A stretch of DNA of 64,000 bases from NCBI RefSeq assembly GCF_006717075.1, contig NZ_VFQC01000001.1, positions 992,001 to 1,056,000 on the forward strand, read 5' to 3'. Position 1 is the first letter of the stretch. Every line of letters starts with the position of its first letter. Shown here in pieces: positions 1 through 64,000 of the stretch. Source of the DNA: Haloactinospora alba. Lineage in GTDB: Bacteria > Actinomycetota > Actinomycetes > Streptosporangiales > Streptosporangiaceae. The position numbers and the translations under genes were made by a program. The notes under the pieces are model-generated. The model searched no databases and had not been told where the DNA came from. It worked only from the letters and a program-made list of their open reading frames with translations.

Positions 1-1225
1 GCTTCACGGCCGAGGCGATCTGCAGCGAGCATCCGGGGTTCCCAGCCACGAGCAGTCCGGCGCCGGTGGCGCGGGCATCCTCGCTCTTGCGGTCGCCGAG
101 CTGCGCCGCCGTGTCCGGTTGCAGCAGGTTGTACACGCCGGCCGAACCGCAGCAGATCTCCGGGTTGGGCAGTTCGGCCACCTCCAGTTCCGGTACGGAG
201 CGCAGGAGCTGGCGCGGCTGGTCGGCCACCCCCTGCCCGTGCGCGAGATGGCAGGCGTCGTGGTACGCCGCTGTCACCGGTAACGGGTGGCGCTCGGCCC
301 GCGGCCCGAGGTCCGCCAGGTACTCGGAGAAGTCCACGGTGGCGGCGCCGAGCGCCTCGGCGCGTCGCGCCCACGTGTCGTCCCCCTCCTGCCTCAGTAC
401 GCGGCCGTAGTGCTTCATCGTCGCGCCGCAGCCGGCGGAGTTCACCACGACGGCGTCGACCCCGGCGCGTTCGAACGTCTCGACGGTGGCGCGCGCGAAA
501 TCGGCGGCCTCCCGCGGGCGTCCCGCATGCGCCGACAGCGCACCGCAACAGCCCTGGTCGCGGGGAACCACCACGTCGCACCCCTCGCTCGCCAGCACCC
601 GGGCGGTCGCCGTGTTGACCTGGGGGAAGAACGACCCCTGTACGCAACCGGTGAGCATCCCCACCACGGCTCTGCGCCGGCCGCGAGCGGGGACACGTTC
701 GGGCAGGGCGGGAACGCGGCTCGGCAGTGGCGGGGCGATGCGTTCCATCGTGGCCACCGAGGGGGAGAGGCGTTCCAGCAGGCCCGATCGGCGCACCAGC
801 TGCTGCAGACCACTGCTCTGGTACGCCCGCATGGGGCCGCGCAGGAGGTCCAGTCGTTTCCGGTGCGGGAACAGCGCGAAGATGAGGGCACGCAGCAGGC
901 GTTCCGCGGCCTTTCTGGTGTGCTCCTCCTCGACGCGGGCGCGGGTGGTCTCGATCAGCGCGTCGTAGGCGACACCGGAGGGGCACGAGCTCACGCACGC
1001 CAGACAGCCCAGACAGTTGTCGAAGGCCTGGACGGCGGCCTCGTTCAGTACGTCGCCCTGCTCGATCTGCCCCATCAGGTGGATGCGGCCGCGCGGTGAG
1101 TCCACCTCCTCGCCCCACAGCGCGTAGGTGGGGCACGTCGGCAGGCAGAAGCCGCAGTGCACACAGTCGCTCAGCAGGTCGTTGAAGGCCCGTTCGTCCG
1201 GTGAGGGCGGGGTCGGGTGGTTCAC
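1..1225 (-). CDS. glcF: Glycolate oxidase iron-sulfur subunit GlcF (3' end cut by window edge)
   Basis: Iron-sulfur subunit that passes electrons from the flavin subunits of glycolate oxidase to the respiratory chain at the membrane. The GTG start at 1225 follows a GGGAGG ribosome site five bases upstream and lies 31 bp after the glcE stop. Two ferredoxin-type clusters are visible: DCVHCGFCLPTCP near residues 20-32 and NCLGCLACVSSCP near residue 75. A CCG-type motif (EICCGSAG) sits close to the left edge, as expected for the C-terminal cysteine-rich domains. About 408 codons are present and the stop lies outside the window. Third gene of glcD-glcE-glcF, so co-transcription is likely. LutA/heterodisulfide-reductase-like proteins share the fold, but glcD and glcE next door make GlcF the best call. 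Confidence 0.9.
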   Translation of the reverse strand, partial: MNHPTPPSPDERAFNDLLSDCVHCGFCLPTCPTYALWGEEVDSPRGRIHLMGQIEQGDVLNEAAVQAFDNCLGCLACVSSCPSGVAYDALIETTRARVEEEHTRKAAERLLRALIFALFPHRKRLDLLRGPMRAYQSSGLQQLVRRSGLLERLSPSVATMERIAPPLPSRVPALPERVPARGRRRAVVGMLTGCVQGSFFPQVNTATARVLASEGCDVVVPRDQGCCGALSAHAGRPREAADFARATVETFERAGVDAVVVNSAGCGATMKHYGRVLRQEGDDTWARRAEALGAATVDFSEYLADLGPRAERHPLPVTAAYHDACHLAHGQGVADQPRQLLRSVPELEVAELPNPEICCGSAGVYNLLQPDTAAQLGDRKSEDARATGAGLLVAGNPGCSLQIASAVK

Positions 1226-1256
1226 CTGGTCCTCCCAGTCGGTCGTGGCGTGCGCA

Positions 1257-2507
1257 TCAGATACCGCCCGCGAAGCGCCCGGGTGCGAGTGTGTGGCACG
1301 GGTCGAGGCGGTCCTTGACCGCGCGCATCAGTTCCAACCCCGAGACATCCCCCCAGAGGTCCACTCCGTGCTCCAGCAGTTCCGGGGAGGCGCGCAGGAC
1401 CGTGAGAGCCCCGTCGGGAAGGGAATCCCGGGCGCGGGAGAGAACCGACGCGGCGGTGGCGGGATCGGCCGTGCCGGGCAGGGCCGCGTACAACACGCCG
1501 GCTCCGGCCGAACCGCGAACGCCGACGTCCAGTCCGGCGTCGCGTCCGGCGTCGCGGAGGGCGGCCGCCGCTGCCGGTGCCTCGGACAACGGGACAGTGG
1601 TTTTCAGCACGGTGTCCTTCGGGGAGCCGGGAAGGCGTCCCCACCATTCCGGGAGTTCGTCGGTGACAGTGGAGCCGTCCATCAACCCGGCTATGTCCGC
1701 TGCCCGGCTGTCGATTCCTCCGCTGCTTCCCTCCACCAGCACGTGCAGGCCCGGCGGGGCCCCCGCGGGCCAGTCCAGCTCGACGGCGGCGGGAACGGCT
1801 TGGCAAGCGCGGATGTCGGCGAGCAGGGAGCGCAGGTGAGCGGGGGCGACCCGTTCCGCCGTGATGAGACGGGAGGCGGGGGGAAGCGGGTGGAGACGGA
1901 ACGTCACCGAGGTGAGCAGACCGAGGGTCCCCAGCGCGCCGGTGTGCAGTTTGCCCAGGTCGTAGCCGGCCACGTTCTTCACCACCGTGCCCCCCGAGGA
2001 GGTGAGGACCCCGTCGGATCGGACCGTGGTCATGCCGATGATGAGGTCGCGTACGGGGCCGTGCAGCATCCGGCGGGGCCCTGACACCCCGGCCGCGACC
2101 AGTCCGCCCACGGTGGAGTCGGGGATCGCGGTGTCCACGGTGAGCCGCTGGCCGGCACGGGCCAGTTCCTCCTGCAGCTCGGCCACCGGTGTTCCCGCCC
2201 CCGCCTGGACGATGAGGTCGCCGGAGGCGTGGGAGATCCCGGTGAGGGCGGTGGTGTCGACGATGAGGTCACACCGGCGCGGCGGGTACCCCCAGTCGAT
2301 CTTGCTGGCGTTGCCTCGGGCGACCACGGAGAGGTCGTGCCGCTGGGCCGTGGCGAGGAGCGACGCCGCCGCCTCGGCGTCCGGCGGGGTGCAGACGTGG
2401 CTCGCTGCGGCGGTTCCCGCGGTGTCGGTGGCTCCAGCCGGCCGGACCCGGACCCCGTCCGCTTCCAGTTCGGCTGTGATCCTCTCGGTGCGGGGGCGCG
2501 TCTCCAT
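1257..2507 (-). CDS. glcE: Glycolate oxidase FAD-binding subunit GlcE
   Basis: A 416-residue FAD-linked oxidase of the PCMH type. It has the N-terminal FAD-binding region with VVARGNASKIDWG and the glycine-rich GLVAAGVSGPRR segment near residues 110-130, followed by a shorter C-terminal FAD-linked oxidase cap. Its length and its place between GlcD and GlcF fit GlcE, the second flavin-binding subunit of bacterial glycolate oxidase, which makes glyoxylate. The ATG start is 24 bp after glcD; the stop is 31 bp before the GTG of glcF, so the three genes look like one transcript. Codon use is like the neighbours and no key region is missing. Confidence 0.9.
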   Translation of the reverse strand: METRPRTERITAELEADGVRVRPAGATDTAGTAAASHVCTPPDAEAAASLLATAQRHDLSVVARGNASKIDWGYPPRRCDLIVDTTALTGISHASGDLIVQAGAGTPVAELQEELARAGQRLTVDTAIPDSTVGGLVAAGVSGPRRMLHGPVRDLIIGMTTVRSDGVLTSSGGTVVKNVAGYDLGKLHTGALGTLGLLTSVTFRLHPLPPASRLITAERVAPAHLRSLLADIRACQAVPAAVELDWPAGAPPGLHVLVEGSSGGIDSRAADIAGLMDGSTVTDELPEWWGRLPGSPKDTVLKTTVPLSEAPAAAAALRDAGRDAGLDVGVRGSAGAGVLYAALPGTADPATAASVLSRARDSLPDGALTVLRASPELLEHGVDLWGDVSGLELMRAVKDRLDPCHTLAPGRFAGGI

Positions 2508-2531
2508 CGGCCGCCACGGTCCCTTCCGTCG

Positions 2532-3995
2532 TCAGAACAGTTCCGCCGATCCGTCGGACACCAGGGGGTGCTCGGTTTTCCGTACCCCCGGACGCTCGCC
2601 GCACAACCGGGGAGTGGGCAGGAGTTTCTCCGGGTTGGCGATGCCCGCCGGATCGAACGCGGCGCGGAAGCGCTCCATGGTCCGCACATCCGCAGGGGAG
2701 AACATACGCGGCATCTGGCACGCCTTGTCCACGCCGACACCGTGTTCGCCCGTGATGGACCCTCCGTGCTCGATGCACAGGTCCAGAATGGCCCCGGAGA
2801 CCTCGGCGGCCCGCTCGGTCGCGCCGGGCTCGGAGTCGTCGAACAGGACCAAGGGGTGCAGGTTGCCGTCGCCGGCGTGGAACACGTTGGCGACCCGCAC
2901 TCCCGACTCCGCCGACAGTTCCCCGATCCGGCGCAGCACCTCCGGCAGCGCGGTCCGCGGAACGACCCCGTCCTGCACGATGTAGGCGGGGCTGATACGG
3001 CCCATGGCCGCGAACGCCGACTTGCGCCCCTTCCAGATGCGCGCGCGTTCCTCCGGGTCGCTGGCGGTACGTGTCTCGAAGGCGCCGGCGGAACGGCACA
3101 GCGCCACGACCTCGGCGAACTGGGCCTCCACCTCCGGGGTGGGACCGTCGAGCTCCACGATCAGGACCGCTTCCGCGCCCGGAGGGTAACCGCAGGAGAC
3201 GGCGGTCTCGGCGGCCTCGATCGACAGGGCGTCCATCATCTCGACGGCGGAGGGGAGAACCCCGGCGGAGATGATCGCCGACACGGCTTCCCCGCCGGCA
3301 TCCATCGAGGTGAACGCGGCCAGTACCGTGCTCACCTGCTGTGGGGTGCGTTCCAGCCGCACGGTCACCTCGGTGGCGATACCGAGGGTCCCCTCCGAGC
3401 CGACGAACGCGCCGAGCAGGTCGTAGCCCGGCGCCTCCACCGCCTTACCGCCCAGGCTGACCAGTTCCCCCTGGGGCGTGGCGAAGCGTACGCCCCGGAC
3501 GTGGTTCACGGTGAAGCCGTACTTCAGGCAGTGGGCGCCGCCGGAGTTCTCCGCGACGTTGCCGCCGACCGAACACACCTGCTGGCTGGAAGGGTCGGGC
3601 GCGTAGTAGTAGCCGTACGGTGCTGCAGCCCTGGTGATGTCGAGGTTGGCCACGCCCGGTTCCACGACGGCGCACTCGTTCTCGATGTCGATCTCGCGGA
3701 TGCGCCGCATGCGCGACGTGACGATGAGAACGCCGTCGCTGTTGGGCAGCGCGCCGGCGGAAAGACCGGTCCCGGCCCCCCGGGGAACGAAGGGAACACC
3801 GTGCTCGGCACAGACCCGCACCGTCTCGACGAGTTGCTCCGGCGTGTCGGGAAGCACGACCACACCGGGCTGGGCCGCGTGGTACGCCAGCCCGTCGCTC
3901 TCGTAGGTGCGCCGACGGGTGCTGTCCGTGATCACGCCCTCGTCCCCGCAGATCGCGCGCAGCCGCGGGGTCAACGTGTCGACAGGATTCGGCAT
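2532..3995 (-). CDS. glcD: Glycolate oxidase FAD-linked subunit GlcD
   Basis: A 487-residue FAD-linked oxidase, the catalytic subunit that oxidises glycolate to glyoxylate (D-lactate dehydrogenases are close relatives). The PCMH FAD-binding domain shows FVPRGAGTGLSAGALP near residues 50-70 and VGGNVAENSGGAHCLKYG near 140-160; the C-terminal FAD-oxidase domain includes HAGDGNLHPL and ends with the GEHGVG motif typical of this family. It heads glcD-E-F and lies downstream of aceB on the same strand, separated by a hairpin-rich 119-bp gap. Glycolate to glyoxylate to malate is therefore encoded in one direction. A D-lactate dehydrogenase role cannot be excluded from sequence alone. Confidence 0.92.
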   Translation of the reverse strand: MPNPVDTLTPRLRAICGDEGVITDSTRRRTYESDGLAYHAAQPGVVVLPDTPEQLVETVRVCAEHGVPFVPRGAGTGLSAGALPNSDGVLIVTSRMRRIREIDIENECAVVEPGVANLDITRAAAPYGYYYAPDPSSQQVCSVGGNVAENSGGAHCLKYGFTVNHVRGVRFATPQGELVSLGGKAVEAPGYDLLGAFVGSEGTLGIATEVTVRLERTPQQVSTVLAAFTSMDAGGEAVSAIISAGVLPSAVEMMDALSIEAAETAVSCGYPPGAEAVLIVELDGPTPEVEAQFAEVVALCRSAGAFETRTASDPEERARIWKGRKSAFAAMGRISPAYIVQDGVVPRTALPEVLRRIGELSAESGVRVANVFHAGDGNLHPLVLFDDSEPGATERAAEVSGAILDLCIEHGGSITGEHGVGVDKACQMPRMFSPADVRTMERFRAAFDPAGIANPEKLLPTPRLCGERPGVRKTEHPLVSDGSAELF

Positions 3996-4031
3996 CGCGA
4001 GTCCGGCCCTTCCGCTCCGTCACACCGGCGG

Positions 4032-4096
4032 CCGGCAGGACCGCGCCTGGTGGCGCCACCGCGCACCGTTCCGTTGGCCGGACACGGTCCTGCCGG
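4032..4096 (-). terminator. Nested hairpin between aceB and glcD
   Basis: Perfect 12-bp arms CCGGCAGGACCG (4032-4043) and CGGTCCTGCCGG (4085-4096) enclose a second palindrome, GGTGGCGCCACC. There is no U-run, as is usual in high-GC actinobacteria. It follows the aceB stop and precedes glcD, so it could terminate or attenuate transcription between them. Confidence 0.55.
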
Positions 4097-4114
4097 GAGT
4101 TGGTGCCTCCGACG

Positions 4115-5725
4115 TTACGGCATCCGCTCGTAGGCGGGAAGGGTCAGGAAGTCGGCGTACTCGTCGGCCAGCGCGACCTCGGTGAACAGTTCGGTGGCGC
4201 GCTGGTACAGGGCGGTGTCGAAGCTCTCCCCGACCGCCTCGCGGATCTTGGCGAGCTCCTCGTCGACGATGCGCTGGACGAGTTCCCGGGTGACCCGGGG
4301 GCCGTCGTCCAGGGTGACGTCGTTGTGCAGCCACTGCCAGATCTGGGAGCGGGAGATCTCCGCGGTCGCCGCGTCCTCCATCAGGTTGAAGATGGCGACG
4401 GCGCCGTTCCCGCCGAGCCAGGACGCCAGGTACTGCAGACCGACGCTGACGTTGTTGCGCAGGCCGGCCTCCGTGATGCCGCCCTGTGCGGTGTTGACCG
4501 AGAGCAGGTCCCCCTGCTTGATCGTTCCGGCGACGTCCTCGCGCGTCTTGTCGATCTGGTTGGGACGGTCGCCGAGGACACGGTCGAAGATCTCGCGTGC
4601 CACGGGGACGAGGTCCGGGTGGGCGACCCAGGAACCGTCGAAACCGTCGGTGGACTCGCGTGTCTTGTCCTCGCGGACCTTGGCGAAGGCGCGTTCGTTG
4701 ACCTCGGCGTCCCGGCGGCTCGGGATGAACGCGGCCATGCCGCCGATGGCGTGCGCTCCCCGGCGGTGACAGGTACTGACGAGGAGTTCGGTGTAGGCGC
4801 GCATGAACGGTGCGGTCATCGTGACCGCGTTACGTTCCGGGAGCATGAACTGCCGGCCGCGGGTGCGGTGTGTCTTGATGACGCTGAAGAGGTAGTCCCA
4901 ACGTCCGGCGTTGAGGCCGGCCGAGTGCTCGCGCAGTTCGTAGAGGATCTCCTCCATCTCGAACGCGGCGGGGATGGTCTCGATCAGCACGGTGGCCCGG
5001 ATCGTGCCGCGCTCGATACCGAGCTTCTCCTGTGCGGTCACGAAGATGTCGTTCCACAGCCGCGCCTCGAGGTGGCTCTCCATCTTGGGCAGGTAGAAGT
5101 AGGGGCCTTTGCCCTTGTCGAGCTGGCGCTGGGCGCAGTGGAAGAAGTAGAGGGCGAAGTCGACGAGTCCCCCGGAGACACGTTGGCCGTTGACCAGGAT
5201 GTGCTTCTCGTCCAGGTGCCAGCCGCGCGGTCGGACGACGATGGTGGCCAGCTCGGAGTCGTCGTTGAGCGCGTAGCTCTTGCCCTGGGGAGTGGTGAAG
5301 TCGAGCGTGCGGTCCAGCGCGTCCCGCAGGTTGAGCTGGCCCTCGACCATGTTCTCCCACAGGGGGGCGTTGGAGTCCTCGAAGTCGGCCAGCCACACCT
5401 TGGCCCCCGAGTTGAGCGCGTTGACCGTCATCTTCCGGTCGGTCGGCCCGGTGATCTCGACGCGACGGTCGGTGATCCCGGGAGCGGGGGGAGCGACGGT
5501 CCAGTTCGGGTCCTCGCGGATGTCGCGGGTCTCCGGAAGGAAGTCCAGGTCCGCGCCGGCGGATATCCGTTCCTGGCGACGTGTGCGCGCGGTCAGGAGC
5601 TCCTGGCGCCGCCCCTCGAACATGTGGTGGAGGTCGGCGATGAACTCGACCGCGTCGTTGGTGAGGATCTCCTCGTACCGCTCGTGTAGGGGGCCGGTGA
5701 TCTCGACCCTGTCAGTGGCGCCCAT
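4115..5725 (-). CDS. aceB: Malate synthase A
   Basis: A 536-residue malate synthase of the A form, which condenses glyoxylate with acetyl-CoA to give malate and CoA in the cytoplasm. Family features: [11 protein letters not shown] near residue 95, [14 protein letters not shown] near 170, the [19 protein letters not shown] segment carrying the catalytic glutamate region near 245-265, and [11 protein letters not shown]. Length matches the A form (about 530-540), not the longer G form. The ATG at 5725 has GGAAGG upstream. It leads the glycolate oxidase genes, so glyoxylate from glycolate can go straight to malate. Two tandem IclR-type palindromes sit 9-43 bp upstream, the nearer one over the ribosome-site region, suggesting repression shared with the purine/glyoxylate genes at 37-49 kb. 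Confidence 0.96.
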
Positions 5726-5733
5726 GTAAAACC

Positions 5734-5768
5734 TTCCACAACACGAAAATAGGTTTTGGTATGTGGAA
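5734..5768. promoter_or_regulatory. Tandem IclR-type operators upstream of aceB
   Basis: Site 1 is TTCCACAACACGAAA at 5734-5748. Site 2, read on the minus strand, is TTCCACATACCAAAA at 5754-5768. Both fit TTCC-N6-CRAAA and start 20 bp apart, two helical turns. The same arrangement occurs before the hyi operon (45577/45598) and, less perfectly, before the uraD operon and the IclR/HpcH divergent pair. The link to the IclR protein at 36.8-37.6 kb is inference. Confidence 0.6.
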
Positions 5769-5814
5769 TCCGACGCTACTCTTCCGTGCCGGTCGTGGTC
5801 AACGTTGCACGACT

Positions 5815-5885
5815 CTCATGTACTGTATAATTTTCTTTTCAAAAAAAGAAACGCTAAGTTTCTGGAAAAATTTGGCTCATTTTTG
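5815..5885. promoter_or_regulatory. AT-rich island with short inverted repeats between aceB and hflX
   Basis: About 70 bp of A/T-rich DNA in a GC-rich chromosome. It contains TTTTCTTTTCAAAAAAAGAA (5831-5850) and the perfect hairpin AGAAAC-GCTAA-GTTTCT (5847-5863). It lies between divergent aceB and hflX, so it probably holds promoter or regulator-binding DNA. I could not assign -35/-10 boxes with confidence. Confidence 0.4.
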
Positions 5886-6025
5886 ACTGTCTCGCGCAGC
5901 TTGTGCGGATGTGGCCGTGGTGTGGGACACGCTCGGCGGGAAAACGGGGTGTGGCGTACGGGTTGACATGCCATGATCCGCGGGAACAACCCACAGCAGC
6001 ACGGTGTTGCCCTTACCGGAGGGAT

Positions 6026-7435
6026 ATGACTACTACTGACAACCGCGGTTTCGTGGCAACCGGACAGGGTGACCTGGACCTTGCCGAGCGCCAGGCACTG
6101 CGCCGCGTTCCTGGGCTCTCCACCGAGCTCACCGACGTCACCGAGGTCGAGGTCCGCTCCCTGCGCCTGGAACGTGTGGTGCTCATCGGAGTATGGACCA
6201 CGGGTACCCAACTCGAAGCCGACAACTCTCTCGCGGAACTCAAGCAGCTCGCCGAGACGGCGGGTGCGACCGTGCTCGACGGGTTGACGCAACGCCGTTC
6301 GAAACCGGACCCAGCGATGTACGTGGGCCGGGGCAAGGTTTCGGAGCTGGGTGACATCGTCAACAGCACGGGGGCCGACACCGTGGTCTGCGACGGGGAG
6401 CTCACCCCCGGACAGCTGCGCCAGCTCGAAGAGAGCATCAACGTCAAGGTCATCGACCGGACCGCGCTCATCCTGGACATCTTCGCCCAACACGCCCGGA
6501 GCCGGGAGGGCAAGGCCCAGGTGGAACTGGCCCAACTCACGTACCTGCTCCCGCGGCTGCGCGGGTGGGGCGACAAGCTGTCCCGGCAGGCCGGCGGGCG
6601 TGCCGGTGGTGGTAACGGCGGCGTGGGACTGCGTGGCCCCGGTGAGCGCAAGATCGAGTCCGACCGGCGCCGGATCAACGCGCGCATGGACAAACTGCGG
6701 CGACAACTCGCCCAGATGTCCACGGCCCGGGACGTGAAGCGCGACCAGCGACGTGCCCGCCGGGTTCCTGCCGTGGCCATCACCGGATACACGAACGCCG
6801 GCAAGTCCAGTCTGCTGCACAGTCTGACGGGGGCCGGGGTGCTCGTGGAGGACGAGCTGTTCGCCACGCTGGACCCGACGGTGCGCCAGGCACACACCCC
6901 GGACGGTCGGCTGTTCACGTTCAGCGACACCGTCGGTTTCGTCCGGCACCTGCCGCACCAGCTCATCGAGGCCTTCCGATCGACCCTGGAAGAGGTCGCC
7001 CGGGCTGACCTCATCCTGCACGTCGTCGACGCCTCGCACCCCGAACCCGAGCAGCAGATTTCGGCGGTGCGCGAGGTGTTCCGGGACATCGACGCCCAGG
7101 ACATCCCGGAAGTGGTCGTGCTGAACAAGACCGACGCGGCGGACCCCATCGCGCTCAAACAGCTGCGGACGCGGGAACCCAACGCTGTTGAGGTATCGGC
7201 GCACACCGGGAGCGGGATAACCGACCTCGTGTCGGCCACCGCTGACGCACTGCCCCGGCTCGACCGGGAGGTGGAGGTGCTCCTTCCCTACCGGCGCGGC
7301 GATCTGCTCTCCCGCATGCATGAGGAAGGGACGGTCCTGACCGAGGAACACACCAGTGAGGGCACGGCCGTGCACGCGCGTGTGCCCGAACTGTTGGCTG
7401 GGAAGCTGGACGAGTTCACCGCCTCCGTCTGTTAG
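6026..7435 (+). CDS. hflX: Ribosome-associated GTPase HflX
   Basis: GTPase that binds the large ribosomal subunit and splits stalled or hibernating ribosomes. The 469-residue protein has the HflX N-terminal domain ([13 protein letters not shown] near residue 95), the glycine-rich linker [20 protein letters not shown] near 190-210, and a G domain with [10 protein letters not shown] (G1), DTVGF (G3) and NKTD (G4). I chose ATG 6026 because ccGGAGGG lies just upstream; the frame is open further upstream but has no ribosome site and would add non-conserved residues. It is transcribed away from aceB. The stop is four bases before a long inverted repeat. Confidence 0.95.
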
Positions 7436-7439
7436 CTGC

Positions 7440-7572
7440 GGCACGACGGGGAACCAGAGCCCCGGGCCGTGCGGTGTACATCCTCTCGTCGGATGGATTA
7501 CGGTTTTAACGCATTGGCATGAGAGCGTGAGCTGCCGGGGCTCTGGATGCACTGTTCGCTCCCCGTCGTGCC
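7440..7572 (+). ncRNA. Long nested inverted repeat, candidate structured RNA
   Basis: GGCACGACGGGGA (7440-7452) pairs perfectly with TCCCCGTCGTGCC (7560-7572), and CCAGAGCCCCGG (7454-7465) with CCGGGGCTCTGG (7535-7546). The 5' arms are separated by one A and the 3' arms by 13 bases, giving a 25-bp interrupted stem around a loop of about 70 nt. It starts four bases after hflX. It could be a processed 3' UTR RNA, an independent small RNA, an elaborate terminator or a leader for the next gene. I could not match it to a named RNA family. Confidence 0.4.
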
Positions 7573-7676
7573 ATCCCAGCCGAGAACGAGGTCGCCTATG
7601 CCCGCCTATCGCCACAGGTTCGCCGCCGCAGTACCCAGTTGGCGTCTCTGATGCTTCCAGGTGGGCCGGTGAGACG

Positions 7677-8885
7677 ATGACCGTACGGTTGCTGACGAAC
7701 ATCGGACGGTTGTGGACGGGCACTGACCTCCTGAGCAACGCGGCCATGCTGGTCAAGAACGACCGCATCGCCTGGGTGGGGCCAGCGGCGGAGCTTCCCC
7801 AGTACCTTCCCGGGGTCATCGAGGACATCGTCGATGTCGACGAGGTCGACAACCTCGGCGGTGGTCTGGTGACCCCCGGCTTGGTGGACGCGCACTGCCA
7901 TCCGGTGTACGCGGGGAACCGGTACGCCGAGGTGGCGATGCGGGCCGGTGGGGCCACCCACGCCGAGATCGCCAGCGCGGGAGGCGGTGTCGCCTCCACG
8001 GTGACCGTCACCCGGGGAACGGACCCCTGGACCCTGTGCAACGCGGTACGGGAACGGCTCCGGCACTGGGTGCTCTCCGGATGTACCACGGTCGAGGCCA
8101 AGACCGGATACCACCTGACCCGGGACGGGGAACTCGCCGACATCCGACTGCTGCGCTCACTCGAGCAGGAACCCGGTATGCCGCGGCTGCACGCGACGTT
8201 CTTCGCCGCGCACGCCATCCCACCCGAGTACTTCGGGCGCCCCCATGACTACGTCGAAGCAGTGGGCACATGGCTCGGTGACGCCGCTCAGGCCGGGGCG
8301 GACGGCGTTGACGTCCTCTGCGACCACCAGCAGTTCAGCGCCAAGGACGCGCAGTGGCTGCTGGCCGCCGGTCGCGCGGCAGGGTTGCAGACACACATGC
8401 ACGCCTGTGCCAAGCCCCGGCACGGTGCGGTGCGGATGGCCTCCGAGGCGCAGTGTTCGTCGGTGACCCCGATGGACGAGACGGACGAGGAGGACGTGCT
8501 CGCCCTGTCGAAGACGGGAACACCGGTGGTGGCCTGCCCGCTCGCCGCACTGCAGGAACGGAACAGCCCACCGATCCGGGCCCTGCTCGACCACGGCGTG
8601 CCGGTCGGGATCGGAACCGACCACAACCCCGGGCAGTCGGGGTCGATGTCGCTGCCGTTGGCGATAACGGTCGCCGTGGCGATGTTCAACATGAGCGTCC
8701 TGGAAGCGTTGCGCGCCGCGACCGTCGGCGGTGCGCACGCCTTGGGCATGACCGACCGCGGCATGCTCGCCCCGGGCAGCTACGCGGACATAGTCCAGTG
8801 GGACGCCGACCACGAGGGGGCGTTCGCCTGGGCCTACGGGCTCAACACGCTACGTGTCTGGCGCGGCGGCGAAACAATCCGCTGA
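7677..8885 (+). CDS. hutI: Imidazolonepropionase-like amidohydrolase
   Basis: A 402-residue metal-dependent amidohydrolase resembling HutI, which hydrolyses imidazolone-5-propanoate to N-formimidoyl-L-glutamate in histidine degradation. Visible signatures: metal site DAHCHPVYAGNR near residue 65, EAKTGYHL near 140, HMHAC near 235, and GTDHNPGQS near 310 with the metal-binding Asp. The ATG at 7677 is chosen because the amidohydrolase fold begins there; upstream frame is the hflX tail and inverted repeat. No other hut gene is nearby, so either the rest of the pathway lies elsewhere or this is a related deaminase/hydrolase. A terminator-like hairpin follows. Confidence 0.8.
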   Translation: MTVRLLTNIGRLWTGTDLLSNAAMLVKNDRIAWVGPAAELPQYLPGVIEDIVDVDEVDNLGGGLVTPGLVDAHCHPVYAGNRYAEVAMRAGGATHAEIASAGGGVASTVTVTRGTDPWTLCNAVRERLRHWVLSGCTTVEAKTGYHLTRDGELADIRLLRSLEQEPGMPRLHATFFAAHAIPPEYFGRPHDYVEAVGTWLGDAAQAGADGVDVLCDHQQFSAKDAQWLLAAGRAAGLQTHMHACAKPRHGAVRMASEAQCSSVTPMDETDEEDVLALSKTGTPVVACPLAALQERNSPPIRALLDHGVPVGIGTDHNPGQSGSMSLPLAITVAVAMFNMSVLEALRAATVGGAHALGMTDRGMLAPGSYADIVQWDADHEGAFAWAYGLNTLRVWRGGETIR

Positions 8886-8908
8886 GAGCCTCATGGGTGC
8901 TGAACCCT

Positions 8909-8926
8909 GCCGGCCCGCCCGGGCCG
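8909..8926 (+). terminator. GC hairpin after hutI
   Basis: CCGGCCCG and CGGGCCGG form an 8-bp palindrome 23 bp after the hutI stop. The spacing suits a terminator, but the loop is very short and no U-run follows. Confidence 0.4.
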
Positions 8927-9004
8927 GGGACGCGCGGAGGCGGATCTCCACAGCCGACGGTTTCGGGGTGTCCCGAGAGACACCGGCTTTCTAACGTTGG
9001 CTCC

Positions 9005-10072
9005 ATGTCGCTCCTGCACAGGAACGCGGAGGCCGCTGACGCCACAGCGCTGCAGCGGCTGTACTCGCTTGTTCCGGACGGTGCCGAGGCGCCGCACACG
9101 GGCGCCGCAACGGAATCGGACCCGCCGGCGCAACAGGACCCCACCCTGACGCACGACGTGCCCATACCCCCGCCTCCCTACGTCCGCACCGGCGACAGCG
9201 ACAGCGGCCGCCCCGTGTCCGAGCCTGACGTTGCCGTCGTGTCCCGCCCCTGCGAGAGCGCGGAACCGACGTCCGCCACGAGCGTCGCCGAGACCCCGCC
9301 GGAGGCGGGAACCGGCCGGCCGGGTGCAGAACCCCCACCTCCCGGCTATCTCGACGTCAGCGACCTTCCCCACGGTCGCGCCCGGCTGCGGGAACTCGCC
9401 GAGCGGTTCCTCCCCGGCAGCGGTGAACGCCCCGGACTGACCAGAAGCGGTCTGTACGTCCTCCTCGGCGTGTGCGCCGTAGCCATGGTCGTCACCGCGT
9501 GGTTCACCCTCCGCGCGCATCCGGATCCGGAGCCCGTGGACGGGGGCCGCAACACCGGGAAACCGTCTCCCGCACCGGATACGGGACTGTCGCCCCACAC
9601 GGGCTCACAGCGGGAGTCCCCCGAACCCACCGGGGACCTCGTCGTGCACGTGGGCGGGGATGTCGACGAACCCGGCGTGTACACCCTGCCCACCGGGTCG
9701 AGAGTCGCCGACGCGGTCGACGCTGCCGGTGGCCCCGTGGCCGGAGCGGACAGCGGCACGCTGAACCTGGCACGCCCGCTCGTGGACGGTGAACAGATCC
9801 TGCTCGGCGCCACACCCGCCCCCGCACCTGAGGCCCCCGGGCCGGCAGTGGGCGGCAAGGACGGCACCGCCCCGCTCGACCTCAACACCGCGACAGCGCA
9901 GCAACTCCAGGAACTTCCCGGTGTGGGGCCCGTACTCGCGGAACGCATCGTCGGCCATCGTGAGGAGAACGGCGGGTTCACCAGCGTGGAACAGCTGCAC
10001 GAGGTCAGTGGCATAGGCGAGGCGCGGTTCTCTGACATAAGCGAACTGGTCCGGGTGAGTGGGACGGGTTGA
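9005..10072 (+). CDS. comEA: ComEA-type DNA-binding membrane protein
   Basis: A 355-residue competence/DNA-uptake protein. A long Pro-rich cytoplasmic region (1-140) is followed by one membrane helix (LYVLLGVCAVAMVVTAWFTL, about 149-168), an SLBB domain (about 215-270: VVHVGGDVDEPGVYTLPTG) and a C-terminal helix-hairpin-helix pair (about 295-350: DLNTATAQQLQELPGVGP) that binds duplex DNA outside the membrane. Its stop overlaps the TTG start of comEC, so the two are translationally coupled. The start lacks a good ribosome site and remains uncertain. Whether this organism is competent is unknown; comEA/comEC are widely kept in actinobacteria that have not been shown to transform. Confidence 0.88.
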   Translation: MSLLHRNAEAADATALQRLYSLVPDGAEAPHTGAATESDPPAQQDPTLTHDVPIPPPPYVRTGDSDSGRPVSEPDVAVVSRPCESAEPTSATSVAETPPEAGTGRPGAEPPPPGYLDVSDLPHGRARLRELAERFLPGSGERPGLTRSGLYVLLGVCAVAMVVTAWFTLRAHPDPEPVDGGRNTGKPSPAPDTGLSPHTGSQRESPEPTGDLVVHVGGDVDEPGVYTLPTGSRVADAVDAAGGPVAGADSGTLNLARPLVDGEQILLGATPAPAPEAPGPAVGGKDGTAPLDLNTATAQQLQELPGVGPVLAERIVGHREENGGFTSVEQLHEVSGIGEARFSDISELVRVSGTG

Positions 10073-12420
10073 CCGCGCTGGGTACGGACGGTCCCGTCAC
10101 GGCCGTGCCGTCAGACCTCCGTCTGGTGCTGCCGTCCGTGGGAACATGGCTGTGTAGCGCTTTCGTGCTCGGGGCGGGGACGCGAACGGCGGTGGCCACC
10201 GCCGTGTCCCTCCTCGCTCTTTCCCTGGCGGTGCCGCTCCTGGCATGGGGACTGCGTCGGCGCCACCACGGGACACGGTGGGTACTGCCCGCACTGGCCG
10301 TGACAGTGTGCGCGGCCGCCGGTGCTCTGGCCACGGGAGGACGCCTGGCCGGGGTCGACTCCAGTCCTGTTCCGGAACTGGCCGAACAGGAGGCGGACGT
10401 CGGCCTCCGCGTCGAGGTCACACGCGACCCGCGCCCCCGCGCCGAACCCAACATCCCCGGGCGTGACGAGTACGTCGTCCAAGCCCGGACCGAATGGGTG
10501 GAGGTCGACGGTGAACGCGTGCGTTCCCGGGTCCCCGTCGTGCTGCTGGCTCCGGGAGAGGATTGGAGCGAGCTGTTGCCCGGCCACCCCGTCCGGTTAC
10601 GCGGCACGATCGTTCCCGCTGAGGAGGGATTGGTCGCCGGTCTGGTCCTGGTGCGCGGACCGCCCGCCGGAGTGGGGGAGCCCAACTGGCCACAGACGTG
10701 GGCGGGTGAGGTGCGTTCGCGGTTACGCGAAGCGGCGGCTACGCTCCCCGAACCCGCGGACGGCCTTCTTCCCGCTGTTGTCGTGGGGGACGTCGCCGAA
10801 CTGGGGGAGGGGACGGAGGCGAACTTTCGCGCCACCGGCATGACCCATCTCCTCACTGTTTCGGGAGCCAACCTCGCGGTGCTTACCGGCGCCGTGCTCG
10901 CACTGGGGCGTTGGTTCCGCTGGCCGCCGTGGCTCGTGGCCGGTGCGGGGTCGGGGATGATCGCCGTGTTCGTTCTGGTGGCCCGTGCCGAACCCAGCGT
11001 TCTGCGTTCCGCCGTCATGGGAGGAATCGCGCTGCTGGCGCTGGCGTTGGGCCGCCAGCGGGCGGGGATCGCCTCACTGGCGGCCGCGGTGCTGGGCCTG
11101 GTGCTGTTCGACCCGGCTCTTTCCCGCTCCTACGGGTTCGCGTTGTCAGTGCTGGCGACGGGCGGAATCATGGTGCTCGCTCCACGATGGCGCGACCGGT
11201 GGTCAGCCCGGATACCCCGCTGGTTGGCCGAGGCCGTCGCCGTCGCTCTCGCCGCGCACGTCGCTTGTGCGCCGGTTCTGGTTCTGCTGTCGGCCGAGTT
11301 CAGTTGGGTCGCCGTACCCGCCAACGTGCTGACCGGGCCGTTCATGCCGGTCGCCACGGTCGGAGGGTTCGTCGTCGCCGGTGTGGCACTGCTGTGGCCG
11401 GCCGCCGCCGCGTTCGTGGCCTGGGTCCCCGGAAGCGTCGTCCTGTGGACGGGCGTTGTCGCCGCGGTGGGAGCCCGCGTTCCGCGCGGAGCTCTTCCCT
11501 GGCGGGACGACCCGCTCGGTGCCCTCGGGCTGGGAACGGTGCTTCTCGTTCTCCTCTACGCGGGCGGGCGTTTCCGGAGAGTGCTGGCAGCGCTGCTCGC
11601 CGCCGTGGGCGTCACCGCAGTGGTGACCGTGTGGATCGTCCCACCCTGGCCACCCGCCGGTTGGGCGGTCGTGGCCTGCGACGTCGGACAGGGGGACGCG
11701 CTCGTGCTCCACGTCGCCGAGGACCGGGCGGTCGTGGTCGACACCGGACCGGCCCCGCTCGCGGTCGACCGCTGCCTCACCGACCTGGGAGTACGCGACG
11801 TGCCCCTGCTGGTGCTGAGCCACGGGGACGCGGACCACACCGGCGGAATCACGGGCGTGCTCTCCGGACGCAGGGTCGGTTCCGTCCTTGCTCCCCGGCT
11901 GCCCTCCGGTTCGGAAGCAGTGCGGACTCTGGACGGCGCGGGCGTTTCGTGGCGGACCGCCGCCAGCGGGCAGCGTTGGCGGGTCGGGCCGTGGGAGCTG
12001 GAGGTGCTGTGGCCGCCTCCCGGAACCGACGGACAGGACAACGAGGCCAGCGTCGTCCTGCTCGCGCGCGGGGAACACGGCCCGGACGCGGGTCCGGTCA
12101 GCGTTCTGCTCACCGGTGACATCGAACGCGAGCAGCAGCGTGTCCTCCTGGGAACCCGGGAGATCCGGGAGGTGGACGTGCTGAAGACCCCCCACCACGG
12201 GGCCGGGGGCCAGGAGCCGAAGTTCCTCGCAGCGGCCCGACCGCGGGTCACACTCACCTCTGCCGGGAAGGACAACCCCTACGGCCATCCGGCCCCCGCG
12301 ACGTGGAGGCTGCTGGGGGCGTTGACCAAAGCCAACTACCGGACGGACGAACACGGTGACATCGCGGTCGTCCCGCAGGCCGACGGTATGGCTGTGACAT
12401 GGCGGGGTCGGCAGCGGTGA
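10069..12420 (+). CDS. comEC: ComEC/Rec2-type DNA internalisation channel
   Basis: A 783-residue multi-spanning membrane protein that in competent bacteria moves single-stranded DNA into the cell. It has N-terminal membrane helices, an extracytoplasmic OB-like region (about 100-200), the ComEC competence core (FRATGMTHLLTVSGANLAVL near 255 and many helices to about 520), and a C-terminal metallo-beta-lactamase-like domain with LSHGDADHTGG near 585 and TPHHGAGG near 705. The start is TTG at 10069, overlapping the comEA stop (TTGA). Full length for the actinobacterial family; no motif loss is obvious. Confidence 0.92.
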   Translation: MTALGTDGPVTAVPSDLRLVLPSVGTWLCSAFVLGAGTRTAVATAVSLLALSLAVPLLAWGLRRRHHGTRWVLPALAVTVCAAAGALATGGRLAGVDSSPVPELAEQEADVGLRVEVTRDPRPRAEPNIPGRDEYVVQARTEWVEVDGERVRSRVPVVLLAPGEDWSELLPGHPVRLRGTIVPAEEGLVAGLVLVRGPPAGVGEPNWPQTWAGEVRSRLREAAATLPEPADGLLPAVVVGDVAELGEGTEANFRATGMTHLLTVSGANLAVLTGAVLALGRWFRWPPWLVAGAGSGMIAVFVLVARAEPSVLRSAVMGGIALLALALGRQRAGIASLAAAVLGLVLFDPALSRSYGFALSVLATGGIMVLAPRWRDRWSARIPRWLAEAVAVALAAHVACAPVLVLLSAEFSWVAVPANVLTGPFMPVATVGGFVVAGVALLWPAAAAFVAWVPGSVVLWTGVVAAVGARVPRGALPWRDDPLGALGLGTVLLVLLYAGGRFRRVLAALLAAVGVTAVVTVWIVPPWPPAGWAVVACDVGQGDALVLHVAEDRAVVVDTGPAPLAVDRCLTDLGVRDVPLLVLSHGDADHTGGITGVLSGRRVGSVLAPRLPSGSEAVRTLDGAGVSWRTAASGQRWRVGPWELEVLWPPPGTDGQDNEASVVLLARGEHGPDAGPVSVLLTGDIEREQQRVLLGTREIREVDVLKTPHHGAGGQEPKFLAAARPRVTLTSAGKDNPYGHPAPATWRLLGALTKANYRTDEHGDIAVVPQADGMAVTWRGRQR

Positions 12421-12487
12421 GAGGCGCGGACCGTGCCCGCGTGGTGGACTGGTCCCGGACCCCGGCGGTGGATGGCATGCTGCTGGT

Positions 12488-13456
12488 ATGGGTTCCAGCT
12501 CCGTATCTCAGCTAACCGTCGTCGTCGGTGACGAGGAGCTCCTGGTCGACCGGGCGGTCGCCGAAACCGTGGCTGGCGCGCGTGCCGCGGATCCCCAGGT
12601 GGAGGTGCACGACCTGATGCCCTCGCAGGTGACAGCGGGCACTCTGGCTGAGGTCACGTCCCCCTCGTTGTTCAGCGACCGCCGTGTCGTGGTCCTACGC
12701 TCGGTACACGAACTCACGAAGGACATCGCCTCGGAGGTCACCCACCACGTGCACAACCCGGCCGACGACGTGATGCTGGTACTGACACACGCCGGAGGGG
12801 CGAAAGGCAAGGCGCTGCTGGACGCGGCGAGTAAGGCGGGGGCGAAACGGCTGAACTGCGCCAAACTCACGAAGAACACGGAGCGCGTGAAGTTCATCAG
12901 GGACGAGTTCTCCCAACAGGGGCGCCAGATCACGGCTGACGCGGCCCAGGCGCTGTTGGACGCGGTCGGCACCGATCTGCGGGAGCTCGCCGCCGCATGT
13001 ACACAACTCGTCGCCGACACCGACGGCCGGGTGGACGAGAACACCGTGGCCCAGTACCACACCGGAAAGGCGGAGGCCTCCGGTTTCACCGTGGCCGACC
13101 GCGCCGTGGAGGGGCGGCTTCCCGAAGCGCTCGAACAGTTGCGCTGGTCACTGGCCGTGGGAACCGCACCGGTGCTGATCAACAGCGCGCTCGGCGGGGC
13201 GGTACGGGGGATCGCGGTCGTCGCCCAACCCCCGCCCGGTGTCGCCGATGCCGAACTCGCGAAACGCGCCAAGGTTCCGCCGTGGAAGATCAAGACGCTG
13301 CGCCAGCAGGCGCGGGGCTGGACCCCGGACGGACTGGCCCGTGCGCTACGGGTCGTCGCCGAGACCGACGCGTTGATCAAGGGGGCGGGACGCGACCCCA
13401 ACTACGCCCTGGAACGCGCCGTACTCGAGATCGCTTCCGCTCGCGGCCGGAACTGA
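12488..13456 (+). CDS. holA: DNA polymerase III subunit delta (clamp loader)
   Basis: A 322-residue clamp-loader delta subunit, which opens the beta sliding clamp in the replisome. It has the delta fold: an N-terminal RecA-like domain with a degenerate ATP site (DEELLVDRAV, then VVVLRSVHEL near residue 70), and the C-terminal collar ending PNYALERAVLEIASA. It stands between comEC and a convergent gene, the usual actinobacterial context comEA-comEC-holA-rpsT. The ATG at 12488 starts 67 bp after comEC, so it may share that transcript. Confidence 0.93.
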   Translation: MGSSSVSQLTVVVGDEELLVDRAVAETVAGARAADPQVEVHDLMPSQVTAGTLAEVTSPSLFSDRRVVVLRSVHELTKDIASEVTHHVHNPADDVMLVLTHAGGAKGKALLDAASKAGAKRLNCAKLTKNTERVKFIRDEFSQQGRQITADAAQALLDAVGTDLRELAAACTQLVADTDGRVDENTVAQYHTGKAEASGFTVADRAVEGRLPEALEQLRWSLAVGTAPVLINSALGGAVRGIAVVAQPPPGVADAELAKRAKVPPWKIKTLRQQARGWTPDGLARALRVVAETDALIKGAGRDPNYALERAVLEIASARGRN

Positions 13457-13473
13457 GACGTGCGCTCCCCGCC

Positions 13474-14466
13474 TCAGAGCGGACCGTCGTCCATACCGGC
13501 AGCGGTCCGTAACCAGTAGGCGATGTTGTGGTTCTGCGTCTCGGCCGTCTGAGGGAGGAGTTCGGGGAAAGCCCGGCTCCAGGCGACCGCCCGGGCGACG
13601 GCGCCCAGACGCAGGGCGGGCGCAACGAGGCGGCGCAGCTCGTGGACCGGCGCGGTGGCGGTCCACGGCTCCAGGTACGCGTCCCGGAGGCGCTCGAGGG
13701 CACGAGTGTCGTTTCCGACCTCTCCGCGGAGGAAACGCAGGGGAACCAGCAGGCTTCCCAACGGGTGGGCGACAGCGGCGTCCCCCCAGTCGAAGAACCG
13801 GTACCCGCCCTCCGTGAGGAACACGTTTCCCACGTGCAGGTCGGTGTGATCGAGCGAGCAGGGGAGGGGCCCCTCCCGCAGCGTCGCGCTGTCGGCGGCG
13901 ATCCGGGACCGTCGCTGTTCCAGTTCCTTGTGGTCGTTTCCCAGGGCGCGGGCGACTCCCGGAGCGGTGAGGAAGGAACCCACATGCCGGTCGACGTTCC
14001 CGGGACGCAGGTCAGGGACGTCGAGAGCGACCAGGTCGCGAACACGGCCGCTGGAGCTCAGGCACCGTTGCAGCTCGGCGTAGGAGGCGAGCATTCCCTC
14101 CCACACCGGTGTGTCGTCCAACGACACCATCTGGTCGCGCAGCGCCGTCCCGCCCTCGGGAAGCAGGGTCCAGCCGCGCTTGGCGTCGACCCCCCACGGG
14201 GAAAGGACGCGCCCCGGCACCCAGGAGCGCAGAGCACCGACGAGCGCGGCCTCGAACTCGGATCCGGGAGCGTTGGCCTTGAACCACACCGGGCCGGCCG
14301 TGGAGGCGAACCGTGCCGTGCTCGACCAGGGGCGGACACGCACCCGCGGCGGCTGCGGCAGGAGCCGCACACCACGCTCGGCCAGGCGCTCCTCAACCCA
14401 GGACGTCACCTCGTCGCGCTGGACGGGGTCCTCCCACAGCGCGAGGCGAAAGTCACGGTACTCCAC
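13474..14466 (-). CDS. APH-family phosphotransferase-like protein
   Basis: About 330 residues with the aminoglycoside phosphotransferase/choline kinase-like fold. The catalytic-loop motif SLDHTDLHVGNVF carries the expected Asp and Asn, followed by YRFFDWGDAAVAHP with the metal-binding Asp. The substrate is unknown; many members are cytoplasmic small-molecule kinases, so antibiotic resistance should not be assumed. The frame is open back to 14613, but that stretch runs through the rpsT terminator hairpin, so I take the GTG at 14466 (VEYRDFRLALWED) as the start; no strong ribosome site confirms it. Convergent with holA, 17 bp apart. Confidence 0.7.
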   Translation of the reverse strand: MEYRDFRLALWEDPVQRDEVTSWVEERLAERGVRLLPQPPRVRVRPWSSTARFASTAGPVWFKANAPGSEFEAALVGALRSWVPGRVLSPWGVDAKRGWTLLPEGGTALRDQMVSLDDTPVWEGMLASYAELQRCLSSSGRVRDLVALDVPDLRPGNVDRHVGSFLTAPGVARALGNDHKELEQRRSRIAADSATLREGPLPCSLDHTDLHVGNVFLTEGGYRFFDWGDAAVAHPLGSLLVPLRFLRGEVGNDTRALERLRDAYLEPWTATAPVHELRRLVAPALRLGAVARAVAWSRAFPELLPQTAETQNHNIAYWLRTAAGMDDGPL

Positions 14467-14560
14467 AGGGTCAGCGTAACCGTTTCCGGTACGGACACGC
14501 CGCTTCCGGGCACCCGCCACCCAGAGCCGGGAAACCGGCGCACGGCTGGGCCGGAACGCA

Positions 14561-14609
14561 GACAGCGCCCCGCCCGATCCACTCGTGGTGGAAGGGGCGG
14601 GGCGCTGTC
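14561..14609 (-). terminator. rpsT terminator hairpin
   Basis: Perfect 15-bp stem GACAGCGCCCCGCCC / GGGCGGGGCGCTGTC with a 19-nt loop, 58 bp beyond the rpsT stop. Very stable and correctly placed to end rpsT transcription. Confidence 0.85.
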
Positions 14610-14666
14610 CCACGGCTCGCGGCCGCCGTTACCGACCGATCGTCCGCAGCGATGGTGGAGAACACC

Positions 14667-14939
14667 TCACTTGGTGCTCTGCAGCTTCTCCAGACGCTTG
14701 GCGATGCCGCTCTTCCGGTTGGCCGCCTGGTTCTTGTGGATAACGCCCTTGCTAACGGCCTTGTCAAGCTGGCGCGCAGCGGAACGCTGCAGAGCGGTGG
14801 CGCGTTCGACATCCCCGGCATCGGCGGCCCGGCGGAACTTGCGGATCGCCGTCTTCAGCGACGACTTCACCGCCTTGTTCCGCATGTGACGCTCTTTGTT
14901 CTGCCGATCGCGCTTAATCTGCTGCTTGATGTTGGGCAT
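14667..14939 (-). CDS. rpsT: 30S ribosomal protein S20
   Basis: A 90-residue, Lys/Arg-rich helical protein of the 30S subunit body that binds 16S rRNA. It has the typical start [20 protein letters not shown], core [11 protein letters not shown] and the conserved [19 protein letters not shown] end. Full length. It is transcribed alone on the minus strand between divergent lepA and the phosphotransferase-like gene, and ends in a strong hairpin. S20 often represses its own translation in other bacteria; nothing in this leader demonstrates it. Confidence 0.98.
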
Positions 14940-15157
14940 GCGGAAACGTGCTCCAGATAACTATTCGATCACCGCCCCGACGGCCCGGGTGCCCGTTCCG
15001 CGTGCAGCCGATACGCGGACAGGCCCTGTGCTCGTCGGCGCGCACATGTATGAGACCAAGGGCTCAAACCGAACGTGGAACGTTCGAGACACGGACTTCC
15101 ATTATGCCTCGAGCCGGACAGTGGTTGGTCCCACCCGCCTGGCCGTTCCGCCACGCC

Positions 15158-16153
15158 TCAGGGATCCACCCACGTGTCGACGAAGGTTTCCCAGTCCTCG
15201 TCACCGGTGTCATCGAGCACGTAGAGCGCCAGGCCGACGTCGTCGCGTTCGCCGTAGCTGCTCATGCCGACACGGACAGCCTCCGCGGCCGTGCCCACGT
15301 TCTCGGCGGCGGAGGCATCCCCCCACCGCTCCTCGCTGTAGGAGGGGGCACCGAAACGCAGTGCGGTGTCACCCTCCTCCAACGTCTCCAGCGACTCCTC
15401 GACCTGGCGCACCATGAACCCCCCGTAGAGCTGGGAGGTCGGCATCCCGGTCCCGTGCCCGGGTAGGACGACCGTGTCGGCGTGCTCGGACACCCGCTTC
15501 ACGTAGCCGGTGGACCAGAACCGCTCCGAGCGGGAGAGCGCGAAAGCGGGGAGGCGGATGCCGGTGAGCAGCTCCACGTGCTGTGCCTGCACCGAGAGGG
15601 TGGCGTCGTCGCCGATCTCGCGGCGTACCCGTTCGACGGTGTCGGGAAGGCTGGGGTCGTTGGTGGTGACCGGCCGTACCGCGAGATGCACGCCGTCGAA
15701 CCCGGTGTCGTGTACCTCGGCGGCGGAACGGGCGACCGCGGCACGTTGCTGCGGGGTGAAACGGTCCTCGGTCATGGACGAGCTGTCCGCGGTGCGGCTC
15801 ACCCAGCCCAGGACATCCACGTCCGGAATCTCCTGCTCGGTCCATGCCAGAAACTCCTCCGCCCGCGCGTAGTTCCCCGGCGGAAGCTCCCCCTCGGGGG
15901 TGAGCTCCCCCACGTGGACGTAGAGTTCGCCGATCTCCCCCTCGCGGATCCGCGGCAGGAGGTCGGCGAAGTCGTCACGGCTGCGCTCGCCCGACACCCA
16001 GGCGCCACTGAGCCACGCCGCGTTGTTTCCCTGGGACACGGCCCATGGCTCTGTCTCTCCCAGGAACTGGGTCCACAGCAGTACTCCCGCTCCCGCCGCT
16101 ACGATGACGAGAGCTGCGAATCCCGCGAGGATGCGCTTCAGCAGCCATTTCAC
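15158..16153 (-). CDS. Membrane-anchored TIM-barrel-like protein, function unknown
   Basis: A 331-residue protein with a basic N-terminus and one membrane helix (about residues 9-27), then a long extracytoplasmic domain. Segments such as GELYVHVGEL, DVLGWVSR, GFDGVHLAVRPV and ALRFGAPSYSEERWG look like alternating strands of a glycoside-hydrolase-type (GH18-like) barrel. The usual acidic DxxDxDxE catalytic motif is not seen at GFDGVHLAV, so catalysis is doubtful. It may bind a cell-surface polymer. Located between rpsT and lepA with its own promoter region. I do not recognise a named family. Confidence 0.6.
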   Translation of the reverse strand: MKWLLKRILAGFAALVIVAAGAGVLLWTQFLGETEPWAVSQGNNAAWLSGAWVSGERSRDDFADLLPRIREGEIGELYVHVGELTPEGELPPGNYARAEEFLAWTEQEIPDVDVLGWVSRTADSSSMTEDRFTPQQRAAVARSAAEVHDTGFDGVHLAVRPVTTNDPSLPDTVERVRREIGDDATLSVQAQHVELLTGIRLPAFALSRSERFWSTGYVKRVSEHADTVVLPGHGTGMPTSQLYGGFMVRQVEESLETLEEGDTALRFGAPSYSEERWGDASAAENVGTAAEAVRVGMSSYGERDDVGLALYVLDDTGDEDWETFVDTWVDP

Positions 16154-16328
16154 CAGTGTCCCCTGTCCGTTCGAGTGTCACATAGCCTGATGTGGCACGT
16201 CCCATTCTCTCCACTGCCGCAACGTGGGCGAGGAGAGCATGGGATCATGGGAGACGACCGTTGTGGTCGTTGCACCACACGGGACCGCAGCGACCCTAGC
16301 CCGCCGAGTGTTATGTGAACGGAGCACG

Positions 16329-18176
16329 GTGCCACAGCCAAACGCGACCGATCCCGCGCTGATTCGCAACTTCTGCATCATCGCGCACATCGATCATGGC
16401 AAGTCGACACTGGCCGACCGGATGCTCCAGTTGACTGGCGTGGTCGAGAACCGGCGCATGCGTGAGCAGTACCTGGACCGGATGGATATCGAGCGCGAGC
16501 GCGGTATCACCATCAAGTCGCAGGCGGTCCGGTTGCCGTTCACCGCCCTTGACGACCAGACGTACTACCTCAACCTGATCGACACACCCGGTCACGTCGA
16601 TTTCAGCTACGAGGTGTCCCGCTCGCTCGCCGCGTGTGAGGGCGCCATCCTGTTGGTGGACGCTGCCCAGGGGATCGAGGCGCAGACGCTGGCCAACCTC
16701 TACCTGGCGTTGGAGCACGACCTCGCGATCATCCCCGTGCTGAACAAGATCGACCTCCCCGCCGCGCAACCGGAGAAGTACGCTGCCGAGCTGGCCGGGA
16801 TCATCGGCTGCGACCCCTCGGACGTGCTGCGGGTGAGCGCGAAGACCGGGGACGGCATCGAGGAGGTCCTCAACGAGATCGTGCGGACCGTCCCGCCGCC
16901 GGTGGGAGCGGCCGACGCTCCGGCACGGGCGATGATCTTCGACTCGGTCTACGACACCTACCGGGGGGTCATCACCTACATCCGGGTGGTGGACGGCAGG
17001 ATCGGAAGCCGGGAACGTATCAAGATGATGTCGAGCGGCGCCGCCCACGAGACGCTGGAAGTGGGCATCATCTCACCGGAGCCCACCCGGGTGGACGGCC
17101 TCGGGGTCGGAGAGGTCGGCTACATCATCACCGGGGTGAAGAACGTCCGCCAGTCGCGGGTGGGCGACACCATCACCACGGCCAGCAACGGCGCCGACGA
17201 GATGCTGCCGGGGTACCAGGACCCCAAACCCATGGTGTTCTCCGGTCTCTACCCGATCGACGGCAGCGACTACCCGGTGCTGCGCGACGCGCTGGAGAAA
17301 CTCCAGCTCAACGATGCGGCGCTGACGTTCGAGGCGGAGAACTCGGGGGCACTGGGCTTCGGTTTCCGGTGCGGTTTCCTCGGGTTGCTGCACCTGGAGA
17401 TCACCAGGGCGCGTCTGGAGCGGGAGTACGGACTCGACCTGATATCCACCGCTCCCAACGTGGTCTACCAGGTGTTCATGGAGGACGGTACCGAGGTCAC
17501 CGTCACCAACCCCAGTGAGTTCCCCGAGGGCAAAGTCGGAGAGATACACGAGCCCGTCATCAAGGCGACCCTGTTGACGCCGGCGGACTTCGTGGGTCCC
17601 ATCATGGAGCTGTGCCAGGGGCGGCGGGGCACCCTGGACGGCATGGACTACCTCTCCGAGGACCGGGTGGAGATGCGCTACACCCTGCCACTCGCCGAGA
17701 TCGTGTTCGACTTCTACGACCAGCTGAAGTCCAAGACCAAGGGGTATGCGTCCCTGGACTACGAGTCCTCCGGGGAACAGATCTCCAGCCTGGTCAAGGT
17801 GGACATCCTGTTGCAGGGGGAGATCGTGGACGCGTTCTCCGCGATCGTGCACAAGGACAAGGCCTACTCCTACGGCGCGGAGATGGCCAAGAAACTGCGT
17901 GAACTCATCCCGCGTCAGCAGTTCGAGGTCCCGGTCCAGGCCGCCATCGGCTCCAAGATCATCGCCCGGGAGACCATCCGCGCCATGCGCAAGGACGTCC
18001 TGTCCAAGTGTTACGGCGGCGACATCACCCGTAAGCGCAAGCTGCTGGAACGCCAGAAGGAAGGCAAGAAGAAGATGAAGACCGTGGGGCGGGTCGACAT
18101 CCCCCAGGAGGCCTTCATCTCGGCGCTGTCCACCGACGAGGGCAGCGAACAGGAGAAGGACTCCAAGAAGAAGTGA
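16329..18176 (+). CDS. lepA: Elongation factor 4 (LepA)
   Basis: A 615-residue translational GTPase related to EF-G that acts on ribosomes, with roles in back-translocation and 30S assembly proposed. G motifs: [10 protein letters not shown] (G1), RGITIKSQ (G2), DTPGHVDF (G3), NKIDLP (G4). The C-terminus shows the LepA-specific [13 protein letters not shown] and [20 protein letters not shown] 16329 ([15 protein letters not shown]) gives the usual actinobacterial start; upstream frame is open but not conserved. Convergent with the alpha-glucosidase gene across a strong hairpin. Confidence 0.97.
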
Positions 18177-18181
18177 GGTGC

Positions 18182-18209
18182 CCGGTCCCCGCGCCGTGAC
18201 GGGGACCGG
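18182..18209. terminator. Bidirectional terminator between lepA and aglA
   Basis: Perfect 10-bp stem CCGGTCCCCG / CGGGGACCGG with an 8-nt loop, between the convergent lepA stop (18176) and aglA stop (18234). Confidence 0.8.
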
Positions 18210-18233
18210 AACCGTGCGGGCCGCTCGTGCGAG

Positions 18234-19856
18234 CTAGCTCCGCAGCCAGACCGCGGTGTCCGGGGGAAGGGTGACCGTTCCCTCCCCGGTGGTGATCCCG
18301 GCGCTGGAGAGCACGACGTCCCCGCGGGATTCCAGCTCGACCGGAGCTGCGGAGAGGTTGACGGCGCACCGGAAACCGGGCGCGCGCTGGAAATCCAACA
18401 CTCCCGCCGGGGACGCCGTCCAGGTCAGCTCACCGGCACCGAGCGCGGGGAGCCTGCGGCGCGTGTGCAGCGCGCTGGTGTACAGCGAGAGCGTCGAGGC
18501 GGGATCGTCCCGCTGCGCTGCCCGGCTGAGTTCCGCCCACTCGCCGGGTACGGGAAGCCACGGCCGCGCGCCGTCCGGACTGAAACCGAACGGGGGAGAC
18601 GTCCCCTCCCACGGGATCGGGACGCGGCACCCGTCGCGACCCTGCTGGGAACCGCCGGAACGGTGCCAGGTGGGGTCCTGCCGGCTCTCGTCGGGAAGGT
18701 CGGTGACCTCGGGAAGCCCCAGTTCCTCCCCCTGGTACAGATAGGTCGATCCCGGTAGGGCCAGCGTCAGGAGGATCGCCGCCCGCGCCCGGCGCAGTCC
18801 CGTCGTGCCACCGCCGAAACGGGTGACGTGCCGGGTCACGTCGTGGTTGGAGAGAACCCAGGTGGTCGTGGCGCCCACCTCACCGTTGGCCTCCAACGAG
18901 GCGTCGATGACACGGCGCAGCGCCGTCGCGTCCCACGGCGCGGTCAGGTACTCGAAGTTGAACGCCTGGTGGAGCTCGTCCGGGCGGAGGTAGCGGGCGA
19001 CCCGACGGGCGTCGTTCACCCACGCCTCGGCCACCAGGGCGCGCTGTCCGGGGTAGGAGGCGACGAGTGAGCGCCAGTGCCGGTAGATGTCGTGCACACC
19101 GTCCTGGTCGAAGTAGGGGAGCGCGGTCTCGCTGTCGAGCAGGTCGGCCTGCTGGTCCGGTGCGATGTCGGGAAGGGCGGGGTCCTTGACCAGGCCGTGG
19201 GCGACGTCGATCCGGAAACCGTCCACACCGCGGTCCAGCCAGAACCGCAGCACATCGTCGAACTCCTGCCGGACCTCGGGATTGGACCAGTCGAGGTCGG
19301 GCTGTTGGGAGTCGAACAGGTGCAGGTACCACTCGTCAGGGGTCCCGTCGGACCGCCGCAGCCGGGTCCAGGCGGGGCCACCGAAGATCGAGCGCCAGTT
19401 GTTCGGGGGATGTTCACCGTGGGGGCCGGTACCGGGACGGAAGATGTAGCGGGCGCGCTCGGGGCTTCCCGGCTCGGCGTCGACCGCCGCCCGGAACCAG
19501 GGGTGGGAGGAGGAGGTGTGGTTGGGGACGATGTCGACGATGACCCGAAGGCCGAGGTCATGGGCTGACGCCAGGAGGGCGTCGGCGTCGGCGAGGGTGC
19601 CGAAGCGGGGGTCCACGTCCCGGTAGTCGGCGACGTCGTAGCCGCCGTCGGCCAGTGGGGACACGTAGAACGGGGTCAGCCAGATGGCGTCCACGCCGAG
19701 GGAGGCGAGCTCGGGGAGGCGCTGACGGACGCCGCGAAGATCCCCCTCACCGTCACCGTTGGCATCGGCGAAGCTGCGGACGTAGATCTGGTAGATGACG
19801 GCGTCGCGCCACCACCCCTGCTGCGGTGCGGTTGCTGCTGCGGTTGGTAACGACAT
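18234..19856 (-). CDS. aglA: GH13 alpha-glucosidase (oligo-1,6-/alpha-1,4-glucosidase type)
   Basis: A 540-residue intracellular glycoside hydrolase of family 13 that releases glucose from short alpha-glucans. Conserved regions in order: IYQIYVRSFADANGDG-type start, DIVPNHTS (region I), GFRIDVAH with the nucleophile Asp (region II), LVAEAW with the acid/base Glu (region III) and LSNHDVTRH with the transition-state Asp (region IV). No signal peptide. Divergent from a LacI regulator with a palindromic operator in the 101-bp gap, so it is probably induced by maltose-like sugars. Exact linkage preference cannot be read from sequence. The stop is TAG within CTAG, with no repeat element behind it. 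Confidence 0.9.
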   Translation of the reverse strand: MSLPTAAATAPQQGWWRDAVIYQIYVRSFADANGDGEGDLRGVRQRLPELASLGVDAIWLTPFYVSPLADGGYDVADYRDVDPRFGTLADADALLASAHDLGLRVIVDIVPNHTSSSHPWFRAAVDAEPGSPERARYIFRPGTGPHGEHPPNNWRSIFGGPAWTRLRRSDGTPDEWYLHLFDSQQPDLDWSNPEVRQEFDDVLRFWLDRGVDGFRIDVAHGLVKDPALPDIAPDQQADLLDSETALPYFDQDGVHDIYRHWRSLVASYPGQRALVAEAWVNDARRVARYLRPDELHQAFNFEYLTAPWDATALRRVIDASLEANGEVGATTTWVLSNHDVTRHVTRFGGGTTGLRRARAAILLTLALPGSTYLYQGEELGLPEVTDLPDESRQDPTWHRSGGSQQGRDGCRVPIPWEGTSPPFGFSPDGARPWLPVPGEWAELSRAAQRDDPASTLSLYTSALHTRRRLPALGAGELTWTASPAGVLDFQRAPGFRCAVNLSAAPVELESRGDVVLSSAGITTGEGTVTLPPDTAVWLRS

Positions 19857-19893
19857 GAACGTCCTCCTGCGACCTCACGGGCGCTATGAAATT

Positions 19894-19905
19894 TCTTGCG
19901 CAAGA
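19894..19905. promoter_or_regulatory. LacI-type operator between aglA and lacI
   Basis: Perfect 12-bp palindrome TCTTGCGCAAGA with the central CG step typical of LacI/GalR operators, midway between the divergent aglA and lacI starts. It probably controls both genes. Confidence 0.75.
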
Positions 19906-19957
19906 TTACCCATAATTTGCAACAACTGTGTCGAAGGAAGTGGAATAGGGTACTCCC

Positions 19958-20977
19958 ATGGGTCCACGACTGGCCGATCTCGCACAGCACGCGGGTGTGA
20001 GCGAAGCGACGGTTTCCCGGGTGCTCAACGACAAGCCCGGTGTGGGGATGGAAACGCGCAAAGCCGTGTTGACCGCCCTGGACATGCTTGGCTACGAGCG
20101 CCCCGCACGGTTACGCAAACGTTCCGCCGGACTCGTCGGAATGGTCGTTCCCGAACTGGAGAACCCCGTCTTCCCGATGTTCGCCCAAGCCGCCGAGAGC
20201 GCGTTGGCACGGCACGGTTATACCCCCGTGCTCTGCACCCAGACCCCCGGCGGTGTCGTCGAGGACGAGTACGTCGAGCTGCTGCTGGAACGCAACGTAT
20301 CCGGGATCATCTTCGTATCCGGGCTCCACGCCGACACGAACGCCGACCACGACCGCTATCGGAGACTGGCGGCGCAGGGACTGCCGATCGTCCTGGTCAA
20401 CGGCTACAGCGACGATGTTCCGGCGGTGTTCATATCGTGCGACGACCGGCAGGCGGGAGAACTGGCGGTCAACCACCTCGCCGCACTGGGCCATACCCGC
20501 ATCGGTTTCACAAGCGGCCCGGAGCGTTACGTACCGGTACGCCGCAAGCTCGCCGGATACCACGCGGCCATGGAACGCAACGGCCTGTCCGACACGGACA
20601 TGGTGGAACTGTCCCTGTTCGGGGTAGAGGGCGGACAGGCGGCGACCGCCCGGCTACTGGAGCGGGGCGCCACCGCGATGGTGTGCGGATCCGACATGAT
20701 GGCGCTGGGTGCGATCCGTGCCGCACGCCAGCGCGGGATGTCCGTTCCGGAGGACTTCTCGGCGGTTGGCTATGACGACTCCCAGCTCGTGGCGTTCACG
20801 GACCCGCCGCTGACCACTGTCCGCCAACCGGTGCAGTCGATGGCGCTGGCGGCCGTCAGCGCGCTGTGTGACGGGATCGACGGCCACGCCACCAACAGCG
20901 CCCGCGCGGAGTACCTCTTCGACCCGGAACTGGTGGTGCGCGGTTCCACCGGAGCGGTCCCGGAGGAGGCCGCCTAG
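19958..20977 (+). CDS. LacI-family transcriptional regulator of alpha-glucosidase
   Basis: A 339-residue LacI/GalR repressor. The helix-turn-helix RLADLAQHAGVSEATVSRVL (residues 4-23) and hinge region are intact, followed by a periplasmic-binding-protein-like sugar domain (VGMVVPELENPVFP near 65, AVGYDDSQLVAFTDPPLTTV near 265). Divergent from a GH13 alpha-glucosidase with a perfect palindrome between them, so maltose/alpha-glucoside control is likely (MalR/AglR-like); the effector is inferred from context. It ends in a TAG that overlaps CTAG, directly followed by a MITE-like repeat. Confidence 0.92.
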   Translation: MGPRLADLAQHAGVSEATVSRVLNDKPGVGMETRKAVLTALDMLGYERPARLRKRSAGLVGMVVPELENPVFPMFAQAAESALARHGYTPVLCTQTPGGVVEDEYVELLLERNVSGIIFVSGLHADTNADHDRYRRLAAQGLPIVLVNGYSDDVPAVFISCDDRQAGELAVNHLAALGHTRIGFTSGPERYVPVRRKLAGYHAAMERNGLSDTDMVELSLFGVEGGQAATARLLERGATAMVCGSDMMALGAIRAARQRGMSVPEDFSAVGYDDSQLVAFTDPPLTTVRQPVQSMALAAVSALCDGIDGHATNSARAEYLFDPELVVRGSTGAVPEEAA

Positions 20978-21134
20978 AGCCTGTTCCCAGACGCTGTTCG
21001 CCGCGAGCGGCGTCTCCGGTGCCGCCCGGCACGGCCGGTCAGGGAGGCGGAGCGGACCCTCCGCCGCCCGGCGGGAACGCCGCCGGGCGGGGTGCCGGGG
21101 CGGCGCGCAGCAGGACAAGCGTCCGAAAACAGGA
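20978..21134 (+). repeat. MITE-like element, copy 1
   Basis: About 157 bp between two CTAG tetramers (20974-20977, part of the lacI stop, and 21135-21138). The ends are imperfect inverted repeats: the left begins GCCTGTTCCCAGACGC, the right read inward begins TCCTGTTTTCGGACGC. It shares CTGTTCG..CGAGCGG..TCCGGTGCCGC and GGCGGAGCGGACCCTCCG with copies at 39.1 and 62.8 kb. No coding capacity. CTAG at both ends suggests a 4-bp target duplication, as IS5-family elements can make. Confidence 0.7.
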
Positions 21135-21193
21135 CTAGCCGGGACGGAAGAATTCGTTTCCCGCCCGGGACTGCGGCACCGTACCCTTGCGCC

Positions 21194-21847
21194 ATGGCTC
21201 CACCAAGCGTCGTGCGGTCGGTGAACGTTGGCCGGGTGGCCGAGGCGGCCTGGGCGGGACGGCTGAAACGCACCGCTATCGACAAGACCCCCGTGACAGG
21301 CCGCGTCGGTGTGTATGAGGAGGGAGTCGCGGGTGACTCCCAGGCCGACCTCGAGCACCACGGCGGACGGGACCAGGCGGTCTACGCCTATCCCCGCGAG
21401 GGGCTCGACCGGTGGGAGGAGCGGCTCGGTCGCAGGCTCGGGGACGGTGCCTTCGGAGAGAACCTCACCACAGCCGGCCTCGACGTCAACGCTGCTCTGA
21501 TCGGTGAGCGGTGGCGCGTCGGCACCGTTCTGCTGGAGGCCACACTCCCTCGGACACCGTGCGGTGTCTTCCAGGCATGGCTGGCGGAAGCGGGATGGAC
21601 CAAACGGTTCACCGAGGAGGGACGGACGGGTGTCTACCTGCGGGTGCTCGAGGAGGGGAGCCTCGCCGCCGGGGACGGGGTCACCGTGGTACACCGTCCC
21701 GCGCACGGGATAACCGTGATGGCGGCCTTCCGCGCCTACTACGAGCGCGACCTCGACCTGCTGCGCCGCGTGCTGCGGATCCCCGGCCGCTCGCCCTCCT
21801 GGGAACGCACGGCCGCCCAGCTGGAGAGACAGCTCTCGAACGGCTGA
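21194..21847 (+). CDS. MOSC-domain protein (YiiM-like)
   Basis: A 217-residue MOSC-domain protein. The family shares its fold with molybdenum-cofactor sulfurase C-termini; E. coli YiiM relatives reduce N-hydroxylated compounds. Core motifs: GDSQADLEHHGGRDQAVYAY near residue 50, FGENLTTAGLDV near 90, and PRTPCGVFQAW near 125 carrying the single conserved Cys that would bind the cofactor. ATG 21194 starts just before the conserved region; the longer open frame upstream runs through the repeat element. hemW follows after 36 bp on the same strand. Substrate unknown. Confidence 0.85.
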   Translation: MAPPSVVRSVNVGRVAEAAWAGRLKRTAIDKTPVTGRVGVYEEGVAGDSQADLEHHGGRDQAVYAYPREGLDRWEERLGRRLGDGAFGENLTTAGLDVNAALIGERWRVGTVLLEATLPRTPCGVFQAWLAEAGWTKRFTEEGRTGVYLRVLEEGSLAAGDGVTVVHRPAHGITVMAAFRAYYERDLDLLRRVLRIPGRSPSWERTAAQLERQLSNG

Positions 21848-21883
21848 CCGAGGCGGTGGCCAGCATGGACCACACTGAGAAGT

Positions 21884-23116
21884 ATGCCCAACGTTGCCAT
21901 GGACGGCGATCCCGTACCCGAAGACGGTGCCCTGCCCGAACGCTCGCTCGCCGGGGTCGGGGAACGACCGTTCGGCGTGTACGTGCACGTCCCCTTCTGC
22001 GTCACCCGGTGCGGTTACTGCGACTTCAACACCTACACCGCGGAGGAGCTGCGTTCCGCGGACGGGAGTGCGACCGCCTCGCGTGAGACGTACGCCGACC
22101 TCGCCGCCGCCGAGATCCGCTTCGCGCGCGAGGTACTCGGGAAGGCCGAGATCCCGGTAAGTACGGTGTTCGTCGGCGGCGGCACCCCAACGCTGCTGCC
22201 CGCGGCCGACCTCGGCCGGATTGTGGCCACGGTCGACGCCGAGTTCGGGCTGCGGGACGACGCGGAGGTCACCACGGAGGCGAACCCGGAGACCGTCACC
22301 CCCGAGTACCTGTCCCGGCTGCGGGAATCCGGTTTCAACCGGGTCTCGTTCGGTATGCAGAGCTCCCAACCCCACGTTCTGGAGGTGCTGGACCGCACCC
22401 ACACTCCGGGGCGCCCGCAGACCTGTGTCGGATGGGCGCGCGACGCGGGGTTCGAGCACGTCAATCTGGACCTGATCTACGGGACTCCCGGGGAGAGTGA
22501 CGAGGACTGGCGGCAGTCCCTGCGCGCGGCACTCGCCGCCGGCCCCGACCACGTCTCCGCCTACTCCCTCATCATCGAGGAGGGGACCCGGTTGGCGGCG
22601 CGCGTGCGGCGCGGCGAGATCTCGCCCACTGACGAGGACACACTGGCCGACCGCTACCTCACGGCCGACTCACTTCTCACCGAGCACGGCCTGCAGCCCT
22701 ACGAGGTGTCCAACTGGGCGCACGGCACCTCGGGGCGGAGCAGGCACAACCGGCTGTACTGGACCGGAGGGGACTGGTGGGGTGTGGGGCCGGGTGCGCA
22801 CAGCCACGTGGGAGGAACCCGGTGGTGGAACGTGAAGCATCCCGCGGCCTACGCCTCCCGGCTCGCCGGCAACCGTAGCCCCGGCCAGGCACGGGAGGTC
22901 CTCAGCGAGGAGGAGCAGCGCTTCGAGCGGATCCTGTTGGAACTGCGCATCGCCGAAGGCTGCCCCCTGGACCTGCTGGAGAGCGCCGGGCGAGCGGCGG
23001 CGGCCCGTGCGGTCGACGACGGGTTGTTGGACCCGCAGGCGCACGCGCGGGGCCGTGCCGTGCTCACCCGGCAGGGACGGCTACTGGCGGACGCCGTTGT
23101 TCGTGAACTGACCTGA
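21884..23116 (+). CDS. hemW: Radical SAM heme chaperone HemW
   Basis: A 410-residue radical SAM protein of the HemW group (formerly called coproporphyrinogen III oxidase-like), a heme-binding chaperone thought to deliver heme to respiratory proteins. The iron-sulfur motif HVPFCVTRCGYCDFN (residues 36-50) has CxxxCxxC, and VFVGGGTPTLL near 100 and NLDLIYGTPGE near 200 are conserved. The C-terminal HemW domain follows (WWGVGPGAHSH). Standard position after lepA in actinobacteria. Oxygen-independent HemN normally has a longer N-terminus and extra cysteine, so HemW is preferred. Confidence 0.93.
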   Translation: MPNVAMDGDPVPEDGALPERSLAGVGERPFGVYVHVPFCVTRCGYCDFNTYTAEELRSADGSATASRETYADLAAAEIRFAREVLGKAEIPVSTVFVGGGTPTLLPAADLGRIVATVDAEFGLRDDAEVTTEANPETVTPEYLSRLRESGFNRVSFGMQSSQPHVLEVLDRTHTPGRPQTCVGWARDAGFEHVNLDLIYGTPGESDEDWRQSLRAALAAGPDHVSAYSLIIEEGTRLAARVRRGEISPTDEDTLADRYLTADSLLTEHGLQPYEVSNWAHGTSGRSRHNRLYWTGGDWWGVGPGAHSHVGGTRWWNVKHPAAYASRLAGNRSPGQAREVLSEEEQRFERILLELRIAEGCPLDLLESAGRAAAARAVDDGLLDPQAHARGRAVLTRQGRLLADAVVRELT

Positions 23117-23130
23117 CGGGCTTCCCACAC

Positions 23131-23757
23131 TCAGCTCAGCATCGGGATGGCGATCGGGTACTTGTACCACTCGCCCTTGTTCGCCGCCATCGCGGCGAGG
23201 ATCGCGAAAACGAGGTGGACGATCATGACGATCGGGAGCAGCACGAGGCCGATGAGGACGATCGACAGCAACCCGGAGACGAAGTAGCCGATCAGGACGG
23301 TGGCGCTGAAGTTGAACGCCTGGGCCGCCTGGTGCTTGATGTACTGTGACTCGTCCTTCTTCACCAGGTAGAGCACCAGCGGAACGAGCAGGGAGAACAG
23401 CAGGCCGCCGAGGTGCGCGAGCAGTGCCATCGTGCGATCGTCCGAGGAGGGCATCCCACCGGGCTGCTGCTGGTACTGGTATTGGCCGGGCTGCTGGTAC
23501 TGCATCGGGTACTGCCCGGGCTGCTGATACTGGCCGGGATACTGTCCGGGCTGCTGCTGGTACTGCCCCGGCTGTCCCTGCTGCGGATAGGGCTGTTGCG
23601 GGCCCGAGGGTGGGGGAGCCGGCCAACCACCCTGGCTGGGCTGCGGTCCGGAACCGTAACCGGGATCCCCTCCCGGTGGCGGAGCGTAACCGCCCGGGTA
23701 CTGGTTCTGGTCGCCATGCCCCCCGTATGGCGAGTTCGGGGGGTTCGGGTAACCCAT
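23131..23757 (-). CDS. DUF4870 membrane protein with Gln/Pro-rich tail
   Basis: A 208-residue protein. The first 100 residues are low-complexity Gln/Pro/Gly/Tyr repeats (QQPGQYP-type units). The rest is a DUF4870 region with membrane segments around 110-130, 150-170 and 175-195, ending NKGEWYKYPIAIPML. Family function is unknown; the flexible tail resembles other actinobacterial membrane proteins with Pro-rich cytoplasmic ends. The next gene upstream (23867-24608) is a diverged duplicate with the same layout. Convergent with hemW, 14 bp apart. Confidence 0.85.
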   Translation of the reverse strand: MGYPNPPNSPYGGHGDQNQYPGGYAPPPGGDPGYGSGPQPSQGGWPAPPPSGPQQPYPQQGQPGQYQQQPGQYPGQYQQPGQYPMQYQQPGQYQYQQQPGGMPSSDDRTMALLAHLGGLLFSLLVPLVLYLVKKDESQYIKHQAAQAFNFSATVLIGYFVSGLLSIVLIGLVLLPIVMIVHLVFAILAAMAANKGEWYKYPIAIPMLS

Positions 23758-23866
23758 GTGTTTCCTCCTTCAACCGTGGCGCTGGAGCACAGCACCGGAC
23801 TGTGGTCCACCGTGCCGACATCGCCGGCACGGCTGATCCGCCCCGACCGCACTGGGCGGCGGGGAG

Positions 23867-24608
23867 CTATCTCACCATTCGGATCGCCACCGGGTAGCGG
23901 TACCACTTCCCCCTGTTGGCGCTGACAGCAGCGAGAACCCCGAACAGGATGGACAGCACCCAGAACACCGCGATGAGTACGGAGCCGATCCAGGAGATGT
24001 CCGGAAAGTACATTCCGAGCCAGAGGTAGACGACCGTGGAGAGGACGTAGGGGATGAGTAGCGTGAGCTGGAAGTTGAGCGCTTCGCTCGCGTGGCTCCG
24101 GATGAAGCCCGACTGGTTCTTCCGGGCCGCGTACACGACGAGCGCCGGCAACCATCCCAGGCACGCCAGGATCACACCGGAGAGGTGAGCGAGCATGGCC
24201 CAGGTGGGGTCCTCGGCGGTTCCCGCCTGTTGGGGCGCGGGAGCCCCGCCGCTGGGTTGCCCGTAGCCCTGTGGTGGCTGTGGTGGGTAACCGTACTGCT
24301 CGCCTCCCGGATAGTTGGGAGCGGGCTGTTGTCCGTAGCCCTGCGGCGGCTGTTGCGGGTACTGCCCGCCGCTGGGTTGCCCGTAGCCCTGTGGCGATTG
24401 TGGCGGGTAGGCGCCCCCCCGGGTGGTTGGGGGCGGGTTGTTGGTAGCCCTGCGGAGGCTGTTGCGGGGAAGGGCCCTGCCCCGGCTGCCCCCCGGACCC
24501 CGACCGCGTGTGGTCCGGATATCCACCGGGCTGTTGCGGGCCGGGAGCGGGATGTCCGTTGGCGGGCGGTTCCTGTGGCGGCGGTTGGTTCGGTGGGGTC
24601 TCACTCAT
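23867..24608 (-). pseudogene. Second DUF4870 protein, reading frame broken at a 7-G run
   Basis: Paralogue of the downstream DUF4870 gene. The N-terminal part starts at ATG 24608 (MSETPPNQPPPQEPPANG) and reads a Pro/Gln-rich repeat region to about 24420. The C-terminal part (YGQPSGG repeats, then membrane segments and NRGKWYRYPVAIRMV) lies in another frame. The switch falls at seven G residues on the coding strand (C run 24414-24420); six would join NHPGG to AYPPQSPQGYGQ in one frame. Either a true frameshift mutation, slippage-type phase variation, or a sequencing error. If repaired the protein is about 246 residues. Confidence 0.75.
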
Positions 24609-24969
24609 CAGCGTTTCGGGGCGTGAGGCCGAGCTGCGCACGGCGGGGAGGGAACGCCCTTCTCCTTTCTGGCAGTGTGGACGAAGTCGTCCGGACTGTC
24701 GACGGTACAAGCGGTGACCGTGGGCAGAGCACGTACCGGTGGACGAGGGGAGAACACTTTCGGCTCGGGGATCGCGCCGGCTGGAACGGCTCCACCGGTC
24801 CCTCCCTTCCCGGCGGCTCACAACGGTTACGACCGACGTGTGCGGCTGACCAGGCCACCGGCGGTCCCTCCGGTCCCCGCACGAGGACCCACGGTGCCAG
24901 CGCCGCGTGACCATGCCGGAACCGTCGGGTGAATCATGGCACGGACCAGTGCCCTTCTCGCAGCTGAGA
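24609..24969. other. Intergenic region upstream of the DUF4870 pair
   Basis: 361 bp between the start of the frameshifted DUF4870 gene and the end of the DUF3097 gene, both on the minus strand. It presumably holds the DUF4870 promoter. I see no convincing gene, RNA or strong hairpin in it. Confidence 0.5.
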
Positions 24970-25812
24970 CTACTGCTCCCCCTCCGCTGGGAGATCGGTG
25001 ACGAAATCAATCAGTTCTTCGACGCGCCCCAGAAGCTCAGGTTCCACATCCGCGAAGGATCGTACCGAGGCGAGAATACGCCGCCACGCCGTCGGGGGGT
25101 CCGTGTCCCAACCCAGGGCGTTGAGTACCCCCTCTTTCCACGGAACTCCACGCGGTACCTCGGGCCACGCGCTGATTCCCAGTGAGGACGGCTTCACCGC
25201 CTGCCAGACGTCGACGAAGGGGTGGCCCGTGACCAGGACATGCTCGGAACGGGTCTGCTCGGCGATCGCGCTTTCCTTCGACCCGGGAACGAGGTGGTCC
25301 ACAAGAACACCAAGCCGCCGTTGCGGAGACGGAGCGAACTCGTCGATCACCGCGGGAAGGTGGTCGATCCCTTCCAGATACTCCACGACCACGCCCTCGA
25401 CCCGCAGGTCGTGTCCCCAGACCCTCTCCACCAGCTCGGCGTCGTGCACACCCTCCACGTAGATCCGGCTCTCCCTGGCAACGCGGGCTCGGGCGCTCGG
25501 AACAGCGAGTGACCCCGAGGCGCTGCGTGCGGGACCAGTGGCCTCCGGGGCGGGGTGGACCACCGTGACCGGGCGGCCGTCCATCAGGAAGGCCGCGGGG
25601 GCCAGGTCGAACACCCGCTGTCTACCGTGCCGGTCCTCCACGGTGACAGTGTTCTTGTCCCAGCCGACAATGGCACCGCAGAACCGTTCGTCGGCTGTCT
25701 CGACGACCAGCCCCTGCTCGGCGGGGATCTCGGGAACACTCCCCCTGCGGGGGCGCCGCCATTCCCCCGCCAGAACGTCGCTGCCATAGTTCTTTCCCGG
25801 ATTCGTGCGCAC
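24970..25812 (-). CDS. DUF3097 family protein
   Basis: About 280 residues of an actinobacteria-specific family of unknown function, commonly next to hemW/hrcA. Recognisable pieces are NYGSDVLAGEWRRPRRG at the N-terminus, a small beta-rich region (FCGAIVGWDKNTVTVEDRHG) and a conserved middle (IYVEGVHDAELVERVWGHDL, then VLVDHLVPGSKES and VLVTGHPFVDVWQAV). The DAELVE and LVDHLVPGSKE pieces recall TOPRIM-like acidic motifs, but that is only suggestive. GTG 25812 (VRTNPGKNYG) is preferred over the upstream extension to 26097, which is not protein-like. Cytoplasmic. Confidence 0.85.
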   Translation of the reverse strand: MRTNPGKNYGSDVLAGEWRRPRRGSVPEIPAEQGLVVETADERFCGAIVGWDKNTVTVEDRHGRQRVFDLAPAAFLMDGRPVTVVHPAPEATGPARSASGSLAVPSARARVARESRIYVEGVHDAELVERVWGHDLRVEGVVVEYLEGIDHLPAVIDEFAPSPQRRLGVLVDHLVPGSKESAIAEQTRSEHVLVTGHPFVDVWQAVKPSSLGISAWPEVPRGVPWKEGVLNALGWDTDPPTAWRRILASVRSFADVEPELLGRVEELIDFVTDLPAEGEQ

Positions 25813-26109
25813 AGCCGCGGATTCTACTGAACACAGCCGTTGTCGGCGGGCGATGAATGAGAAGAGACACGTGTGTCCCGCTGGTAGGCGGGGTTCCTCC
25901 CGCCCGCGTGTCAGCGGGGTTGCGGCCGTGCCCGTCGTATGGCAATGGCACCCGGGCGGGAACGGGAACGGACAGTGGGAAAGACCGGACACGGGCCCGT
26001 ACTGACGGGTGTTCCCGCGGCAACCGGGAACGCCGCGGGGTCCGCTGTCCTGCCCCGAGGGCCGGGAGAGCCGCCCTGGGCAGCGTCGGCTTTGCACAGC
26101 AACATAGAA

Positions 26110-26136
26110 TTAGCACTTGAGACGATAGAGTGCCAG
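26110..26136. promoter_or_regulatory. CIRCE operator upstream of hrcA
   Basis: TTAGCACTT-N9-GAGTGCCA matches the CIRCE consensus TTAGCACTC-N9-GAGTGCTAA with only outer-arm mismatches. It lies about 12 bp before the hrcA start and overlaps its ribosome site (AGGAGG 26135-26140). HrcA binding here would repress hrcA-dnaJ. Confidence 0.88.
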
Positions 26137-26147
26137 GAGGTGAGCGC

Positions 26148-27161
26148 GTGCTCGACGACCGCAAACTCGCGGTTCTGCGTGCCATCGTCGAGGACTACGT
26201 GGCTACGAACGAGCCAGTAGGCTCGAAGGCACTCGCCGACCGGTACAGCCTCGGGGTTTCCTCGGCGACGATACGTAACGAGATGGTCGCTCTCGAGGAA
26301 GAGGGATATATCGCCCAACCGCATACCAGTGCGGGACGGATCCCGACAGACAAGGGGTACCGTCTGTTCGTGGATCGCCTGTCCACGGTGAAACCGTTGT
26401 CCGTGGCGGAGCGGCGTGCGATCGAGTCGTTCCTGAGCGGAACCGTCGACCTGGACGAGATCGTTGGGCGTACCGTGCGGTTGCTCGCCCAGCTCACCCA
26501 GCAGGTCGCGATCGTTCAGTACCCTTCCCTGACCCGGTCGGCGGTGCAGCACGTAGAGCTCGTCCCGCTCGGGAACCAGCGGGTGATGATGGTGCTCATC
26601 ACCGACACTGGTCGGGTGGAGCAGCGGGTGGTCGACGGAGCCGAGCAGGTCTCGGAAGAGGCCGTGGAGAACCTGGGCCACGTATTGAACCGGGCCCTGG
26701 CGGGTAGATGGTTAGAGGACGTTCCGTCAGCTGTGACTGAGCTTCCCTCGCAGATGCCCCCAGACGACCGGCCGATGACCGCATCAGTGCTGTCCGAGTT
26801 GCTGGAGAGCGTCGTGGAGAAACGCGACGAGAAGGTGGTGCTCGGAGGAACGTCCAATCTCGCAGGGATGGACTTTTCAGCTAGCCTGCGGGAGGTACTG
26901 GAGGCGCTGGAAGAAAACGTGGTCCTCATCCGTTTGCTCGGTGAGGCAGGTGATCCGTCCATGCTAACGGTACGCATCGGCGCGGAGAACTCCCACGAAG
27001 GGCTGAGGTCCACTTCGATCGTTTCCGCAGGATACGGGGCTGGGGACCAGTCGCTTGCCAAGCTCGGCGTGGTCGGCCCTACCCGGATGGACTACCCCGG
27101 AACGATGGGAGCAGTACGCGCTGTGGCTCGGTATGTCGGTTCGATTTTGGCGGGGCAGTAA
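26148..27161 (+). CDS. hrcA: Heat-inducible transcriptional repressor HrcA
   Basis: A 337-residue repressor of heat-shock genes that binds CIRCE. It has the N-terminal winged helix ([20 protein letters not shown], then [20 protein letters not shown]), the conserved [15 protein letters not shown], and a GAF-like dimer domain ending [23 protein letters not shown] 26148 is the start, eight bases after AGGAGG; a GTG at 26130 is in frame but would lie inside the operator. dnaJ begins one base after its stop. CIRCE immediately upstream gives autoregulation. Confidence 0.96.
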
Positions 27162-28313
27162 GTGGCCAGAGATTATTACGAGATCCTCGGTGTGCGTCGG
27201 GACGCGACCCAGGATGAGATCAAGAAGGCGTACCGGCGCCTTGCCCGTGAGTTGCATCCGGATGTCAATCCCGACGACTCGGAAACACAGGACCGCTTCA
27301 AAGAAGTAACCCAGGCTTACGAAGTTCTCTCCGACGAGAACAAGCGTCGGATGTTCGACATGGGCGCCGACCCGTTCGCTCCCTCCGGGGGCGGAGGCGG
27401 CGGCTCGGCCGGCGGCTTCGGCGCGTCGGGCTTCCCCTTCGACGACATCATGAACGCCTTCTTCGGTGGACAGGCGGGCGGAGGCCGCGGCCCCCGCGAG
27501 CGCAGCCGCCGTGGACGCAGCATCAAGGTGCGTGTCGAACTCGACCTTGCGGAGACGGCGTTCGGTGTCACGAAGGACGTGACGTTCCCCACGGCGATCC
27601 TGTGCGACACCTGTCAGGGTGAGGGCGCGGCCAAGGGAAGTAAGCGCCACACGTGTGACATGTGCCAGGGACGTGGCGAGGTGTCCCAGGTGGCTCGGTC
27701 CTTCCTTGGCCAGGTCATGACCACACGTCCCTGTCCACAGTGCTCCGGGCAGGGAAGCATCATCACCAACCCCTGCGGCGACTGCGCCGGTGAGGGTCGC
27801 GTCCAGGAAAAAGTCACCCGTAAGGTGCAGATTCCCGCGGGTGTCGAGGACGGAACCCAGATCCAGCTCGCCGGTGAGGGTGAGGTGGGCCCCAACGGGG
27901 GGCCGCGCGGCGACATCTTCCTGGAGATCGTGCAGCGTCCCCACTCGACCTTCGAACGTCACGGGGACGACCTGCACTGCACCGTGACCGTCCCGATGAC
28001 AGCGGCGGCGCTGGGCGCCTCGCTCACGATCGACACGCTGGACGGGACCGAGGAGATCGACCTGCGTCCCGGCACCAGCTCCGGGCGGGTGATCACGCTC
28101 CCGGACCGCGGAACCCGGCACCTTGACGGTGGGGGACGTGGTGACCTCAAGATCCAGGTCGAGGTCGAAACACCCGCCAAGCTGGATGAGGAGCAGGAGT
28201 CGTTGCTGCGCAAGCTCGCCGAGCTGCGGGGCGAGGACCACCCGCCCGGCAAGTTCAGTCCCGGACACGGGAACTTCTTCTCCAAACTGCGCGGCGCGTT
28301 CAGTTCCCGGTAG
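27162..28313 (+). CDS. dnaJ: Chaperone DnaJ
   Basis: A 383-residue type I DnaJ that stimulates DnaK ATPase and binds unfolded proteins. The J domain at residues 1-65 carries HPD in [11 protein letters not shown]; a Gly-rich linker follows ([12 protein letters not shown]); then four zinc-binding repeats ([36 protein letters not shown]) and the C-terminal substrate domain. GTG start directly abutting the hrcA stop, so translation is probably coupled. This is the DnaJ2-type copy that actinobacteria keep next to hrcA, distinct from the dnaK-operon copy, which is not in the window. Confidence 0.96.
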
Positions 28314-28350
28314 TCGGGATGCGGTACGTGGCGAAACAAGAGGGGAACGC

Positions 28351-29094
28351 GTGACACCTCCGGTCTTCGTTACTGGCGCCGGGGAGCTCGACACCGAACG
28401 GGTGGTGCTCTCCGGCGCGGAGGGGCGACACGCTGCGACGGTACGTCGCCTCTCCGCCGGAGACGTGGTGCAGCTCACTGACGGTGCGGGTACGCGCGCT
28501 CGTTGCATGGTGACCGAGGTGGGCAAGGACACCCTGGTCTGCGCGGTCGAGGAGCGGGCGACCGACCCGGTGCCGTGTCCCTGGCTGACCGTGGTGCAGG
28601 CTCTGCCCAAGGGAGACAGGGGAGAGTTGGCCGTCGAGAGCATGACCGAGGTCGGTGTGGACACGATCGTCCCATGGTCGGCCGAACGGTGCGTGACCCG
28701 ATGGAAGCCCGAGCGTGTCCCCAAAGCGTTGGGCAAGTGGCGGGCCACGGCGAGGGAAGCCGCCAAACAGGCGCGTCGCAGCCGCATACCCGAGGTGACC
28801 GAACCGGCGACCACGGACGGGGTAGCTTCCCTGATCAGCGCTTCCGGCCTCGGAATCGTCCTGCACGAGGAATCCGGTCACCGGTTGTCCGAGCTGGTGG
28901 TGCCCGGGGACAGTGCCGAGTCCGGTGGGATCGTGCTCGTGGTCGGCCCCGAGGGAGGGTTCACCGACACTGAGCTGCGGACCTTCGACACTGCCGGAGC
29001 GGTGCGGTCACTACTGGGCCCCACGGTGCTGCGTACCTCCACGGCCGGGGTGGCGGCGCTCTCCGTCCTCCAGACACGCTGCGAGCGCTGGTAA
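28351..29094 (+). CDS. rsmE: 16S rRNA (uracil-1498-N3)-methyltransferase RsmE
   Basis: A 247-residue SPOUT methyltransferase that methylates U1498 of 16S rRNA using S-adenosylmethionine. N-terminal PUA-like domain (GRHAATVRRLSAGDVVQLTDG near residue 30), then the knotted domain with LVVGPEGGFTDTE near 195 and LGPTVLRTSTAG near 220. GTG 28351 follows GAGGGGAAC. It sits 37 bp after dnaJ on the same strand and may be part of that transcript, as is usual in actinobacteria. Confidence 0.93.
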   Translation: MTPPVFVTGAGELDTERVVLSGAEGRHAATVRRLSAGDVVQLTDGAGTRARCMVTEVGKDTLVCAVEERATDPVPCPWLTVVQALPKGDRGELAVESMTEVGVDTIVPWSAERCVTRWKPERVPKALGKWRATAREAAKQARRSRIPEVTEPATTDGVASLISASGLGIVLHEESGHRLSELVVPGDSAESGGIVLVVGPEGGFTDTELRTFDTAGAVRSLLGPTVLRTSTAGVAALSVLQTRCERW

Positions 29095-29192
29095 CCCTCG
29101 CCGCCGCGCTGCCGTGTCCCGCGCTACGGAAACCCCCAGGCCGCACGTCCGCCCGTCGGCGGGAGAGGCGCACCGGACACCGGACGCGTCCG

Positions 29193-29891
29193 CTATTCCG
29201 GTGGTTGCTGGGTCGTGTCCTTCTGGGACGTGCCGCTGTCCTCCTCCGGCTCGGACGTGGGACTCGTACTCGTTTCTCCCCCATCGTCGGGCTCGTCGTC
29301 GCCGCTCTCGTCCCCCTGCGGCGCGTCGGGGCTCTCCCCGCTGGGCTGTTGGGGAGGCTCGCACTCGGATGTCCGCTCGCCTGGGGTTCCGCCATGCTCG
29401 GGAGTGCTCGCGGTCGTCGGACCGTCGGTTTCCGGCGGGACGGTGGCGCAGCGGGAGCTCACCTCCCGCTCGTCGTCGCCGCTGTCTTCCCGCGCCGGGG
29501 GAGGAGACGGCTGTTCGGGCGGGGGCCCGTCCTGTTGTTGATGCTCCTCGCGTTTGCTCTCCTCCCGGACCGTGGTCTCGCTGTTCGCGTGACCGAGAGT
29601 GTCCGTGGGGGGAGTGGGGCGATGGTGCGCTGACGGAGTGAAGGATCCCGGGAGTATCTGGTCACGTACCTGCGGGGTGCCGACGAGAACCGATCCCGCG
29701 ATGGCCACCGTTGCCCCCACAGCGAGCAGCGGACGGAGCCAGGGAAGCCGTATCCAGAACGCGAGCCGGTTGCGCTCGGTCCGGGTACGAATCTTCTCCA
29801 ACGCATCAGCAGAAGGGGACACGGAGTCGGCTTCTGCGCGCAGGGCCGCGCGGAGACGCTCTTCGAAGTCGTCGTTGGAAGGATCGGTCAT
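29193..29891 (-). CDS. Single-pass membrane protein, probable anti-sigma factor
   Basis: A 232-residue protein with a cytoplasmic N-terminus (1-50, helical: FEERLRAALRAEADS), one membrane helix (about 51-71) and a long extracytoplasmic tail rich in Pro, Glu, Ser, Thr and Asp with two Cys. It is the last gene of a minus-strand group led by an ECF sigma factor. That order and topology fit a sigma regulator, but the zinc-binding HxxxCxxC motif of ZAS anti-sigma factors is absent. Start ATG 29891 is taken at MTDPSNDDFEER; the frame is open upstream without protein-like sequence. The tail may sense the cell envelope; this is inference. Confidence 0.6.
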   Translation of the reverse strand: MTDPSNDDFEERLRAALRAEADSVSPSADALEKIRTRTERNRLAFWIRLPWLRPLLAVGATVAIAGSVLVGTPQVRDQILPGSFTPSAHHRPTPPTDTLGHANSETTVREESKREEHQQQDGPPPEQPSPPPAREDSGDDEREVSSRCATVPPETDGPTTASTPEHGGTPGERTSECEPPQQPSGESPDAPQGDESGDDEPDDGGETSTSPTSEPEEDSGTSQKDTTQQPPE

Positions 29892-29919
29892 CGAATGATT
29901 GGCGCGGGATCCCCCACCG

Positions 29920-30399
29920 TCAGACGGGGGAGGAAGCGCCGTCCTCCTTCCTGGTGTAGGTGTGGCCGTCCGCCCGCTGCAGTAGACGGACGTGATGCCG
30001 GGTGCCGTGCCCGGTTCCGTTGCTGGCGGTGCGGGTTCCGCTGTCCGTGACACACGCGGCGACCCGGTCGGTACGGGTACCCGCTCTCTCCCGCGGGGGC
30101 ACGACCGTTCGCACCGGGTTCCCGCTGTGGAACCCAACGGCCGGGGCGGGATGGTGCTCCCGAGGCTTCCTCCGGTCCCGGGAGGTGGCGCTGTGGGGTC
30201 CGGGGGGACCTCCGGCGGCCTCTCCGCGCGCGCATTCCGGATCGTGTGCCCTCACCGGGAGGGTGTACCTTGCCGCACCCCCGGCCTCGGGGAGGAGCGC
30301 CTGCCGTGTGCGGCGGGGCGCGGCGGGACCGGGGCCCGGAACGTGGCGCCGGCCACGCACGGCCCGGTGGGGCTGCTGGCCCGGGTGGAACGTGGCCAC
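29920..30399 (-). CDS. Possible small gene between sigma factor and anti-sigma-like protein
   Basis: Frame of 159 residues starting at GTG 30399, five bases after an excellent ribosome site (GGGAGGTGA). Codons show the strong G/C third-position bias of neighbouring genes. The protein is rich in Arg, Pro, Gly, Thr and His with few hydrophobic residues and no clear domain; the C-terminal third (HHVRLLQRADGHTYTRKEDG) is the most protein-like. It ends 28 bp before the anti-sigma-like gene. It could be a third regulator of the sigma switch or a fortuitous open frame. Confidence 0.4.
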   Translation of the reverse strand: MATFHPGQQPHRAVRGRRHVPGPGPAAPRRTRQALLPEAGGAARYTLPVRAHDPECARGEAAGGPPGPHSATSRDRRKPREHHPAPAVGFHSGNPVRTVVPPRERAGTRTDRVAACVTDSGTRTASNGTGHGTRHHVRLLQRADGHTYTRKEDGASSPV

Positions 30400-30451
30400 C
30401 GGGTCACCTCCCTTCGTAGTGGTGGCTAGTGCTGGTAGCGGCGGTCCTGGT

Positions 30452-30483
30452 CCCGTCGGGGGAGGCTTCCGTCCTCCGACGGG
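30452..30483 (-). terminator. Hairpin after the sigma-factor gene
   Basis: CCCGTCGG and CCGACGGG form an 8-bp stem with an extra AGG/CCT pairing after a short bulge, about 70 bp beyond the sigma stop (30554). It may attenuate read-through into the downstream genes. Confidence 0.45.
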
Positions 30484-30553
30484 GGAACACGTTACTGGTT
30501 GTCGTCTGTCGTGGGGGGTGGTCGGTTCCAGGGCGGGGAGGAACGGAAACGTG

Positions 30554-31141
30554 CTACGTGGGTTGGTCCAGGGCCGAGCGGAGCGCCGCGATGCCGCGTG
30601 CCGAGTGGCTTTTGACCGCGCCACGGCTGATTCCCAAGGTGTCGGCGATCTGTGCTTCGGAGAGATCACCGTAGTAACGCAGCACGATCACCTCCCGCTG
30701 GCGGGAGGGAAGACTCCGCAGTGCCTCGATCACTGCGGTCCGTTCCAGCTGTCCCATAGCTCCCTGCTCGGCGCTGGGAACGTCGGGAACAGCCTTGGGG
30801 GTGTGCTTCTCTGCGACGGCCCGGTGCCGTAGTACCGAACGCGCGCGGTTAACCACGGACTGGCGCAGGTAGGAAAGAGCTTTGTTGGGGTCCCTCAGCC
30901 TGCGCCATGCTTTGTGCATGGCAACGAACGCATCCTGGACTACTTCCTCGGCGGTCGCGTAGTCCCGGACGAGTAGTGTCGCCAGTCGCACCAGCGGCCG
31001 GTAGTGCTCGCTGTAGAGCTGCGTCACGGCCTGATCGGCGTCCCACTCCACCGTTACTGTCGCTGCGGATGCTCCCGCGACCATGGTTTCAGTCACGCTG
31101 GTTTGACGCCTGCCCTTGTCGTGGGGTTTACGAAAGGGCAT
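30554..31141 (-). CDS. SigE-family ECF RNA polymerase sigma factor
   Basis: A 195-residue extracytoplasmic-function sigma factor. Region 2 (LYSEHYRPLVRLATLLVRDY, then AEEVVQDAFVAMHKAWRRL) and region 4 (LPSRQREVIVLRYYGDLSEA, QIADTLGISRGAVKSHSARG) are intact; the sequence type matches the actinobacterial SigE-like/ECF41-neighbour group annotated as SigE family. It heads a minus-strand set that includes a membrane anti-sigma-like protein. Start ATG 31141 lacks a strong ribosome site; an internal Met (MVAGASAATV) is an alternative. Target promoters are unknown. Confidence 0.88.
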   Translation of the reverse strand: MPFRKPHDKGRRQTSVTETMVAGASAATVTVEWDADQAVTQLYSEHYRPLVRLATLLVRDYATAEEVVQDAFVAMHKAWRRLRDPNKALSYLRQSVVNRARSVLRHRAVAEKHTPKAVPDVPSAEQGAMGQLERTAVIEALRSLPSRQREVIVLRYYGDLSEAQIADTLGISRGAVKSHSARGIAALRSALDQPT

Positions 31142-31561
31142 ATCAGTTCTTTTCGTTCGACTACCGGGTTTCTAATTCTGGTATCCGGGGAGCTGGACGG
31201 TTCACCCTGCCAGGGCGGCCCTGGCGCTGGGGTACGAGGCAGCAACTTTAACAATGTGCGCAGGAACAGTCATGTCCGCTGGACCGGCCGGGGTATCCAG
31301 CGGGAATGGGAACGGCCGGACGGCTCCACGGATCCGTTTCCCCGGCCTCCTATGCGGCCGTAGCGTGTCGCTCGGGCCGTTCCGGGCCGGTTACTTTCCG
31401 TGGGGAATCCGAGCGAGGGATAGCACACCGGGAAAGCGGAACGTGGTGTTTCGTGCTCTGTCACGTCCGCTCGGCAGGCAAGCCCGTCCGGGACAGGGTT
31501 CTCTCGTGCGGCATCATGGGAAACGGGAGAACGGACAGTACAGGAAGGAAAGAGGGAACCG
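31142..31561. other. Divergent promoter region between sigma factor and HIT gene
   Basis: 420 bp with no convincing gene. It contains one short perfect hairpin, CCAGGGCGGCCCTGG (near 31209), and GGAAC-type strings that could be ECF -35 elements, but no pair with proper spacing that I would call. It must carry the promoters for both flanking transcripts. Confidence 0.45.
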
Positions 31562-31918
31562 GTGGACAGCAGCGACTCCGAATGCCTGTTCTGCAAGATC
31601 GTGGCGGGAGAGGTGCCCGCCGTGATCGTCCGGGAGGGTAAGCGGACCCTGGCTTTCCGTGACATCAACCCTCAGGCGCCGACACATGTGCTGGTGATAC
31701 CGCGCGACCACTACCCGGACGCTGTTACCGCGGCGCGCGAGGAGTCCGGGATCGTTGACGAGATGGTGGCCGAGGCGCACGAGGCCGCCGTGGCTGACGG
31801 CATAACCGAAAGCGGCTACCGGCTGGTGTTCAACACGGGGGCCGGTGTCGGACAGACCGTGTTCCACGTGCACGCTCATCTGCTGGGCGGGCGCGGTATG
31901 GAGTGGCCACCCGGGTAA
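31562..31918 (+). CDS. HIT-family nucleotide hydrolase
   Basis: A 118-residue histidine-triad protein of the HINT branch, which hydrolyses nucleotide phosphoramidates or similar AMP conjugates. CLFCKIVAGEVPA at the N-terminus gives the Cys pair often seen; the active site is HVHAHLLGGR at residues 101-110 (HxHxHxx). The GTG start has GGAAAGAGGGAA upstream. First gene before phoH in the common actinobacterial order rsmE-HIT-phoH-ybeY. Substrate unknown. Confidence 0.92.
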   Translation: MDSSDSECLFCKIVAGEVPAVIVREGKRTLAFRDINPQAPTHVLVIPRDHYPDAVTAAREESGIVDEMVAEAHEAAVADGITESGYRLVFNTGAGVGQTVFHVHAHLLGGRGMEWPPG

Positions 31919-32063
31919 CCGGGAACATTGGTAGAATTCAGGTAGCGTCCGCCGTGAATCCTGTGGCCGCGGTGATGACACCGTTCCGGCGGGGCGGCGC
32001 TGGACAGTCCCCACATCCCCAACCGAACGGAAGGCAGGGGCGAGAGGGCCGTAAGGCCATATC

Positions 32064-33038
32064 ATGGTCGAGTCAACGGAGGAAAACACCCAGGCGAAGA
32101 TCGTCGTGCCGGAAGAACACACGATGGTGAGCCTGCTCGGGTCAGGGGATGAGCTGCTCAGGACTGTTGAGCGCTCGTTCGACAGCGATATACACGTCCG
32201 CGGCAACGAGATCACGGTCAGCGGTACCCCCGAGGAGACGCGGCTGGTGGTGCGGCTGATCGAGGAGCTTCTGGAGCTCGTCAAGAACGGCACCCAGATC
32301 ACGCCCGATGCCATCAACCGCACGCTGGGGATGTTGCGGTCCAGCACCGTCGAGGAACGTCCGGCCGACGTGTTCACCGCGGACATCCTCTCGGCGCGCG
32401 GACGCACGATCCGCCCCAAAACCCTGAACCAGAAGCACTACACGGACGTCATCGACCAGAACACCGTCGTTTTCGGTATCGGGCCGGCCGGGACCGGAAA
32501 GACGTACCTGGCGATGGCCAAGGCGGTCAAGGCCCTGCAGAACAAGGAAGTCAACCGGATCATCCTGACGCGGCCGGCTGTCGAAGCCGGGGAACGGCTG
32601 GGGTACCTGCCCGGGTCGCTGTACGAGAAGATCGACCCGTACCTGCGTCCCCTCACCGACGCGCTGCACGACATGCTCGAACCCGAGTCCATCACCAAGC
32701 TCATGTCGTCCGGGACGATCGAGGTGGCTCCGCTGGCCTACATGCGCGGCCGTACGCTCAATGACTCGTTCATCATCCTCGACGAGGCGCAGAACACGTC
32801 GGCGGAACAGATGAAGATGTTCCTGACGCGGCTCGGGTTCGGTTCCAAGATCGTGGTCACCGGCGACGTCACGCAGATCGACCTCCCCGGTGGTCAGGTC
32901 AGCGGTCTGCGTACGATCGAGCACATCCTCTCGGGAATCGACGACATCGGATTCTGCCGACTGACCAGTTCGGACGTGGTACGGCACAAACTGGTGAGCG
33001 CGATCGTGGACGCCTACGGTCGCTACGACAACGGGTAG
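32064..33038 (+). CDS. phoH: PhoH-like ATPase
   Basis: A 324-residue cytoplasmic P-loop ATPase of the PhoH family. Walker A is GIGPAGTGKTYLAMAK near residue 138, Walker B is FIILDEAQNTS near 235, and TGDVTQIDLP near 275 is a family signature. The N-terminal part (NEITVSGTPEETRLVVRLIE) is the KH-like nucleic-acid-binding module usual for this family. PhoH is often linked to ybeY and RNA processing, as here. Phosphate control is known only in some species and no Pho box is evident. Confidence 0.94.
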   Translation: MVESTEENTQAKIVVPEEHTMVSLLGSGDELLRTVERSFDSDIHVRGNEITVSGTPEETRLVVRLIEELLELVKNGTQITPDAINRTLGMLRSSTVEERPADVFTADILSARGRTIRPKTLNQKHYTDVIDQNTVVFGIGPAGTGKTYLAMAKAVKALQNKEVNRIILTRPAVEAGERLGYLPGSLYEKIDPYLRPLTDALHDMLEPESITKLMSSGTIEVAPLAYMRGRTLNDSFIILDEAQNTSAEQMKMFLTRLGFGSKIVVTGDVTQIDLPGGQVSGLRTIEHILSGIDDIGFCRLTSSDVVRHKLVSAIVDAYGRYDNG

Positions 33039-33148
33039 AACAGCTGTAGGCGGGGCCGTCCGGGACAGGCTGATGGCGTACGGAACGCCAGGCACGTGTG
33101 TTGGCGGGACGGCCGGAGAGATGACACAGACGAAAGTGCGTTGGGCCT

Positions 33149-33637
33149 ATGAGTATTGACGTCGCGAACGAGTCGGACGTCCCTACGGACGAGACGGGGC
33201 TGGCGCAGCTGGCCCGCCATGTGCTCGACGCTATGCGGATCCATCCACTCGCCGAGCTCTCCATCGTCCTCGTCTCCGAGGACCCGATGGCCGAGCTGCA
33301 CGTGCGCTGGATGGACGAGTCCGGTCCCACCGACGTGATGGCGTTTCCCATGGATGAGCTGCGCCCCGGGAGCGGGGAGCGTTCCGCCGACCCGGGCGTG
33401 CTCGGTGACGTGATCATCTGTCCACGGGTGGCCGAGCGCCAGGCCGCGAAAGCGGGCCACAGCACTCGCGAGGAGATCGAGATGCTGTGCACGCACGGCA
33501 TACTGCACCTGTTGGGCTACGACCACGCCGAGCCGGAGGAACACAAGGAGATGTTCGGGCTGCAGAACGAGCTGCTCGCGGAATGGCGTTCCTCTTCCTC
33601 GGAACCGTCGGAGACAGGAGAAGACTCCCCACGATGA
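33149..33637 (+). CDS. ybeY: Endoribonuclease/rRNA maturation factor YbeY
   Basis: A 162-residue zinc metalloprotein needed for 16S rRNA 3' processing and ribosome quality control. The zinc motif HGILHLLGYDHAEPEEH (H3xH5xH pattern) is at about 116-132; VDVMAFPMDE-type strand TDVMAFPMDEL precedes it. Its stop overlaps the start of the CBS-domain gene (ATGA), indicating coupled translation. Standard phoH-ybeY-CBS-era order. Confidence 0.95.
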   Translation: MSIDVANESDVPTDETGLAQLARHVLDAMRIHPLAELSIVLVSEDPMAELHVRWMDESGPTDVMAFPMDELRPGSGERSADPGVLGDVIICPRVAERQAAKAGHSTREEIEMLCTHGILHLLGYDHAEPEEHKEMFGLQNELLAEWRSSSSEPSETGEDSPR

Positions 33638-34998
33638 CCCCGGGTTATACGAGCCCGAATCTCGCGGCTGGAGCGGCGAGCGCGGCGGAACCCGCGGCTG
33701 CGTTCGTGGCGGTGGCGTTACTGGCAGTGTTCGCGGCGTTCTTCGTGAGCGCGGAAGTGGCGGTCACCCGGTCCGCCGCGATGGGGATCGGCCAGCTCTC
33801 CCGCCAGGACCGTGCGGCCCGGAGACTGGAAGAGATCGTCGCCGACCCCACACGCCACCTCAACCTGCTGTTGCTGTTGCGCGTGGGGTGCGAGGTCCTG
33901 GCCGCGCTGTCGATGGCCTTCGGGTTCGTCCTGTTGCTGGGGCCGAACTGGATGGCCTTCGTCGTCTCCGCGGTGTTCCTGCTCGTCATCGACTATGTGC
34001 TCATCGGGGTCACACCCCGGATCCTGGGTCGCCAGTTCTCCACCGTTATCGCGCTTGCCAGCGCGAACCTCCTCACCCCGGTGCAGGTGGTGCTCACCCC
34101 GGTTGTCGAGGTCCTGGTCAGGCTCGGCAGGGGCCTTACTCCCCGTGGGAAGGGGGACCGTGGCGGGCCGTTCAGCAGTGAGGACGAACTGCGGCGCCAG
34201 GTGGACCTGGCTGAGCGCGGTCACGTCATCGACGCTGAAGAGCGCCAGATGATCCATTCGGTGTTCAAACTCGACGACACCTCGGTCCGCGAGGTCATGG
34301 TCCCGCGGACCGACATCGTGTTCACTACGAGGACCTCGTCTCTGGACGACACGCTGTCCGCGGCGCTGCGCAGCGGATACTCCCGGATCCCGGTGACGGG
34401 TGAGGACGAGGACGACGTCGTGGGCATCGTCTACCTCAAGGACGTCGTGTCCTGGCTGCGGGAGCAGTGGGACCCGGAAGCCGGAGCGTATCCGGGGGCG
34501 CTGACAGCGGACGACGTCATGCGTGAGGCTTCCTACGTCCCGGACGCAAAGCCCATCGACGAGCTGCTGCGGGACATGCAGCGCAAGCGGACCCACCTGG
34601 CCGTGGTGATCGACGAGTACGGTGGGACCGCCGGTCTGGTGACGATCGAGGACATCGTGGAAGAGATCGTCGGTGAGATCACTGACGAGTACGACGACGA
34701 GGTTCCGCCGACCCAGTGGCTGGGTCCCGAACGGGCGCGCGTCACCGCACGGCTGCCACTCGGGGAACTGGCCGAGCTGTTCGGCGTGCAACTGGATGTT
34801 CCCGACGTGGAGACCGTCGGTGGTCTGCTCGCCTACGCGTTGGGGCGTGTCCCGAACACGGGTTCGGAAGCCGTATACGCTGGTTTACGACTGGTCGCCG
34901 AGGATCCAGCCCGTCGGCCCAACCGGACCACCACGATTCTGGTAGAGCGGACACCGCAGGCTGAGGGGGAACAGAACGCGGATTCCGCCGGCGCCTGA
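33634..34998 (+). CDS. CNNM/CorC-type CBS-domain membrane protein
   Basis: A 454-residue protein of the hemolysin C/CNNM family, linked to Mg2+/Co2+ transport or resistance. DUF21 membrane domain at about 20-180 (VALLAVFAAFFVSAEVAVTR, VVSAVFLLVIDYVLIGVTP), a paired CBS region at about 220-340 (VREVMVPRTDIV, LVTIEDIVEEIVGEITDEYD) that binds adenine nucleotides, and a CorC_HlyC C-terminal domain. ATG 33634 overlaps the ybeY stop. Located before era as in other actinobacteria. Ion specificity is not readable. Confidence 0.9.
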   Translation: MTPGYTSPNLAAGAASAAEPAAAFVAVALLAVFAAFFVSAEVAVTRSAAMGIGQLSRQDRAARRLEEIVADPTRHLNLLLLLRVGCEVLAALSMAFGFVLLLGPNWMAFVVSAVFLLVIDYVLIGVTPRILGRQFSTVIALASANLLTPVQVVLTPVVEVLVRLGRGLTPRGKGDRGGPFSSEDELRRQVDLAERGHVIDAEERQMIHSVFKLDDTSVREVMVPRTDIVFTTRTSSLDDTLSAALRSGYSRIPVTGEDEDDVVGIVYLKDVVSWLREQWDPEAGAYPGALTADDVMREASYVPDAKPIDELLRDMQRKRTHLAVVIDEYGGTAGLVTIEDIVEEIVGEITDEYDDEVPPTQWLGPERARVTARLPLGELAELFGVQLDVPDVETVGGLLAYALGRVPNTGSEAVYAGLRLVAEDPARRPNRTTTILVERTPQAEGEQNADSAGA

Positions 34999-35041
34999 GA
35001 CCAGACCGAGCTACGACACTGATTTCGAGGAGAACATACCT

Positions 35042-35386
35042 GTGACCGATGCGCGTGACCTTGGTTCGGAGGACGAGAAGCTCATCGCCCTCGCCCGCGC
35101 CTCCCGGGTGCGTACCGGCGCCCACGAAGGAGCAGCGGTACGCGACGAGACCGGACGTACCTATGCCGCCACCAGCGTCAGCCTGCCGTCGTTGCACCTG
35201 TCCGCCCTGCAGGCGGCGATCGCTGCCGCTGTGTCCAGTGAGGCCAGGTCGCTTGAGGCTGCTGCGGTGGTCACCGAGGAGAGGGAGCTGGACGAGGACG
35301 ACTTCGCGGTGAGCGAGGACCTCAAGACGGCAACGGTGGTGCTGGCTGCTCCGGACGGCACTCCCACGAGTGTCACCCGGTCGTAG
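35042..35386 (+). CDS. Cytidine deaminase-like protein lacking the zinc site
   Basis: A 114-residue protein with the cytidine-deaminase fold pattern (LIALARASRVRTGAHEGAAVRDETGRTYAATSVSLPSL split by the usual strand-helix order). It has LHLSALQAAI where active enzymes have CAER-like zinc/catalytic residues, and no PCxxC motif, so deamination is not expected. Such genes regularly sit between the CBS-domain gene and era in actinobacteria. GTG 35042 follows GAGGAGAAC. The role may be structural or regulatory; not demonstrated. Confidence 0.8.
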   Translation: MTDARDLGSEDEKLIALARASRVRTGAHEGAAVRDETGRTYAATSVSLPSLHLSALQAAIAAAVSSEARSLEAAAVVTEERELDEDDFAVSEDLKTATVVLAAPDGTPTSVTRS

Positions 35387-35682
35387 CACAGGCGCACGGC
35401 TGGGCGTGGGATCACCCGTGTGTCCGGGATGACGGCGAGACCCCGTAGTGGCGCCGAGGAACCATGGTCGTGGTCTGCGGCTCCGGGACCGGGAGAGCTG
35501 TCCGAGGAGGCACTGACCGGGCGGGGAAACCCGCCGGAGAACAGCACGACCCCGTGACTCCCGGGCTGTCGACCCCTACGGGGCTCGACCGGGTCCGGAG
35601 AGGCTGGTGGGTTGCGGGAGAACCGCAGAAAGGAGGGGGCATCCGTTTCCGGTTTCCTTCCGGGACCGGAAGCCCGACACCA

Positions 35683-36651
35683 ATGAACGATCTTGACCTT
35701 GAAAAATTGCGGACCCCGTTGGCGATGCCCGCACATCCGGAGGGGTTCCGCAGCGGTTTCGCCTGTTTTGTCGGCCGTCCCAACGTCGGCAAGTCGACTC
35801 TGATGAACGCGCTGGTCGGGCAGAAGGTGGCGATTACCAGCCAGCGTCCGCAGACGACGAGACGGACCGTCCGCGGCATCGTGCACCGTCCCGACGCGCA
35901 GTTGATCGTTGTGGACACACCGGGTCTGCACAAGCCGCGCACACTGCTCGGCGAACGGCTGGACAGCCTGGTGCGCTCCACACTGGTCGAGGTCGACGTG
36001 ATCGGTTTCTGCGTCCCGGCCGGCGAGCCCATCGGACGCGGTGACACCTACATCGCCGGTGAACTCGCGGCCCAGACCAACACACCGGTCGTGGCACTGG
36101 TGACCAAGACCGATGCGGCGAGCGAGGAGCAGGTGGCCGAGCAGCTGCTCGCGGTCGAACGACTGGGGGAGTGGTCGGATATCGTGCCGGTCTCGGCGGA
36201 GACGGGGCAACGGCTCGACGTCGCTACCGACGTGCTGTGCGGACACCTGCCGGAAGGGCCACCGCTCTACCCGGAGCAGGACCGTACCGACGAGCCCGAG
36301 GAGATCCTGGTCGGCGAGCTCGTCCGCGAGGCGGCCCTGGAGGGGGTTCGGGACGAGCTGCCGCACTCCATCGCTGTCGTGGTCGATGAGATGGAGTCAC
36401 GGGACACCGCGGCGGACGAGCCGGAGATGATCGACATCTACGCCTCGTTGTACGTGGAACGGCCGAGCCAGAAAGCCATCGTGATCGGGGGCAAGGGGTC
36501 CCGCCTGCGGGACGTCGGAGCTCGCGCCCGCCAGCACATAGAGGCGTTGCTCGGCTGCCGCGTCTTCCTGGACCTGCGGGTCCGGGTAGCCAAGGACTGG
36601 CAGCGCGACCCGAAGAAGCTTCGCAAACTCGGCCTCGACCAGCAGACGTGA
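35683..36651 (+). CDS. era: Ribosome assembly GTPase Era
   Basis: A 322-residue GTPase that binds the 3' end of 16S rRNA during 30S assembly. G motifs: GRPNVGKSTL (G1), DTPGL (G3), TKTD (G4, in place of the usual NKxD), then a C-terminal KH domain with KAIVIGGKGSRLRDVG near 275. ATG 35683 (MNDLDLEKL) is chosen; the frame is open to 35464 but the extra residues are not Era-like. Convergent with the IclR regulator across a small hairpin. Confidence 0.94.
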   Translation: MNDLDLEKLRTPLAMPAHPEGFRSGFACFVGRPNVGKSTLMNALVGQKVAITSQRPQTTRRTVRGIVHRPDAQLIVVDTPGLHKPRTLLGERLDSLVRSTLVEVDVIGFCVPAGEPIGRGDTYIAGELAAQTNTPVVALVTKTDAASEEQVAEQLLAVERLGEWSDIVPVSAETGQRLDVATDVLCGHLPEGPPLYPEQDRTDEPEEILVGELVREAALEGVRDELPHSIAVVVDEMESRDTAADEPEMIDIYASLYVERPSQKAIVIGGKGSRLRDVGARARQHIEALLGCRVFLDLRVRVAKDWQRDPKKLRKLGLDQQT

Positions 36652-36661
36652 CCGCGCGATC

Positions 36662-36677
36662 CCGGCCTTGCGGCCGG
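36662..36677. terminator. Hairpin between era and the IclR gene
   Basis: CCGGCC-TTGC-GGCCGG, a 6-bp stem just after the era stop and before the convergent IclR stop. Small but well placed for termination. Confidence 0.5.
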
Positions 36678-36758
36678 AACCGGGAGGCGGCAGCGGGAGG
36701 GGAGTGCCGGGAAACGGGCCGTACGGACTCCGCAACACCGGCACCGGGCGCTGCCTCC

Positions 36759-37574
36759 TCAGGTCTGGTGGTTGAAGTCGCTGGCGAGCGTACGCGCGGT
36801 CCGCTGGACGATCGGTGCCGCCTTTTCGACGAAGTCCCAGCTCACCCGGGACTCGGGGCCGGAGACCGAGACCGCCATCTTGGCCGGGCCGCCCTGTACA
36901 CCGACCGAGACGCAACGCACCCCCACCTCCTGCTCGCCGTCGTCGATGGCGTATCCCTGTTCACGGATGTGGCCCATCTCGGCGGCGAAGTCCTCGGGAG
37001 AGGTGATGGTCCTCTCGGTGGCGGCCGGCATCCCGGTACGCCGGATCGTCGCCAGGGCCTCCTCCTCCGGTAGCTGGGCCAGGAGGGCTTTTCCGACCCC
37101 GGCGGAATGGGGAAGTACGCGCCGGCCGACCTCGGTGAACATCCGCATGGCGTGCGGTGAGGGGACTTGGGCGACGTAGACGACCTTGTCGCCGTCCAGC
37201 ATCGCCAGGTTGGCGGTCTCACCCAGTTCCTCCACCAGGTGCGCCAGGTGCGGGCGCGCCCACGTTCCCAGCATTCGGGAAGCGCTCTCCCCCAGTCCGA
37301 TGAGGCGCGGCCCCAGTGCGTACCGCCGGGAGGGAAGCTGGCGGACGTAACCGTTGCCGACGAGGCTGCGGATGATCCGGTGGATCGTGGGCAGCGGTAG
37401 ATGGGAGGAGTCCGCGAGTTCGCTCAGGGAAATCTCGCCACCCGCGTCGGCCATGATCTCCAGTAGCAGGAAAGCACGGTCCAGTGACTGCACACCGCCG
37501 GTGCGGGTGCGGGCTTCGGGATCCGTCGTGAGGTCGTCGGTGTCGGATGTCGTTTGTGGCGTTGGCGCTGTCAA
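36759..37574 (-). CDS. IclR-family regulator, probable allantoin/glyoxylate repressor (AllR-like)
   Basis: A 271-residue IclR-family protein. N-terminal winged helix (SLDRAFLLLEIMADAGGEIS, then LSELADSSHLPLPTIHRIIR) and C-terminal IclR ligand domain (MRMFTEVGRRVLPHSAGVGK, then GYAIDDGEQEVGVRCVSVGV). It stands at the edge of the purine/allantoin/glyoxylate island and is divergent from the HpcH-like gene. E. coli AllR and Streptomyces AllR, both IclR family, respond to allantoin-pathway metabolites. Tandem TTCC-N6-CGAAA-type sites at four promoters fit an IclR dimer-of-dimers. The regulator-site link is inference. Confidence 0.85.
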   Translation of the reverse strand: MTAPTPQTTSDTDDLTTDPEARTRTGGVQSLDRAFLLLEIMADAGGEISLSELADSSHLPLPTIHRIIRSLVGNGYVRQLPSRRYALGPRLIGLGESASRMLGTWARPHLAHLVEELGETANLAMLDGDKVVYVAQVPSPHAMRMFTEVGRRVLPHSAGVGKALLAQLPEEEALATIRRTGMPAATERTITSPEDFAAEMGHIREQGYAIDDGEQEVGVRCVSVGVQGGPAKMAVSVSGPESRVSWDFVEKAAPIVQRTARTLASDFNHQT

Positions 37575-37737
37575 CGGTTCCTAGCTCCCATCAACGTGAC
37601 CGTACCCAGCCCCTCTGGCTGCGTGTTCGGGACGGCGGTCACTTTCTTCGGGTCCTCATTCTGCGATACGGAAGCTTGGTCCGGCACCCCTGTGATGTAG
37701 CGCTTATGGTACGTGGCCCCAACGGCCACTCTTGTTG

Positions 37738-37773
37738 TTCCGAATCGTAGAAGTTATTATCCACTATATAAAA
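37738..37773. promoter_or_regulatory. Weak tandem IclR-type sites between iclR and the HpcH-like gene
   Basis: TTCCGAATCGTAGAA (37738-37752) and ATCCACTATATAAAA (37759-37773), starting 21 bp apart, in an AT-rich divergent promoter. Each differs from TTCC-N6-CGAAA at one to three positions. The spacing equals that of the other three pairs, which is the main support. Confidence 0.45.
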
Positions 37774-37832
37774 GTTGTTGGCCGTTTTGTTGTGAAACAC
37801 CGGATCGGAAGTACACGGAAGGGGCGTCATCA

Positions 37833-39131
37833 GTGAGTGCGCAGGACTCTGCAGGCAACAGCGCCGATGCGGCCGGAATCGGCCTCGCCGGATTGAACGA
37901 GGCCCTTGATACGCGACTCGCTGACGCCGACGCACGACTGCTGGAACAGTTCCCTGGGGAACGCGGGAAGCGTCAGCCGATCCACACTGTCTATGTTCCC
38001 GCTGACCGGATCCGTCCCGGTATCGCGACCGAGTGGGGCAAACAGGCGGACCAGGCCCTGCGGGAGCACGCCCCGGACGCGGGGACGCTGGCCGCTGCCA
38101 CCGGGATGAGTGCGGAGATGGTCGCCGAGTGCCTGCCGCGGGTGCAGGAGAAACTGCGCACCGAGCCGATCGAGGACCTGCGGATCGACCTGGAGGACGG
38201 CTACGGCACCCGACCCGACTCGGAGGAGGACCGGCACCTCACCGAAGCGGCCACCGCACTGTGCGCCGACCTGCGAAGCGCGGTGGCCCCTCCGTTCTTC
38301 GGTATCCGGATGAAGGGGATGGAGGCTGCGGGACGACACCGCGGGACACGCAGCCTGACCATGTTCCTGAACACCCTGTTGGAGGAACTGGGCGCTCTTC
38401 CCGAGGGCTTCGTCTTCACCCTCCCCAAGATCACCTCGGTCGACCAGGTGGAGGCGACGGTCTGGTTGGCGGAGCAGCTGGAGAAACGGTTGTCCCTGCC
38501 GAGCGGGAGCCTCCGGTTCGAGCTGCAGATCGAGACCCCGCAGTCCGTCATCGCTCCCGACGGCACCGCGACCGTCGCCCGGATGGTGCACGCCGGACAG
38601 GGGCGGGTAACCGCCCTGCACTACGGAACGTACGACTACAGCGCGGCGTGCGGAGTGACGGCAGGGTTCCAGAGCATGGCCCATCCGGTCGCCGACCACG
38701 CCAAGGCCGTCATGCAGGTCGCGGTCGCCGGGACCGGAGTGTGGCTGTCCGACGGCTCCACCAACGTGCTGCCGGTCGGGACCACCGAGGACGTGCACGA
38801 GGCATGGCACCTGCACTCCGGGCTCGTCCGCAGGTCCCTGGAACGCGCGTACTACCAGGGATGGGACATGCACCCCCACCACCTGCCCACCAGGTACCTG
38901 GCGACCTACGCGTTCTACCGGGAGGCGTTCCCCTCGGCAGCGGAACGGTTGGCCGCCTACCTCACCGCCGACTCGGGCGGTGTCCTCGACGAGCCGGCGA
39001 CCGCTCAGGCCCTGGCCTCCACCCTTGTCCGTGGCCTGCGCTGCGGCGCGCTCTCCGAGAGCGAGGTCAGTGACGCCACCGGAGCCGGATCCGAGGTGCT
39101 GGTCGGTTTCGCCAACCGGCGGGTGGGCTAG
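37833..39131 (+). CDS. HpcH/HpaI aldolase-like protein (DUF6986 type) of the allantoin locus
   Basis: A 432-residue protein with the citrate-lyase-beta/HpcH aldolase fold: RIDLEDGYGTRP near residue 122 (Asp-Glu-Asp signature), FFGIRMKGME near 155, FELQIETPQSV near 230 carrying the metal-binding Glu, and HYGTYDYSAACGV near 265 carrying the metal-binding Asp. Active-site residues look intact. It is longer than simple HpcH aldolases. Such proteins recur beside allantoin genes in actinobacteria, so glyoxylate or a ureido-acid is a plausible substrate, but the reaction is not known to me. GTG 37833 has GGAAGGGG upstream. The TAG stop is followed at once by a MITE-like element. Confidence 0.75.
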   Translation: MSAQDSAGNSADAAGIGLAGLNEALDTRLADADARLLEQFPGERGKRQPIHTVYVPADRIRPGIATEWGKQADQALREHAPDAGTLAAATGMSAEMVAECLPRVQEKLRTEPIEDLRIDLEDGYGTRPDSEEDRHLTEAATALCADLRSAVAPPFFGIRMKGMEAAGRHRGTRSLTMFLNTLLEELGALPEGFVFTLPKITSVDQVEATVWLAEQLEKRLSLPSGSLRFELQIETPQSVIAPDGTATVARMVHAGQGRVTALHYGTYDYSAACGVTAGFQSMAHPVADHAKAVMQVAVAGTGVWLSDGSTNVLPVGTTEDVHEAWHLHSGLVRRSLERAYYQGWDMHPHHLPTRYLATYAFYREAFPSAAERLAAYLTADSGGVLDEPATAQALASTLVRGLRCGALSESEVSDATGAGSEVLVGFANRRVG

Positions 39132-39292
39132 GGCCTGTTCGGCGAACGCCTGTCCTCCCGTGCCTGGCTCCGGTGCCGCGCCGGAGGCGGTTCCCTCAGT
39201 CGTCCGGGAGCCGCTCCGCCGTGTTCCCCGGCAGCCCCGGCGGGGTACCGGAGCCGCGGCTCGTGACGAACAGCGCCTCTCGAACGGGTCCG
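39132..39292 (-). repeat. MITE-like element, copy 2 (reverse orientation)
   Basis: About 161 bp starting directly after the HpcH-like stop CTAG. One end is GGGCCTGTTCGGCGAACGCC. The other, read inward on the minus strand, runs GACCCGTTCGAGAGGCGC then CTGTTCGTCACGAGCCGCGG, matching copies 1 and 4. The internal GGCGGAGCGG also matches. It forms most of the gap before allB. Confidence 0.65.
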
Positions 39293-39571
39293 GGCGCTGT
39301 GGCTCGTGGCCAGTAGGGATACTGGTCGACGGCGGTACCCGTTGCCGACGTGACGGGAGACCCAGCCCTCCCGCGGAGTACGGCGGTACCGCTGGTTCCC
39401 GGAAGAGGTCCGGAAGGGGCCCGCTGGTCCCGGAACGGCCACACCAGCTGACCGTTCCGGGACTCTCCGGTGGGATCGTTGCCGCGCGCCCGCGGCAAGG
39501 CTGCCTCGGCCGGGGGCGCAGGACCCACGGCGCCCCACCGAAACTTCATCAACCATGCGAGATGTGGAGAT

Positions 39572-40924
39572 ATGCCAGATTACGACTACGACCTTGTGAT
39601 CCGTGCGCGCCGGACGGTGACTCCACAGGGGGAGATCCCGGCCACGGTGGGAGTACGCGACGGGAAGATCGTGGCGGTGGAGAGCTACGACAGTCCGGTG
39701 CGTTCCGCTGAGACGGTGGAACTGGCGGACGACGAGGCACTGCTTCCCGGCCTTGTCGACAGCCACGTCCACGTCAACGAGCCGGGACGGACCGGCTGGG
39801 AAGGGTTCGCGACGGCCACCCGCGCGGCTGCGGCCGGAGGGTTCACGACGATCGTGGACATGCCGTTGAACAGCATCCCCCCGACCACGACCGTGGAGGC
39901 GTTGGAGACCAAACGTGAGGTCGCCCGCCAGCAGGCCACCGTCGACATCGGGTTCTGGGGAGGAGCGGTCCCGGAGAACACCGACGCGGGTGACACGAGT
40001 GAACTCCGCGCGCTACACGAGCAGGGGGTGTACGGGTTCAAATCCTTCCTGTCCCCCTCGGGCGTGGAGGAGTTCGGCCATCTCACCGCTGAGCAGTTCC
40101 GCACCGCCGTCACCGCGATCGGGGAGTTCGGCGGGCAGATCATCGTGCACGCCGAGGACGCGAACGTACTGAGCGCGGCACCGTCGGCCCAAGGGCCGGA
40201 CTACGCCGGCTACCTCGCCTCCCGGCCGGACGAGGCCGAACACGCGGCGATCGAGCTCGTCATCGAGACCGCGCGCGCCACCGGTACCCGCTCGCACATC
40301 CTGCACCTGTCGACGGCCACGGCACTGCCCGCGATCAGGCGGGCCAGGGAGGACGGTGTGCCGTTGACGGTGGAGACCTGCCCGCACTACCTGACGCTTG
40401 CCGCCGAGGAGGTCCCGTCGGGCGCGACCCAGTTCAAGTGCTGCCCGCCGATCCGTGGCGCCGCCAACCGGGACGCCCTCTGGCAGGCGCTCGCCGACGG
40501 TCTCATCGACTGCGTCGTCAGCGACCACTCGCCGAGCACACCCGACCTGAAACACCTGGAAACCGGTGACTTCGGAACCGCCTGGGGCGGGGTATCCGGG
40601 CTGCAGGTGGCGTTCTCGGCGGTGTGGACCGAGGCGGCGCAACGTGGTTACGGCCTCGCCGACGTCGCCTACTGGATGGGGCAGCGTCCGGCCGAGGTCG
40701 CGGGGGTGGACGGAAAGGGGCGTATCGCTCCCGGTAACGACGCTGATTTCGCCGTCGTCGCCCCGGATGCGGGGACCAGGATCGACGCGCGGACGCTGCA
40801 GCACAGGCACTCCCTCAGCGCCTACGACGGAACCGAGGTGCGCGGAGTGGTGCGTCAGACCTGGCTGCGTGGCGCGCGGATCGACTTTGACGACCCGAGG
40901 GGGCGGCTGCTGAGCCGAGCCTGA
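39572..40924 (+). CDS. allB: Allantoinase
   Basis: A 450-residue dihydroorotase-type amidohydrolase that opens allantoin to allantoate. Binuclear metal site: [14 protein letters not shown] near residue 58, the carboxylated-Lys region [13 protein letters not shown] near 150, [10 protein letters not shown] near 190, [12 protein letters not shown] near 245, and [10 protein letters not shown] near 315 with the catalytic Asp. Neighbouring uricase-pathway genes support allantoinase over hydantoinase or dihydroorotase. ATG 39572 ([14 protein letters not shown]) has GGAG just upstream. The following step, allantoicase or allantoate amidohydrolase, is not in the window. Confidence 0.92.
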
Positions 40925-40978
40925 CGCGGTTACTCCGGTCACTCCCGAGACGCACGGGAGGACTGCACAGCGATAGAA

Positions 40979-41009
40979 GCGGTCCCGGGCGACGTTCGCC
41001 CGGGACCGC
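40979..41009. terminator. Bidirectional terminator between allB and the permease
   Basis: Perfect 13-bp stem GCGGTCCCGGGCG / CGCCCGGGACCGC with a 5-nt loop, centred in the gap between convergent allB and the NCS2 permease gene. Confidence 0.88.
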
Positions 41010-41043
41010 GGTGTGGAGCGTCAGGTGTCGGATGCCGCCCCGG

Positions 41044-42591
41044 TCAGTCCGGGTCCCGGTCCAAACGGGCTCCGGCGTCCCCCGTGGCGGTGGAACCGTT
41101 GGGGGAGACGGCAGCCGCGTCCGTCTGCGCTGCCGGGGGTTGTGTCTCCTCCTCGTCCCCATCCTGGGGGTAGGCCTGGTCCAGGGTGGGAGCGGCGGAG
41201 AAGACCGTTGGATCGTCCTCGTACTGTCCACCACCGATGACGTTGAAGACGAGGTTGAGCAGGATGGCCACGAACGCCGCGCCGACGATGCCCGACTCCA
41301 GGATCGTGCTGAGCCAGGAGGGGAGGCCTTCGTAGAACTCGGGCACCGCTATCGGGATGATGCCGAAGCCCAGTGACGTGGCGACGAGGATGAGGTTGAG
41401 GTTGTCGTCGAAGTCGACCTTGCCCAGCGTGCGGATCCCGCTGGCTGCGACCGTCCCGAACAGGACGAGCCCCGCGCCGCCCAGTACCGGGTTGGGGATC
41501 GTGGCGACGATCCGGCCCAGGATGGGGAACAGCCCCAGGATGATCAGCATGCCCGCGCCGACGGCGACGACGAAGCGGCTCTTCACCTTGGTGAGCGCGA
41601 TCAGCCCGATGTTCTGGGCGAAGGAGCTTCCCGGCGTGCCGTTGAGGAGCGGAGCGAGGACGGACGCGCTGACGTCGGCCCGCAACCCGGCGGAGATCCG
41701 CCGCGCGTCCACCTTGGCGCCGACGATCTCGCCCACCGCGATGATGTGCGAGGCGCCCTCGGTCAGCACCACCAGCATGATCACGCACATGGTCAGGATC
41801 GCCGCCGTGTCGAACTCCGGGAGACCGAAGTGCAGGGGGGAACCCAGCGAGAACACGGGCCCCCCGGTGACCTCACTGAAGTCGGCCTTCCCGAACGGGA
41901 TCGCGATGAGGGTGCCCGCGACCATGCCCAGAAGGATGGACAGCCGGCTGAGGAGCCCGGGAAGGACCCGGGAGAACAACAGGACGAGTGCCAGCGTGGC
42001 GCCGGCCAGAGCCAGGTTCGACAGTGACGGGTGGTGTCCCGGTGACTCGTCGATGATCCAGTCGGCGGCGACCGGCATCAGGGACAACCCGATGATGGTG
42101 ATGATGCTTCCGGTGACCACCGGTGGGAAGAAGCGAACGAGTTGGCCGAAGAAAGGGGTCAGACACAGCGCGAACAGGCCACCGACGAGGGAGGCACCGA
42201 ACACGACGGGCATCCCCAGGTCGGGGTCGGCGGCGATCGTTGTCATGGCGCTGACGGGAACGAAGGAGGCGCCGACGACGATGGGAAGTTGCGCGCCCGT
42301 GCCCCATGGGCCGAGGGTCTGCAGCAGGGTGGCTATGCCCGCGACGAGCAGTGCCCCGCTGACAAGGATGCCGAGGTCCGCGGCACCGAGGTCAGCGGCG
42401 CCGCCGATCACCAGCGCGGGAGCGACCGCTCCGGCGTACATGGTGAGGATGTGCTGCAACCCGTAGATCGTCAGCAGCTTCGCCGGTAGCTTCTCGTCCT
42501 CGGGGCGTTCGTCAGTCTGCCCATCGGAATGGGTACCAGTAGCGGCGTTTGTTGTGGCCGAGCCGTCCTTCACGGATTTGCGGAATCTCAT
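41044..42591 (-). CDS. NCS2-family purine (urate/xanthine) permease
   Basis: A 515-residue integral membrane transporter of the nucleobase-ascorbate (NCS2) family, with about 12-14 membrane segments. Signature pieces are GLQHILTMYAGAVAPALVIG near residue 42, FFPPVVTGSIITIIGLSL near 165, TEGASHIIAVGEIVGAKVD near 285, and NGTPGSSFAQNIGLIALTKV near 315 (related to the QNxGxxxxT substrate motif). A hydrophilic acidic C-terminal tail is present. Its place beside uricase suggests urate or xanthine uptake. ATG 42591 (MRFRKS) is chosen; the longer frame to 42744 is not transporter-like. Confidence 0.88.
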   Translation of the reverse strand: MRFRKSVKDGSATTNAATGTHSDGQTDERPEDEKLPAKLLTIYGLQHILTMYAGAVAPALVIGGAADLGAADLGILVSGALLVAGIATLLQTLGPWGTGAQLPIVVGASFVPVSAMTTIAADPDLGMPVVFGASLVGGLFALCLTPFFGQLVRFFPPVVTGSIITIIGLSLMPVAADWIIDESPGHHPSLSNLALAGATLALVLLFSRVLPGLLSRLSILLGMVAGTLIAIPFGKADFSEVTGGPVFSLGSPLHFGLPEFDTAAILTMCVIMLVVLTEGASHIIAVGEIVGAKVDARRISAGLRADVSASVLAPLLNGTPGSSFAQNIGLIALTKVKSRFVVAVGAGMLIILGLFPILGRIVATIPNPVLGGAGLVLFGTVAASGIRTLGKVDFDDNLNLILVATSLGFGIIPIAVPEFYEGLPSWLSTILESGIVGAAFVAILLNLVFNVIGGGQYEDDPTVFSAAPTLDQAYPQDGDEEETQPPAAQTDAAAVSPNGSTATGDAGARLDRDPD

Positions 42592-43332
42592 GGCCAGTTT
42601 CCAGCCTCTTGCGGTCGTGGCTCGTTGGTGTGGCGGTCGAGAGACGCACGCCAGCGGGCCGGTCTTATCTGGGGATAGTGGTGGACTGTCCCACTCGATT
42701 GAGCGGCCACCCAGGCTTGGGATATGCGGTTGTGGTTCCGGCACGGGGTGTTGGGACCCGTGCCCTCCGTCTCCGAGAGTGTCGCCTCGGGGCGGATGGT
42801 CGCGCGGGGTCTCCGGTACGGTCGGCTCCGGTCGTCAGGCCGCCACGGAGACGAAACGAGCGGTCGCTTGTTTTCCGGTGGAGTGGTGGATTCCTCTCCT
42901 TTTCACGGGGTGCTGCGGCTGTGTCGGGGACTCTGTGCAGACGGGCGGGCGGTGCGCCCGTACCGGGAGGCTTCCTCCGGCCGCGCGGCCGGGTCAGTTG
43001 TCCTCCCGGGGGTCTGGGGCAGCTGTGCGGGGAACGGGAACGCGGTGCCGCACTGTCGGAGGGGTCCCGACGGCTCCGCAGCCGGGGGAGCGCCACGGCA
43101 ACGGAGCATGCCGGGAGCCCCCCAACCGGAGGGGCGCGTCACGGTTGCTCGTTGCCATGGCGGAGTGTCAGCCCTTTCGACGTGGTGTTCCGCGGTCCGG
43201 CTACCGGTTCTGTTACAGCGGGGAGCTTGTCTGTGGCTCTGGTGGCGGGGAGTGGCGGCCGCCACCAGGGTGCGGCGGGCCCACGGCAACAGGAGGGAAG
43301 GGGATGCCGAAGGCCCGCCCGCGGCTCCGGTG
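42592..43332. other. Long intergenic region between permease and uricase genes
   Basis: 741 bp between two minus-strand genes. Open frames on both strands lack family signatures and ribosome sites, so I call no gene. The right end holds the uricase terminator hairpin. Promoter elements for the permease are expected near 42600-42750. No pair of TTCC-N6-CGAAA sites was found here. Confidence 0.5.
43275..43318 (-). terminator. Hairpin after the uricase gene
   Basis: GCGGGCC..CGGCA and TGCCG..GGCCCGC form a two-part stem of 7 plus 5 bp within about 15 bp of the uricase stop. Confidence 0.55.
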
Positions 43333-44229
43333 TTACACGAACTTGGGAACCGTGTCCCAGGCACGGCCGGCCTCCGGAGCGTCGTCGCGTTCCACCGTGG
43401 CCTCGATCAGGCCGTAGGGGCGGTCCGCGGCGAAGAACACCTCGTTGGGGTTGTCCAGGCCGAAGGGGGAGAGGTCCACCAGGAAGTGGTGGTTGTTGGG
43501 CATGGAGAACTTGATCTCGGCGATCTCCGGGTGCGCTTCCAGCACAGCCTGGCCCATGGCGTACAGCGTCTGCTGGAGGGCGTAGCTGTGGGTGTTGGCG
43601 AACTGTTCGAGCATGATCGCCTTCACCGACTCGTAGGTCTTGTCCCAGTCGATGTCGTGGCTGGTGTAACGCCAGCGCGCCGAGACGTCAGTGGCGAGAA
43701 TCCGGTCGGTGACCTCGGGAAGCGTGGTGTACCTCGTCTTCGGGTACCCGTGGAACTCCGAGCCGGTGGACTTCAGCACGGTCAGCCCGGTGAAGCCGGA
43801 CACGACCCATTCCTCGCCGTGTTCCTTGGTGACGACGGTGGTGCGGGTCTCGCCCCCGCGCCGGACGAACGAATGGTCGTGCGGGCCGTCCTGCGTCGGG
43901 ATGCGGTCCCAGGAGTACTCCTCCACTTCCTGGCGCGCTCCGTTGACGTGCTCGAAACCGCTGACGAAGTGCCGTGCGAGCAGAAGGGCGAAATCCTCGA
44001 TCGCGCCGACGCCCCCGTTCTCCTTCGCGAGGGCGTAGACCGTGTTCTTCTGGGTGTCGGTAGGGATGCAGGGGCTGTTGTCACCAGCGCTGTGCACGGG
44101 TTCGAAGTCGCCCCGGAGCTGGGAGCTGACGTTGACGTCCTTGATCTGGTGGACGTCGGTCTCCCGGTTGATCCGGACCAGCCGCACCTCGGCCTTGCCG
44201 TACTGGTTGTCTCCGAGTCGGATACCCAC
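43333..44229 (-). CDS. uaZ: Urate oxidase (uricase)
   Basis: A 298-residue cofactor-free uricase that oxidises urate to 5-hydroxyisourate. Conserved elements: GKAEVRLVRINRETD with the N-terminal Lys, DNSPCIPTDTQKNTVYALAK with the catalytic Thr near residue 58, and MPNNHHFLVDLSPFG with the active-site His near 255. Two T-fold repeats make the tunnel-shaped tetramer in known structures. The GTG start at 44229 follows AAAGGAG. Third gene of the uraD-hiuH-uaZ group, so the three steps from urate to allantoin are together. Confidence 0.95.
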   Translation of the reverse strand: MGIRLGDNQYGKAEVRLVRINRETDVHQIKDVNVSSQLRGDFEPVHSAGDNSPCIPTDTQKNTVYALAKENGGVGAIEDFALLLARHFVSGFEHVNGARQEVEEYSWDRIPTQDGPHDHSFVRRGGETRTTVVTKEHGEEWVVSGFTGLTVLKSTGSEFHGYPKTRYTTLPEVTDRILATDVSARWRYTSHDIDWDKTYESVKAIMLEQFANTHSYALQQTLYAMGQAVLEAHPEIAEIKFSMPNNHHFLVDLSPFGLDNPNEVFFAADRPYGLIEATVERDDAPEAGRAWDTVPKFV

Positions 44230-44370
44230 GTCGGGTCAACTCCTTTGGTGTGGAACTACAACGGTGTAATGGAGTTCGCGCGCCCGTTTCGTCGGTACGC
44301 GCCCAGGTGCGCCCGAGGGAGGACCGCTGTCGCGGAAGGACCTATCACGCACTCGCATTGGGTGCCAGGG

Positions 44371-44733
44371 TCAGCTGCCCCGGTAAGTGGAGAACGCGAA
44401 TGGGCTCAACAGGAGCGGGATGTGGTAGTGCGCGTCCTCGTCGGTGAGGTGGAAGGCGATGGTGGCCTCGGGGTAGAAGCCCTGTTGGCCGGTGCGGTCG
44501 AAGTAGTGCGCCGTGTCGAAGACGACCCGGTACGTGTCGGCGCTGAGCTGTTCCGGTCCGAAGTCGGGAACGCGGCCGTCCTCGTTGGTGCTGCTTTGCG
44601 CGACCGTTTCCCAGGAGGCGTGTCCGGGAGTGGCCTCGGCGCCGCCTGCTGCGCGCCGTTCCAACCGTACGGGTACTCCCGTGGCCGGACGGCCGAGGGC
44701 AGTGTCGAGGACGTGTGTCGTCACGTGGCTCAT
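44371..44733 (-). CDS. hiuH: 5-Hydroxyisourate hydrolase (transthyretin-like)
   Basis: A 120-residue HIUase that hydrolyses 5-hydroxyisourate to OHCU. Active-site features: SHVTTHVLDTALGRPA at the N-terminus (His), a central Arg, HYHIPLLLSPFAFSTY and the C-terminal YRGS motif that separates HIUases from true transthyretins. ATG 44733 overlaps the uraD stop (ATGA), so translation is coupled. The frame extends to 44877 but only by reading over uraD. Confidence 0.95.
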   Translation of the reverse strand: MSHVTTHVLDTALGRPATGVPVRLERRAAGGAEATPGHASWETVAQSSTNEDGRVPDFGPEQLSADTYRVVFDTAHYFDRTGQQGFYPEATIAFHLTDEDAHYHIPLLLSPFAFSTYRGS

Positions 44734-45263
44734 GTGTTGTCCAAGACCTTTCCAACGCGCAGTAGCGCGATCTTGCGGAGTTCGTCGGCGACTACCCGCG
44801 ACTCGGTGGCTGGGTCGTTGTCCAGTCGGCTCTGGAGGTCCGCCAGGAGCTCCTCGCTGGACCGTCCGCTGGCGCACACCAGATAGATCTGTCCGAAGCG
44901 CTTCTCGTACTCCACTTGCCCTTCGTGGAAGGCTGACTGGACGTCAGTGGCGCCCTCGGCGAAGCCGGACTGTTCTCCGCGCGACCACTGGGACTCGGTG
45001 CTGTTGCCGGAGGCCCGGTCACCGATGCGGGGGTGACGGGCGAGGGCGGAGGCCACTTCGTCGTCGGTGATACTGCGCGCGTGTGCGTCAACCGCGTCGA
45101 GCAGCGCGGTGCGGTCGCTGAACGGCCGCTCGTTGAGCAGTGCCTCCACCCAACGGTCGATGTTGAGGCACTGCGCGAATTCCGTGCGGAAGTCCGCGGT
45201 GGCCAGTGCGTTGACCCGCGCTACTCCGGGATCGGTAACCGCGGCGGCGGTGCTGTCGGGCAT
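44730..45263 (-). CDS. uraD: OHCU decarboxylase
   Basis: A 177-residue 2-oxo-4-hydroxy-4-carboxy-5-ureidoimidazoline decarboxylase, giving S-(+)-allantoin. The catalytic His lies in ALARHPRIGDR near residue 76, followed by SRGEQSGF near 93 and EKRFGQIYLVCASGRSSEEL near 120, all family hallmarks. First gene of uraD-hiuH-uaZ on the minus strand and divergent from hyi. Possible paired IclR-type sites lie 84-119 bp upstream. Confidence 0.94.
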   Translation of the reverse strand: MPDSTAAAVTDPGVARVNALATADFRTEFAQCLNIDRWVEALLNERPFSDRTALLDAVDAHARSITDDEVASALARHPRIGDRASGNSTESQWSRGEQSGFAEGATDVQSAFHEGQVEYEKRFGQIYLVCASGRSSEELLADLQSRLDNDPATESRVVADELRKIALLRVGKVLDNT

Positions 45264-45346
45264 GGGTCCTCTCCAAAACGGTCCCGAGCTCCGAATGGTG
45301 GCTGGTGCGGAATGTTTCCGCGGAGATTCCCGGAGCGTCGATCAGA

Positions 45347-45382
45347 TTTCGTACTGCAGAAACCTGCTTCTACATCTCGGAC
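45347..45382. promoter_or_regulatory. Weak tandem IclR-type sites upstream of uraD
   Basis: TTTCGTACTGCAGAA (45347-45361; on the other strand TTCTGCAGTACGAAA is close to the hyi site) and TTCTACATCTCGGAC (45368-45382; on the other strand close to TTCCGAATCGTAGAA at 37738). The starts are 21 bp apart. Each has several mismatches. Confidence 0.45.
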
Positions 45383-45576
45383 TGTAGCCCCGGTCACAGT
45401 GCTGTTGTCAACTCCCCTCGCCGGAGAAACTTTTCCGTTTGGGTCATTTTGCGATGATTGTCCGTTTCGCGCGTGGGCGGGGGTGTGTCCGGCGGGGGTG
45501 TGAGTCGCACGCCTGGTTAGGGGGATGTGGCGTCGGGAGCTTGACAAGGTCGGCGTCGGGGCGCACACTCAAATTA

Positions 45577-45612
45577 TTCCTTAAAGCGAAAACCATATTC
45601 CGTATTACGAAA
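45577..45612. promoter_or_regulatory. Tandem IclR-type operators upstream of hyi-glxR-gcl
   Basis: TTCCTTAAAGCGAAA (45577-45591) and TTCCGTATTACGAAA (45598-45612), both exact matches to TTCC-N6-CGAAA, starting 21 bp apart. The second is a good palindrome (TTYCG-N5-CGRAA). They lie 22-57 bp before the hyi ATG, a position suited to repression. Confidence 0.65.
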
Positions 45613-45633
45613 ACTATCGAAGGGTGGCGAGAC

Positions 45634-46434
45634 ATGAGTCACTCGCTGCGCTACACGGTGAACTGCTCCCTGCTGTTCACCGAACTGCCTGTCAACGAGC
45701 GTCCGGCCGCGGCCCGCAAGGCCGGGTTCGACGCGGTCGAGTTCTGGTGGCCGTTCGAGAGTGCCGTTCCGGCCGAGGGCGATGTGGACGCGTTCGTCCG
45801 CGCCATCGACCAGGCGGGTGTGGAGCTGACCGGGCTGAACTTCTTCGCCGGCGCCATGCCCGGACCCGACCGCGGCGTTCTCTCCCAGCCGGCCCGTGCC
45901 CAGGAGTTCCGCGACAACATCGACGTGGTGGCGGCGATCGCGGAGCGCACCGGAACCACGGCCTTCAACGCGCTCTACGGCCTGCGGGAAGAGGGGGTCG
46001 ACCCCAAGACCCAGGACCGCACGGCGCTGGACAACGTCGTCGCCGCGGCCAAGGGGGTCGCCAGCGTCGGTGGGACCGTGCTGATCGAGCCGGTAAGCGG
46101 TGCCGAGAACTACCCCCTGAAGACGGCCGCCGACACGTTGGCGTTCGTCGCCGAGGCCAAGGCCGCGGGCGCCCCCAACGTGGCGTTCCTCGCGGACTTC
46201 TTCCACCTCGCGGTCAACGGGGACGACGTCGCCGCGGTGGTGCGCGACCACGCCGCCGAGTTCGGCCACATCCAGATCGCCGACGTTCCCGGACGCGGCG
46301 AGCCGGGAAGCGGCGAACTGCCGATCCAGGAGCTGCTGGCCGCCTCCCAGGCCGGGGGGTACAACGGCCCCGTCGGCCTGGAGTACAAGCCCACCGTCGC
46401 CAGCGCCGACAGTTTCGGCTGGCTCGACCGCTGA
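45634..46434 (+). CDS. hyi: Hydroxypyruvate isomerase
   Basis: A 266-residue xylose-isomerase-like TIM-barrel protein that interconverts hydroxypyruvate and tartronate semialdehyde. Typical pieces: SLRYTVNCSLLFTELPVNER at the N-terminus, GFDAVEFWWPF near 32, GGTVLIEPVS near 150 and PVGLEYKPTV near 247 with metal-binding acidic residues. ATG 45634 lies 22 bp after the second IclR-type site. First gene of hyi-glxR-gcl on the plus strand, the glycerate branch of glyoxylate use. Confidence 0.92.
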   Translation: MSHSLRYTVNCSLLFTELPVNERPAAARKAGFDAVEFWWPFESAVPAEGDVDAFVRAIDQAGVELTGLNFFAGAMPGPDRGVLSQPARAQEFRDNIDVVAAIAERTGTTAFNALYGLREEGVDPKTQDRTALDNVVAAAKGVASVGGTVLIEPVSGAENYPLKTAADTLAFVAEAKAAGAPNVAFLADFFHLAVNGDDVAAVVRDHAAEFGHIQIADVPGRGEPGSGELPIQELLAASQAGGYNGPVGLEYKPTVASADSFGWLDR

Positions 46435-46496
46435 ACTCCCAGCCGCCCCCCCCGGACGGGAACTGAACTCTCACGCCACGGAAAGGGAAAGACACC

Positions 46497-47387
46497 ATGT
46501 CCCAGGCGCGCAACATCGCCTTCGTCGGTCTCGGCATCATGGGGCTGCCGATGGCGACCAACCTGGTCAAGGCGGGGTACAACGTCTCCGGTTACAACCG
46601 GACCCCCGCCAAAGCCCAAAAACTCGCCGAGCAGGGGGGTAAGGCCGCGGGCAGCATCGCCGAGGCGGTGTCGGAGGCCGACGTCGTCATCACGATGGTT
46701 CCCGACTCCCCGGACGTCGAGTCCGTCCTCCTCGGGCAGGACGGCGTGTTCGCCAACGTGAAGTCGCAAGCGTTGGTCGTCGACATGAGCACGATCCGCC
46801 CCGACGTCGCCCGCACGGTCGCGGACGAGGGAGCGAAGCGGGGACTGCGAGTGCTCGACGCCCCCGTCAGCGGCGGCGAGGCCGGCGCGATCGAGGGCAA
46901 GCTCTCCATCATGGTCGGTGGCGACAGCGCGGCCTTCGAGGAGGCCAAACCGATCTTTGACGTTGTGGGAAGCACCCCGGTACTGGTCGGCCCCTCGGGC
47001 GCCGGGCAGACCGTGAAGGCCGCGAACCAGCTCATCGTGGCCGGCAACCTCCAGCTCGTGGCCGAAGCGCTGGTGTTCCTCGAAGCGCATGGTGTGGACA
47101 CCGAGTCCGGGCTCGAGGTACTCAACGGCGGGCTGGCCGGAAGCACCGTCATGGGGCGCAAGGGCGCCGCCATGCGGGAACGCAACTTCCAGCCCGGCTT
47201 CCGCATCGAGCTGCACGACAAGGACCTCAAGATCGTGACCCAGGCAGCGAGGGAAGCCGGAGTGACGATCCCGGCCGGGGCCCAGGTGGCGCAGTTCGTC
47301 AGCGCGCTGAAGGCCCAGGGCCACGGGGGGCTGGACCATTCCGCCCTGCTGCGGCTCGTGGATCAGCTCTCCACAGAGGAGAAGTAG
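46497..47387 (+). CDS. glxR: Tartronate semialdehyde reductase
   Basis: A 296-residue beta-hydroxyacid dehydrogenase that reduces tartronate semialdehyde to D-glycerate with NAD(P)H. The nucleotide-binding motif FVGLGIMGLPMATNLVKAGY is at residues 10-29, the substrate-site motif DAPVSGGEAGAIEGKLSIMV near 122, and the catalytic Lys in GAGQTVKAANQLIVAGN near 168. It is 62 bp after hyi with GGAAAGGGAAA upstream of ATG 46497. Closely related 3-hydroxyisobutyrate dehydrogenases exist, but the gcl-hyi context supports GlxR. Confidence 0.93.
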   Translation: MSQARNIAFVGLGIMGLPMATNLVKAGYNVSGYNRTPAKAQKLAEQGGKAAGSIAEAVSEADVVITMVPDSPDVESVLLGQDGVFANVKSQALVVDMSTIRPDVARTVADEGAKRGLRVLDAPVSGGEAGAIEGKLSIMVGGDSAAFEEAKPIFDVVGSTPVLVGPSGAGQTVKAANQLIVAGNLQLVAEALVFLEAHGVDTESGLEVLNGGLAGSTVMGRKGAAMRERNFQPGFRIELHDKDLKIVTQAAREAGVTIPAGAQVAQFVSALKAQGHGGLDHSALLRLVDQLSTEEK

Positions 47388-47388
47388 C

Positions 47389-47410
47389 GCCGGGCCGGCC
47401 TCGGCCCGGC
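47389..47410 (+). terminator. Hairpin between glxR and gcl
   Basis: GCCGGGCC-GGCCTC-GGCCCGGC, an 8-bp stem directly at the glxR stop. It may reduce or end transcription into gcl, which lies about 190 bp further on. Confidence 0.6.
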
Positions 47411-47418
47411 CAACGAGC

Positions 47419-47450
47419 CATCGGCGGAAGCTGGATTCCTACCGCCGATG
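47419..47450 (+). other. Second hairpin in the glxR-gcl gap
   Basis: CATCGGCGG (47419-47427) pairs perfectly with CCGCCGATG (47442-47450). With the hairpin at 47389 it makes a structured 209-bp spacer, possibly for RNA processing or differential expression of gcl. Confidence 0.4.
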
Positions 47451-47596
47451 AGAACGGGCTCCGCCGGCGGGACCGGCGCCACGGCCTCGCGTCTTACGTG
47501 TGCTCCGCGCGAGGGAACGTGAGCCTGGGTGTTGGCCGCACCCGAATTCCCGCCGGCGGGCCCGCAACCCCCTAGCACTGGAAGGGTTTAATCGGA

Positions 47597-49327
47597 ATGG
47601 TACAGACTCCCGCGATGAACGCGGTCGTCGAGGTCCTCAAATCGGAGGGTGTCGACACGGCCTTCGGGTGCCCCGGAGCCGCTGTTCTCCCGCTGTACAA
47701 GGGGATGGAACAGGTCGGCGGCATCGAGCACCTCACGGTGCGGCACGAAGAGGGCGCCACGCACATGGCCGATGGCTGGGCGCGTACGACCGGCAAGGTC
47801 GGAGTGGCGATCGGAACCTCCGGTCCGGCCGGAACCAACATGATCACCGGTCTCTACACCGCGATGGCCGATTCGATCCCGATCGTGTGCATCACCGGCC
47901 AGGCGGTCTCCACCAAGCTGCACCAGGAAGCGTTCCAGGCGGTGGACATCGTCGACATCGCCAGGCCGGTCACCAAGTGGGCGGTGCAGCTCAAGGAGGC
48001 CGCGCAGGCTCCCTGGATCTTCCGGGAGGCGTTCCGCGTCGCCCAGGAGGGGCGTCCCGGTCCGGTCCTGATCGACCTTCCCTTCGACGTGGCCACCCAG
48101 ACGATCGAGTACGACCCCGGCATCGACGCCCCGTTGAAGGTCAACACCGTCGAACCGCACCAGCCGCGGGTCGAACGGGCCCTGGACATGCTCCTCGCCG
48201 CGGAGAAGCCACTGCTCCTCGCCGGCGGGGGCGTCATCATCTCCGAGGCATCCGAGGAGCTCAATGAGCTCGCCGAGTACCTGAACATTCCGGTCCAGGC
48301 CACCCTCATGGGCAAGGGGGTCATGGACGAGGACCACGACCTCTACTCCGGTATGACCGGGATCCAGACCTCCCAGCGATACGGGAACGCCTCGTTCCTG
48401 GAGTCCGACACGGTGTTGGCGGTGGGGGCTCGGTTCGGCGACCGGCACACCGGTAGCAACCTCGACGTGTACCGCGGGCAGCGCCGGTTCATCCACGTCG
48501 ACATCGAACCGACCCAGATCGGCAAGGTCTTCGAACCCGACCTGGGAGTGGTGTCGGACGCCAAACTGTTCCTGCGTAGTCTGCTGGACCTGGCGAAGCG
48601 GCGCGGTGAGAAGCGGGAACGGGGCGCCTGGGTGGCCCGGGTCAACGAGCTCAAGAACTCGCTGGAGCGTCGGGAGGACTTCGACGAGAGCCCGATCAAG
48701 GCGCCGCGGGTCTACAAGGAGATCAACGAGGCGTTCGGTCCGGAGAGCGATGCCTACTTCGTCACCGCCATCGGCCTGTACCAGATCTGGGGCGGACAGC
48801 ACCACAAAGCGTTCAAGCCCCGGCACTACCAGGTCTGCGGCCAGGCCGGCCCGCTCGGGTGGGAGATCCCGGCCGCCATCGGGGTGAAGAAGGCGCTCAA
48901 GAACAGCGAACCGAACGCCGAGGTCGTCGGTGTCGTCGGGGACTACAGCTTCCAGTACACCGTGGAGGAGCTCGCGGTCGCCGCGCAGTACGACGTCCCG
49001 TTCGTGCTGATCATGATCAACAACGAGTACCTGGGCCTGATTCGGCAGGCCGAGATCCCGTTCGACATGAACTACCAGGTGGACATCCACTACGACGAGT
49101 TCGGGTCGGACAACGTCAAGATCATGGAGGCCTACGGGTGCTCCGGGCGCCGCGTGTACCAGCCGGAGGAGATCCGTGACTCCCTGGAGTGGGCGCGTAA
49201 GGAGGCACGCCGTACCTCACGCCCTGTTCTGGTGGAGATCATGATCGAACGCGAAGCCAACACTCCCCACGGTCCCAACATCGACGCGGTCAAGGAGTTC
49301 GAGTCGCTGCCGGAAACCGCGGGCTGA
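47597..49327 (+). CDS. gcl: Glyoxylate carboligase
   Basis: A 576-residue thiamine-diphosphate enzyme that joins two glyoxylate molecules, giving tartronate semialdehyde and CO2. From residue 1 it aligns without gaps to the E. coli Gcl N-terminus as I recall it: TAFGCPGAA near 21, RHEEGATHMADG at 49-60, GTSGPAGTNMITGLY near 75, HIDIEPTQIG-type VDIEPTQIGKVF near 300, CGQAGPLGWEIPAAIG near 415, and the ThDP motif GDYSFQ..NNEYLGLIRQ. Residue 51 is Glu, where the E. coli enzyme has Val. Last gene of hyi-glxR-gcl; a structured 209-bp gap separates it from glxR. Acetolactate synthase-like family, but the context is clear. Confidence 0.93.
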   Translation: MVQTPAMNAVVEVLKSEGVDTAFGCPGAAVLPLYKGMEQVGGIEHLTVRHEEGATHMADGWARTTGKVGVAIGTSGPAGTNMITGLYTAMADSIPIVCITGQAVSTKLHQEAFQAVDIVDIARPVTKWAVQLKEAAQAPWIFREAFRVAQEGRPGPVLIDLPFDVATQTIEYDPGIDAPLKVNTVEPHQPRVERALDMLLAAEKPLLLAGGGVIISEASEELNELAEYLNIPVQATLMGKGVMDEDHDLYSGMTGIQTSQRYGNASFLESDTVLAVGARFGDRHTGSNLDVYRGQRRFIHVDIEPTQIGKVFEPDLGVVSDAKLFLRSLLDLAKRRGEKRERGAWVARVNELKNSLERREDFDESPIKAPRVYKEINEAFGPESDAYFVTAIGLYQIWGGQHHKAFKPRHYQVCGQAGPLGWEIPAAIGVKKALKNSEPNAEVVGVVGDYSFQYTVEELAVAAQYDVPFVLIMINNEYLGLIRQAEIPFDMNYQVDIHYDEFGSDNVKIMEAYGCSGRRVYQPEEIRDSLEWARKEARRTSRPVLVEIMIEREANTPHGPNIDAVKEFESLPETAG

Positions 49328-49820
49328 GCTCGTATTCCTCCGCAGCGCACGCTTCCGGAACCGACCTAGGGGGCGATCCCACCGCACAGAAATCTCCCGG
49401 CCCTGTCGGACGGGCGCTGTCCACCCGACAGGGCTGAGACCACCCGGCGCTCGCGCCGCCACCACGTGGTCGCGCACCGCCGGGGACCTCACCCAGGACG
49501 CCAGGCGAGCGGCGGTAACGCAGCGCTTTCGGTCCCCATGACGCGCGCGCCGCGGCACTGGCCACGGGGAGGACCCCGGCGGGCGCCGGGTTGACCGGCA
49601 CCGTGTGTGGACTGCACTCCCGGCGCACGATGCCGGCCGGCCCCTGAACAGGGGCGGGGGCGTCTCGGTGGCCATCTTGGCCGGGGCACCGCGGCGCCCC
49701 CTTTTCTTCTTTCCCGCTCCGCGCTCCGGCGGGAAGCGCCGCCCCGATCCGCGGCCGATCCCGAATCCGGGGAACCCGGTGCGCGACGTCGCACCGGATG
49801 GTGTTAAAGTTGGTGGCACT

Positions 49821-51670
<1,850 letters not shown>

Positions 51671-51684
51671 CGCTGCCCGGCGCT

Positions 51685-51729
51685 GGTCGGGGCGCGGCAG
51701 CCCGGTAGTGCGGGACCCGCGCCCCGACC
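51685..51729 (+). terminator. leuA terminator
   Basis: Perfect 13-bp stem GGTCGGGGCGCGG / CCGCGCCCCGACC, 15 bp after the leuA stop. Confidence 0.8.
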
Positions 51730-51759
51730 TCCCGGGACACCCGGGCCGCGTTCCGTGTT

Positions 51760-51779
51760 CCCCAGCGCCGACGCTGGGG
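51760..51779 (+). terminator. Second hairpin downstream of leuA
   Basis: CCCCAGCG-CCGA-CGCTGGGG, an 8-bp perfect stem between leuA and recO; probably a backup terminator. Confidence 0.5.
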
Positions 51780-51862
51780 GTGTCGTACCGCACCACGCCC
51801 CGGGTCCGGCCGGGTCGGACCGGCGGTGGGTTCCGCGCCCCCGTATCCGCGACAATGGGAAT

Positions 51863-52594
51863 GTGAGTCTTTACCGCGACGAGGGAGTCGTCCTCCGCAC
51901 CCAGAAGCTGGGAGAAGCCGACCGGATCGTGACGTTGCTGACCCGGCGCAACGGTTTGGTGCGTGCGGTGGGAAAAGGGGTGCGCAGGACGAAGTCCCGC
52001 TTCGGCGCCCGGTTGGAGCCGTTCAGTCACGTGGACGCCCAGCTCTACACGGGCCGCACCCTGGATGTCATAACCCAGACCGAGACGGTTCGGTCCTACG
52101 GCGAACCCATCGTCGCGGACTACGCGCGTTACACCGCCGCGACAGCGATGCTGGAGACGGCGCAGAAGATCCTTGTTGTGGAGAAGGACCCCGCCCTGCG
52201 TCAGTTCCTGTTACTGATCGGGGCGCTGCGGACGTTGGGGGAGAACAGTCACGACTCCCGGATGGTGCTGGACGCCTACCTGTTGCGTTCGCTCGCGGTC
52301 GCCGGTTACGCGCCGGCGTTGCACGAGTGCGCCAGTTGCGGGGCCCGGGCGGAACAGCACGCGTTCGCCGTCCAGACAGGGGGTATGGTCTGCTCGGTCT
52401 GTCGGCCCTCCGCGGTGACGTACCCGGCGCCGGAGACGGTCCGGCTGATGTCGGCGCTGCTCAGCGGGGACTGGCCGGAGGCCGACGCCAGCGCGGAACG
52501 CCACCGTGACGAGTGCAGCGGGATCGTCGCCGCGTACCTACAGTGGCACCTGGAAAACGGAATCCGATCATTGCGCCTTGTGGAGCGTTCGTGA
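51863..52594 (+). CDS. recO: DNA repair protein RecO
   Basis: A 243-residue mediator of RecFOR recombination that loads RecA and anneals single strands. N-terminal OB fold ([20 protein letters not shown], then [20 protein letters not shown]) and a helical C-terminus with four zinc-type cysteines (CASCGAR near 190 and CSVCRP near 210). GTG 51863 is taken at VSLYRDEG. Its stop overlaps the uppS start (GTGA). Confidence 0.94.
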
Positions 52595-53430
52595 GCCTGT
52601 TCAACCCGTCGTCCTCCTCGCGAAGCGAGTACCGGCCCCCCGAGCGGCACCCCAGCGGTGTGCGACCCCCGAAACTCCCTCCGGAACTGGTTCCGCGCCA
52701 TGTCGCTCTCGTCATGGACGGCAACGGCCGGTGGGCCAAGGAACGGGGTCAGCCGCGCACCGAGGGGCACAAAGCCGGTGAGGGAGCGCTCTTCGACGTC
52801 GTCCAGGGTGCGTTGGAGCTGGGGATCAGCAACCTCTCCGCCTACGCCTTCTCCACGGAGAACTGGAAGCGTTCCCCCGAGGAGGTGCGGTTCCTCATGG
52901 GGTTCAACCGGGACGTGATCCGGCGGCGTCGCGACGAGCTCAATGCCATGGGGGTGCGAGTCCGCTGGGCGGGCCGTCCCGGGCGGCTCTGGAAGAGTGT
53001 CATCTCCGAGCTCGAGGAAGCGGAGGAGATGACGGCGGGAAACACGGCCCTGACCCTGCAGTTCTGTGTCAACTACGGCGGGCGTGCCGAGATCACCCAG
53101 GCTGCGGCGTCGTTGGCGCGCCGGGCGGCCGAGGGAACGATCAACCCCAACAAGATCACCGAAGAGGCGCTCGCGGCGCAATTGGATGAGCCGGATATTC
53201 CCGATGTGGATCTTTTCGTGCGTTCTTCCGGTGAGCAGCGCTTCTCCAACTTCCTCCTGTGGCAGTCGGCCTATGCCGAGTTCGTCTTTCTGGACACGCT
53301 CTGGCCCGATTTCGACCGCAGACACCTGTGGCACGCGTGCGAGATCTTCGCCAGCCGGGACCGGAGGTACGGAGGAGCGGCGCCGAACCCGGTGGAGCCC
53401 GAGCCCTCCGGGGGAACGGCGGAAGGGTGA
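52591..53430 (+). CDS. uppS: Isoprenyl transferase (undecaprenyl/decaprenyl diphosphate synthase family)
   Basis: A 279-residue cis-prenyltransferase that makes the lipid carrier for peptidoglycan and teichoic acid synthesis. Conserved regions: [17 protein letters not shown] near residue 40 with the catalytic Asp, [13 protein letters not shown] near 62, [13 protein letters not shown] near 85, and [20 protein letters not shown] near 207. GTG 52591 overlaps the recO stop, giving coupled translation, the standard actinobacterial pair. Exact chain length is not readable from sequence. Confidence 0.93.
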
Positions 53431-53565
53431 AACGCGGGGGCGGCTCCGGGCGGCGGCCGCCGGCCGCCGGCCCCACGACGACTGCCGTGAATCGGGTAAC
53501 AAAATGCCGCCAATCCCCGTACCTACTGTCGCGTAACCAGGGGTCGGCGGTGCATCATCGAAAAA

Positions 53566-54363
53566 ATGAGCGGCTTTGACATCCGTCAGGACACACTTTC
53601 CTACGTCGCCGTCGGCGACAGTTTCACCGAGGGGCTGGACGACCCCTACCCGGACAGCGGCACCACTGCCCGTGGGCACTACCGCGGCTGGGCTGACCGG
53701 CTCGCCCACCACCTCACCGACCACGTGTCCGAGGTGCGCTACGCGAACCTCGCGGTGCGCGGCAAGCTCATCCGGCAGATCGTCGCCGACCAGGTCCCGC
53801 AGGCGGTGGAGCTACGTCCCGACCTGGTCAGTATCTGCGCGGGGGGAAACGACATCATCCGCCCCGGCACGGACCCGGACACGGTCGCCCGCCTGTTCGC
53901 CGACGCCGTCCGCCGCCTGCGCGCCACCGGGGCGACCGTCCTGATATACACCGGGGTCGACACCGGCTTCCAGCCGGTGATGCGCCGCCTGCGTGGGAAG
54001 ATCGCCACCTACAACATGCACGTACGGGGGATCGCCGACACCTACGAGTGCCCCGTGGTCGACCTGTGGAACATGGACGTCCTCCGCGACCACCGTGCCT
54101 GGAGCTGGGACCGGCTGCACCTGTCCGCGGAGGGGCACCGCCGGCTGGCACTGCGTACGTGCGAGGTACTGGGTGTGCCGGTGCAGGACGACTGGAACGC
54201 GCCCTGGCCGGAGGAGGAGCCGAAACCCTGGCGAAGTGCCCGGCAGGAGGACCTGTACTGGGCCAGGGAGTTCCTGGTGCCCTGGATCGGGCGCAGGCTC
54301 ACGGGGCGTTCCTCCGGGGACGGCCTGGGACCCAAACGCCCCGAGCTGGAACGGCTGCGGTGA
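53566..54363 (+). CDS. SGNH/GDSL-family hydrolase
   Basis: A 265-residue SGNH hydrolase. Block I VAVGDSFTEGLDD (residues 14-26) has the nucleophile Ser, NLAVRGK gives block II Gly, SICAGGNDIIRPG near 88 gives block III Asn, and WDRLHLSAEGHRRLA near 180 holds the Asp/His pair. No signal peptide, so an intracellular esterase or lipase-like enzyme is expected. Substrate unknown. Convergent with zur, 9 bp apart. Confidence 0.9.
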   Translation: MSGFDIRQDTLSYVAVGDSFTEGLDDPYPDSGTTARGHYRGWADRLAHHLTDHVSEVRYANLAVRGKLIRQIVADQVPQAVELRPDLVSICAGGNDIIRPGTDPDTVARLFADAVRRLRATGATVLIYTGVDTGFQPVMRRLRGKIATYNMHVRGIADTYECPVVDLWNMDVLRDHRAWSWDRLHLSAEGHRRLALRTCEVLGVPVQDDWNAPWPEEEPKPWRSARQEDLYWAREFLVPWIGRRLTGRSSGDGLGPKRPELERLR

Positions 54364-54372
54364 CCACCGGCG

Positions 54373-54756
54373 TCAGTTGTCCCCGGCGACGCACTCCGCG
54401 CAGGTGCCGAACACCTCGAGCGTGTGGGTCACGTCGCTGAACCCGTGCTGGGCCCCGACGTTGGCCGCCCACGCCTCAACCGTCGGCCCCTCGACCTCGA
54501 TCGCTGTGCTGCACTTCCGGCACACCAGGTGGTGGTGGTGCGCCTCGGTCGCGCACGCCCGGTACACGGCCTCGCCGTCATCGGTGCGTAGCACATCGAT
54601 CTCGCCTGAGTCACTGAGGGCCTGCAACGCCCGGTAGACCGTCGTCAGCCCGATCTTGGACCCGGCGCCGCGCAGGTCGGCGTACAGGTCCTGGGCACTG
54701 CGGAAGCCCGTACTGTCGTTCAGCGCCCTGCGTACAGTGTCGCGTCGTGTGCTCAC
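54373..54756 (-). CDS. zur: Zinc uptake regulator Zur (Fur family)
   Basis: A 127-residue Fur-family metalloregulator. N-terminal winged helix (IGLTTVYRALQALSDSGEID near residues 35-55) and the metal site HHHHLVCRKCSTAIEVEG near 72-90, with a C-terminal structural-zinc pair CAECVA. It follows znuC-znuB in the same operon (ATG overlaps the znuB stop), which together with the Zur-box-like palindrome upstream of znuC points to Zur. It would repress zinc uptake, and itself, when zinc is sufficient. Confidence 0.93.
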   Translation of the reverse strand: MSTRRDTVRRALNDSTGFRSAQDLYADLRGAGSKIGLTTVYRALQALSDSGEIDVLRTDDGEAVYRACATEAHHHHLVCRKCSTAIEVEGPTVEAWAANVGAQHGFSDVTHTLEVFGTCAECVAGDN

Positions 54757-55670
54757 GTCGATACCTTCCCCCGGTCGGTCTGGGGCTCCGTACCGACCGT
54801 AACGTCCGTGCCGCGGTGCCGGCTGGCGTGTGGCCGCCTGGTGCGTCCGCGCACCAGATAGCCCGCGAGAACCGCCACACCGAACACGGCGATTGCCAGC
54901 AGTACGATGGCGCCACCGGGCGCGACATCGGTGCCGAACGCCACGCCGGTGTAGTAGGCGCCGGCGAGGCCCCCCACGGCCGAGAGCATCCCGATCGCCA
55001 CCGCCACGGCCATGGTAGCCCGAAAGCTGCGGCTGAGTTGTTGGGCCGCGGCCACCGGAACGACCATCAGCGCGCTCACCAGCAGCACTCCGACCACGCG
55101 CATGGCGATGACCACGGTCAGTGCCGCGGTGACCGCGATGACGACGCTCAGCAGCCGGACCGGGAGCCCGTGCGCGCGTGCGACGTCCTCGTCCTGGCAG
55201 AGGACGAACAGTTCACGTCCGAAGTAACCGACGACGGCGAGCACGACCAGGGCGAGCCCGGAGATGACGTACACATCCTGTTGGCTGACGCTGCTCACCG
55301 AACCGAACAGGTACGCGGTCAGGGTGGCGCTTCCCTGCCCGGGCGCGATCCCGATGAGCAGCACGCCACCGGCGATACCGCCGTAGAACAGCAGCGCCAG
55401 CGCTATGTCCCCGCTCGTTCGTGCCCGCGCCCGGACCACCTCGATCAGTACCGCCCCCACAGCGGAGACGAGCAGTGCGGTGAGGACCGGTGAGGTTCCC
55501 GTCAGGAACCCCAGCGCGACGCCGGTCAGCGCGACGTGTCCGATACCGTCCCCCAACAGCGCGAGCCTGCGCTGCACGAGGAAGGTCCCGATCATGGGAG
55601 CGGCCAGCCCCACGAGGAGCGCCGCGGCGAAAGCGCGTTGCATGAAGTCGTACTGGAGCAGCTCAATCAT
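54753..55670 (-). CDS. znuB: Zinc/metal ABC transporter permease ZnuB
   Basis: A 305-residue ABC-3 family membrane permease with about eight helices, moving Zn2+ (or Mn2+) across the membrane with ZnuC. Typical start MIELLQYDFMQRAFAAALLV, then GLAAPMIGTFLVQRRLALLG near 25, and the conserved GVLLVSALMVVPVAAAQ near 205. ATG 55670 is chosen, overlapping the znuC stop by 8 bp; the frame upstream is antisense to znuC content only in another frame. zur follows by ATGA overlap. Confidence 0.93.
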   Translation of the reverse strand: MIELLQYDFMQRAFAAALLVGLAAPMIGTFLVQRRLALLGDGIGHVALTGVALGFLTGTSPVLTALLVSAVGAVLIEVVRARARTSGDIALALLFYGGIAGGVLLIGIAPGQGSATLTAYLFGSVSSVSQQDVYVISGLALVVLAVVGYFGRELFVLCQDEDVARAHGLPVRLLSVVIAVTAALTVVIAMRVVGVLLVSALMVVPVAAAQQLSRSFRATMAVAVAIGMLSAVGGLAGAYYTGVAFGTDVAPGGAIVLLAIAVFGVAVLAGYLVRGRTRRPHASRHRGTDVTVGTEPQTDRGKVST

Positions 55671-56535
55671 GCGGGGGAACCTCGATGTTCGGCAGGGCCG
55701 CTGAGGCGGGCGGCTCGTCGGCGTGCGGATGCACGTGGTCGTGCTCGGCGGGGATTCCGGACCCCTCGCCCGGAACCGCGGCGGAGCGGGGGACGAGGCA
55801 CTCGTCACCGGCGGCCGGCGGCGGGCCGTCCCGTGTTATGACCCCGCCGGACAGGGTGATGCTGCGTTGGATGAGAGGGTGCAACGGTCCGAGTTCGTGC
55901 AGTACGAGGACGACCGTCGCCCCCCGCTCGTTGAGGCGGGAGACGGTGCCGGCGAGCGCGTGTTGGCTCTCCGCGTCCACCCCGGCCATGGGTTCGTCCA
56001 TCACGAAGGTGTCCGGTCTTCCGGCGAGTGTCCGTGCGATGAGGACACGCTGCTGTTGCCCTCCCGAGAGCTCGTGTACCGAGTCGCCGGCGCGTTCGGA
56101 CAGCCCCACCGCGGCCAGTGCCTCCTCGATGGCGGCACGGTCCGTCCGGGAAGCGCGGCGCAGCCTCCTGCGGTGCGCCACCTGTCCGGAGGCGACGATC
56201 TCGCGGACCGTGGCGGGAACACCTCCCCCGGCGCTCAGCCGCTGGGGGACGTAGCCGATGCGCCCCCAGTCACGGAACCGTTCGAGTGGAACACCGTGTA
56301 TGTCGATCGTGCCCTCGGTGAGCGGGGTGAGACCGAGCATCGCGCGCATGAGAGTGGTTTTCCCGGACCCGTTGGGTCCCAGGATCGCCAGGGTCTCCCC
56401 GGCGGGGATGTCGAAGGTGGCGCCGTGCAGCACGGGTGTGCGGTCGTAGGCGACCACGGCACCGGAGACGTGGAAAGCGGCTACGTCGGAACCGTGCCGC
56501 TGTTCGCCTGTGCTGCGGATGGAATCGGTGGACAC
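55663..56535 (-). CDS. znuC: Zinc/metal ABC transporter ATP-binding protein ZnuC
   Basis: A 290-residue ABC ATPase. Walker A ILGPNGSGKTTLMRAMLGL near residue 55, signature ELSGGQQQRVLIARTL near 160, Walker B TFVMDEPMAGVDA near 180, switch His LVLHELGPL near 218. The His/Asp-rich end (EHDHVHPHADEPP) may bind zinc. GTG 56535 begins right after the Zur-box-like site. The solute-binding partner ZnuA is not in the window. Confidence 0.93.
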   Translation of the reverse strand: MSTDSIRSTGEQRHGSDVAAFHVSGAVVAYDRTPVLHGATFDIPAGETLAILGPNGSGKTTLMRAMLGLTPLTEGTIDIHGVPLERFRDWGRIGYVPQRLSAGGGVPATVREIVASGQVAHRRRLRRASRTDRAAIEEALAAVGLSERAGDSVHELSGGQQQRVLIARTLAGRPDTFVMDEPMAGVDAESQHALAGTVSRLNERGATVVLVLHELGPLHPLIQRSITLSGGVITRDGPPPAAGDECLVPRSAAVPGEGSGIPAEHDHVHPHADEPPASAALPNIEVPPHD

Positions 56536-56554
56536 GATACGAGTATTGCGAAAA

Positions 56555-56569
56555 TGAAAACTGTTGTCA
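56555..56569. promoter_or_regulatory. Probable Zur box upstream of znuC
   Basis: TGAAAACTGTTGTCA is a 15-bp palindrome with one mismatched pair, resembling actinobacterial Zur boxes (TGAAAA...TTTTCA type). It lies 20-34 bp before znuC and touches the last codon of the upstream small membrane protein gene. Confidence 0.7.
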
Positions 56570-56941
56570 AAATAGTCCGCTTTGGAGTATCCCCAGACTG
56601 AGCAGGATGAGGATGACGGCCACCCGCATGGCGCGGTCCCTGGAGCGCAGGTTCGGCCAGGCGAGGAAAGCCAGCCACCCGAAGAACCCTCCGAGGGCGG
56701 CGAGTAGCACGGCACCGACCACCCCCGCCGCCAGTAGGCCTACGATGAAGACAACCGCCATCGTGACGGGGAGCGTCCAGCGTGGCGCGTTGTGCAACAC
56801 CAGCAGGGGAACCGCACTGCGGCGCTCCACAGTATGACGTAGTGGTCCCGCGTGGGGAGTGTAGAACGTGTCACCCTCCGGGAGGGGGCGTTGTCGGGGG
56901 GCGGGACGGTTCCGGCGCTTTCGGTCGCGGTCGGGTGGCAC
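56567..56941 (-). CDS. Small actinobacterial membrane protein (DUF6703-like)
   Basis: A 124-residue protein. Basic, Pro-rich N-terminus (RPAPRQRPLPEGDTFYTPHA), conserved ERRSAVPLLVLHNAPRWTLP, then three hydrophobic segments (about 57-77, 75-95 and 105-120). The pattern fits an uncharacterised actinobacterial family; assignment is from memory of its motif. It precedes znuC by 31 bp, and the putative Zur box overlaps its stop codon, so it is probably transcribed separately. Confidence 0.7.
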   Translation of the reverse strand: MPPDRDRKRRNRPAPRQRPLPEGDTFYTPHAGPLRHTVERRSAVPLLVLHNAPRWTLPVTMAVVFIVGLLAAGVVGAVLLAALGGFFGWLAFLAWPNLRSRDRAMRVAVILILLSLGILQSGLF

Positions 56942-57060
56942 GCATCTCCTCCGGCCTGCTGTCGTGTGGCATTGCCGACACGGGAAGCCTAGTACCGCGC
57001 GCGGACCACGGGGGTCGGCTCCTGATCTGGGGTTTTCTCTCGGTCAAAGAGTATTTTATG

Positions 57061-57077
57061 TATTACTTATTGTAATA
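57061..57077. promoter_or_regulatory. AT-rich palindrome upstream of the TagF-like gene
   Basis: TATTAC-TTATT-GTAATA is a perfect 6-bp-arm palindrome inside about 40 bp of A/T-rich DNA, 88-104 bp before the GTG at 57165. It is a likely promoter/operator for the large polymerase gene. No regulator can be named. Confidence 0.5.
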
Positions 57078-57164
57078 TTAGGCGGAAAGGGCCTCCGCGT
57101 CATGTATGGGAATCTGGTTCCCTGGCCGCTTCTCCGAGGAAGAGAACCGAGAGAGTAGTTTTCC

Positions 57165-60100
57165 GTGCCGGAACTTAGCGTCATCGTCGTATTCGACGTC
57201 ACCGAACCCCACCTGTCCCCGTGCCTGGCCTCACTCACCGGGCAGACCGCAGCATCCGACGGCGATCTCGAGGTCGTCCTCGCTCCCGTGCGGCACAGTC
57301 CGGCTCCCGAGGGGGAACACGGAACCGTGGTCCGCGCGGTGGACGGCGAGGACGGGACAGAGCTCGCGGACGCCGAGGTGCCCGGCGGGGATGAGGAGGC
57401 CGGAACCGGTACCGCGCCCGTGGAGGAGGCGGATCCGGCCGAGGGGGAGGAACCTGCCGAGTCCGGGGAGAGCGAGGCCGCCGACACCCTGCGTGAGGAG
57501 GGGGCGGCGGCCGCCCGCGCCTTTGCGGCCAACCCGCCCCGGGGCATTGAGGCCACGATGGTGGGACACAGCTCCGCTGGGCGCGCGGAGGCCCGTAGGA
57601 TCGGTGCCGAAGCCGCGAGCGGCGAGTACCTGATGTTCCTGGACGGGGCGGACCGGCTCACCAGCTATGCGCTCGCCTACCTCCTGGAGACTCTGAAGGC
57701 CTCCGGGGCGGACGTGGCCACGGGCAACGTCTACCGGTTCAACGAGCTCGGCACGCGCCCCTCCCGGGCGCACCAGAAACCCTGCGGCAGACAGCGTACG
57801 TGCACGAACGTGCGCTCCGTTCCCTCGCTGCTCGGCGACCGGCTGTACGGCAACAAACTGTGGCGGCGTTCCTTCTGGGAGAACCTGCCACGCACCGACG
57901 TCGCCGACCCCGACACCGATCTCGCCGTTGTCCGTGCGCTCTTCGCCGCCACGGCGGTGGACGTGCTTCCAGCACCGGTCCATCTGTGCCGGGACAGGGA
58001 GAGGACCGACGACTACCGTGACGTCGCGACCCTGACCCGGCGCATCGCGGCTGTCGCCGAGCTGTCGTCGGCTCTTCCGGAAAGCGACAGGAACGTGTGG
58101 GACCACCGTGCGCTCTGCCACGACGTGTGCTCCGTGCTCCTGCGGATGGACGACGCCGACCAGCAGGCCCGGGAGCGGTTCTACGAACTGGTCGGCAACC
58201 AGTATCTGGGGAGGGTCGACCGCCACGTGCTGGACAGGCTCTCACCGTTGCACAGGCTGAACTACTACCTGGTGCGGCAGCGTCAGGATGCGCGGCTGTT
58301 GGAACTGCTCACCTTCCAGAAGAGCGTGGAGCTCAAGAAAGCCCCCCTCGTCCGTCGGGGCGTGCACTACTACATCAAGTACCCCTTTTTCGAGGACAAG
58401 GATTCCGGAATCCCGCGGGAGGTGTACCGGGTCGGCCCCGACCTGAAGGTGCGGCAGAAGACGGAGAACGTGGAATGGCGGGGCGGACAGCTCGTCGTCA
58501 GCGGACGGGTGGGCATCGCGCACCTGCGCGCGCGGCGCCGCTGGCAGCAACAGCTCGTGGCTTTCGCCGTCAATCCCGCGACAGGGCGGCGCGTTTCCGT
58601 CCCCGTCCGGATGCGACGCGCGGCGGAGTACCGGTTGGCGGACCGCCCGGACGCCGCCCGCCATGACTACGGGGGTTTCGAGGTCACCGTGAACCCGGAG
58701 AAACTCCGGGTGTCAGGCAGCTGGCAGGCCGCTGAGTGGCAGCTCGAGCTGGTCGTGATCAACCGGGGGATCGTACGCCGCCGGACCATTGCCAACCCTG
58801 TGTCAGGACAGCCGCAACGTCCTCCGTACCAGCGGATAGCGGGAGACGTGTGGATACGTCCCACCTGGAACCAGGACGGGAAACTGAGTATCGACGTCGA
58901 CCCCCTTCGCGCGCGGGTGATCGAGTGCCGCCGCGAGAACCGCGACGGCGGAGCCGGGTTGCGGATCGCCGGGGAGCTCGTCGCGCCACCGGCCGCGCAC
59001 GCACGGGAGCTGCGGCTTACCCGGCTTCCGGGTACCGCTGTGCTGCACTACCCGTTGCGGTGCACCGGGGGACGCTTCGAGGCCAGCGTTCCCGTCTCCG
59101 AGGTGGTGGAACGGGCGGTGGCCGAAGGGGAGGGGCAGCTGAGCCAGGAACAGTGGCGAGTCGAGCTGGTGACGCACGAGGGGAACACGGTCCCGCTGAT
59201 CCTGCCGGACGCGCTGGAGACCGCGGTGTATCCCGCCGATGGCAACCAACAGGAGGTCGCCGTCCAGCGCACCAGCACCGGCCACCTGCAGCTGCGTGCC
59301 GGCTGGGCCCATCCGGTGCTCCACGAGGCTCGCTGGTCCGGCGATGAACTGGAACTGGTCGGAAGTTACACGGCCGCCTCCGAGCTCGAGCTGGTGTTCG
59401 CCGCGCGGGGGCGCGAGGAGGAGCACCTCCTTACGCTGCACCGGGACGGTGGGACGTTCCGGGCCCGTTTCTCCCCCTCCCGGATCCCCACACTCTCCGG
59501 GACGCTCCCGTTGTCCGCAGGCAGCTACCAGCTGTGGGCGCGCGTGCGGGCAGCGGACGGGAACACCAGCGGCGTCCGGGTCGAGATCTCTCCGGACTCG
59601 GTGCGGGAGCTGCCGGTGTCGTTGGAGAAACCGGAACGTTCCTACACGTTCGCGGACGCGGGATTCGACACCCCGATCCTCAGGGTCGGGAGCGACCTGT
59701 TTCCGGAGGAGCGCGGTTCGTTCGCGCAACGGCAGCTGCGGGAGAACGTGTATCCCGTGTTGCGGACGCAGGAGCTGCGCGAGGAGGTCTTCTTCGACAG
59801 TTTCACCGGAAGGCAGTTCTCCGACAGTCCGCACAGCATCTACACGGCCCTGCGGTCGCGGGGTGGGAGCTGGGCCGACTACCCGATGTCCTGGCTGGTC
59901 TCCGACGGTCAGGTGTCCCTGCCCGACGACGTCCGGCAGGTGCGCTACCACGGGCGGGAGTTCTACGAGTCCCTGGCCCGCTCACGGTACATCGTCACCA
60001 ACTCCCGCCAGCCCGCGTGGTTCGACCGGCGCAGTGACCAGGTGGTGGTCCAGACCTGGCACGGTTCGATGCTCAAGCGGATCGGCTTCGACATCGAGAA

Positions 60101-60869
60101 CATCCGTGGAAAGTCGCGCGACTACCACGAGAAGCTGTCATGGGAGACGCAGCAGTGGGACTACCTCGTTTCCCCCAGCCCGTGGGCGACACCGATCCTG
60201 CGCCGGGCGTTCCGCTTCGACGGGGAGATACTGGAGACGGGCTACCCGCGCAACGACATCTTCTTCTCCCCCGACCGGGACGCGATAGCCGAACGCACCC
60301 GTCAGCGTCTCGGCCTGCCACCGGACAAGAAGGTGGTGCTGTACGCGCCGACATGGCGGGACGACAAGTACTACACCAGGGGCAAACACAAGCTCGACCT
60401 GCACCTGGACCTGTACCGGATGTACGAGAAGCTGGGCGAGGACCACGTGCTGCTCGTCCGCCGGCACCCTCGGGTGGTGGACAGCGTTCCGACCGTCGGT
60501 ACGAACTTCGTCTACGACGTGTCGCTGTACCCGGAGATCATGGAGCTATTCCTGGTCACCGACGTGCTGGTCACCGACTACTCGTCGATGATGTTCGACT
60601 TCGCCAACACCGGTCGGCCCATGCTCTTCTTCACCTACGACATCGAGAGTTACCGGGACAGCCTTCGCGGTTTCTACTTCGACTTCGAGGAGACCGCCCC
60701 CGGGCCGCTCCTGAAGAGGTCGGACGACGTGATAGACGCCCTGCTGAACATCGGTGAGGTGTCGGACCGGTACGGCTCCGCCTACAGGAGGTTCACCGAC
60801 CAGTTCTGCCCACTGGATGACGGGAACGCGGCCGCACGTGTCGTGGACCGGGTGTTCGGCCGTGGCTAG
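57165..60869 (+). CDS. Large TagF-like CDP-glycerol/polyol-phosphate transferase with GT2-like N-terminus
   Basis: A 1,234-residue peripheral membrane polymerase for teichoic-acid-type wall polymers. Residues 1-45 and 131-330 form a GT2-like domain (PELSVIVVFDVTEPHLSPCL; GEYLMFLDGADRL), interrupted by an acidic low-complexity stretch (about 59-115, Glu/Asp/Ala-rich). A beta-rich middle follows, then a CDP-glycerol transferase domain (about 830-1230) with QTWHGSMLKRIGFD, ETGYPRNDIFF, VLYAPTWRDD, VRRHPRV and VTDYSSMMFDFANT. The DGAD in place of DxD makes the N-terminal transferase questionable. Single gene, GTG start; the TAG stop touches a repeat remnant. Polymer type is unknown. Confidence 0.85.
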   Translation: MPELSVIVVFDVTEPHLSPCLASLTGQTAASDGDLEVVLAPVRHSPAPEGEHGTVVRAVDGEDGTELADAEVPGGDEEAGTGTAPVEEADPAEGEEPAESGESEAADTLREEGAAAARAFAANPPRGIEATMVGHSSAGRAEARRIGAEAASGEYLMFLDGADRLTSYALAYLLETLKASGADVATGNVYRFNELGTRPSRAHQKPCGRQRTCTNVRSVPSLLGDRLYGNKLWRRSFWENLPRTDVADPDTDLAVVRALFAATAVDVLPAPVHLCRDRERTDDYRDVATLTRRIAAVAELSSALPESDRNVWDHRALCHDVCSVLLRMDDADQQARERFYELVGNQYLGRVDRHVLDRLSPLHRLNYYLVRQRQDARLLELLTFQKSVELKKAPLVRRGVHYYIKYPFFEDKDSGIPREVYRVGPDLKVRQKTENVEWRGGQLVVSGRVGIAHLRARRRWQQQLVAFAVNPATGRRVSVPVRMRRAAEYRLADRPDAARHDYGGFEVTVNPEKLRVSGSWQAAEWQLELVVINRGIVRRRTIANPVSGQPQRPPYQRIAGDVWIRPTWNQDGKLSIDVDPLRARVIECRRENRDGGAGLRIAGELVAPPAAHARELRLTRLPGTAVLHYPLRCTGGRFEASVPVSEVVERAVAEGEGQLSQEQWRVELVTHEGNTVPLILPDALETAVYPADGNQQEVAVQRTSTGHLQLRAGWAHPVLHEARWSGDELELVGSYTAASELELVFAARGREEEHLLTLHRDGGTFRARFSPSRIPTLSGTLPLSAGSYQLWARVRAADGNTSGVRVEISPDSVRELPVSLEKPERSYTFADAGFDTPILRVGSDLFPEERGSFAQRQLRENVYPVLRTQELREEVFFDSFTGRQFSDSPHSIYTALRSRGGSWADYPMSWLVSDGQVSLPDDVRQVRYHGREFYESLARSRYIVTNSRQPAWFDRRSDQVVVQTWHGSMLKRIGFDIENIRGKSRDYHEKLSWETQQWDYLVSPSPWATPILRRAFRFDGEILETGYPRNDIFFSPDRDAIAERTRQRLGLPPDKKVVLYAPTWRDDKYYTRGKHKLDLHLDLYRMYEKLGEDHVLLVRRHPRVVDSVPTVGTNFVYDVSLYPEIMELFLVTDVLVTDYSSMMFDFANTGRPMLFFTYDIESYRDSLRGFYFDFEETAPGPLLKRSDDVIDALLNIGEVSDRYGSAYRRFTDQFCPLDDGNAAARVVDRVFGRG

Positions 60870-60922
60870 GCTCCGTTCGGCGGACGACGCGCAGTAGGAC
60901 GAACGTCCAGCAAACAGAGTCC
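60870..60922 (+). repeat. MITE-like element, copy 3 (ends only)
   Basis: 53 bp directly after the TagF-like TAG stop (CTAG). The left end GGCTCCGTTCGGCGGACG resembles the ends of copies 1-2, and CGCGCAGTAGGACGAACGTCC matches the right end of copy 1 (CGCGCAGCAGGACAAGCGTCC). The interior is missing, as in a deletion derivative. Confidence 0.55.
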
Positions 60923-61142
60923 GGGCCCGGCGCCGCTGTGCCGTTGTTCCCGAAGGGGCCGGTCGAACGGGGCGCGTGCGGGCGACGGTCAACGGCACGG
61001 GCCGGTGGTGGGTCGTTCGGCAGCGTCGGTGGCGCACCACCGCATGGGGTGGCGGGCCTCCGGGGGCAGAGTCGCACGCGCCACCCATCCGTTTTCCCGT
61101 TAGTGCATGTCAGTGGCTGCGGGTCCTCTAAGCTGGATTGTT

Positions 61143-61158
61143 ATCGATAGCTATCGAT
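61143..61158. promoter_or_regulatory. Perfect 16-bp palindrome upstream of glyS
   Basis: ATCGATAGCTATCGAT is self-complementary over all 16 bases and lies 66-81 bp before the glyS ATG. It probably binds a dimeric regulator or overlaps the promoter. No known regulator motif matches with confidence. Confidence 0.5.
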
Positions 61159-61223
61159 TACCGATTCCGAGTATCGCGTTGAGCGATCCACCGACCGCCA
61201 GCCGGATGGAGAGTCTGAAGAAT

Positions 61224-62615
61224 ATGGCCGCCAAGTCAGAGGCTATGGACACCCTGGTCAATCTCGCCAAGCACCGGGGGTTGGTCTATCCGTCGAGTGA
61301 GATCTACGGGGGTCTGCGCGCCTCTTGGGACTACGGGCCACTGGGCGTGGAACTGAAAGCGAACATCAAGCGCCAATGGTGGCGTGCCATGGTGCAGGAG
61401 CGCGAGGACGTGGTCGGCCTTGACTCCAGCGTGATCCTGGCCCGCGAGGTGTGGGACGCCTCCGGCCACACCAGCGCGTTCGTGGACCCCCTCACTGAGT
61501 GCCAGTCCTGTCACAAACGGTTCCGCCCGGACCACCTCCTCGAGGCCTACGAGGAGAAACACGGCAAACAGCCCGAGGGAGGGCTGGACGATCTCGCCTG
61601 CCCCAACTGCGGGGCCAAGAAGTCGTTCACCACCCCGCGGATGTTCAACGCGATGCTGCGCACGTACCTCGGAGCGGTTCAGGACGATGAGTCCGGACTG
61701 GCCTTCCTCCGTCCGGAGACGGCCCAGGGGATCTTCATCAACTACCGCAACGTTGAGCAGAGCGCCCGCAAGAAGATCCCGTTCGGTATCGGCCAGATCG
61801 GCAAGTCGTTCCGTAACGAGATCACGCCGGGCAACTTCATCTTCCGGACCCGGGAGTTCGAACAGATGGAGATGGAGTTCTTCGTCCGGCCGGGAGACGA
61901 CGAGGACTGGCACCAGTACTGGATCGACTCCCGCATGCAGTGGTACCTCGACCTCGGTCTGGCCAAGGAGAACCTGCGGCTGTACGAGCACCCGCAGGAG
62001 AAGCTCTCGCACTACGCGAAGCGCACCGTCGACATCGAGTACCGGTTCGGGTTCAGCGGGAGCGAGTGGGGCGAGCTGGAGGGCATCGCGAACCGCACGG
62101 ACTTCGACCTGCGTACCCACTCCGAGTCGTCCGGAACCGACCTGTCGGTGTTCGACCAGCAGCGCAACGAGCGTTACATCCCCTACGTCATCGAACCCGC
62201 GGCCGGTGTCGACCGTACGATGCTGACCTTCATGCTGGACGCCTATCGGGAGGACGAGGCTCCCAACGCCAAGGGCAAGATGGACAAGCGTTCCGTCATG
62301 GGGCTCGATCCCCGCCTCTCCCCGGTGAAGGTCGCTGTGCTTCCACTGTCGCGTAACACCGACCTCTCCCCGAAGGCACGGGACCTCGCGGCCCGCCTGC
62401 GGAAGCGGTGGAACGTGGAGTTCGACGACGCGGGGGCGATCGGGCGCCGCTACCGTCGCCAGGACGAGATCGGAACGCCGTTCTGCGTCACTGTCGACTT
62501 CGACACCCTGGAGGACAACGCGGTCACCGTGCGCGAACGGGACACCATGTCCCAGGAGCGGGTCTCCCTCGACCGGGTGGAGATGTACCTGGTGGAGCGG
62601 CTTCCCGGCTGTTAG
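61224..62615 (+). CDS. glyS: Glycyl-tRNA synthetase (alpha2 type)
   Basis: A 463-residue class II enzyme that charges tRNA-Gly. Motif 2 region ([20 protein letters not shown] near residues 200-220), motif 3 ([20 protein letters not shown] near 330), a zinc-type insertion CQSCHKRF...CPNCGAKK near 93-140, and a C-terminal anticodon-binding domain ([18 protein letters not shown]). ATG 61224 ([11 protein letters not shown]) is preferred to upstream codons, which are not synthetase-like. This homodimeric form is the usual one in actinobacteria. Confidence 0.96.
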
Positions 62616-62836
62616 GACGTTCCGGATCGGACGGGAGGCGACCGGACCCGGGGGGATGTGGTCTCCGGCCGCCTCACCGGACTCCCGCGGGCACTGCACG
62701 CCCGGGGAGTCCGTCCCTCAACCTACCGACTGTGCCTCCGGGCGCCAGGGGTTTTGCCGGTATAGTCCGACCGTGTAAGTGAATCGTGATGCCGTGTCCG
62801 GAAGCCGGGACCGTGAGGCACCGTACGTCCCGGGCC

Positions 62837-63012
62837 GGGTCCTGTTCGGGGAGACTGTTCGTGACGAGCGGTGCGTCCGGTGCCGCGCTGGGCAGGGCCG
62901 GGGGTCGGGGCGGAGCGGATCTTCCGTCGGCGTCGGGACGCGCAGCGGCGCCGGAGCCACCCCTGCGTGCCCGGCACCGGTGCGGACCTGCTGGGCGCAG
63001 CTGCCAGCGCAC
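62837..63012 (+). repeat. MITE-like element, copy 4
   Basis: About 176 bp from GGGTCCTGTTCGGGG to the CTAG at 63013-63016 that forms the hlyIII stop codon (minus strand). CTGTTCGTGACGAGCGG, TCCGGTGCCGCG and GGCGGAGCGGATCTTCCG match copy 1. Its right end is the more diverged one. Confidence 0.6.
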
Positions 63013-63726
63013 CTAGTTCGCGGTGTACACCACGAAGGAGACCGCGATGTAGTGGCAGACGTACGCCGCGATCGTGAGGGAATGGAAGATTTCGTGGAAC
63101 CCGAACCAGCGCGGTGCGGGGTTGGGCCGACGTAGCCCGTAGACGACGGCGCCTGCGCTGTACAGCAGCCCGCCAGCCGCGACCAGGATCCAGGTGGCCG
63201 GATGCGTCCCGCTGACGAGCTGGGGGACGAACAACACCGCGACCCAGCCGAGGGCGAGGTAGAGGGCGGTGGACAACCACCGCGGTGCGTTCAGCCACAG
63301 TATCTTGAACGCCACTCCCAGAACGGCCGCTGTCCAGATGAGGGCCATCATGGCCGGACGCAGGGTGCCGTCCAGGATGAGCAGCACGAACGGCGTGTAG
63401 GTTCCGGCGATGATGAGGTAGATGTTGGCGTGGTCCATGCGTCGGAGCACGGCCATGCCCCGCTTGGACCAGCGTCCCACGTGGTAGGTGGCCGAGGTGC
63501 TGAACAGCAGTACGGAGCTGACCGCGTATACCGCGCTGGCGATCCGGGCGGGCGCTGACGGAGCGAGCGTGACGAGGACGATGCCGGCTGCCAGGGCGAG
63601 GGGAGCGGTGCCCAGGTGCAGCCACCCGCGCAGGCGGGGTTTCACGGCATGGAGCAGACCGGTGGTCCTTCCTGCTGGTGCGTGCTGCGCGGCGGTGCGT
63701 GTCTCACCGGAGTGCTGAACAGACAC
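63013..63726 (-). CDS. HlyIII/PAQR-family membrane protein
   Basis: A 237-residue seven-helix membrane protein of the hemolysin III/adiponectin-receptor-like family. Family residues: ATYHVG near residue 80 (ending the S..ATYH motif), MDHANIYLIIAGTYTPF near 97-113, and the metal-binding region FHEIFHSLTIAAYVCHYIAV near 210. The three His and one Asp fit the zinc site of PAQR hydrolases. Function in bacteria is debated (membrane lipid homeostasis). The TAG stop lies in a CTAG next to a MITE-like copy. An 18-bp operator-like palindrome lies upstream. Confidence 0.9.
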   Translation of the reverse strand: MSVQHSGETRTAAQHAPAGRTTGLLHAVKPRLRGWLHLGTAPLALAAGIVLVTLAPSAPARIASAVYAVSSVLLFSTSATYHVGRWSKRGMAVLRRMDHANIYLIIAGTYTPFVLLILDGTLRPAMMALIWTAAVLGVAFKILWLNAPRWLSTALYLALGWVAVLFVPQLVSGTHPATWILVAAGGLLYSAGAVVYGLRRPNPAPRWFGFHEIFHSLTIAAYVCHYIAVSFVVYTAN

Positions 63727-63793
63727 GTGATCTTCTCCATCAGTTCGGCGCTGGGAGGCCGGTGGGTGTGTTGCTGGGGGCGAGTGCCACTGT

Positions 63794-63811
63794 ACCTACG
63801 GAGCCGTAGGT
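63794..63811. promoter_or_regulatory. 18-bp operator-like palindrome upstream of hlyIII
   Basis: ACCTACGG-AG-CCGTAGGT, perfect 8-bp arms, 68-85 bp before the hlyIII start on the opposite strand. The CTACGG..CCGTAG core is like operators of TetR-type lipid regulators in actinobacteria. The rest of the last 270 bp shows no gene. Confidence 0.6.
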
Positions 63812-64000
63812 TACTGGTTGGTTAACGTGTGGTGCTCAGCACACCATTGTTCCGGGTGCGCAGGGAAACCGCGAGCCGGGAGTGGTGGTGGGGGGTGCTG
63901 CCTCGTTCGTCCGCCCATGGTGTGCGACGTGCGTCACCGTGCATTTGCTATGAACCATTGGTCTATACCTGTATTGGATTTGTGAGCTGGGGAAACAGTG

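Follow-up and report, generated by a model that had tools for sequence, protein, structure and literature searches.

A family of short, non-coding mobile elements is present in the genome of Haloactinospora alba (4.94 Mb in four contigs, with a GC content of 69% in the parts examined), and its members abut stop codons far more often than expected. This association is genuine across the genome, and it is not universal. The elements are lineage-restricted MITEs of the IS5 type; elements of this kind are already known while the sequence family is new, and the notable part is the quantified association with stop codons together with an element end that restores the stop. With a probability of about 0.85, we consider the family to consist of non-autonomous IS5-family MITEs of ~159 bp which would be moved in trans, target TA, contribute a G that restores a stop codon, are lost when inserted into genes, and see the flanking TA decay where it is not part of a stop.

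The element family and its copies in the window

For the window, a stretch of 64,000 nucleotides, four related MITE-like, non-coding elements had been proposed. Both the family and the relationship of the four copies were borne out (Table 1). The consensus has 159 bp, is non-coding and has complementary ends (terminal inverted repeats; GTCCTGTTTTT(C)GGACGC on one side and GCGTCCGAAAAACAGGAC on the other). It folds onto itself nearly from end to end, so that a giant hairpin is formed, with an MFE which averages about -100 kcal/mol across the copies (-102.9 kcal/mol with a z of -3.8 for copy 1; -105.1 with a z of -5.5 for copy 2). When the genome was searched with the covariance profile R1 and the best 150 candidates were scored, about 110 copies were obtained at E<=0.01, which we split into 41 better-preserved and 69 diverged copies. 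About 40 of the genomic copies show 84-96% identity to copy 1 of the window. The training set of R1 included window copies 1, 2 and 4; copy 3 was outside it. As is characteristic of MITEs, the elements are short, non-coding, multicopy, and bounded by terminal inverted repeats.

Table 1 Elements and neighbouring genes in the window.
Feature	Position	Strand	Remarks
LacI-type regulator gene	20021..20977	+	gene call; TAG stop 20975-20977
MITE copy 1, full length	20977..21135	+	155 bits to R1
Duplicated TA of copy 1	20975-20976 and 21136-21137		
DUF6986 gene ("HpcH-like" in the original prediction)	37833..39131	+	PF22484, 407/408 of profile; TAG stop 39129-39131, touches copy 2
MITE copy 2, from a diverged subfamily with GGCCTGTTCGGCG end	39131..39290	-	81 bits (profile match 39133-39290)
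TarF/TagF-like glycerophosphotransferase gene	57165..60869	+	PF04464, 366/367 of profile; TAG stop 60867-60869, touches copy 3
MITE copy 3, internally deleted, about 50 bp	60869..60920	+	22.1 bits, E 3.2e-5 (stretch searched alone)
MITE copy 4	62838..63002	+	53 bits; recognisable in the left two thirds, with a degraded right end
hlyIII/PAQR-family gene	63013..63645	-	TIGR01065, 203/204 of profile; TAG stop 63015-63013

Copy 1 has a CTAG on each side, as had been stated, and these share the terminal G and the terminal C of the element. The TAG stop of the LacI-type regulator, which has a Peripla_BP_3 domain over residues 150-310 of 318 (profile 1-167/167), consists of the target TA and the first G of copy 1. 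The intact end of copy 2 is at a CTAG (39128-39131) and its far end is without one. For copy 3, the match to R1 spans 60846-60919, and the last 36 nt show 81% identity to the right end of the family, which was equalled in 0 of 1000 shuffles; we therefore consider copy 3 an internally deleted derivative of the family. The PF04464 match of the adjacent TarF/TagF-like protein stops 3 residues short of the C-terminus. Copy 4 aligns poorly in its right half, and its right end in the model is 10 bp short of the nearest CTAG (63013-63016). The claim that all four copies touch a CTAG stop thus holds, according to the gene calls, for copies 1-3 and is not supported for copy 4.

In line with a mobile rather than ancestral origin, there are essentially no copies in 59 relatives (36 of them other genera of the same family); the MITE profile had matches in three of these, all of them weak (best E=2.5e-7). 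The exact pattern of the terminal inverted repeats had no match in a collection of species genomes from which records close to the H. alba genome were possibly left out. One relative from another genus has a lone weak match to the model (its contig C1:383407-383551, E=2.5e-7), which may represent an older relative of the family. Copies in adjacent or near pairs occur in H. alba at C1:2817866-2818185, C3:233689-233943 and C2:39027-40753, with the partners only a few bases apart in the first two cases.

Ends, target site and related IS5-family elements

For the 41 better-preserved copies, 79 ends are readable and have, from the outside to the inside, the order X-TA-G-G. The first G after the TA is kept in 77 of the 79 ends while X varies, and the T or the A is mutated in many. 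Many young copies have TA on both sides, and the outer base is unlike between the two sides. The constancy of the G next to a variable outer base indicates that the target is a TA which is duplicated upon insertion, so that the adjoining G would belong to the element, which would start with G on both sides. A duplication of the four bases CTAG was rejected on the same grounds, the fixed G and the differing outer base. The targets are mostly CTAG, and TTAG, CTAA and CTAC occur as well.

The genome contains two IS5-family elements of ~1 kb, IS_A and IS_B, in four and five nearly identical copies, respectively. Recent copies have 99.5-100% identity, CTAG-type flanks, and GGCCTGTTT / GGTCCTGTTT ends; a GG(T)CCTGTTT end is common to these elements and the MITE. 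The transposase of IS_B belongs to the IS5 family (NF033580, 245 bits with a cut-off of 110; domains DUF4096-DDE_Tnp_1). The two flanks of one recent IS_B copy are unlike, one being CTAG and one CTAA, in keeping with duplication of TA and not of CTAG. The left end of IS_B and the right end of the MITE have GTCCTGTTT and the 12-mer GCTTGTCCTGCT in common. The 12-mer arises in 1 of 20000 shuffles and the two blocks together in 0 of 1000; the spacing of the blocks differs by 3 nt between IS_B and the MITE. An intact autonomous element with exactly the ends of the MITE was searched for in the H. alba genome and none was found, and thus we infer the driver from the partial match of the ends. The expected IS5-type transposase with the same ends was hence recovered in part, with kindred ends and the 12-nt block in IS_B and not with exact ends.

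Homologues of IS_B occur across Actinobacteria, for instance in Prauserella, Amycolatopsis and Micromonospora, and share its TA-in-CTAG flanks. In a group of Micromonospora/Salinispora-type elements, which have an end starting with A, the junction reads CTA|A at both ends. We also considered an IS630 origin of the MITE, which was rejected: around each of the three DDE_3 loci, 5-6 kb were scanned and no pair of MITE-type ends that flanks a transposase was found.

Two of the five IS_B copies (C1:2606142-2607172 and C1:3563882-3564912) have an in-frame TAG in the transposase gene, which is open in the other three; in the first of the two, this TAG is located within a CTAG. At C1:541283-542364, a truncated MITE is joined end to end to an IS_B copy, with one CTAG in common, and this IS_B copy also abuts the stop codon of the upstream gene.

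Stop codons as landing sites

The tetramer CTAG is scarce, as had been assumed: the window has 13 of them while 86 are expected from shuffling, and a Markov estimate gives a 2.5-fold depletion for the genome. The original prediction had placed all four copies of the window at stop codons, and this does not extend to every copy of the genome. Genome-wide, stop codons are abutted by 24 of the 41 better-preserved and by 31 of the 69 diverged copies. No copy is inside a gene, and about half are away from gene ends, many of them between divergent genes. Nevertheless, insertion at stop codons is far more frequent than the background would suggest. Of the CTAGs in 564 kb which are not associated with a MITE, 99 are intergenic and 27 are in coding sequence, while 22 are stops, so that stops represent 22 of 121 non-coding CTAGs. 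The odds ratio for stop versus intergenic is 6.4 (p=2e-6) for the better-preserved and 3.7 (p=2e-4) for the diverged copies. The two element ends are used equally at stops (14 and 13 cases). Genes were called with a simple codon-usage caller trained on the same genome. The number of intact TAGs at stop ends is circular, as TAG defines these ends, and was not used as evidence.

The flanks of the better-preserved copies have a GC content of 0.73-0.74 while it is 0.61 for intergenic CTAGs. Upon matching for flank GC, the odds ratio is reduced to 3.0, with 24 observed and 17.7 expected cases (P=0.006). An approximately threefold excess thus persists. The proposal of an element adapted to insert at gene ends is stronger than needed. 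The excess might reflect a preference of the element or its transposase complex for the 3′ ends of genes beyond CTAG, with DNA supercoiling or transcription ends as conceivable causes, and it is already present in the copies nearest to the consensus (6 of 13). A bias which goes beyond both the sequence target and purifying selection would make TAG and TAA stops a dedicated safe harbour. We consider both forms of this idea rather improbable. The stop share of the better-preserved copies climbs with divergence, from 6/13 to 10/18 and 8/10, as retention predicts, and selective loss of other insertions would yield an identical pattern. IS copies abut stops in 3 of 9 cases in the H. alba genome; among the homologues elsewhere it is 8 of 40, which is about the CTAG background rate of H. 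alba. These IS rates are nearer to that background than to the 59% of the MITE, and thus target choice alone is insufficient to explain the residual excess. Much of the pattern is accounted for by the TA-in-CTAG target of this IS group, loss of insertions within genes, GC-rich flanks, and survival of the TA only in stop codons that are under selection.

The G of the element turns any in-frame TA into TAG, so many stops might have been made by insertion into a coding TA with truncation of the gene. Where the TA at the far end could be found, the junction codons were rebuilt, resulting in 13 TAG, 3 TAA, 2 TAC and 1 TAT. Sixteen codons are thus TAG or TAA; the TAC codons (2 of 19) would allow such an origin for a few stops. 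Flanking proteins with a family match have a mostly complete C-terminal domain, which in most of them ends a few residues before the stop. The DUF6986 gene next to copy 2 and a DUF3516 gene have orthologues in other genera which terminate at the same final residue and have no element. Some of these orthologues, among them one of the DUF6986 gene, end with a plain CTAG stop, which represents the empty site, the comparison being confined to the gene ends. The identical end residues and the empty CTAG stops argue that the stops are native and not truncations. The truncation reading is largely refuted already, and as a general explanation it is very unlikely. Occupied as well as empty sites, as expected for a MITE, are present at these two gene ends.

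Because of the strong hairpins and the location at gene ends, the copies might alternatively be seen as conserved terminators or structured RNAs, retained for their function rather than being mobile DNA, and the original prediction had included a supply of terminators. The region 20900-21250 has no stem followed by a T-run (intrinsic terminator) on either strand, so that copy 1 lacks the T-run after its stem, and the window has no Rfam match. A supply of terminators is hence not supported. Orthologous genes of relatives are without the element, about half of the copies are off gene ends, and terminal repeats with a duplicated TA are shared with IS5 elements. We regard this as the least probable of the readings. 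The best reading is that of a selfish element which can survive insertion at gene ends owing to its target and its terminal base.

Flanking TA, proposed mode of spread and known elements

At those ends of the 41 better-preserved copies which are not at a stop, the T is changed in 12 of 54 cases, predominantly to C, and the A in 17 of 54, predominantly to G, so that decayed flanks read CCAG, CTGG or CCGG. Changes from A/T to G/C affect 6.5% of the A/T positions inside the element; relative to these, the flanking TA has an odds ratio of 5.2 (p=7e-10). This quick decay helps to explain why old copies have a CTAG only on the stop side, where the TA is presumably held by selection. Decay that is specific for CTAG was considered and rejected: the TA is lost in 19 of 40 cases with C as outside base and in 3 of 12 with another base, which is not significant. 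Published explanations for CTAG avoidance are very-short-patch repair and targeting of CTAG by IS elements (PMC4687349, PMC5591236). A homologue of the Vsr-type very-short-patch repair endonuclease is encoded at C2:358429-358626 of the H. alba genome (E=1.6e-17).

According to the mechanism we propose, the MITE would be moved in trans by a DDE transposase of the IS5 type, similar to the one encoded by the ~1-kb elements of the genome. The element, with its GG...CC termini, would enter and duplicate a TA, mostly within CTAG. When a TAG or TAA stop is hit, its G would restore a TAG for the incoming gene, irrespective of orientation. Such insertions would not alter the protein and would be retained, and selection would probably act as a filter which removes insertions within genes. 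Elsewhere, the TA decays quickly in this CTAG-depleted genome, so that old copies would be left with the CTAG at the stop only.

IS5-family elements of the NF033580 type are like the MITE in their GG(N)CCTGTTT-like ends, the TA-of-CTAG target, and the TA on both sides; they differ in having ~1 kb, in carrying a transposase, and in abutting stops less often. MITEPsy1 from Pseudomonas syringae is a short non-coding IS5-related MITE which targets CTAG or YTAA. It differs from the present family in having 100 nt, 18-nt repeats, few copies and a reported duplication of 4 nt, and an association with stop codons is not mentioned in the parts of its description that we consulted (PMC3189936). The small TA-duplicating element RUP of pneumococcus is moved in trans by IS630-Spn1 (PMC2229807), and IS630 is reported to target TA with a preference for CTAG (Tenzen and Ohtsubo 1991, as cited in PMC2170065). 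The RUP/IS630 system and the present MITE are alike in their way of working, but the former depends on an IS630/Tc1-mariner transposase while the ends match the IS5 family here. A search of the open-access literature for MITEs at stop codons revealed no direct precedent.

The family offers a testable route to nearly harmless mobile DNA, as TA is common at TAG and TAA stops and rare in GC-rich genes, and as the first base of the element completes the stop codon. In addition, ~110 copies with graded divergence provide a natural record of the rate at which unselected CTAGs are lost in a CTAG-avoiding genome.

Two copies (C1:3680118-3680275 and C1:2537918-2538078) are located between convergent genes, and in both cases each end of the element is the TAG stop of one of the genes, on opposite strands.

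Follow-up and report, generated by a model that had tools for sequence, protein, structure and literature searches.

Paired palindromes at glyoxylate and ureide genes of an actinobacterium are probable operators of an AllR-type IclR repressor

Introduction

Do the genes that make glyoxylate and the genes that use it answer to one regulator in this actinobacterium? The question is raised by two palindromes in front of the hydroxypyruvate isomerase-like gene hyi, read directly from the sequence as TTCCTTAAAGCGAAA from position 45577 and TTCCGTATTACGAAA from position 45598, and by comparable pairs before the malate synthase gene aceB, before uraD, and between an iclR gene and its divergent neighbour. 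A sequence-only reading that found these pairs by eye assigned them to a single IclR-type regulon. We followed up this proposal in the window, by which we mean the whole 64,000-nucleotide stretch analysed (bases 992001-1056000 of contig 1 in an actinobacterial genome of 4.94 Mb), as well as in the whole genome and in other genomes. On the basis of these analyses, the pairs are highly likely to be operators for a single AllR-type IclR repressor whose gene lies in the same island; this protein would repress as a tetramer and be released by a ligand.

Results

The operator unit is an imperfect 15-bp palindrome with the best form TTYCR-N5-YGRAA, and two such units make up each pair (Table 1). A weight matrix was trained on seven relatives alone and then applied to the window, where the four pairs ranked first to fourth with scores of 45.6, 37.0, 32.9, and 32.2. 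All four were present where they had been seen by eye. The 21-bp phase noted by eye holds at hyi, uraD, and iclR-DUF6986; at aceB the spacing is 20 bp, on which the sequence-only reading did not remark. The signal is carried by pairing rather than by single matches to TTCC-N6-CGAAA; this pattern was rejected as a marker, being unspecific with 23 exact matches in the genome. Likewise, a loose pair pattern allowing three mismatches gave 42 rows in the genome, mostly elsewhere, and a profile was used instead. In addition to the pairs, a single operator-like site lies upstream of iclR. Five of the seven relatives have a counterpart of it 5' of iclR at nine of ten positions and G010 has a weaker one; among the seven compared, none was listed in G029.

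Table 1. Operators, probable promoters, and genes of the proposed regulon in the window
Feature	Position	Strand	Description
glcE-like gene, glycolate oxidase subunit	1257-2507	-	Best NCBIfam match GlcE, below cut-off
glcD, glycolate oxidase subunit	2532-3995	-	Best NCBIfam match GlcD, below cut-off
aceB, malate synthase A	4115-5725	-	TIGR01344 above cut-off
aceB operator pair	5734-5748 and 5754-5768 (5734-5768)		20 bp spacing, imperfect palindromes; kept in 7/7 relatives
Probable aceB promoter	5773-5802	-	TTGACC 5802-5797, 18 nt, TAGCGT 5778-5773
iclR, proposed AllR-type repressor	36759-37574	-	PF09339, PF01614; nearest relatives, tree
Single operator-like site	37659-37673		TTCTGCGATACGGAA; closer to iclR
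iclR-DUF6986 operator pair	37738/37759 (37738-37773)		21 bp spacing; kept in 7/7 relatives
DUF6986 gene	37833-39131	+	PF22484, sole Pfam match; beside iclR
allB, allantoinase	39470-40924	+	TIGR03178 565 bits, cut-off 358
Uricase	43333-44229	-	PF01014; TIGR03383 above cut-off; downstream of uraD, same strand
HIU hydrolase	44371-44877	-	PF00576; downstream of uraD, same strand
uraD, OHCU decarboxylase	44730-45263	-	TIGR03180 above cut-off
uraD operator pair	45347/45368 (45347-45382)		21 bp spacing; kept in 4/4 relatives having this uraD
Probable hyi promoter	45541-45569	+	TTGACA 45541-45546, 17 nt, CACACT 45564-45569
hyi operator pair	45577-45591 and 45598-45612 (45577-45612)		21 bp spacing; kept in 7/7 relatives
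hyi, hydroxypyruvate isomerase-like	45634-46434	+	PF01261 E 6.7e-32
glxR, 2-hydroxy-3-oxopropionate reductase	46497-47387	+	TIGR01505 above cut-off
gcl, glyoxylate carboligase	47597-49327	+	NF008431 above cut-off

Conservation was assessed in the seven relatives, which belong to the same GTDB family and whose IclR proteins share 80-87% identity with the one in the window. Promoters of hyi, aceB, and iclR were taken from all seven and those of uraD from four. At 25 of these 25 orthologous promoters, the best pair matches 18-20 of the 20 defined positions, with a spacing of 20 bp at aceB and of 21 bp at the other three genes. The constancy of the phase is better tested in the Streptomyces loci described below, where the search admitted spacings of 19-22, because that in the relatives admitted 20 and 21 alone.

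To survey whole genomes, a profile of sequence only (R1) was built from the relatives' 25 pairs, excluding the genome of the window, and run on 60 genomes with strict filters that were equal for all. In the own genome, six rows reached E ≤ 1, namely hyi and uraD (each on both strands), iclR-DUF6986, and aceB; no match at this threshold fell outside those four promoters, and equally good pairs at random genes were not found. Weak profile matches in G008 (C4), G007 (C27), and G000 (C1:3828423) had no glyoxylate gene recognised nearby, and G008 has a further weak match on C21. It is barely conceivable that the pairs are products of chance or base composition, with AT-rich promoters in a GC-rich genome yielding look-alikes. 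Every site is indeed AT-rich and single matches to the pattern are frequent, with 23 in the genome, yet pairs scoring 32-46 in the window face a maximum of 14.6 (mean 5.1) for the top-scoring pair per window among 100 windows simulated with a first-order Markov model. The profile made without the own genome led to these four places alone, and both spacing and bases are kept across genera. The genome scan is the check requested in the sequence-only reading, and it did not refute the proposal.

The position of the operators was related to the promoters of hyi and aceB. The hyi operator starts 8 nt past the last base of the probable promoter, and the blocks of both promoters are conserved in an alignment of eight genomes. 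They share one plan, in which TTGAC(A/C) is followed after 17-18 nt by another hexamer and then immediately by the operator. As a generic scan for consensus promoters called none at hyi or at aceB, both assignments rest on conservation. At uraD, the pair lies 84-119 bp 5' of the gene, which makes repression less obvious there.

The hyi product has TIGR03234 as its best NCBIfam match (238.5 bits, below the cut-off of 353), and a hyi-like gene, searched for in the correct frame 45634-46434, occurs in 29 of the 60 genomes at E ≤ 1e-30. A GTG at 45624 was rejected as the start of hyi; it opens a shadow frame (45624-46466) without a Pfam match, and the start is the ATG at 45634. The shadow frame nevertheless finds relatives at 53-57% identity, a trap for open-frame annotation in GC-rich DNA.

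The aceB operator probably reaches further than malate synthase. As all 30 aceB loci have glcD behind aceB in the same orientation, glycolate oxidase is probably under the aceB operator, and in the window, where a glcE-like gene is added, both genes probably form one operon with aceB.

Another pair lies outside the window, 1.10 Mb from hyi (C1:2141766-2141801; L016, L298). It was found by the loose pattern, scores 28.3 with the matrix, and stands 54-89 bp 5' of a gene for glycerate kinase (367 bits with TIGR00045, cut-off 168). R1 missed it in the own genome under the strict 60-genome mode, and a local search gave it 8.7-9.6 bits. Six of the group's eight genomes keep the pair, at -89 to -91 and with scores of 16.6-31.2; G010 and G029 lack it. 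At 22 glycerate kinase loci from genomes outside the group, the matrix gives no score above 0.8. A second profile (R2), trained with the own genome and glycerate kinase included, was run on the eight genomes. By our own count, 25 places reached E ≤ 0.05, every one of them at a glyoxylate or ureide gene; most of these were in the training set of R2, and G007 C4:332387 alone is new evidence. This place and a weaker one, G022 C1:2849289 (E 0.97), lie between a MatC carrier gene and one for a class V aminotransferase. Among NCBIfam models, the aminotransferase is best matched by that of the aspartate-glyoxylate aminotransferase BhcA, below its cut-off, and a close copy of the gene is found in two of the eight group genomes, G007 and G022. 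In locus coordinates, the tandem pairs of these two relatives are L332 2887-2923 and L333 2889-2924.

The gene divergent from iclR had been called HpcH-like and is instead a member of DUF6986 (PF22484, E 2.4e-182). A structure model made from ten sequences has a pLDDT of 70.9 and a pTM of 0.71. Foldseek placed malate synthases best (E 3e-6, though with an rmsd near 20), while a second aligner matched the model to malyl-CoA lyase with a Z of 23.9 (rmsd 4.0, 303 aligned) and to malate synthase A with a Z of 21.3. A profile of the family searched against solved structures also found malyl-CoA lyase (E 5e-4), and the protein shares with the AceB of the window an IET motif and the pattern G-x-(Y/W)-D-Y (GTYDY versus GRWDY). 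The gene adjoins aceB in G042 and G047 and uraD in G048. DUF6986 is predicted to have the fold of the malate synthase/malyl-CoA lyase superfamily, and a glyoxylate-linked lyase or synthase is its likely identity. Among the papers searched, none mentions DUF6986.

The protein encoded by the island iclR gene has the DNA-binding and effector domains of its family, with PF09339 (HTH) at 57.4 bits and PF01614 (C-terminal effector domain) at 132.1 bits, both above the gathering scores. Judged by curated models, it is neither an E. coli-type AllR (NF007548, 104.4 bits against a cut-off of 406) nor an E. coli-type IclR (NF008601, 157.4 bits against 380). Its nearest named relatives are in Nocardiopsis and Streptomonospora. 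With a match of at least 217 bits as threshold, this IclR type was called in 30 of the 60 genomes, every one of which has aceB; of the remainder, 19 have aceB without such an IclR and 11 lack aceB at the threshold.

Sites at aceB track with the regulator. An R1 match (E ≤ 1) directly 5' of aceB was found in 25 of the 30 genomes with this IclR type and in none of the 19 without it (Fisher p 2e-9), in 18/23 versus 0/19 once the seven training genomes were excluded (p 1e-7), and in 17/19 versus 0/10 inside the same family (p 3e-6); these p-values overstate the case, because related genomes share ancestry and are not independent. The contingency table was compiled by hand from three outputs. The matrix, applied to 30 aceB loci, separates the same groups: all 13 non-training genomes with this IclR score 30.0-46.4 and all ten without it score -29.3 to -0.1, the other seven being training genomes. 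Five genomes with this IclR type (G001, G016, G042, G057, G058) have no aceB match at E ≤ 1, although a local search found one in G057 at E 0.019. In G020, a single contig, 2.35 Mb separate aceB from iclR, and the pair is kept at both. Of the 30 genomes lacking an IclR of this type, three (G028, G031, G040) have some R1 match at E ≤ 1, none of them at aceB.

From these results, the regulator of the pairs is very probably the island IclR protein. It is improbable that the pairs are bound by another regulator or by an IclR paralogue, with the island IclR as a regulated neighbour. The own genome does have nine IclR-type matches, and the motif alone cannot separate paralogues with alike DNA readers. 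Related paralogues may read similar sites, because R1 matches also precede other IclR-like genes (G021 C66:23824-23860 and G040 C43:9302-9326). However, distant IclR paralogues are nearly universal, with an IclR match in 59 of the 60 genomes, whereas the aceB sites are confined to genomes with this particular type. Moreover, iclR adjoins sites in all seven relatives and in Streptomyces. The genome scan, the orthologous promoters, and the tracking of aceB sites with the island IclR type uphold the proposal of one IclR-type regulon covering aceB, hyi, uraD, and iclR-DUF6986.

Discussion

The regulon has a counterpart in Streptomyces. A search of named genomes gave 80 IclR loci, of which 14 are close relatives at 76-83% identity and the other 66 (61-69%) are nearly all from Streptomyces; one locus labelled Microtetraspora clusters with Streptomyces in the tree. 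Streptomyces violaceoruber and S. coelicoflavus were included, S. coelicolor A3(2) itself being absent from the set. In the Streptomyces loci for which gene maps were drawn, allB and the IclR gene diverge, and any aceB in range is found downstream. With the matrix, a pair scoring above all 2470 control stretches was found in 65 of 65 allB-iclR regions, in every case with a spacing of 21, and in 55 of 57 aceB upstream regions of Streptomyces-type loci, where the spacing was 21 in 54 of 57. One of the two misses, L217, has masked bases. The tree joins the window's group and Streptomyces in a larger group with a support of 90/100. Judged by these sequence comparisons, the regulator is an orthologue of Streptomyces AllR, and the regulon is the AllR regulon known from S. 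coelicolor in another actinobacterial group. The sequence-only reading had named neither this parallel nor glcDE or glycerate kinase.

In S. coelicolor, AllR is reportedly a repressor that binds the promoters of the allantoin pathway, affects hyi, and is released by allantoate and less so by glyoxylate. As in the regulon described for that species, a probable IclR-family repressor sits here beside allB and the genes concerned are those of allantoin and glyoxylate, including hyi; the operator motif at allB-allR and aceB is shared with the Streptomyces orthologues. There are also differences. Unlike in Streptomyces, DUF6986 lies here between iclR and allB, and aceB heads glcD-glcE 31 kb from iclR with a 20-bp spacing. 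Here hyi-glxR-gcl form one cluster with one operator, whereas in the Streptomyces-type G057 hyi and gcl each have a pair of their own. The glycerate kinase pair was seen in the window's group only. Literature searches on AllR gave no paper on the Nocardiopsis-type group.

The sites also agree with what is described for the wider family. Passages of PMC8222616 give TYCRY-W3-RYGRA as the core of IclR-family group 1, with tandem centres typically 18-22 nt apart, and both the palindrome and the tandem spacing in the window fit this description; those passages do not describe such a regulon in Nocardiopsis-type genomes. E. coli IclR and AllR belong to the same family and likewise regulate glyoxylate shunt and allantoin genes, but in their operators the order of the half-sites is reversed, GGAA...TTCC (Table 1 of PMC8222616). 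Of the E. coli IclR ligand residues listed in Table 1 of PMC11323563, G160, D212, S239, and S241 are identical here by alignment and A161 is replaced by Val. The best NCBIfam model for the island protein is BhcR (189.9 bits, below the cut-off of 350). Like it, BhcR of Paracoccus denitrificans is an IclR protein, and one responsive to glyoxylate; unlike the regulator here, it controls the beta-hydroxyaspartate cycle.

With the sites, their conservation, their genome specificity, and their tracking with the IclR type computed, we infer binding by the island IclR, its tetrameric state, repression, and a ligand. Two IclR dimers, probably as a tetramer, would occupy the palindromes of a pair, 20 or 21 bp apart, from the same side of the helix; tetramers of IclR-family proteins are described in passages of PMC8222616. 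At hyi and aceB, where the operator comes directly after the presumed -10 hexamer, the bound repressor would cover the transcription start. Accumulating glyoxylate, allantoate, or a related compound would make the repressor let go. This would switch on the genes that make glyoxylate (those for uric acid and allantoin, and glycolate oxidase behind aceB) together with those that use it (aceB, hyi-glxR-gcl, the distant glycerate kinase, and perhaps DUF6986). Repression with release by glyoxylate, allantoate, or both is suggested because the tandem palindromes lie two turns apart, IclR proteins form tetramers, and the operators overlap the presumed starts.

It is rather unlikely that the same regulator mainly activates, or acts with mixed sign. 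Such an action is proposed for BhcR, the best-matching model, which according to passages of PMC11323563 would repress itself and activate its target cluster. The pairs at uraD and glycerate kinase, set well upstream of their genes, could also suit an activator. Against this, the pairs at hyi and aceB start directly after a conserved -10-like block, a position suited to blocking, and the Streptomyces orthologue is said to act as a repressor. In addition, passages of PMC12772271 cite an IclR homologue in S. coelicolor as having been shown to repress allantoin metabolism.

A second, more distant group of regulators suggests how an AllR-type repressor may have acquired its targets. In 15 genomes, a sister-type iclR gene shares the strand of aceB and follows it at a distance of a few kb, with the gene order aceB, glcD, glcE, iclR in G012 and G025, and the aceB pair is present in all 15. 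At hyi, matrix scores of 36.6-46.6 were obtained in ten genomes (the own genome, the seven relatives, G042, and G057), and the 20 other hyi loci examined, including all sister-type ones among them, score -2.8 or less. The tree is consistent with two IclR groups, with several deep forks weak and some branches long. Because the sister-type regulator sits near aceB and leaves hyi without sites, the use of glycolate and glyoxylate would seem the older job and allantoin a later addition.

We tentatively extend this, with slightly more doubt than confidence, to a general proposal: actinobacterial AllR-type proteins may be general glyoxylate switches rather than allantoin switches, DUF6986 may be an unrecognised glyoxylate-handling Claisen-type enzyme similar to malyl-CoA lyase or malate synthase, and glycerate kinase and, in two genomes, the glyoxylate aminotransferase-like gene may complete the network. 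The analysis turns a motif spotted by eye into a defined regulon with conserved operators and a candidate repressor. It extends the candidate targets of AllR-type proteins to glycolate oxidase and glycerate kinase, which had not previously been linked to this repressor, and gives DUF6986, a family without known function, a testable role. In a poorly studied group of actinobacteria, purine breakdown, glycolate oxidation, and glyoxylate use would thereby come under a common switch.
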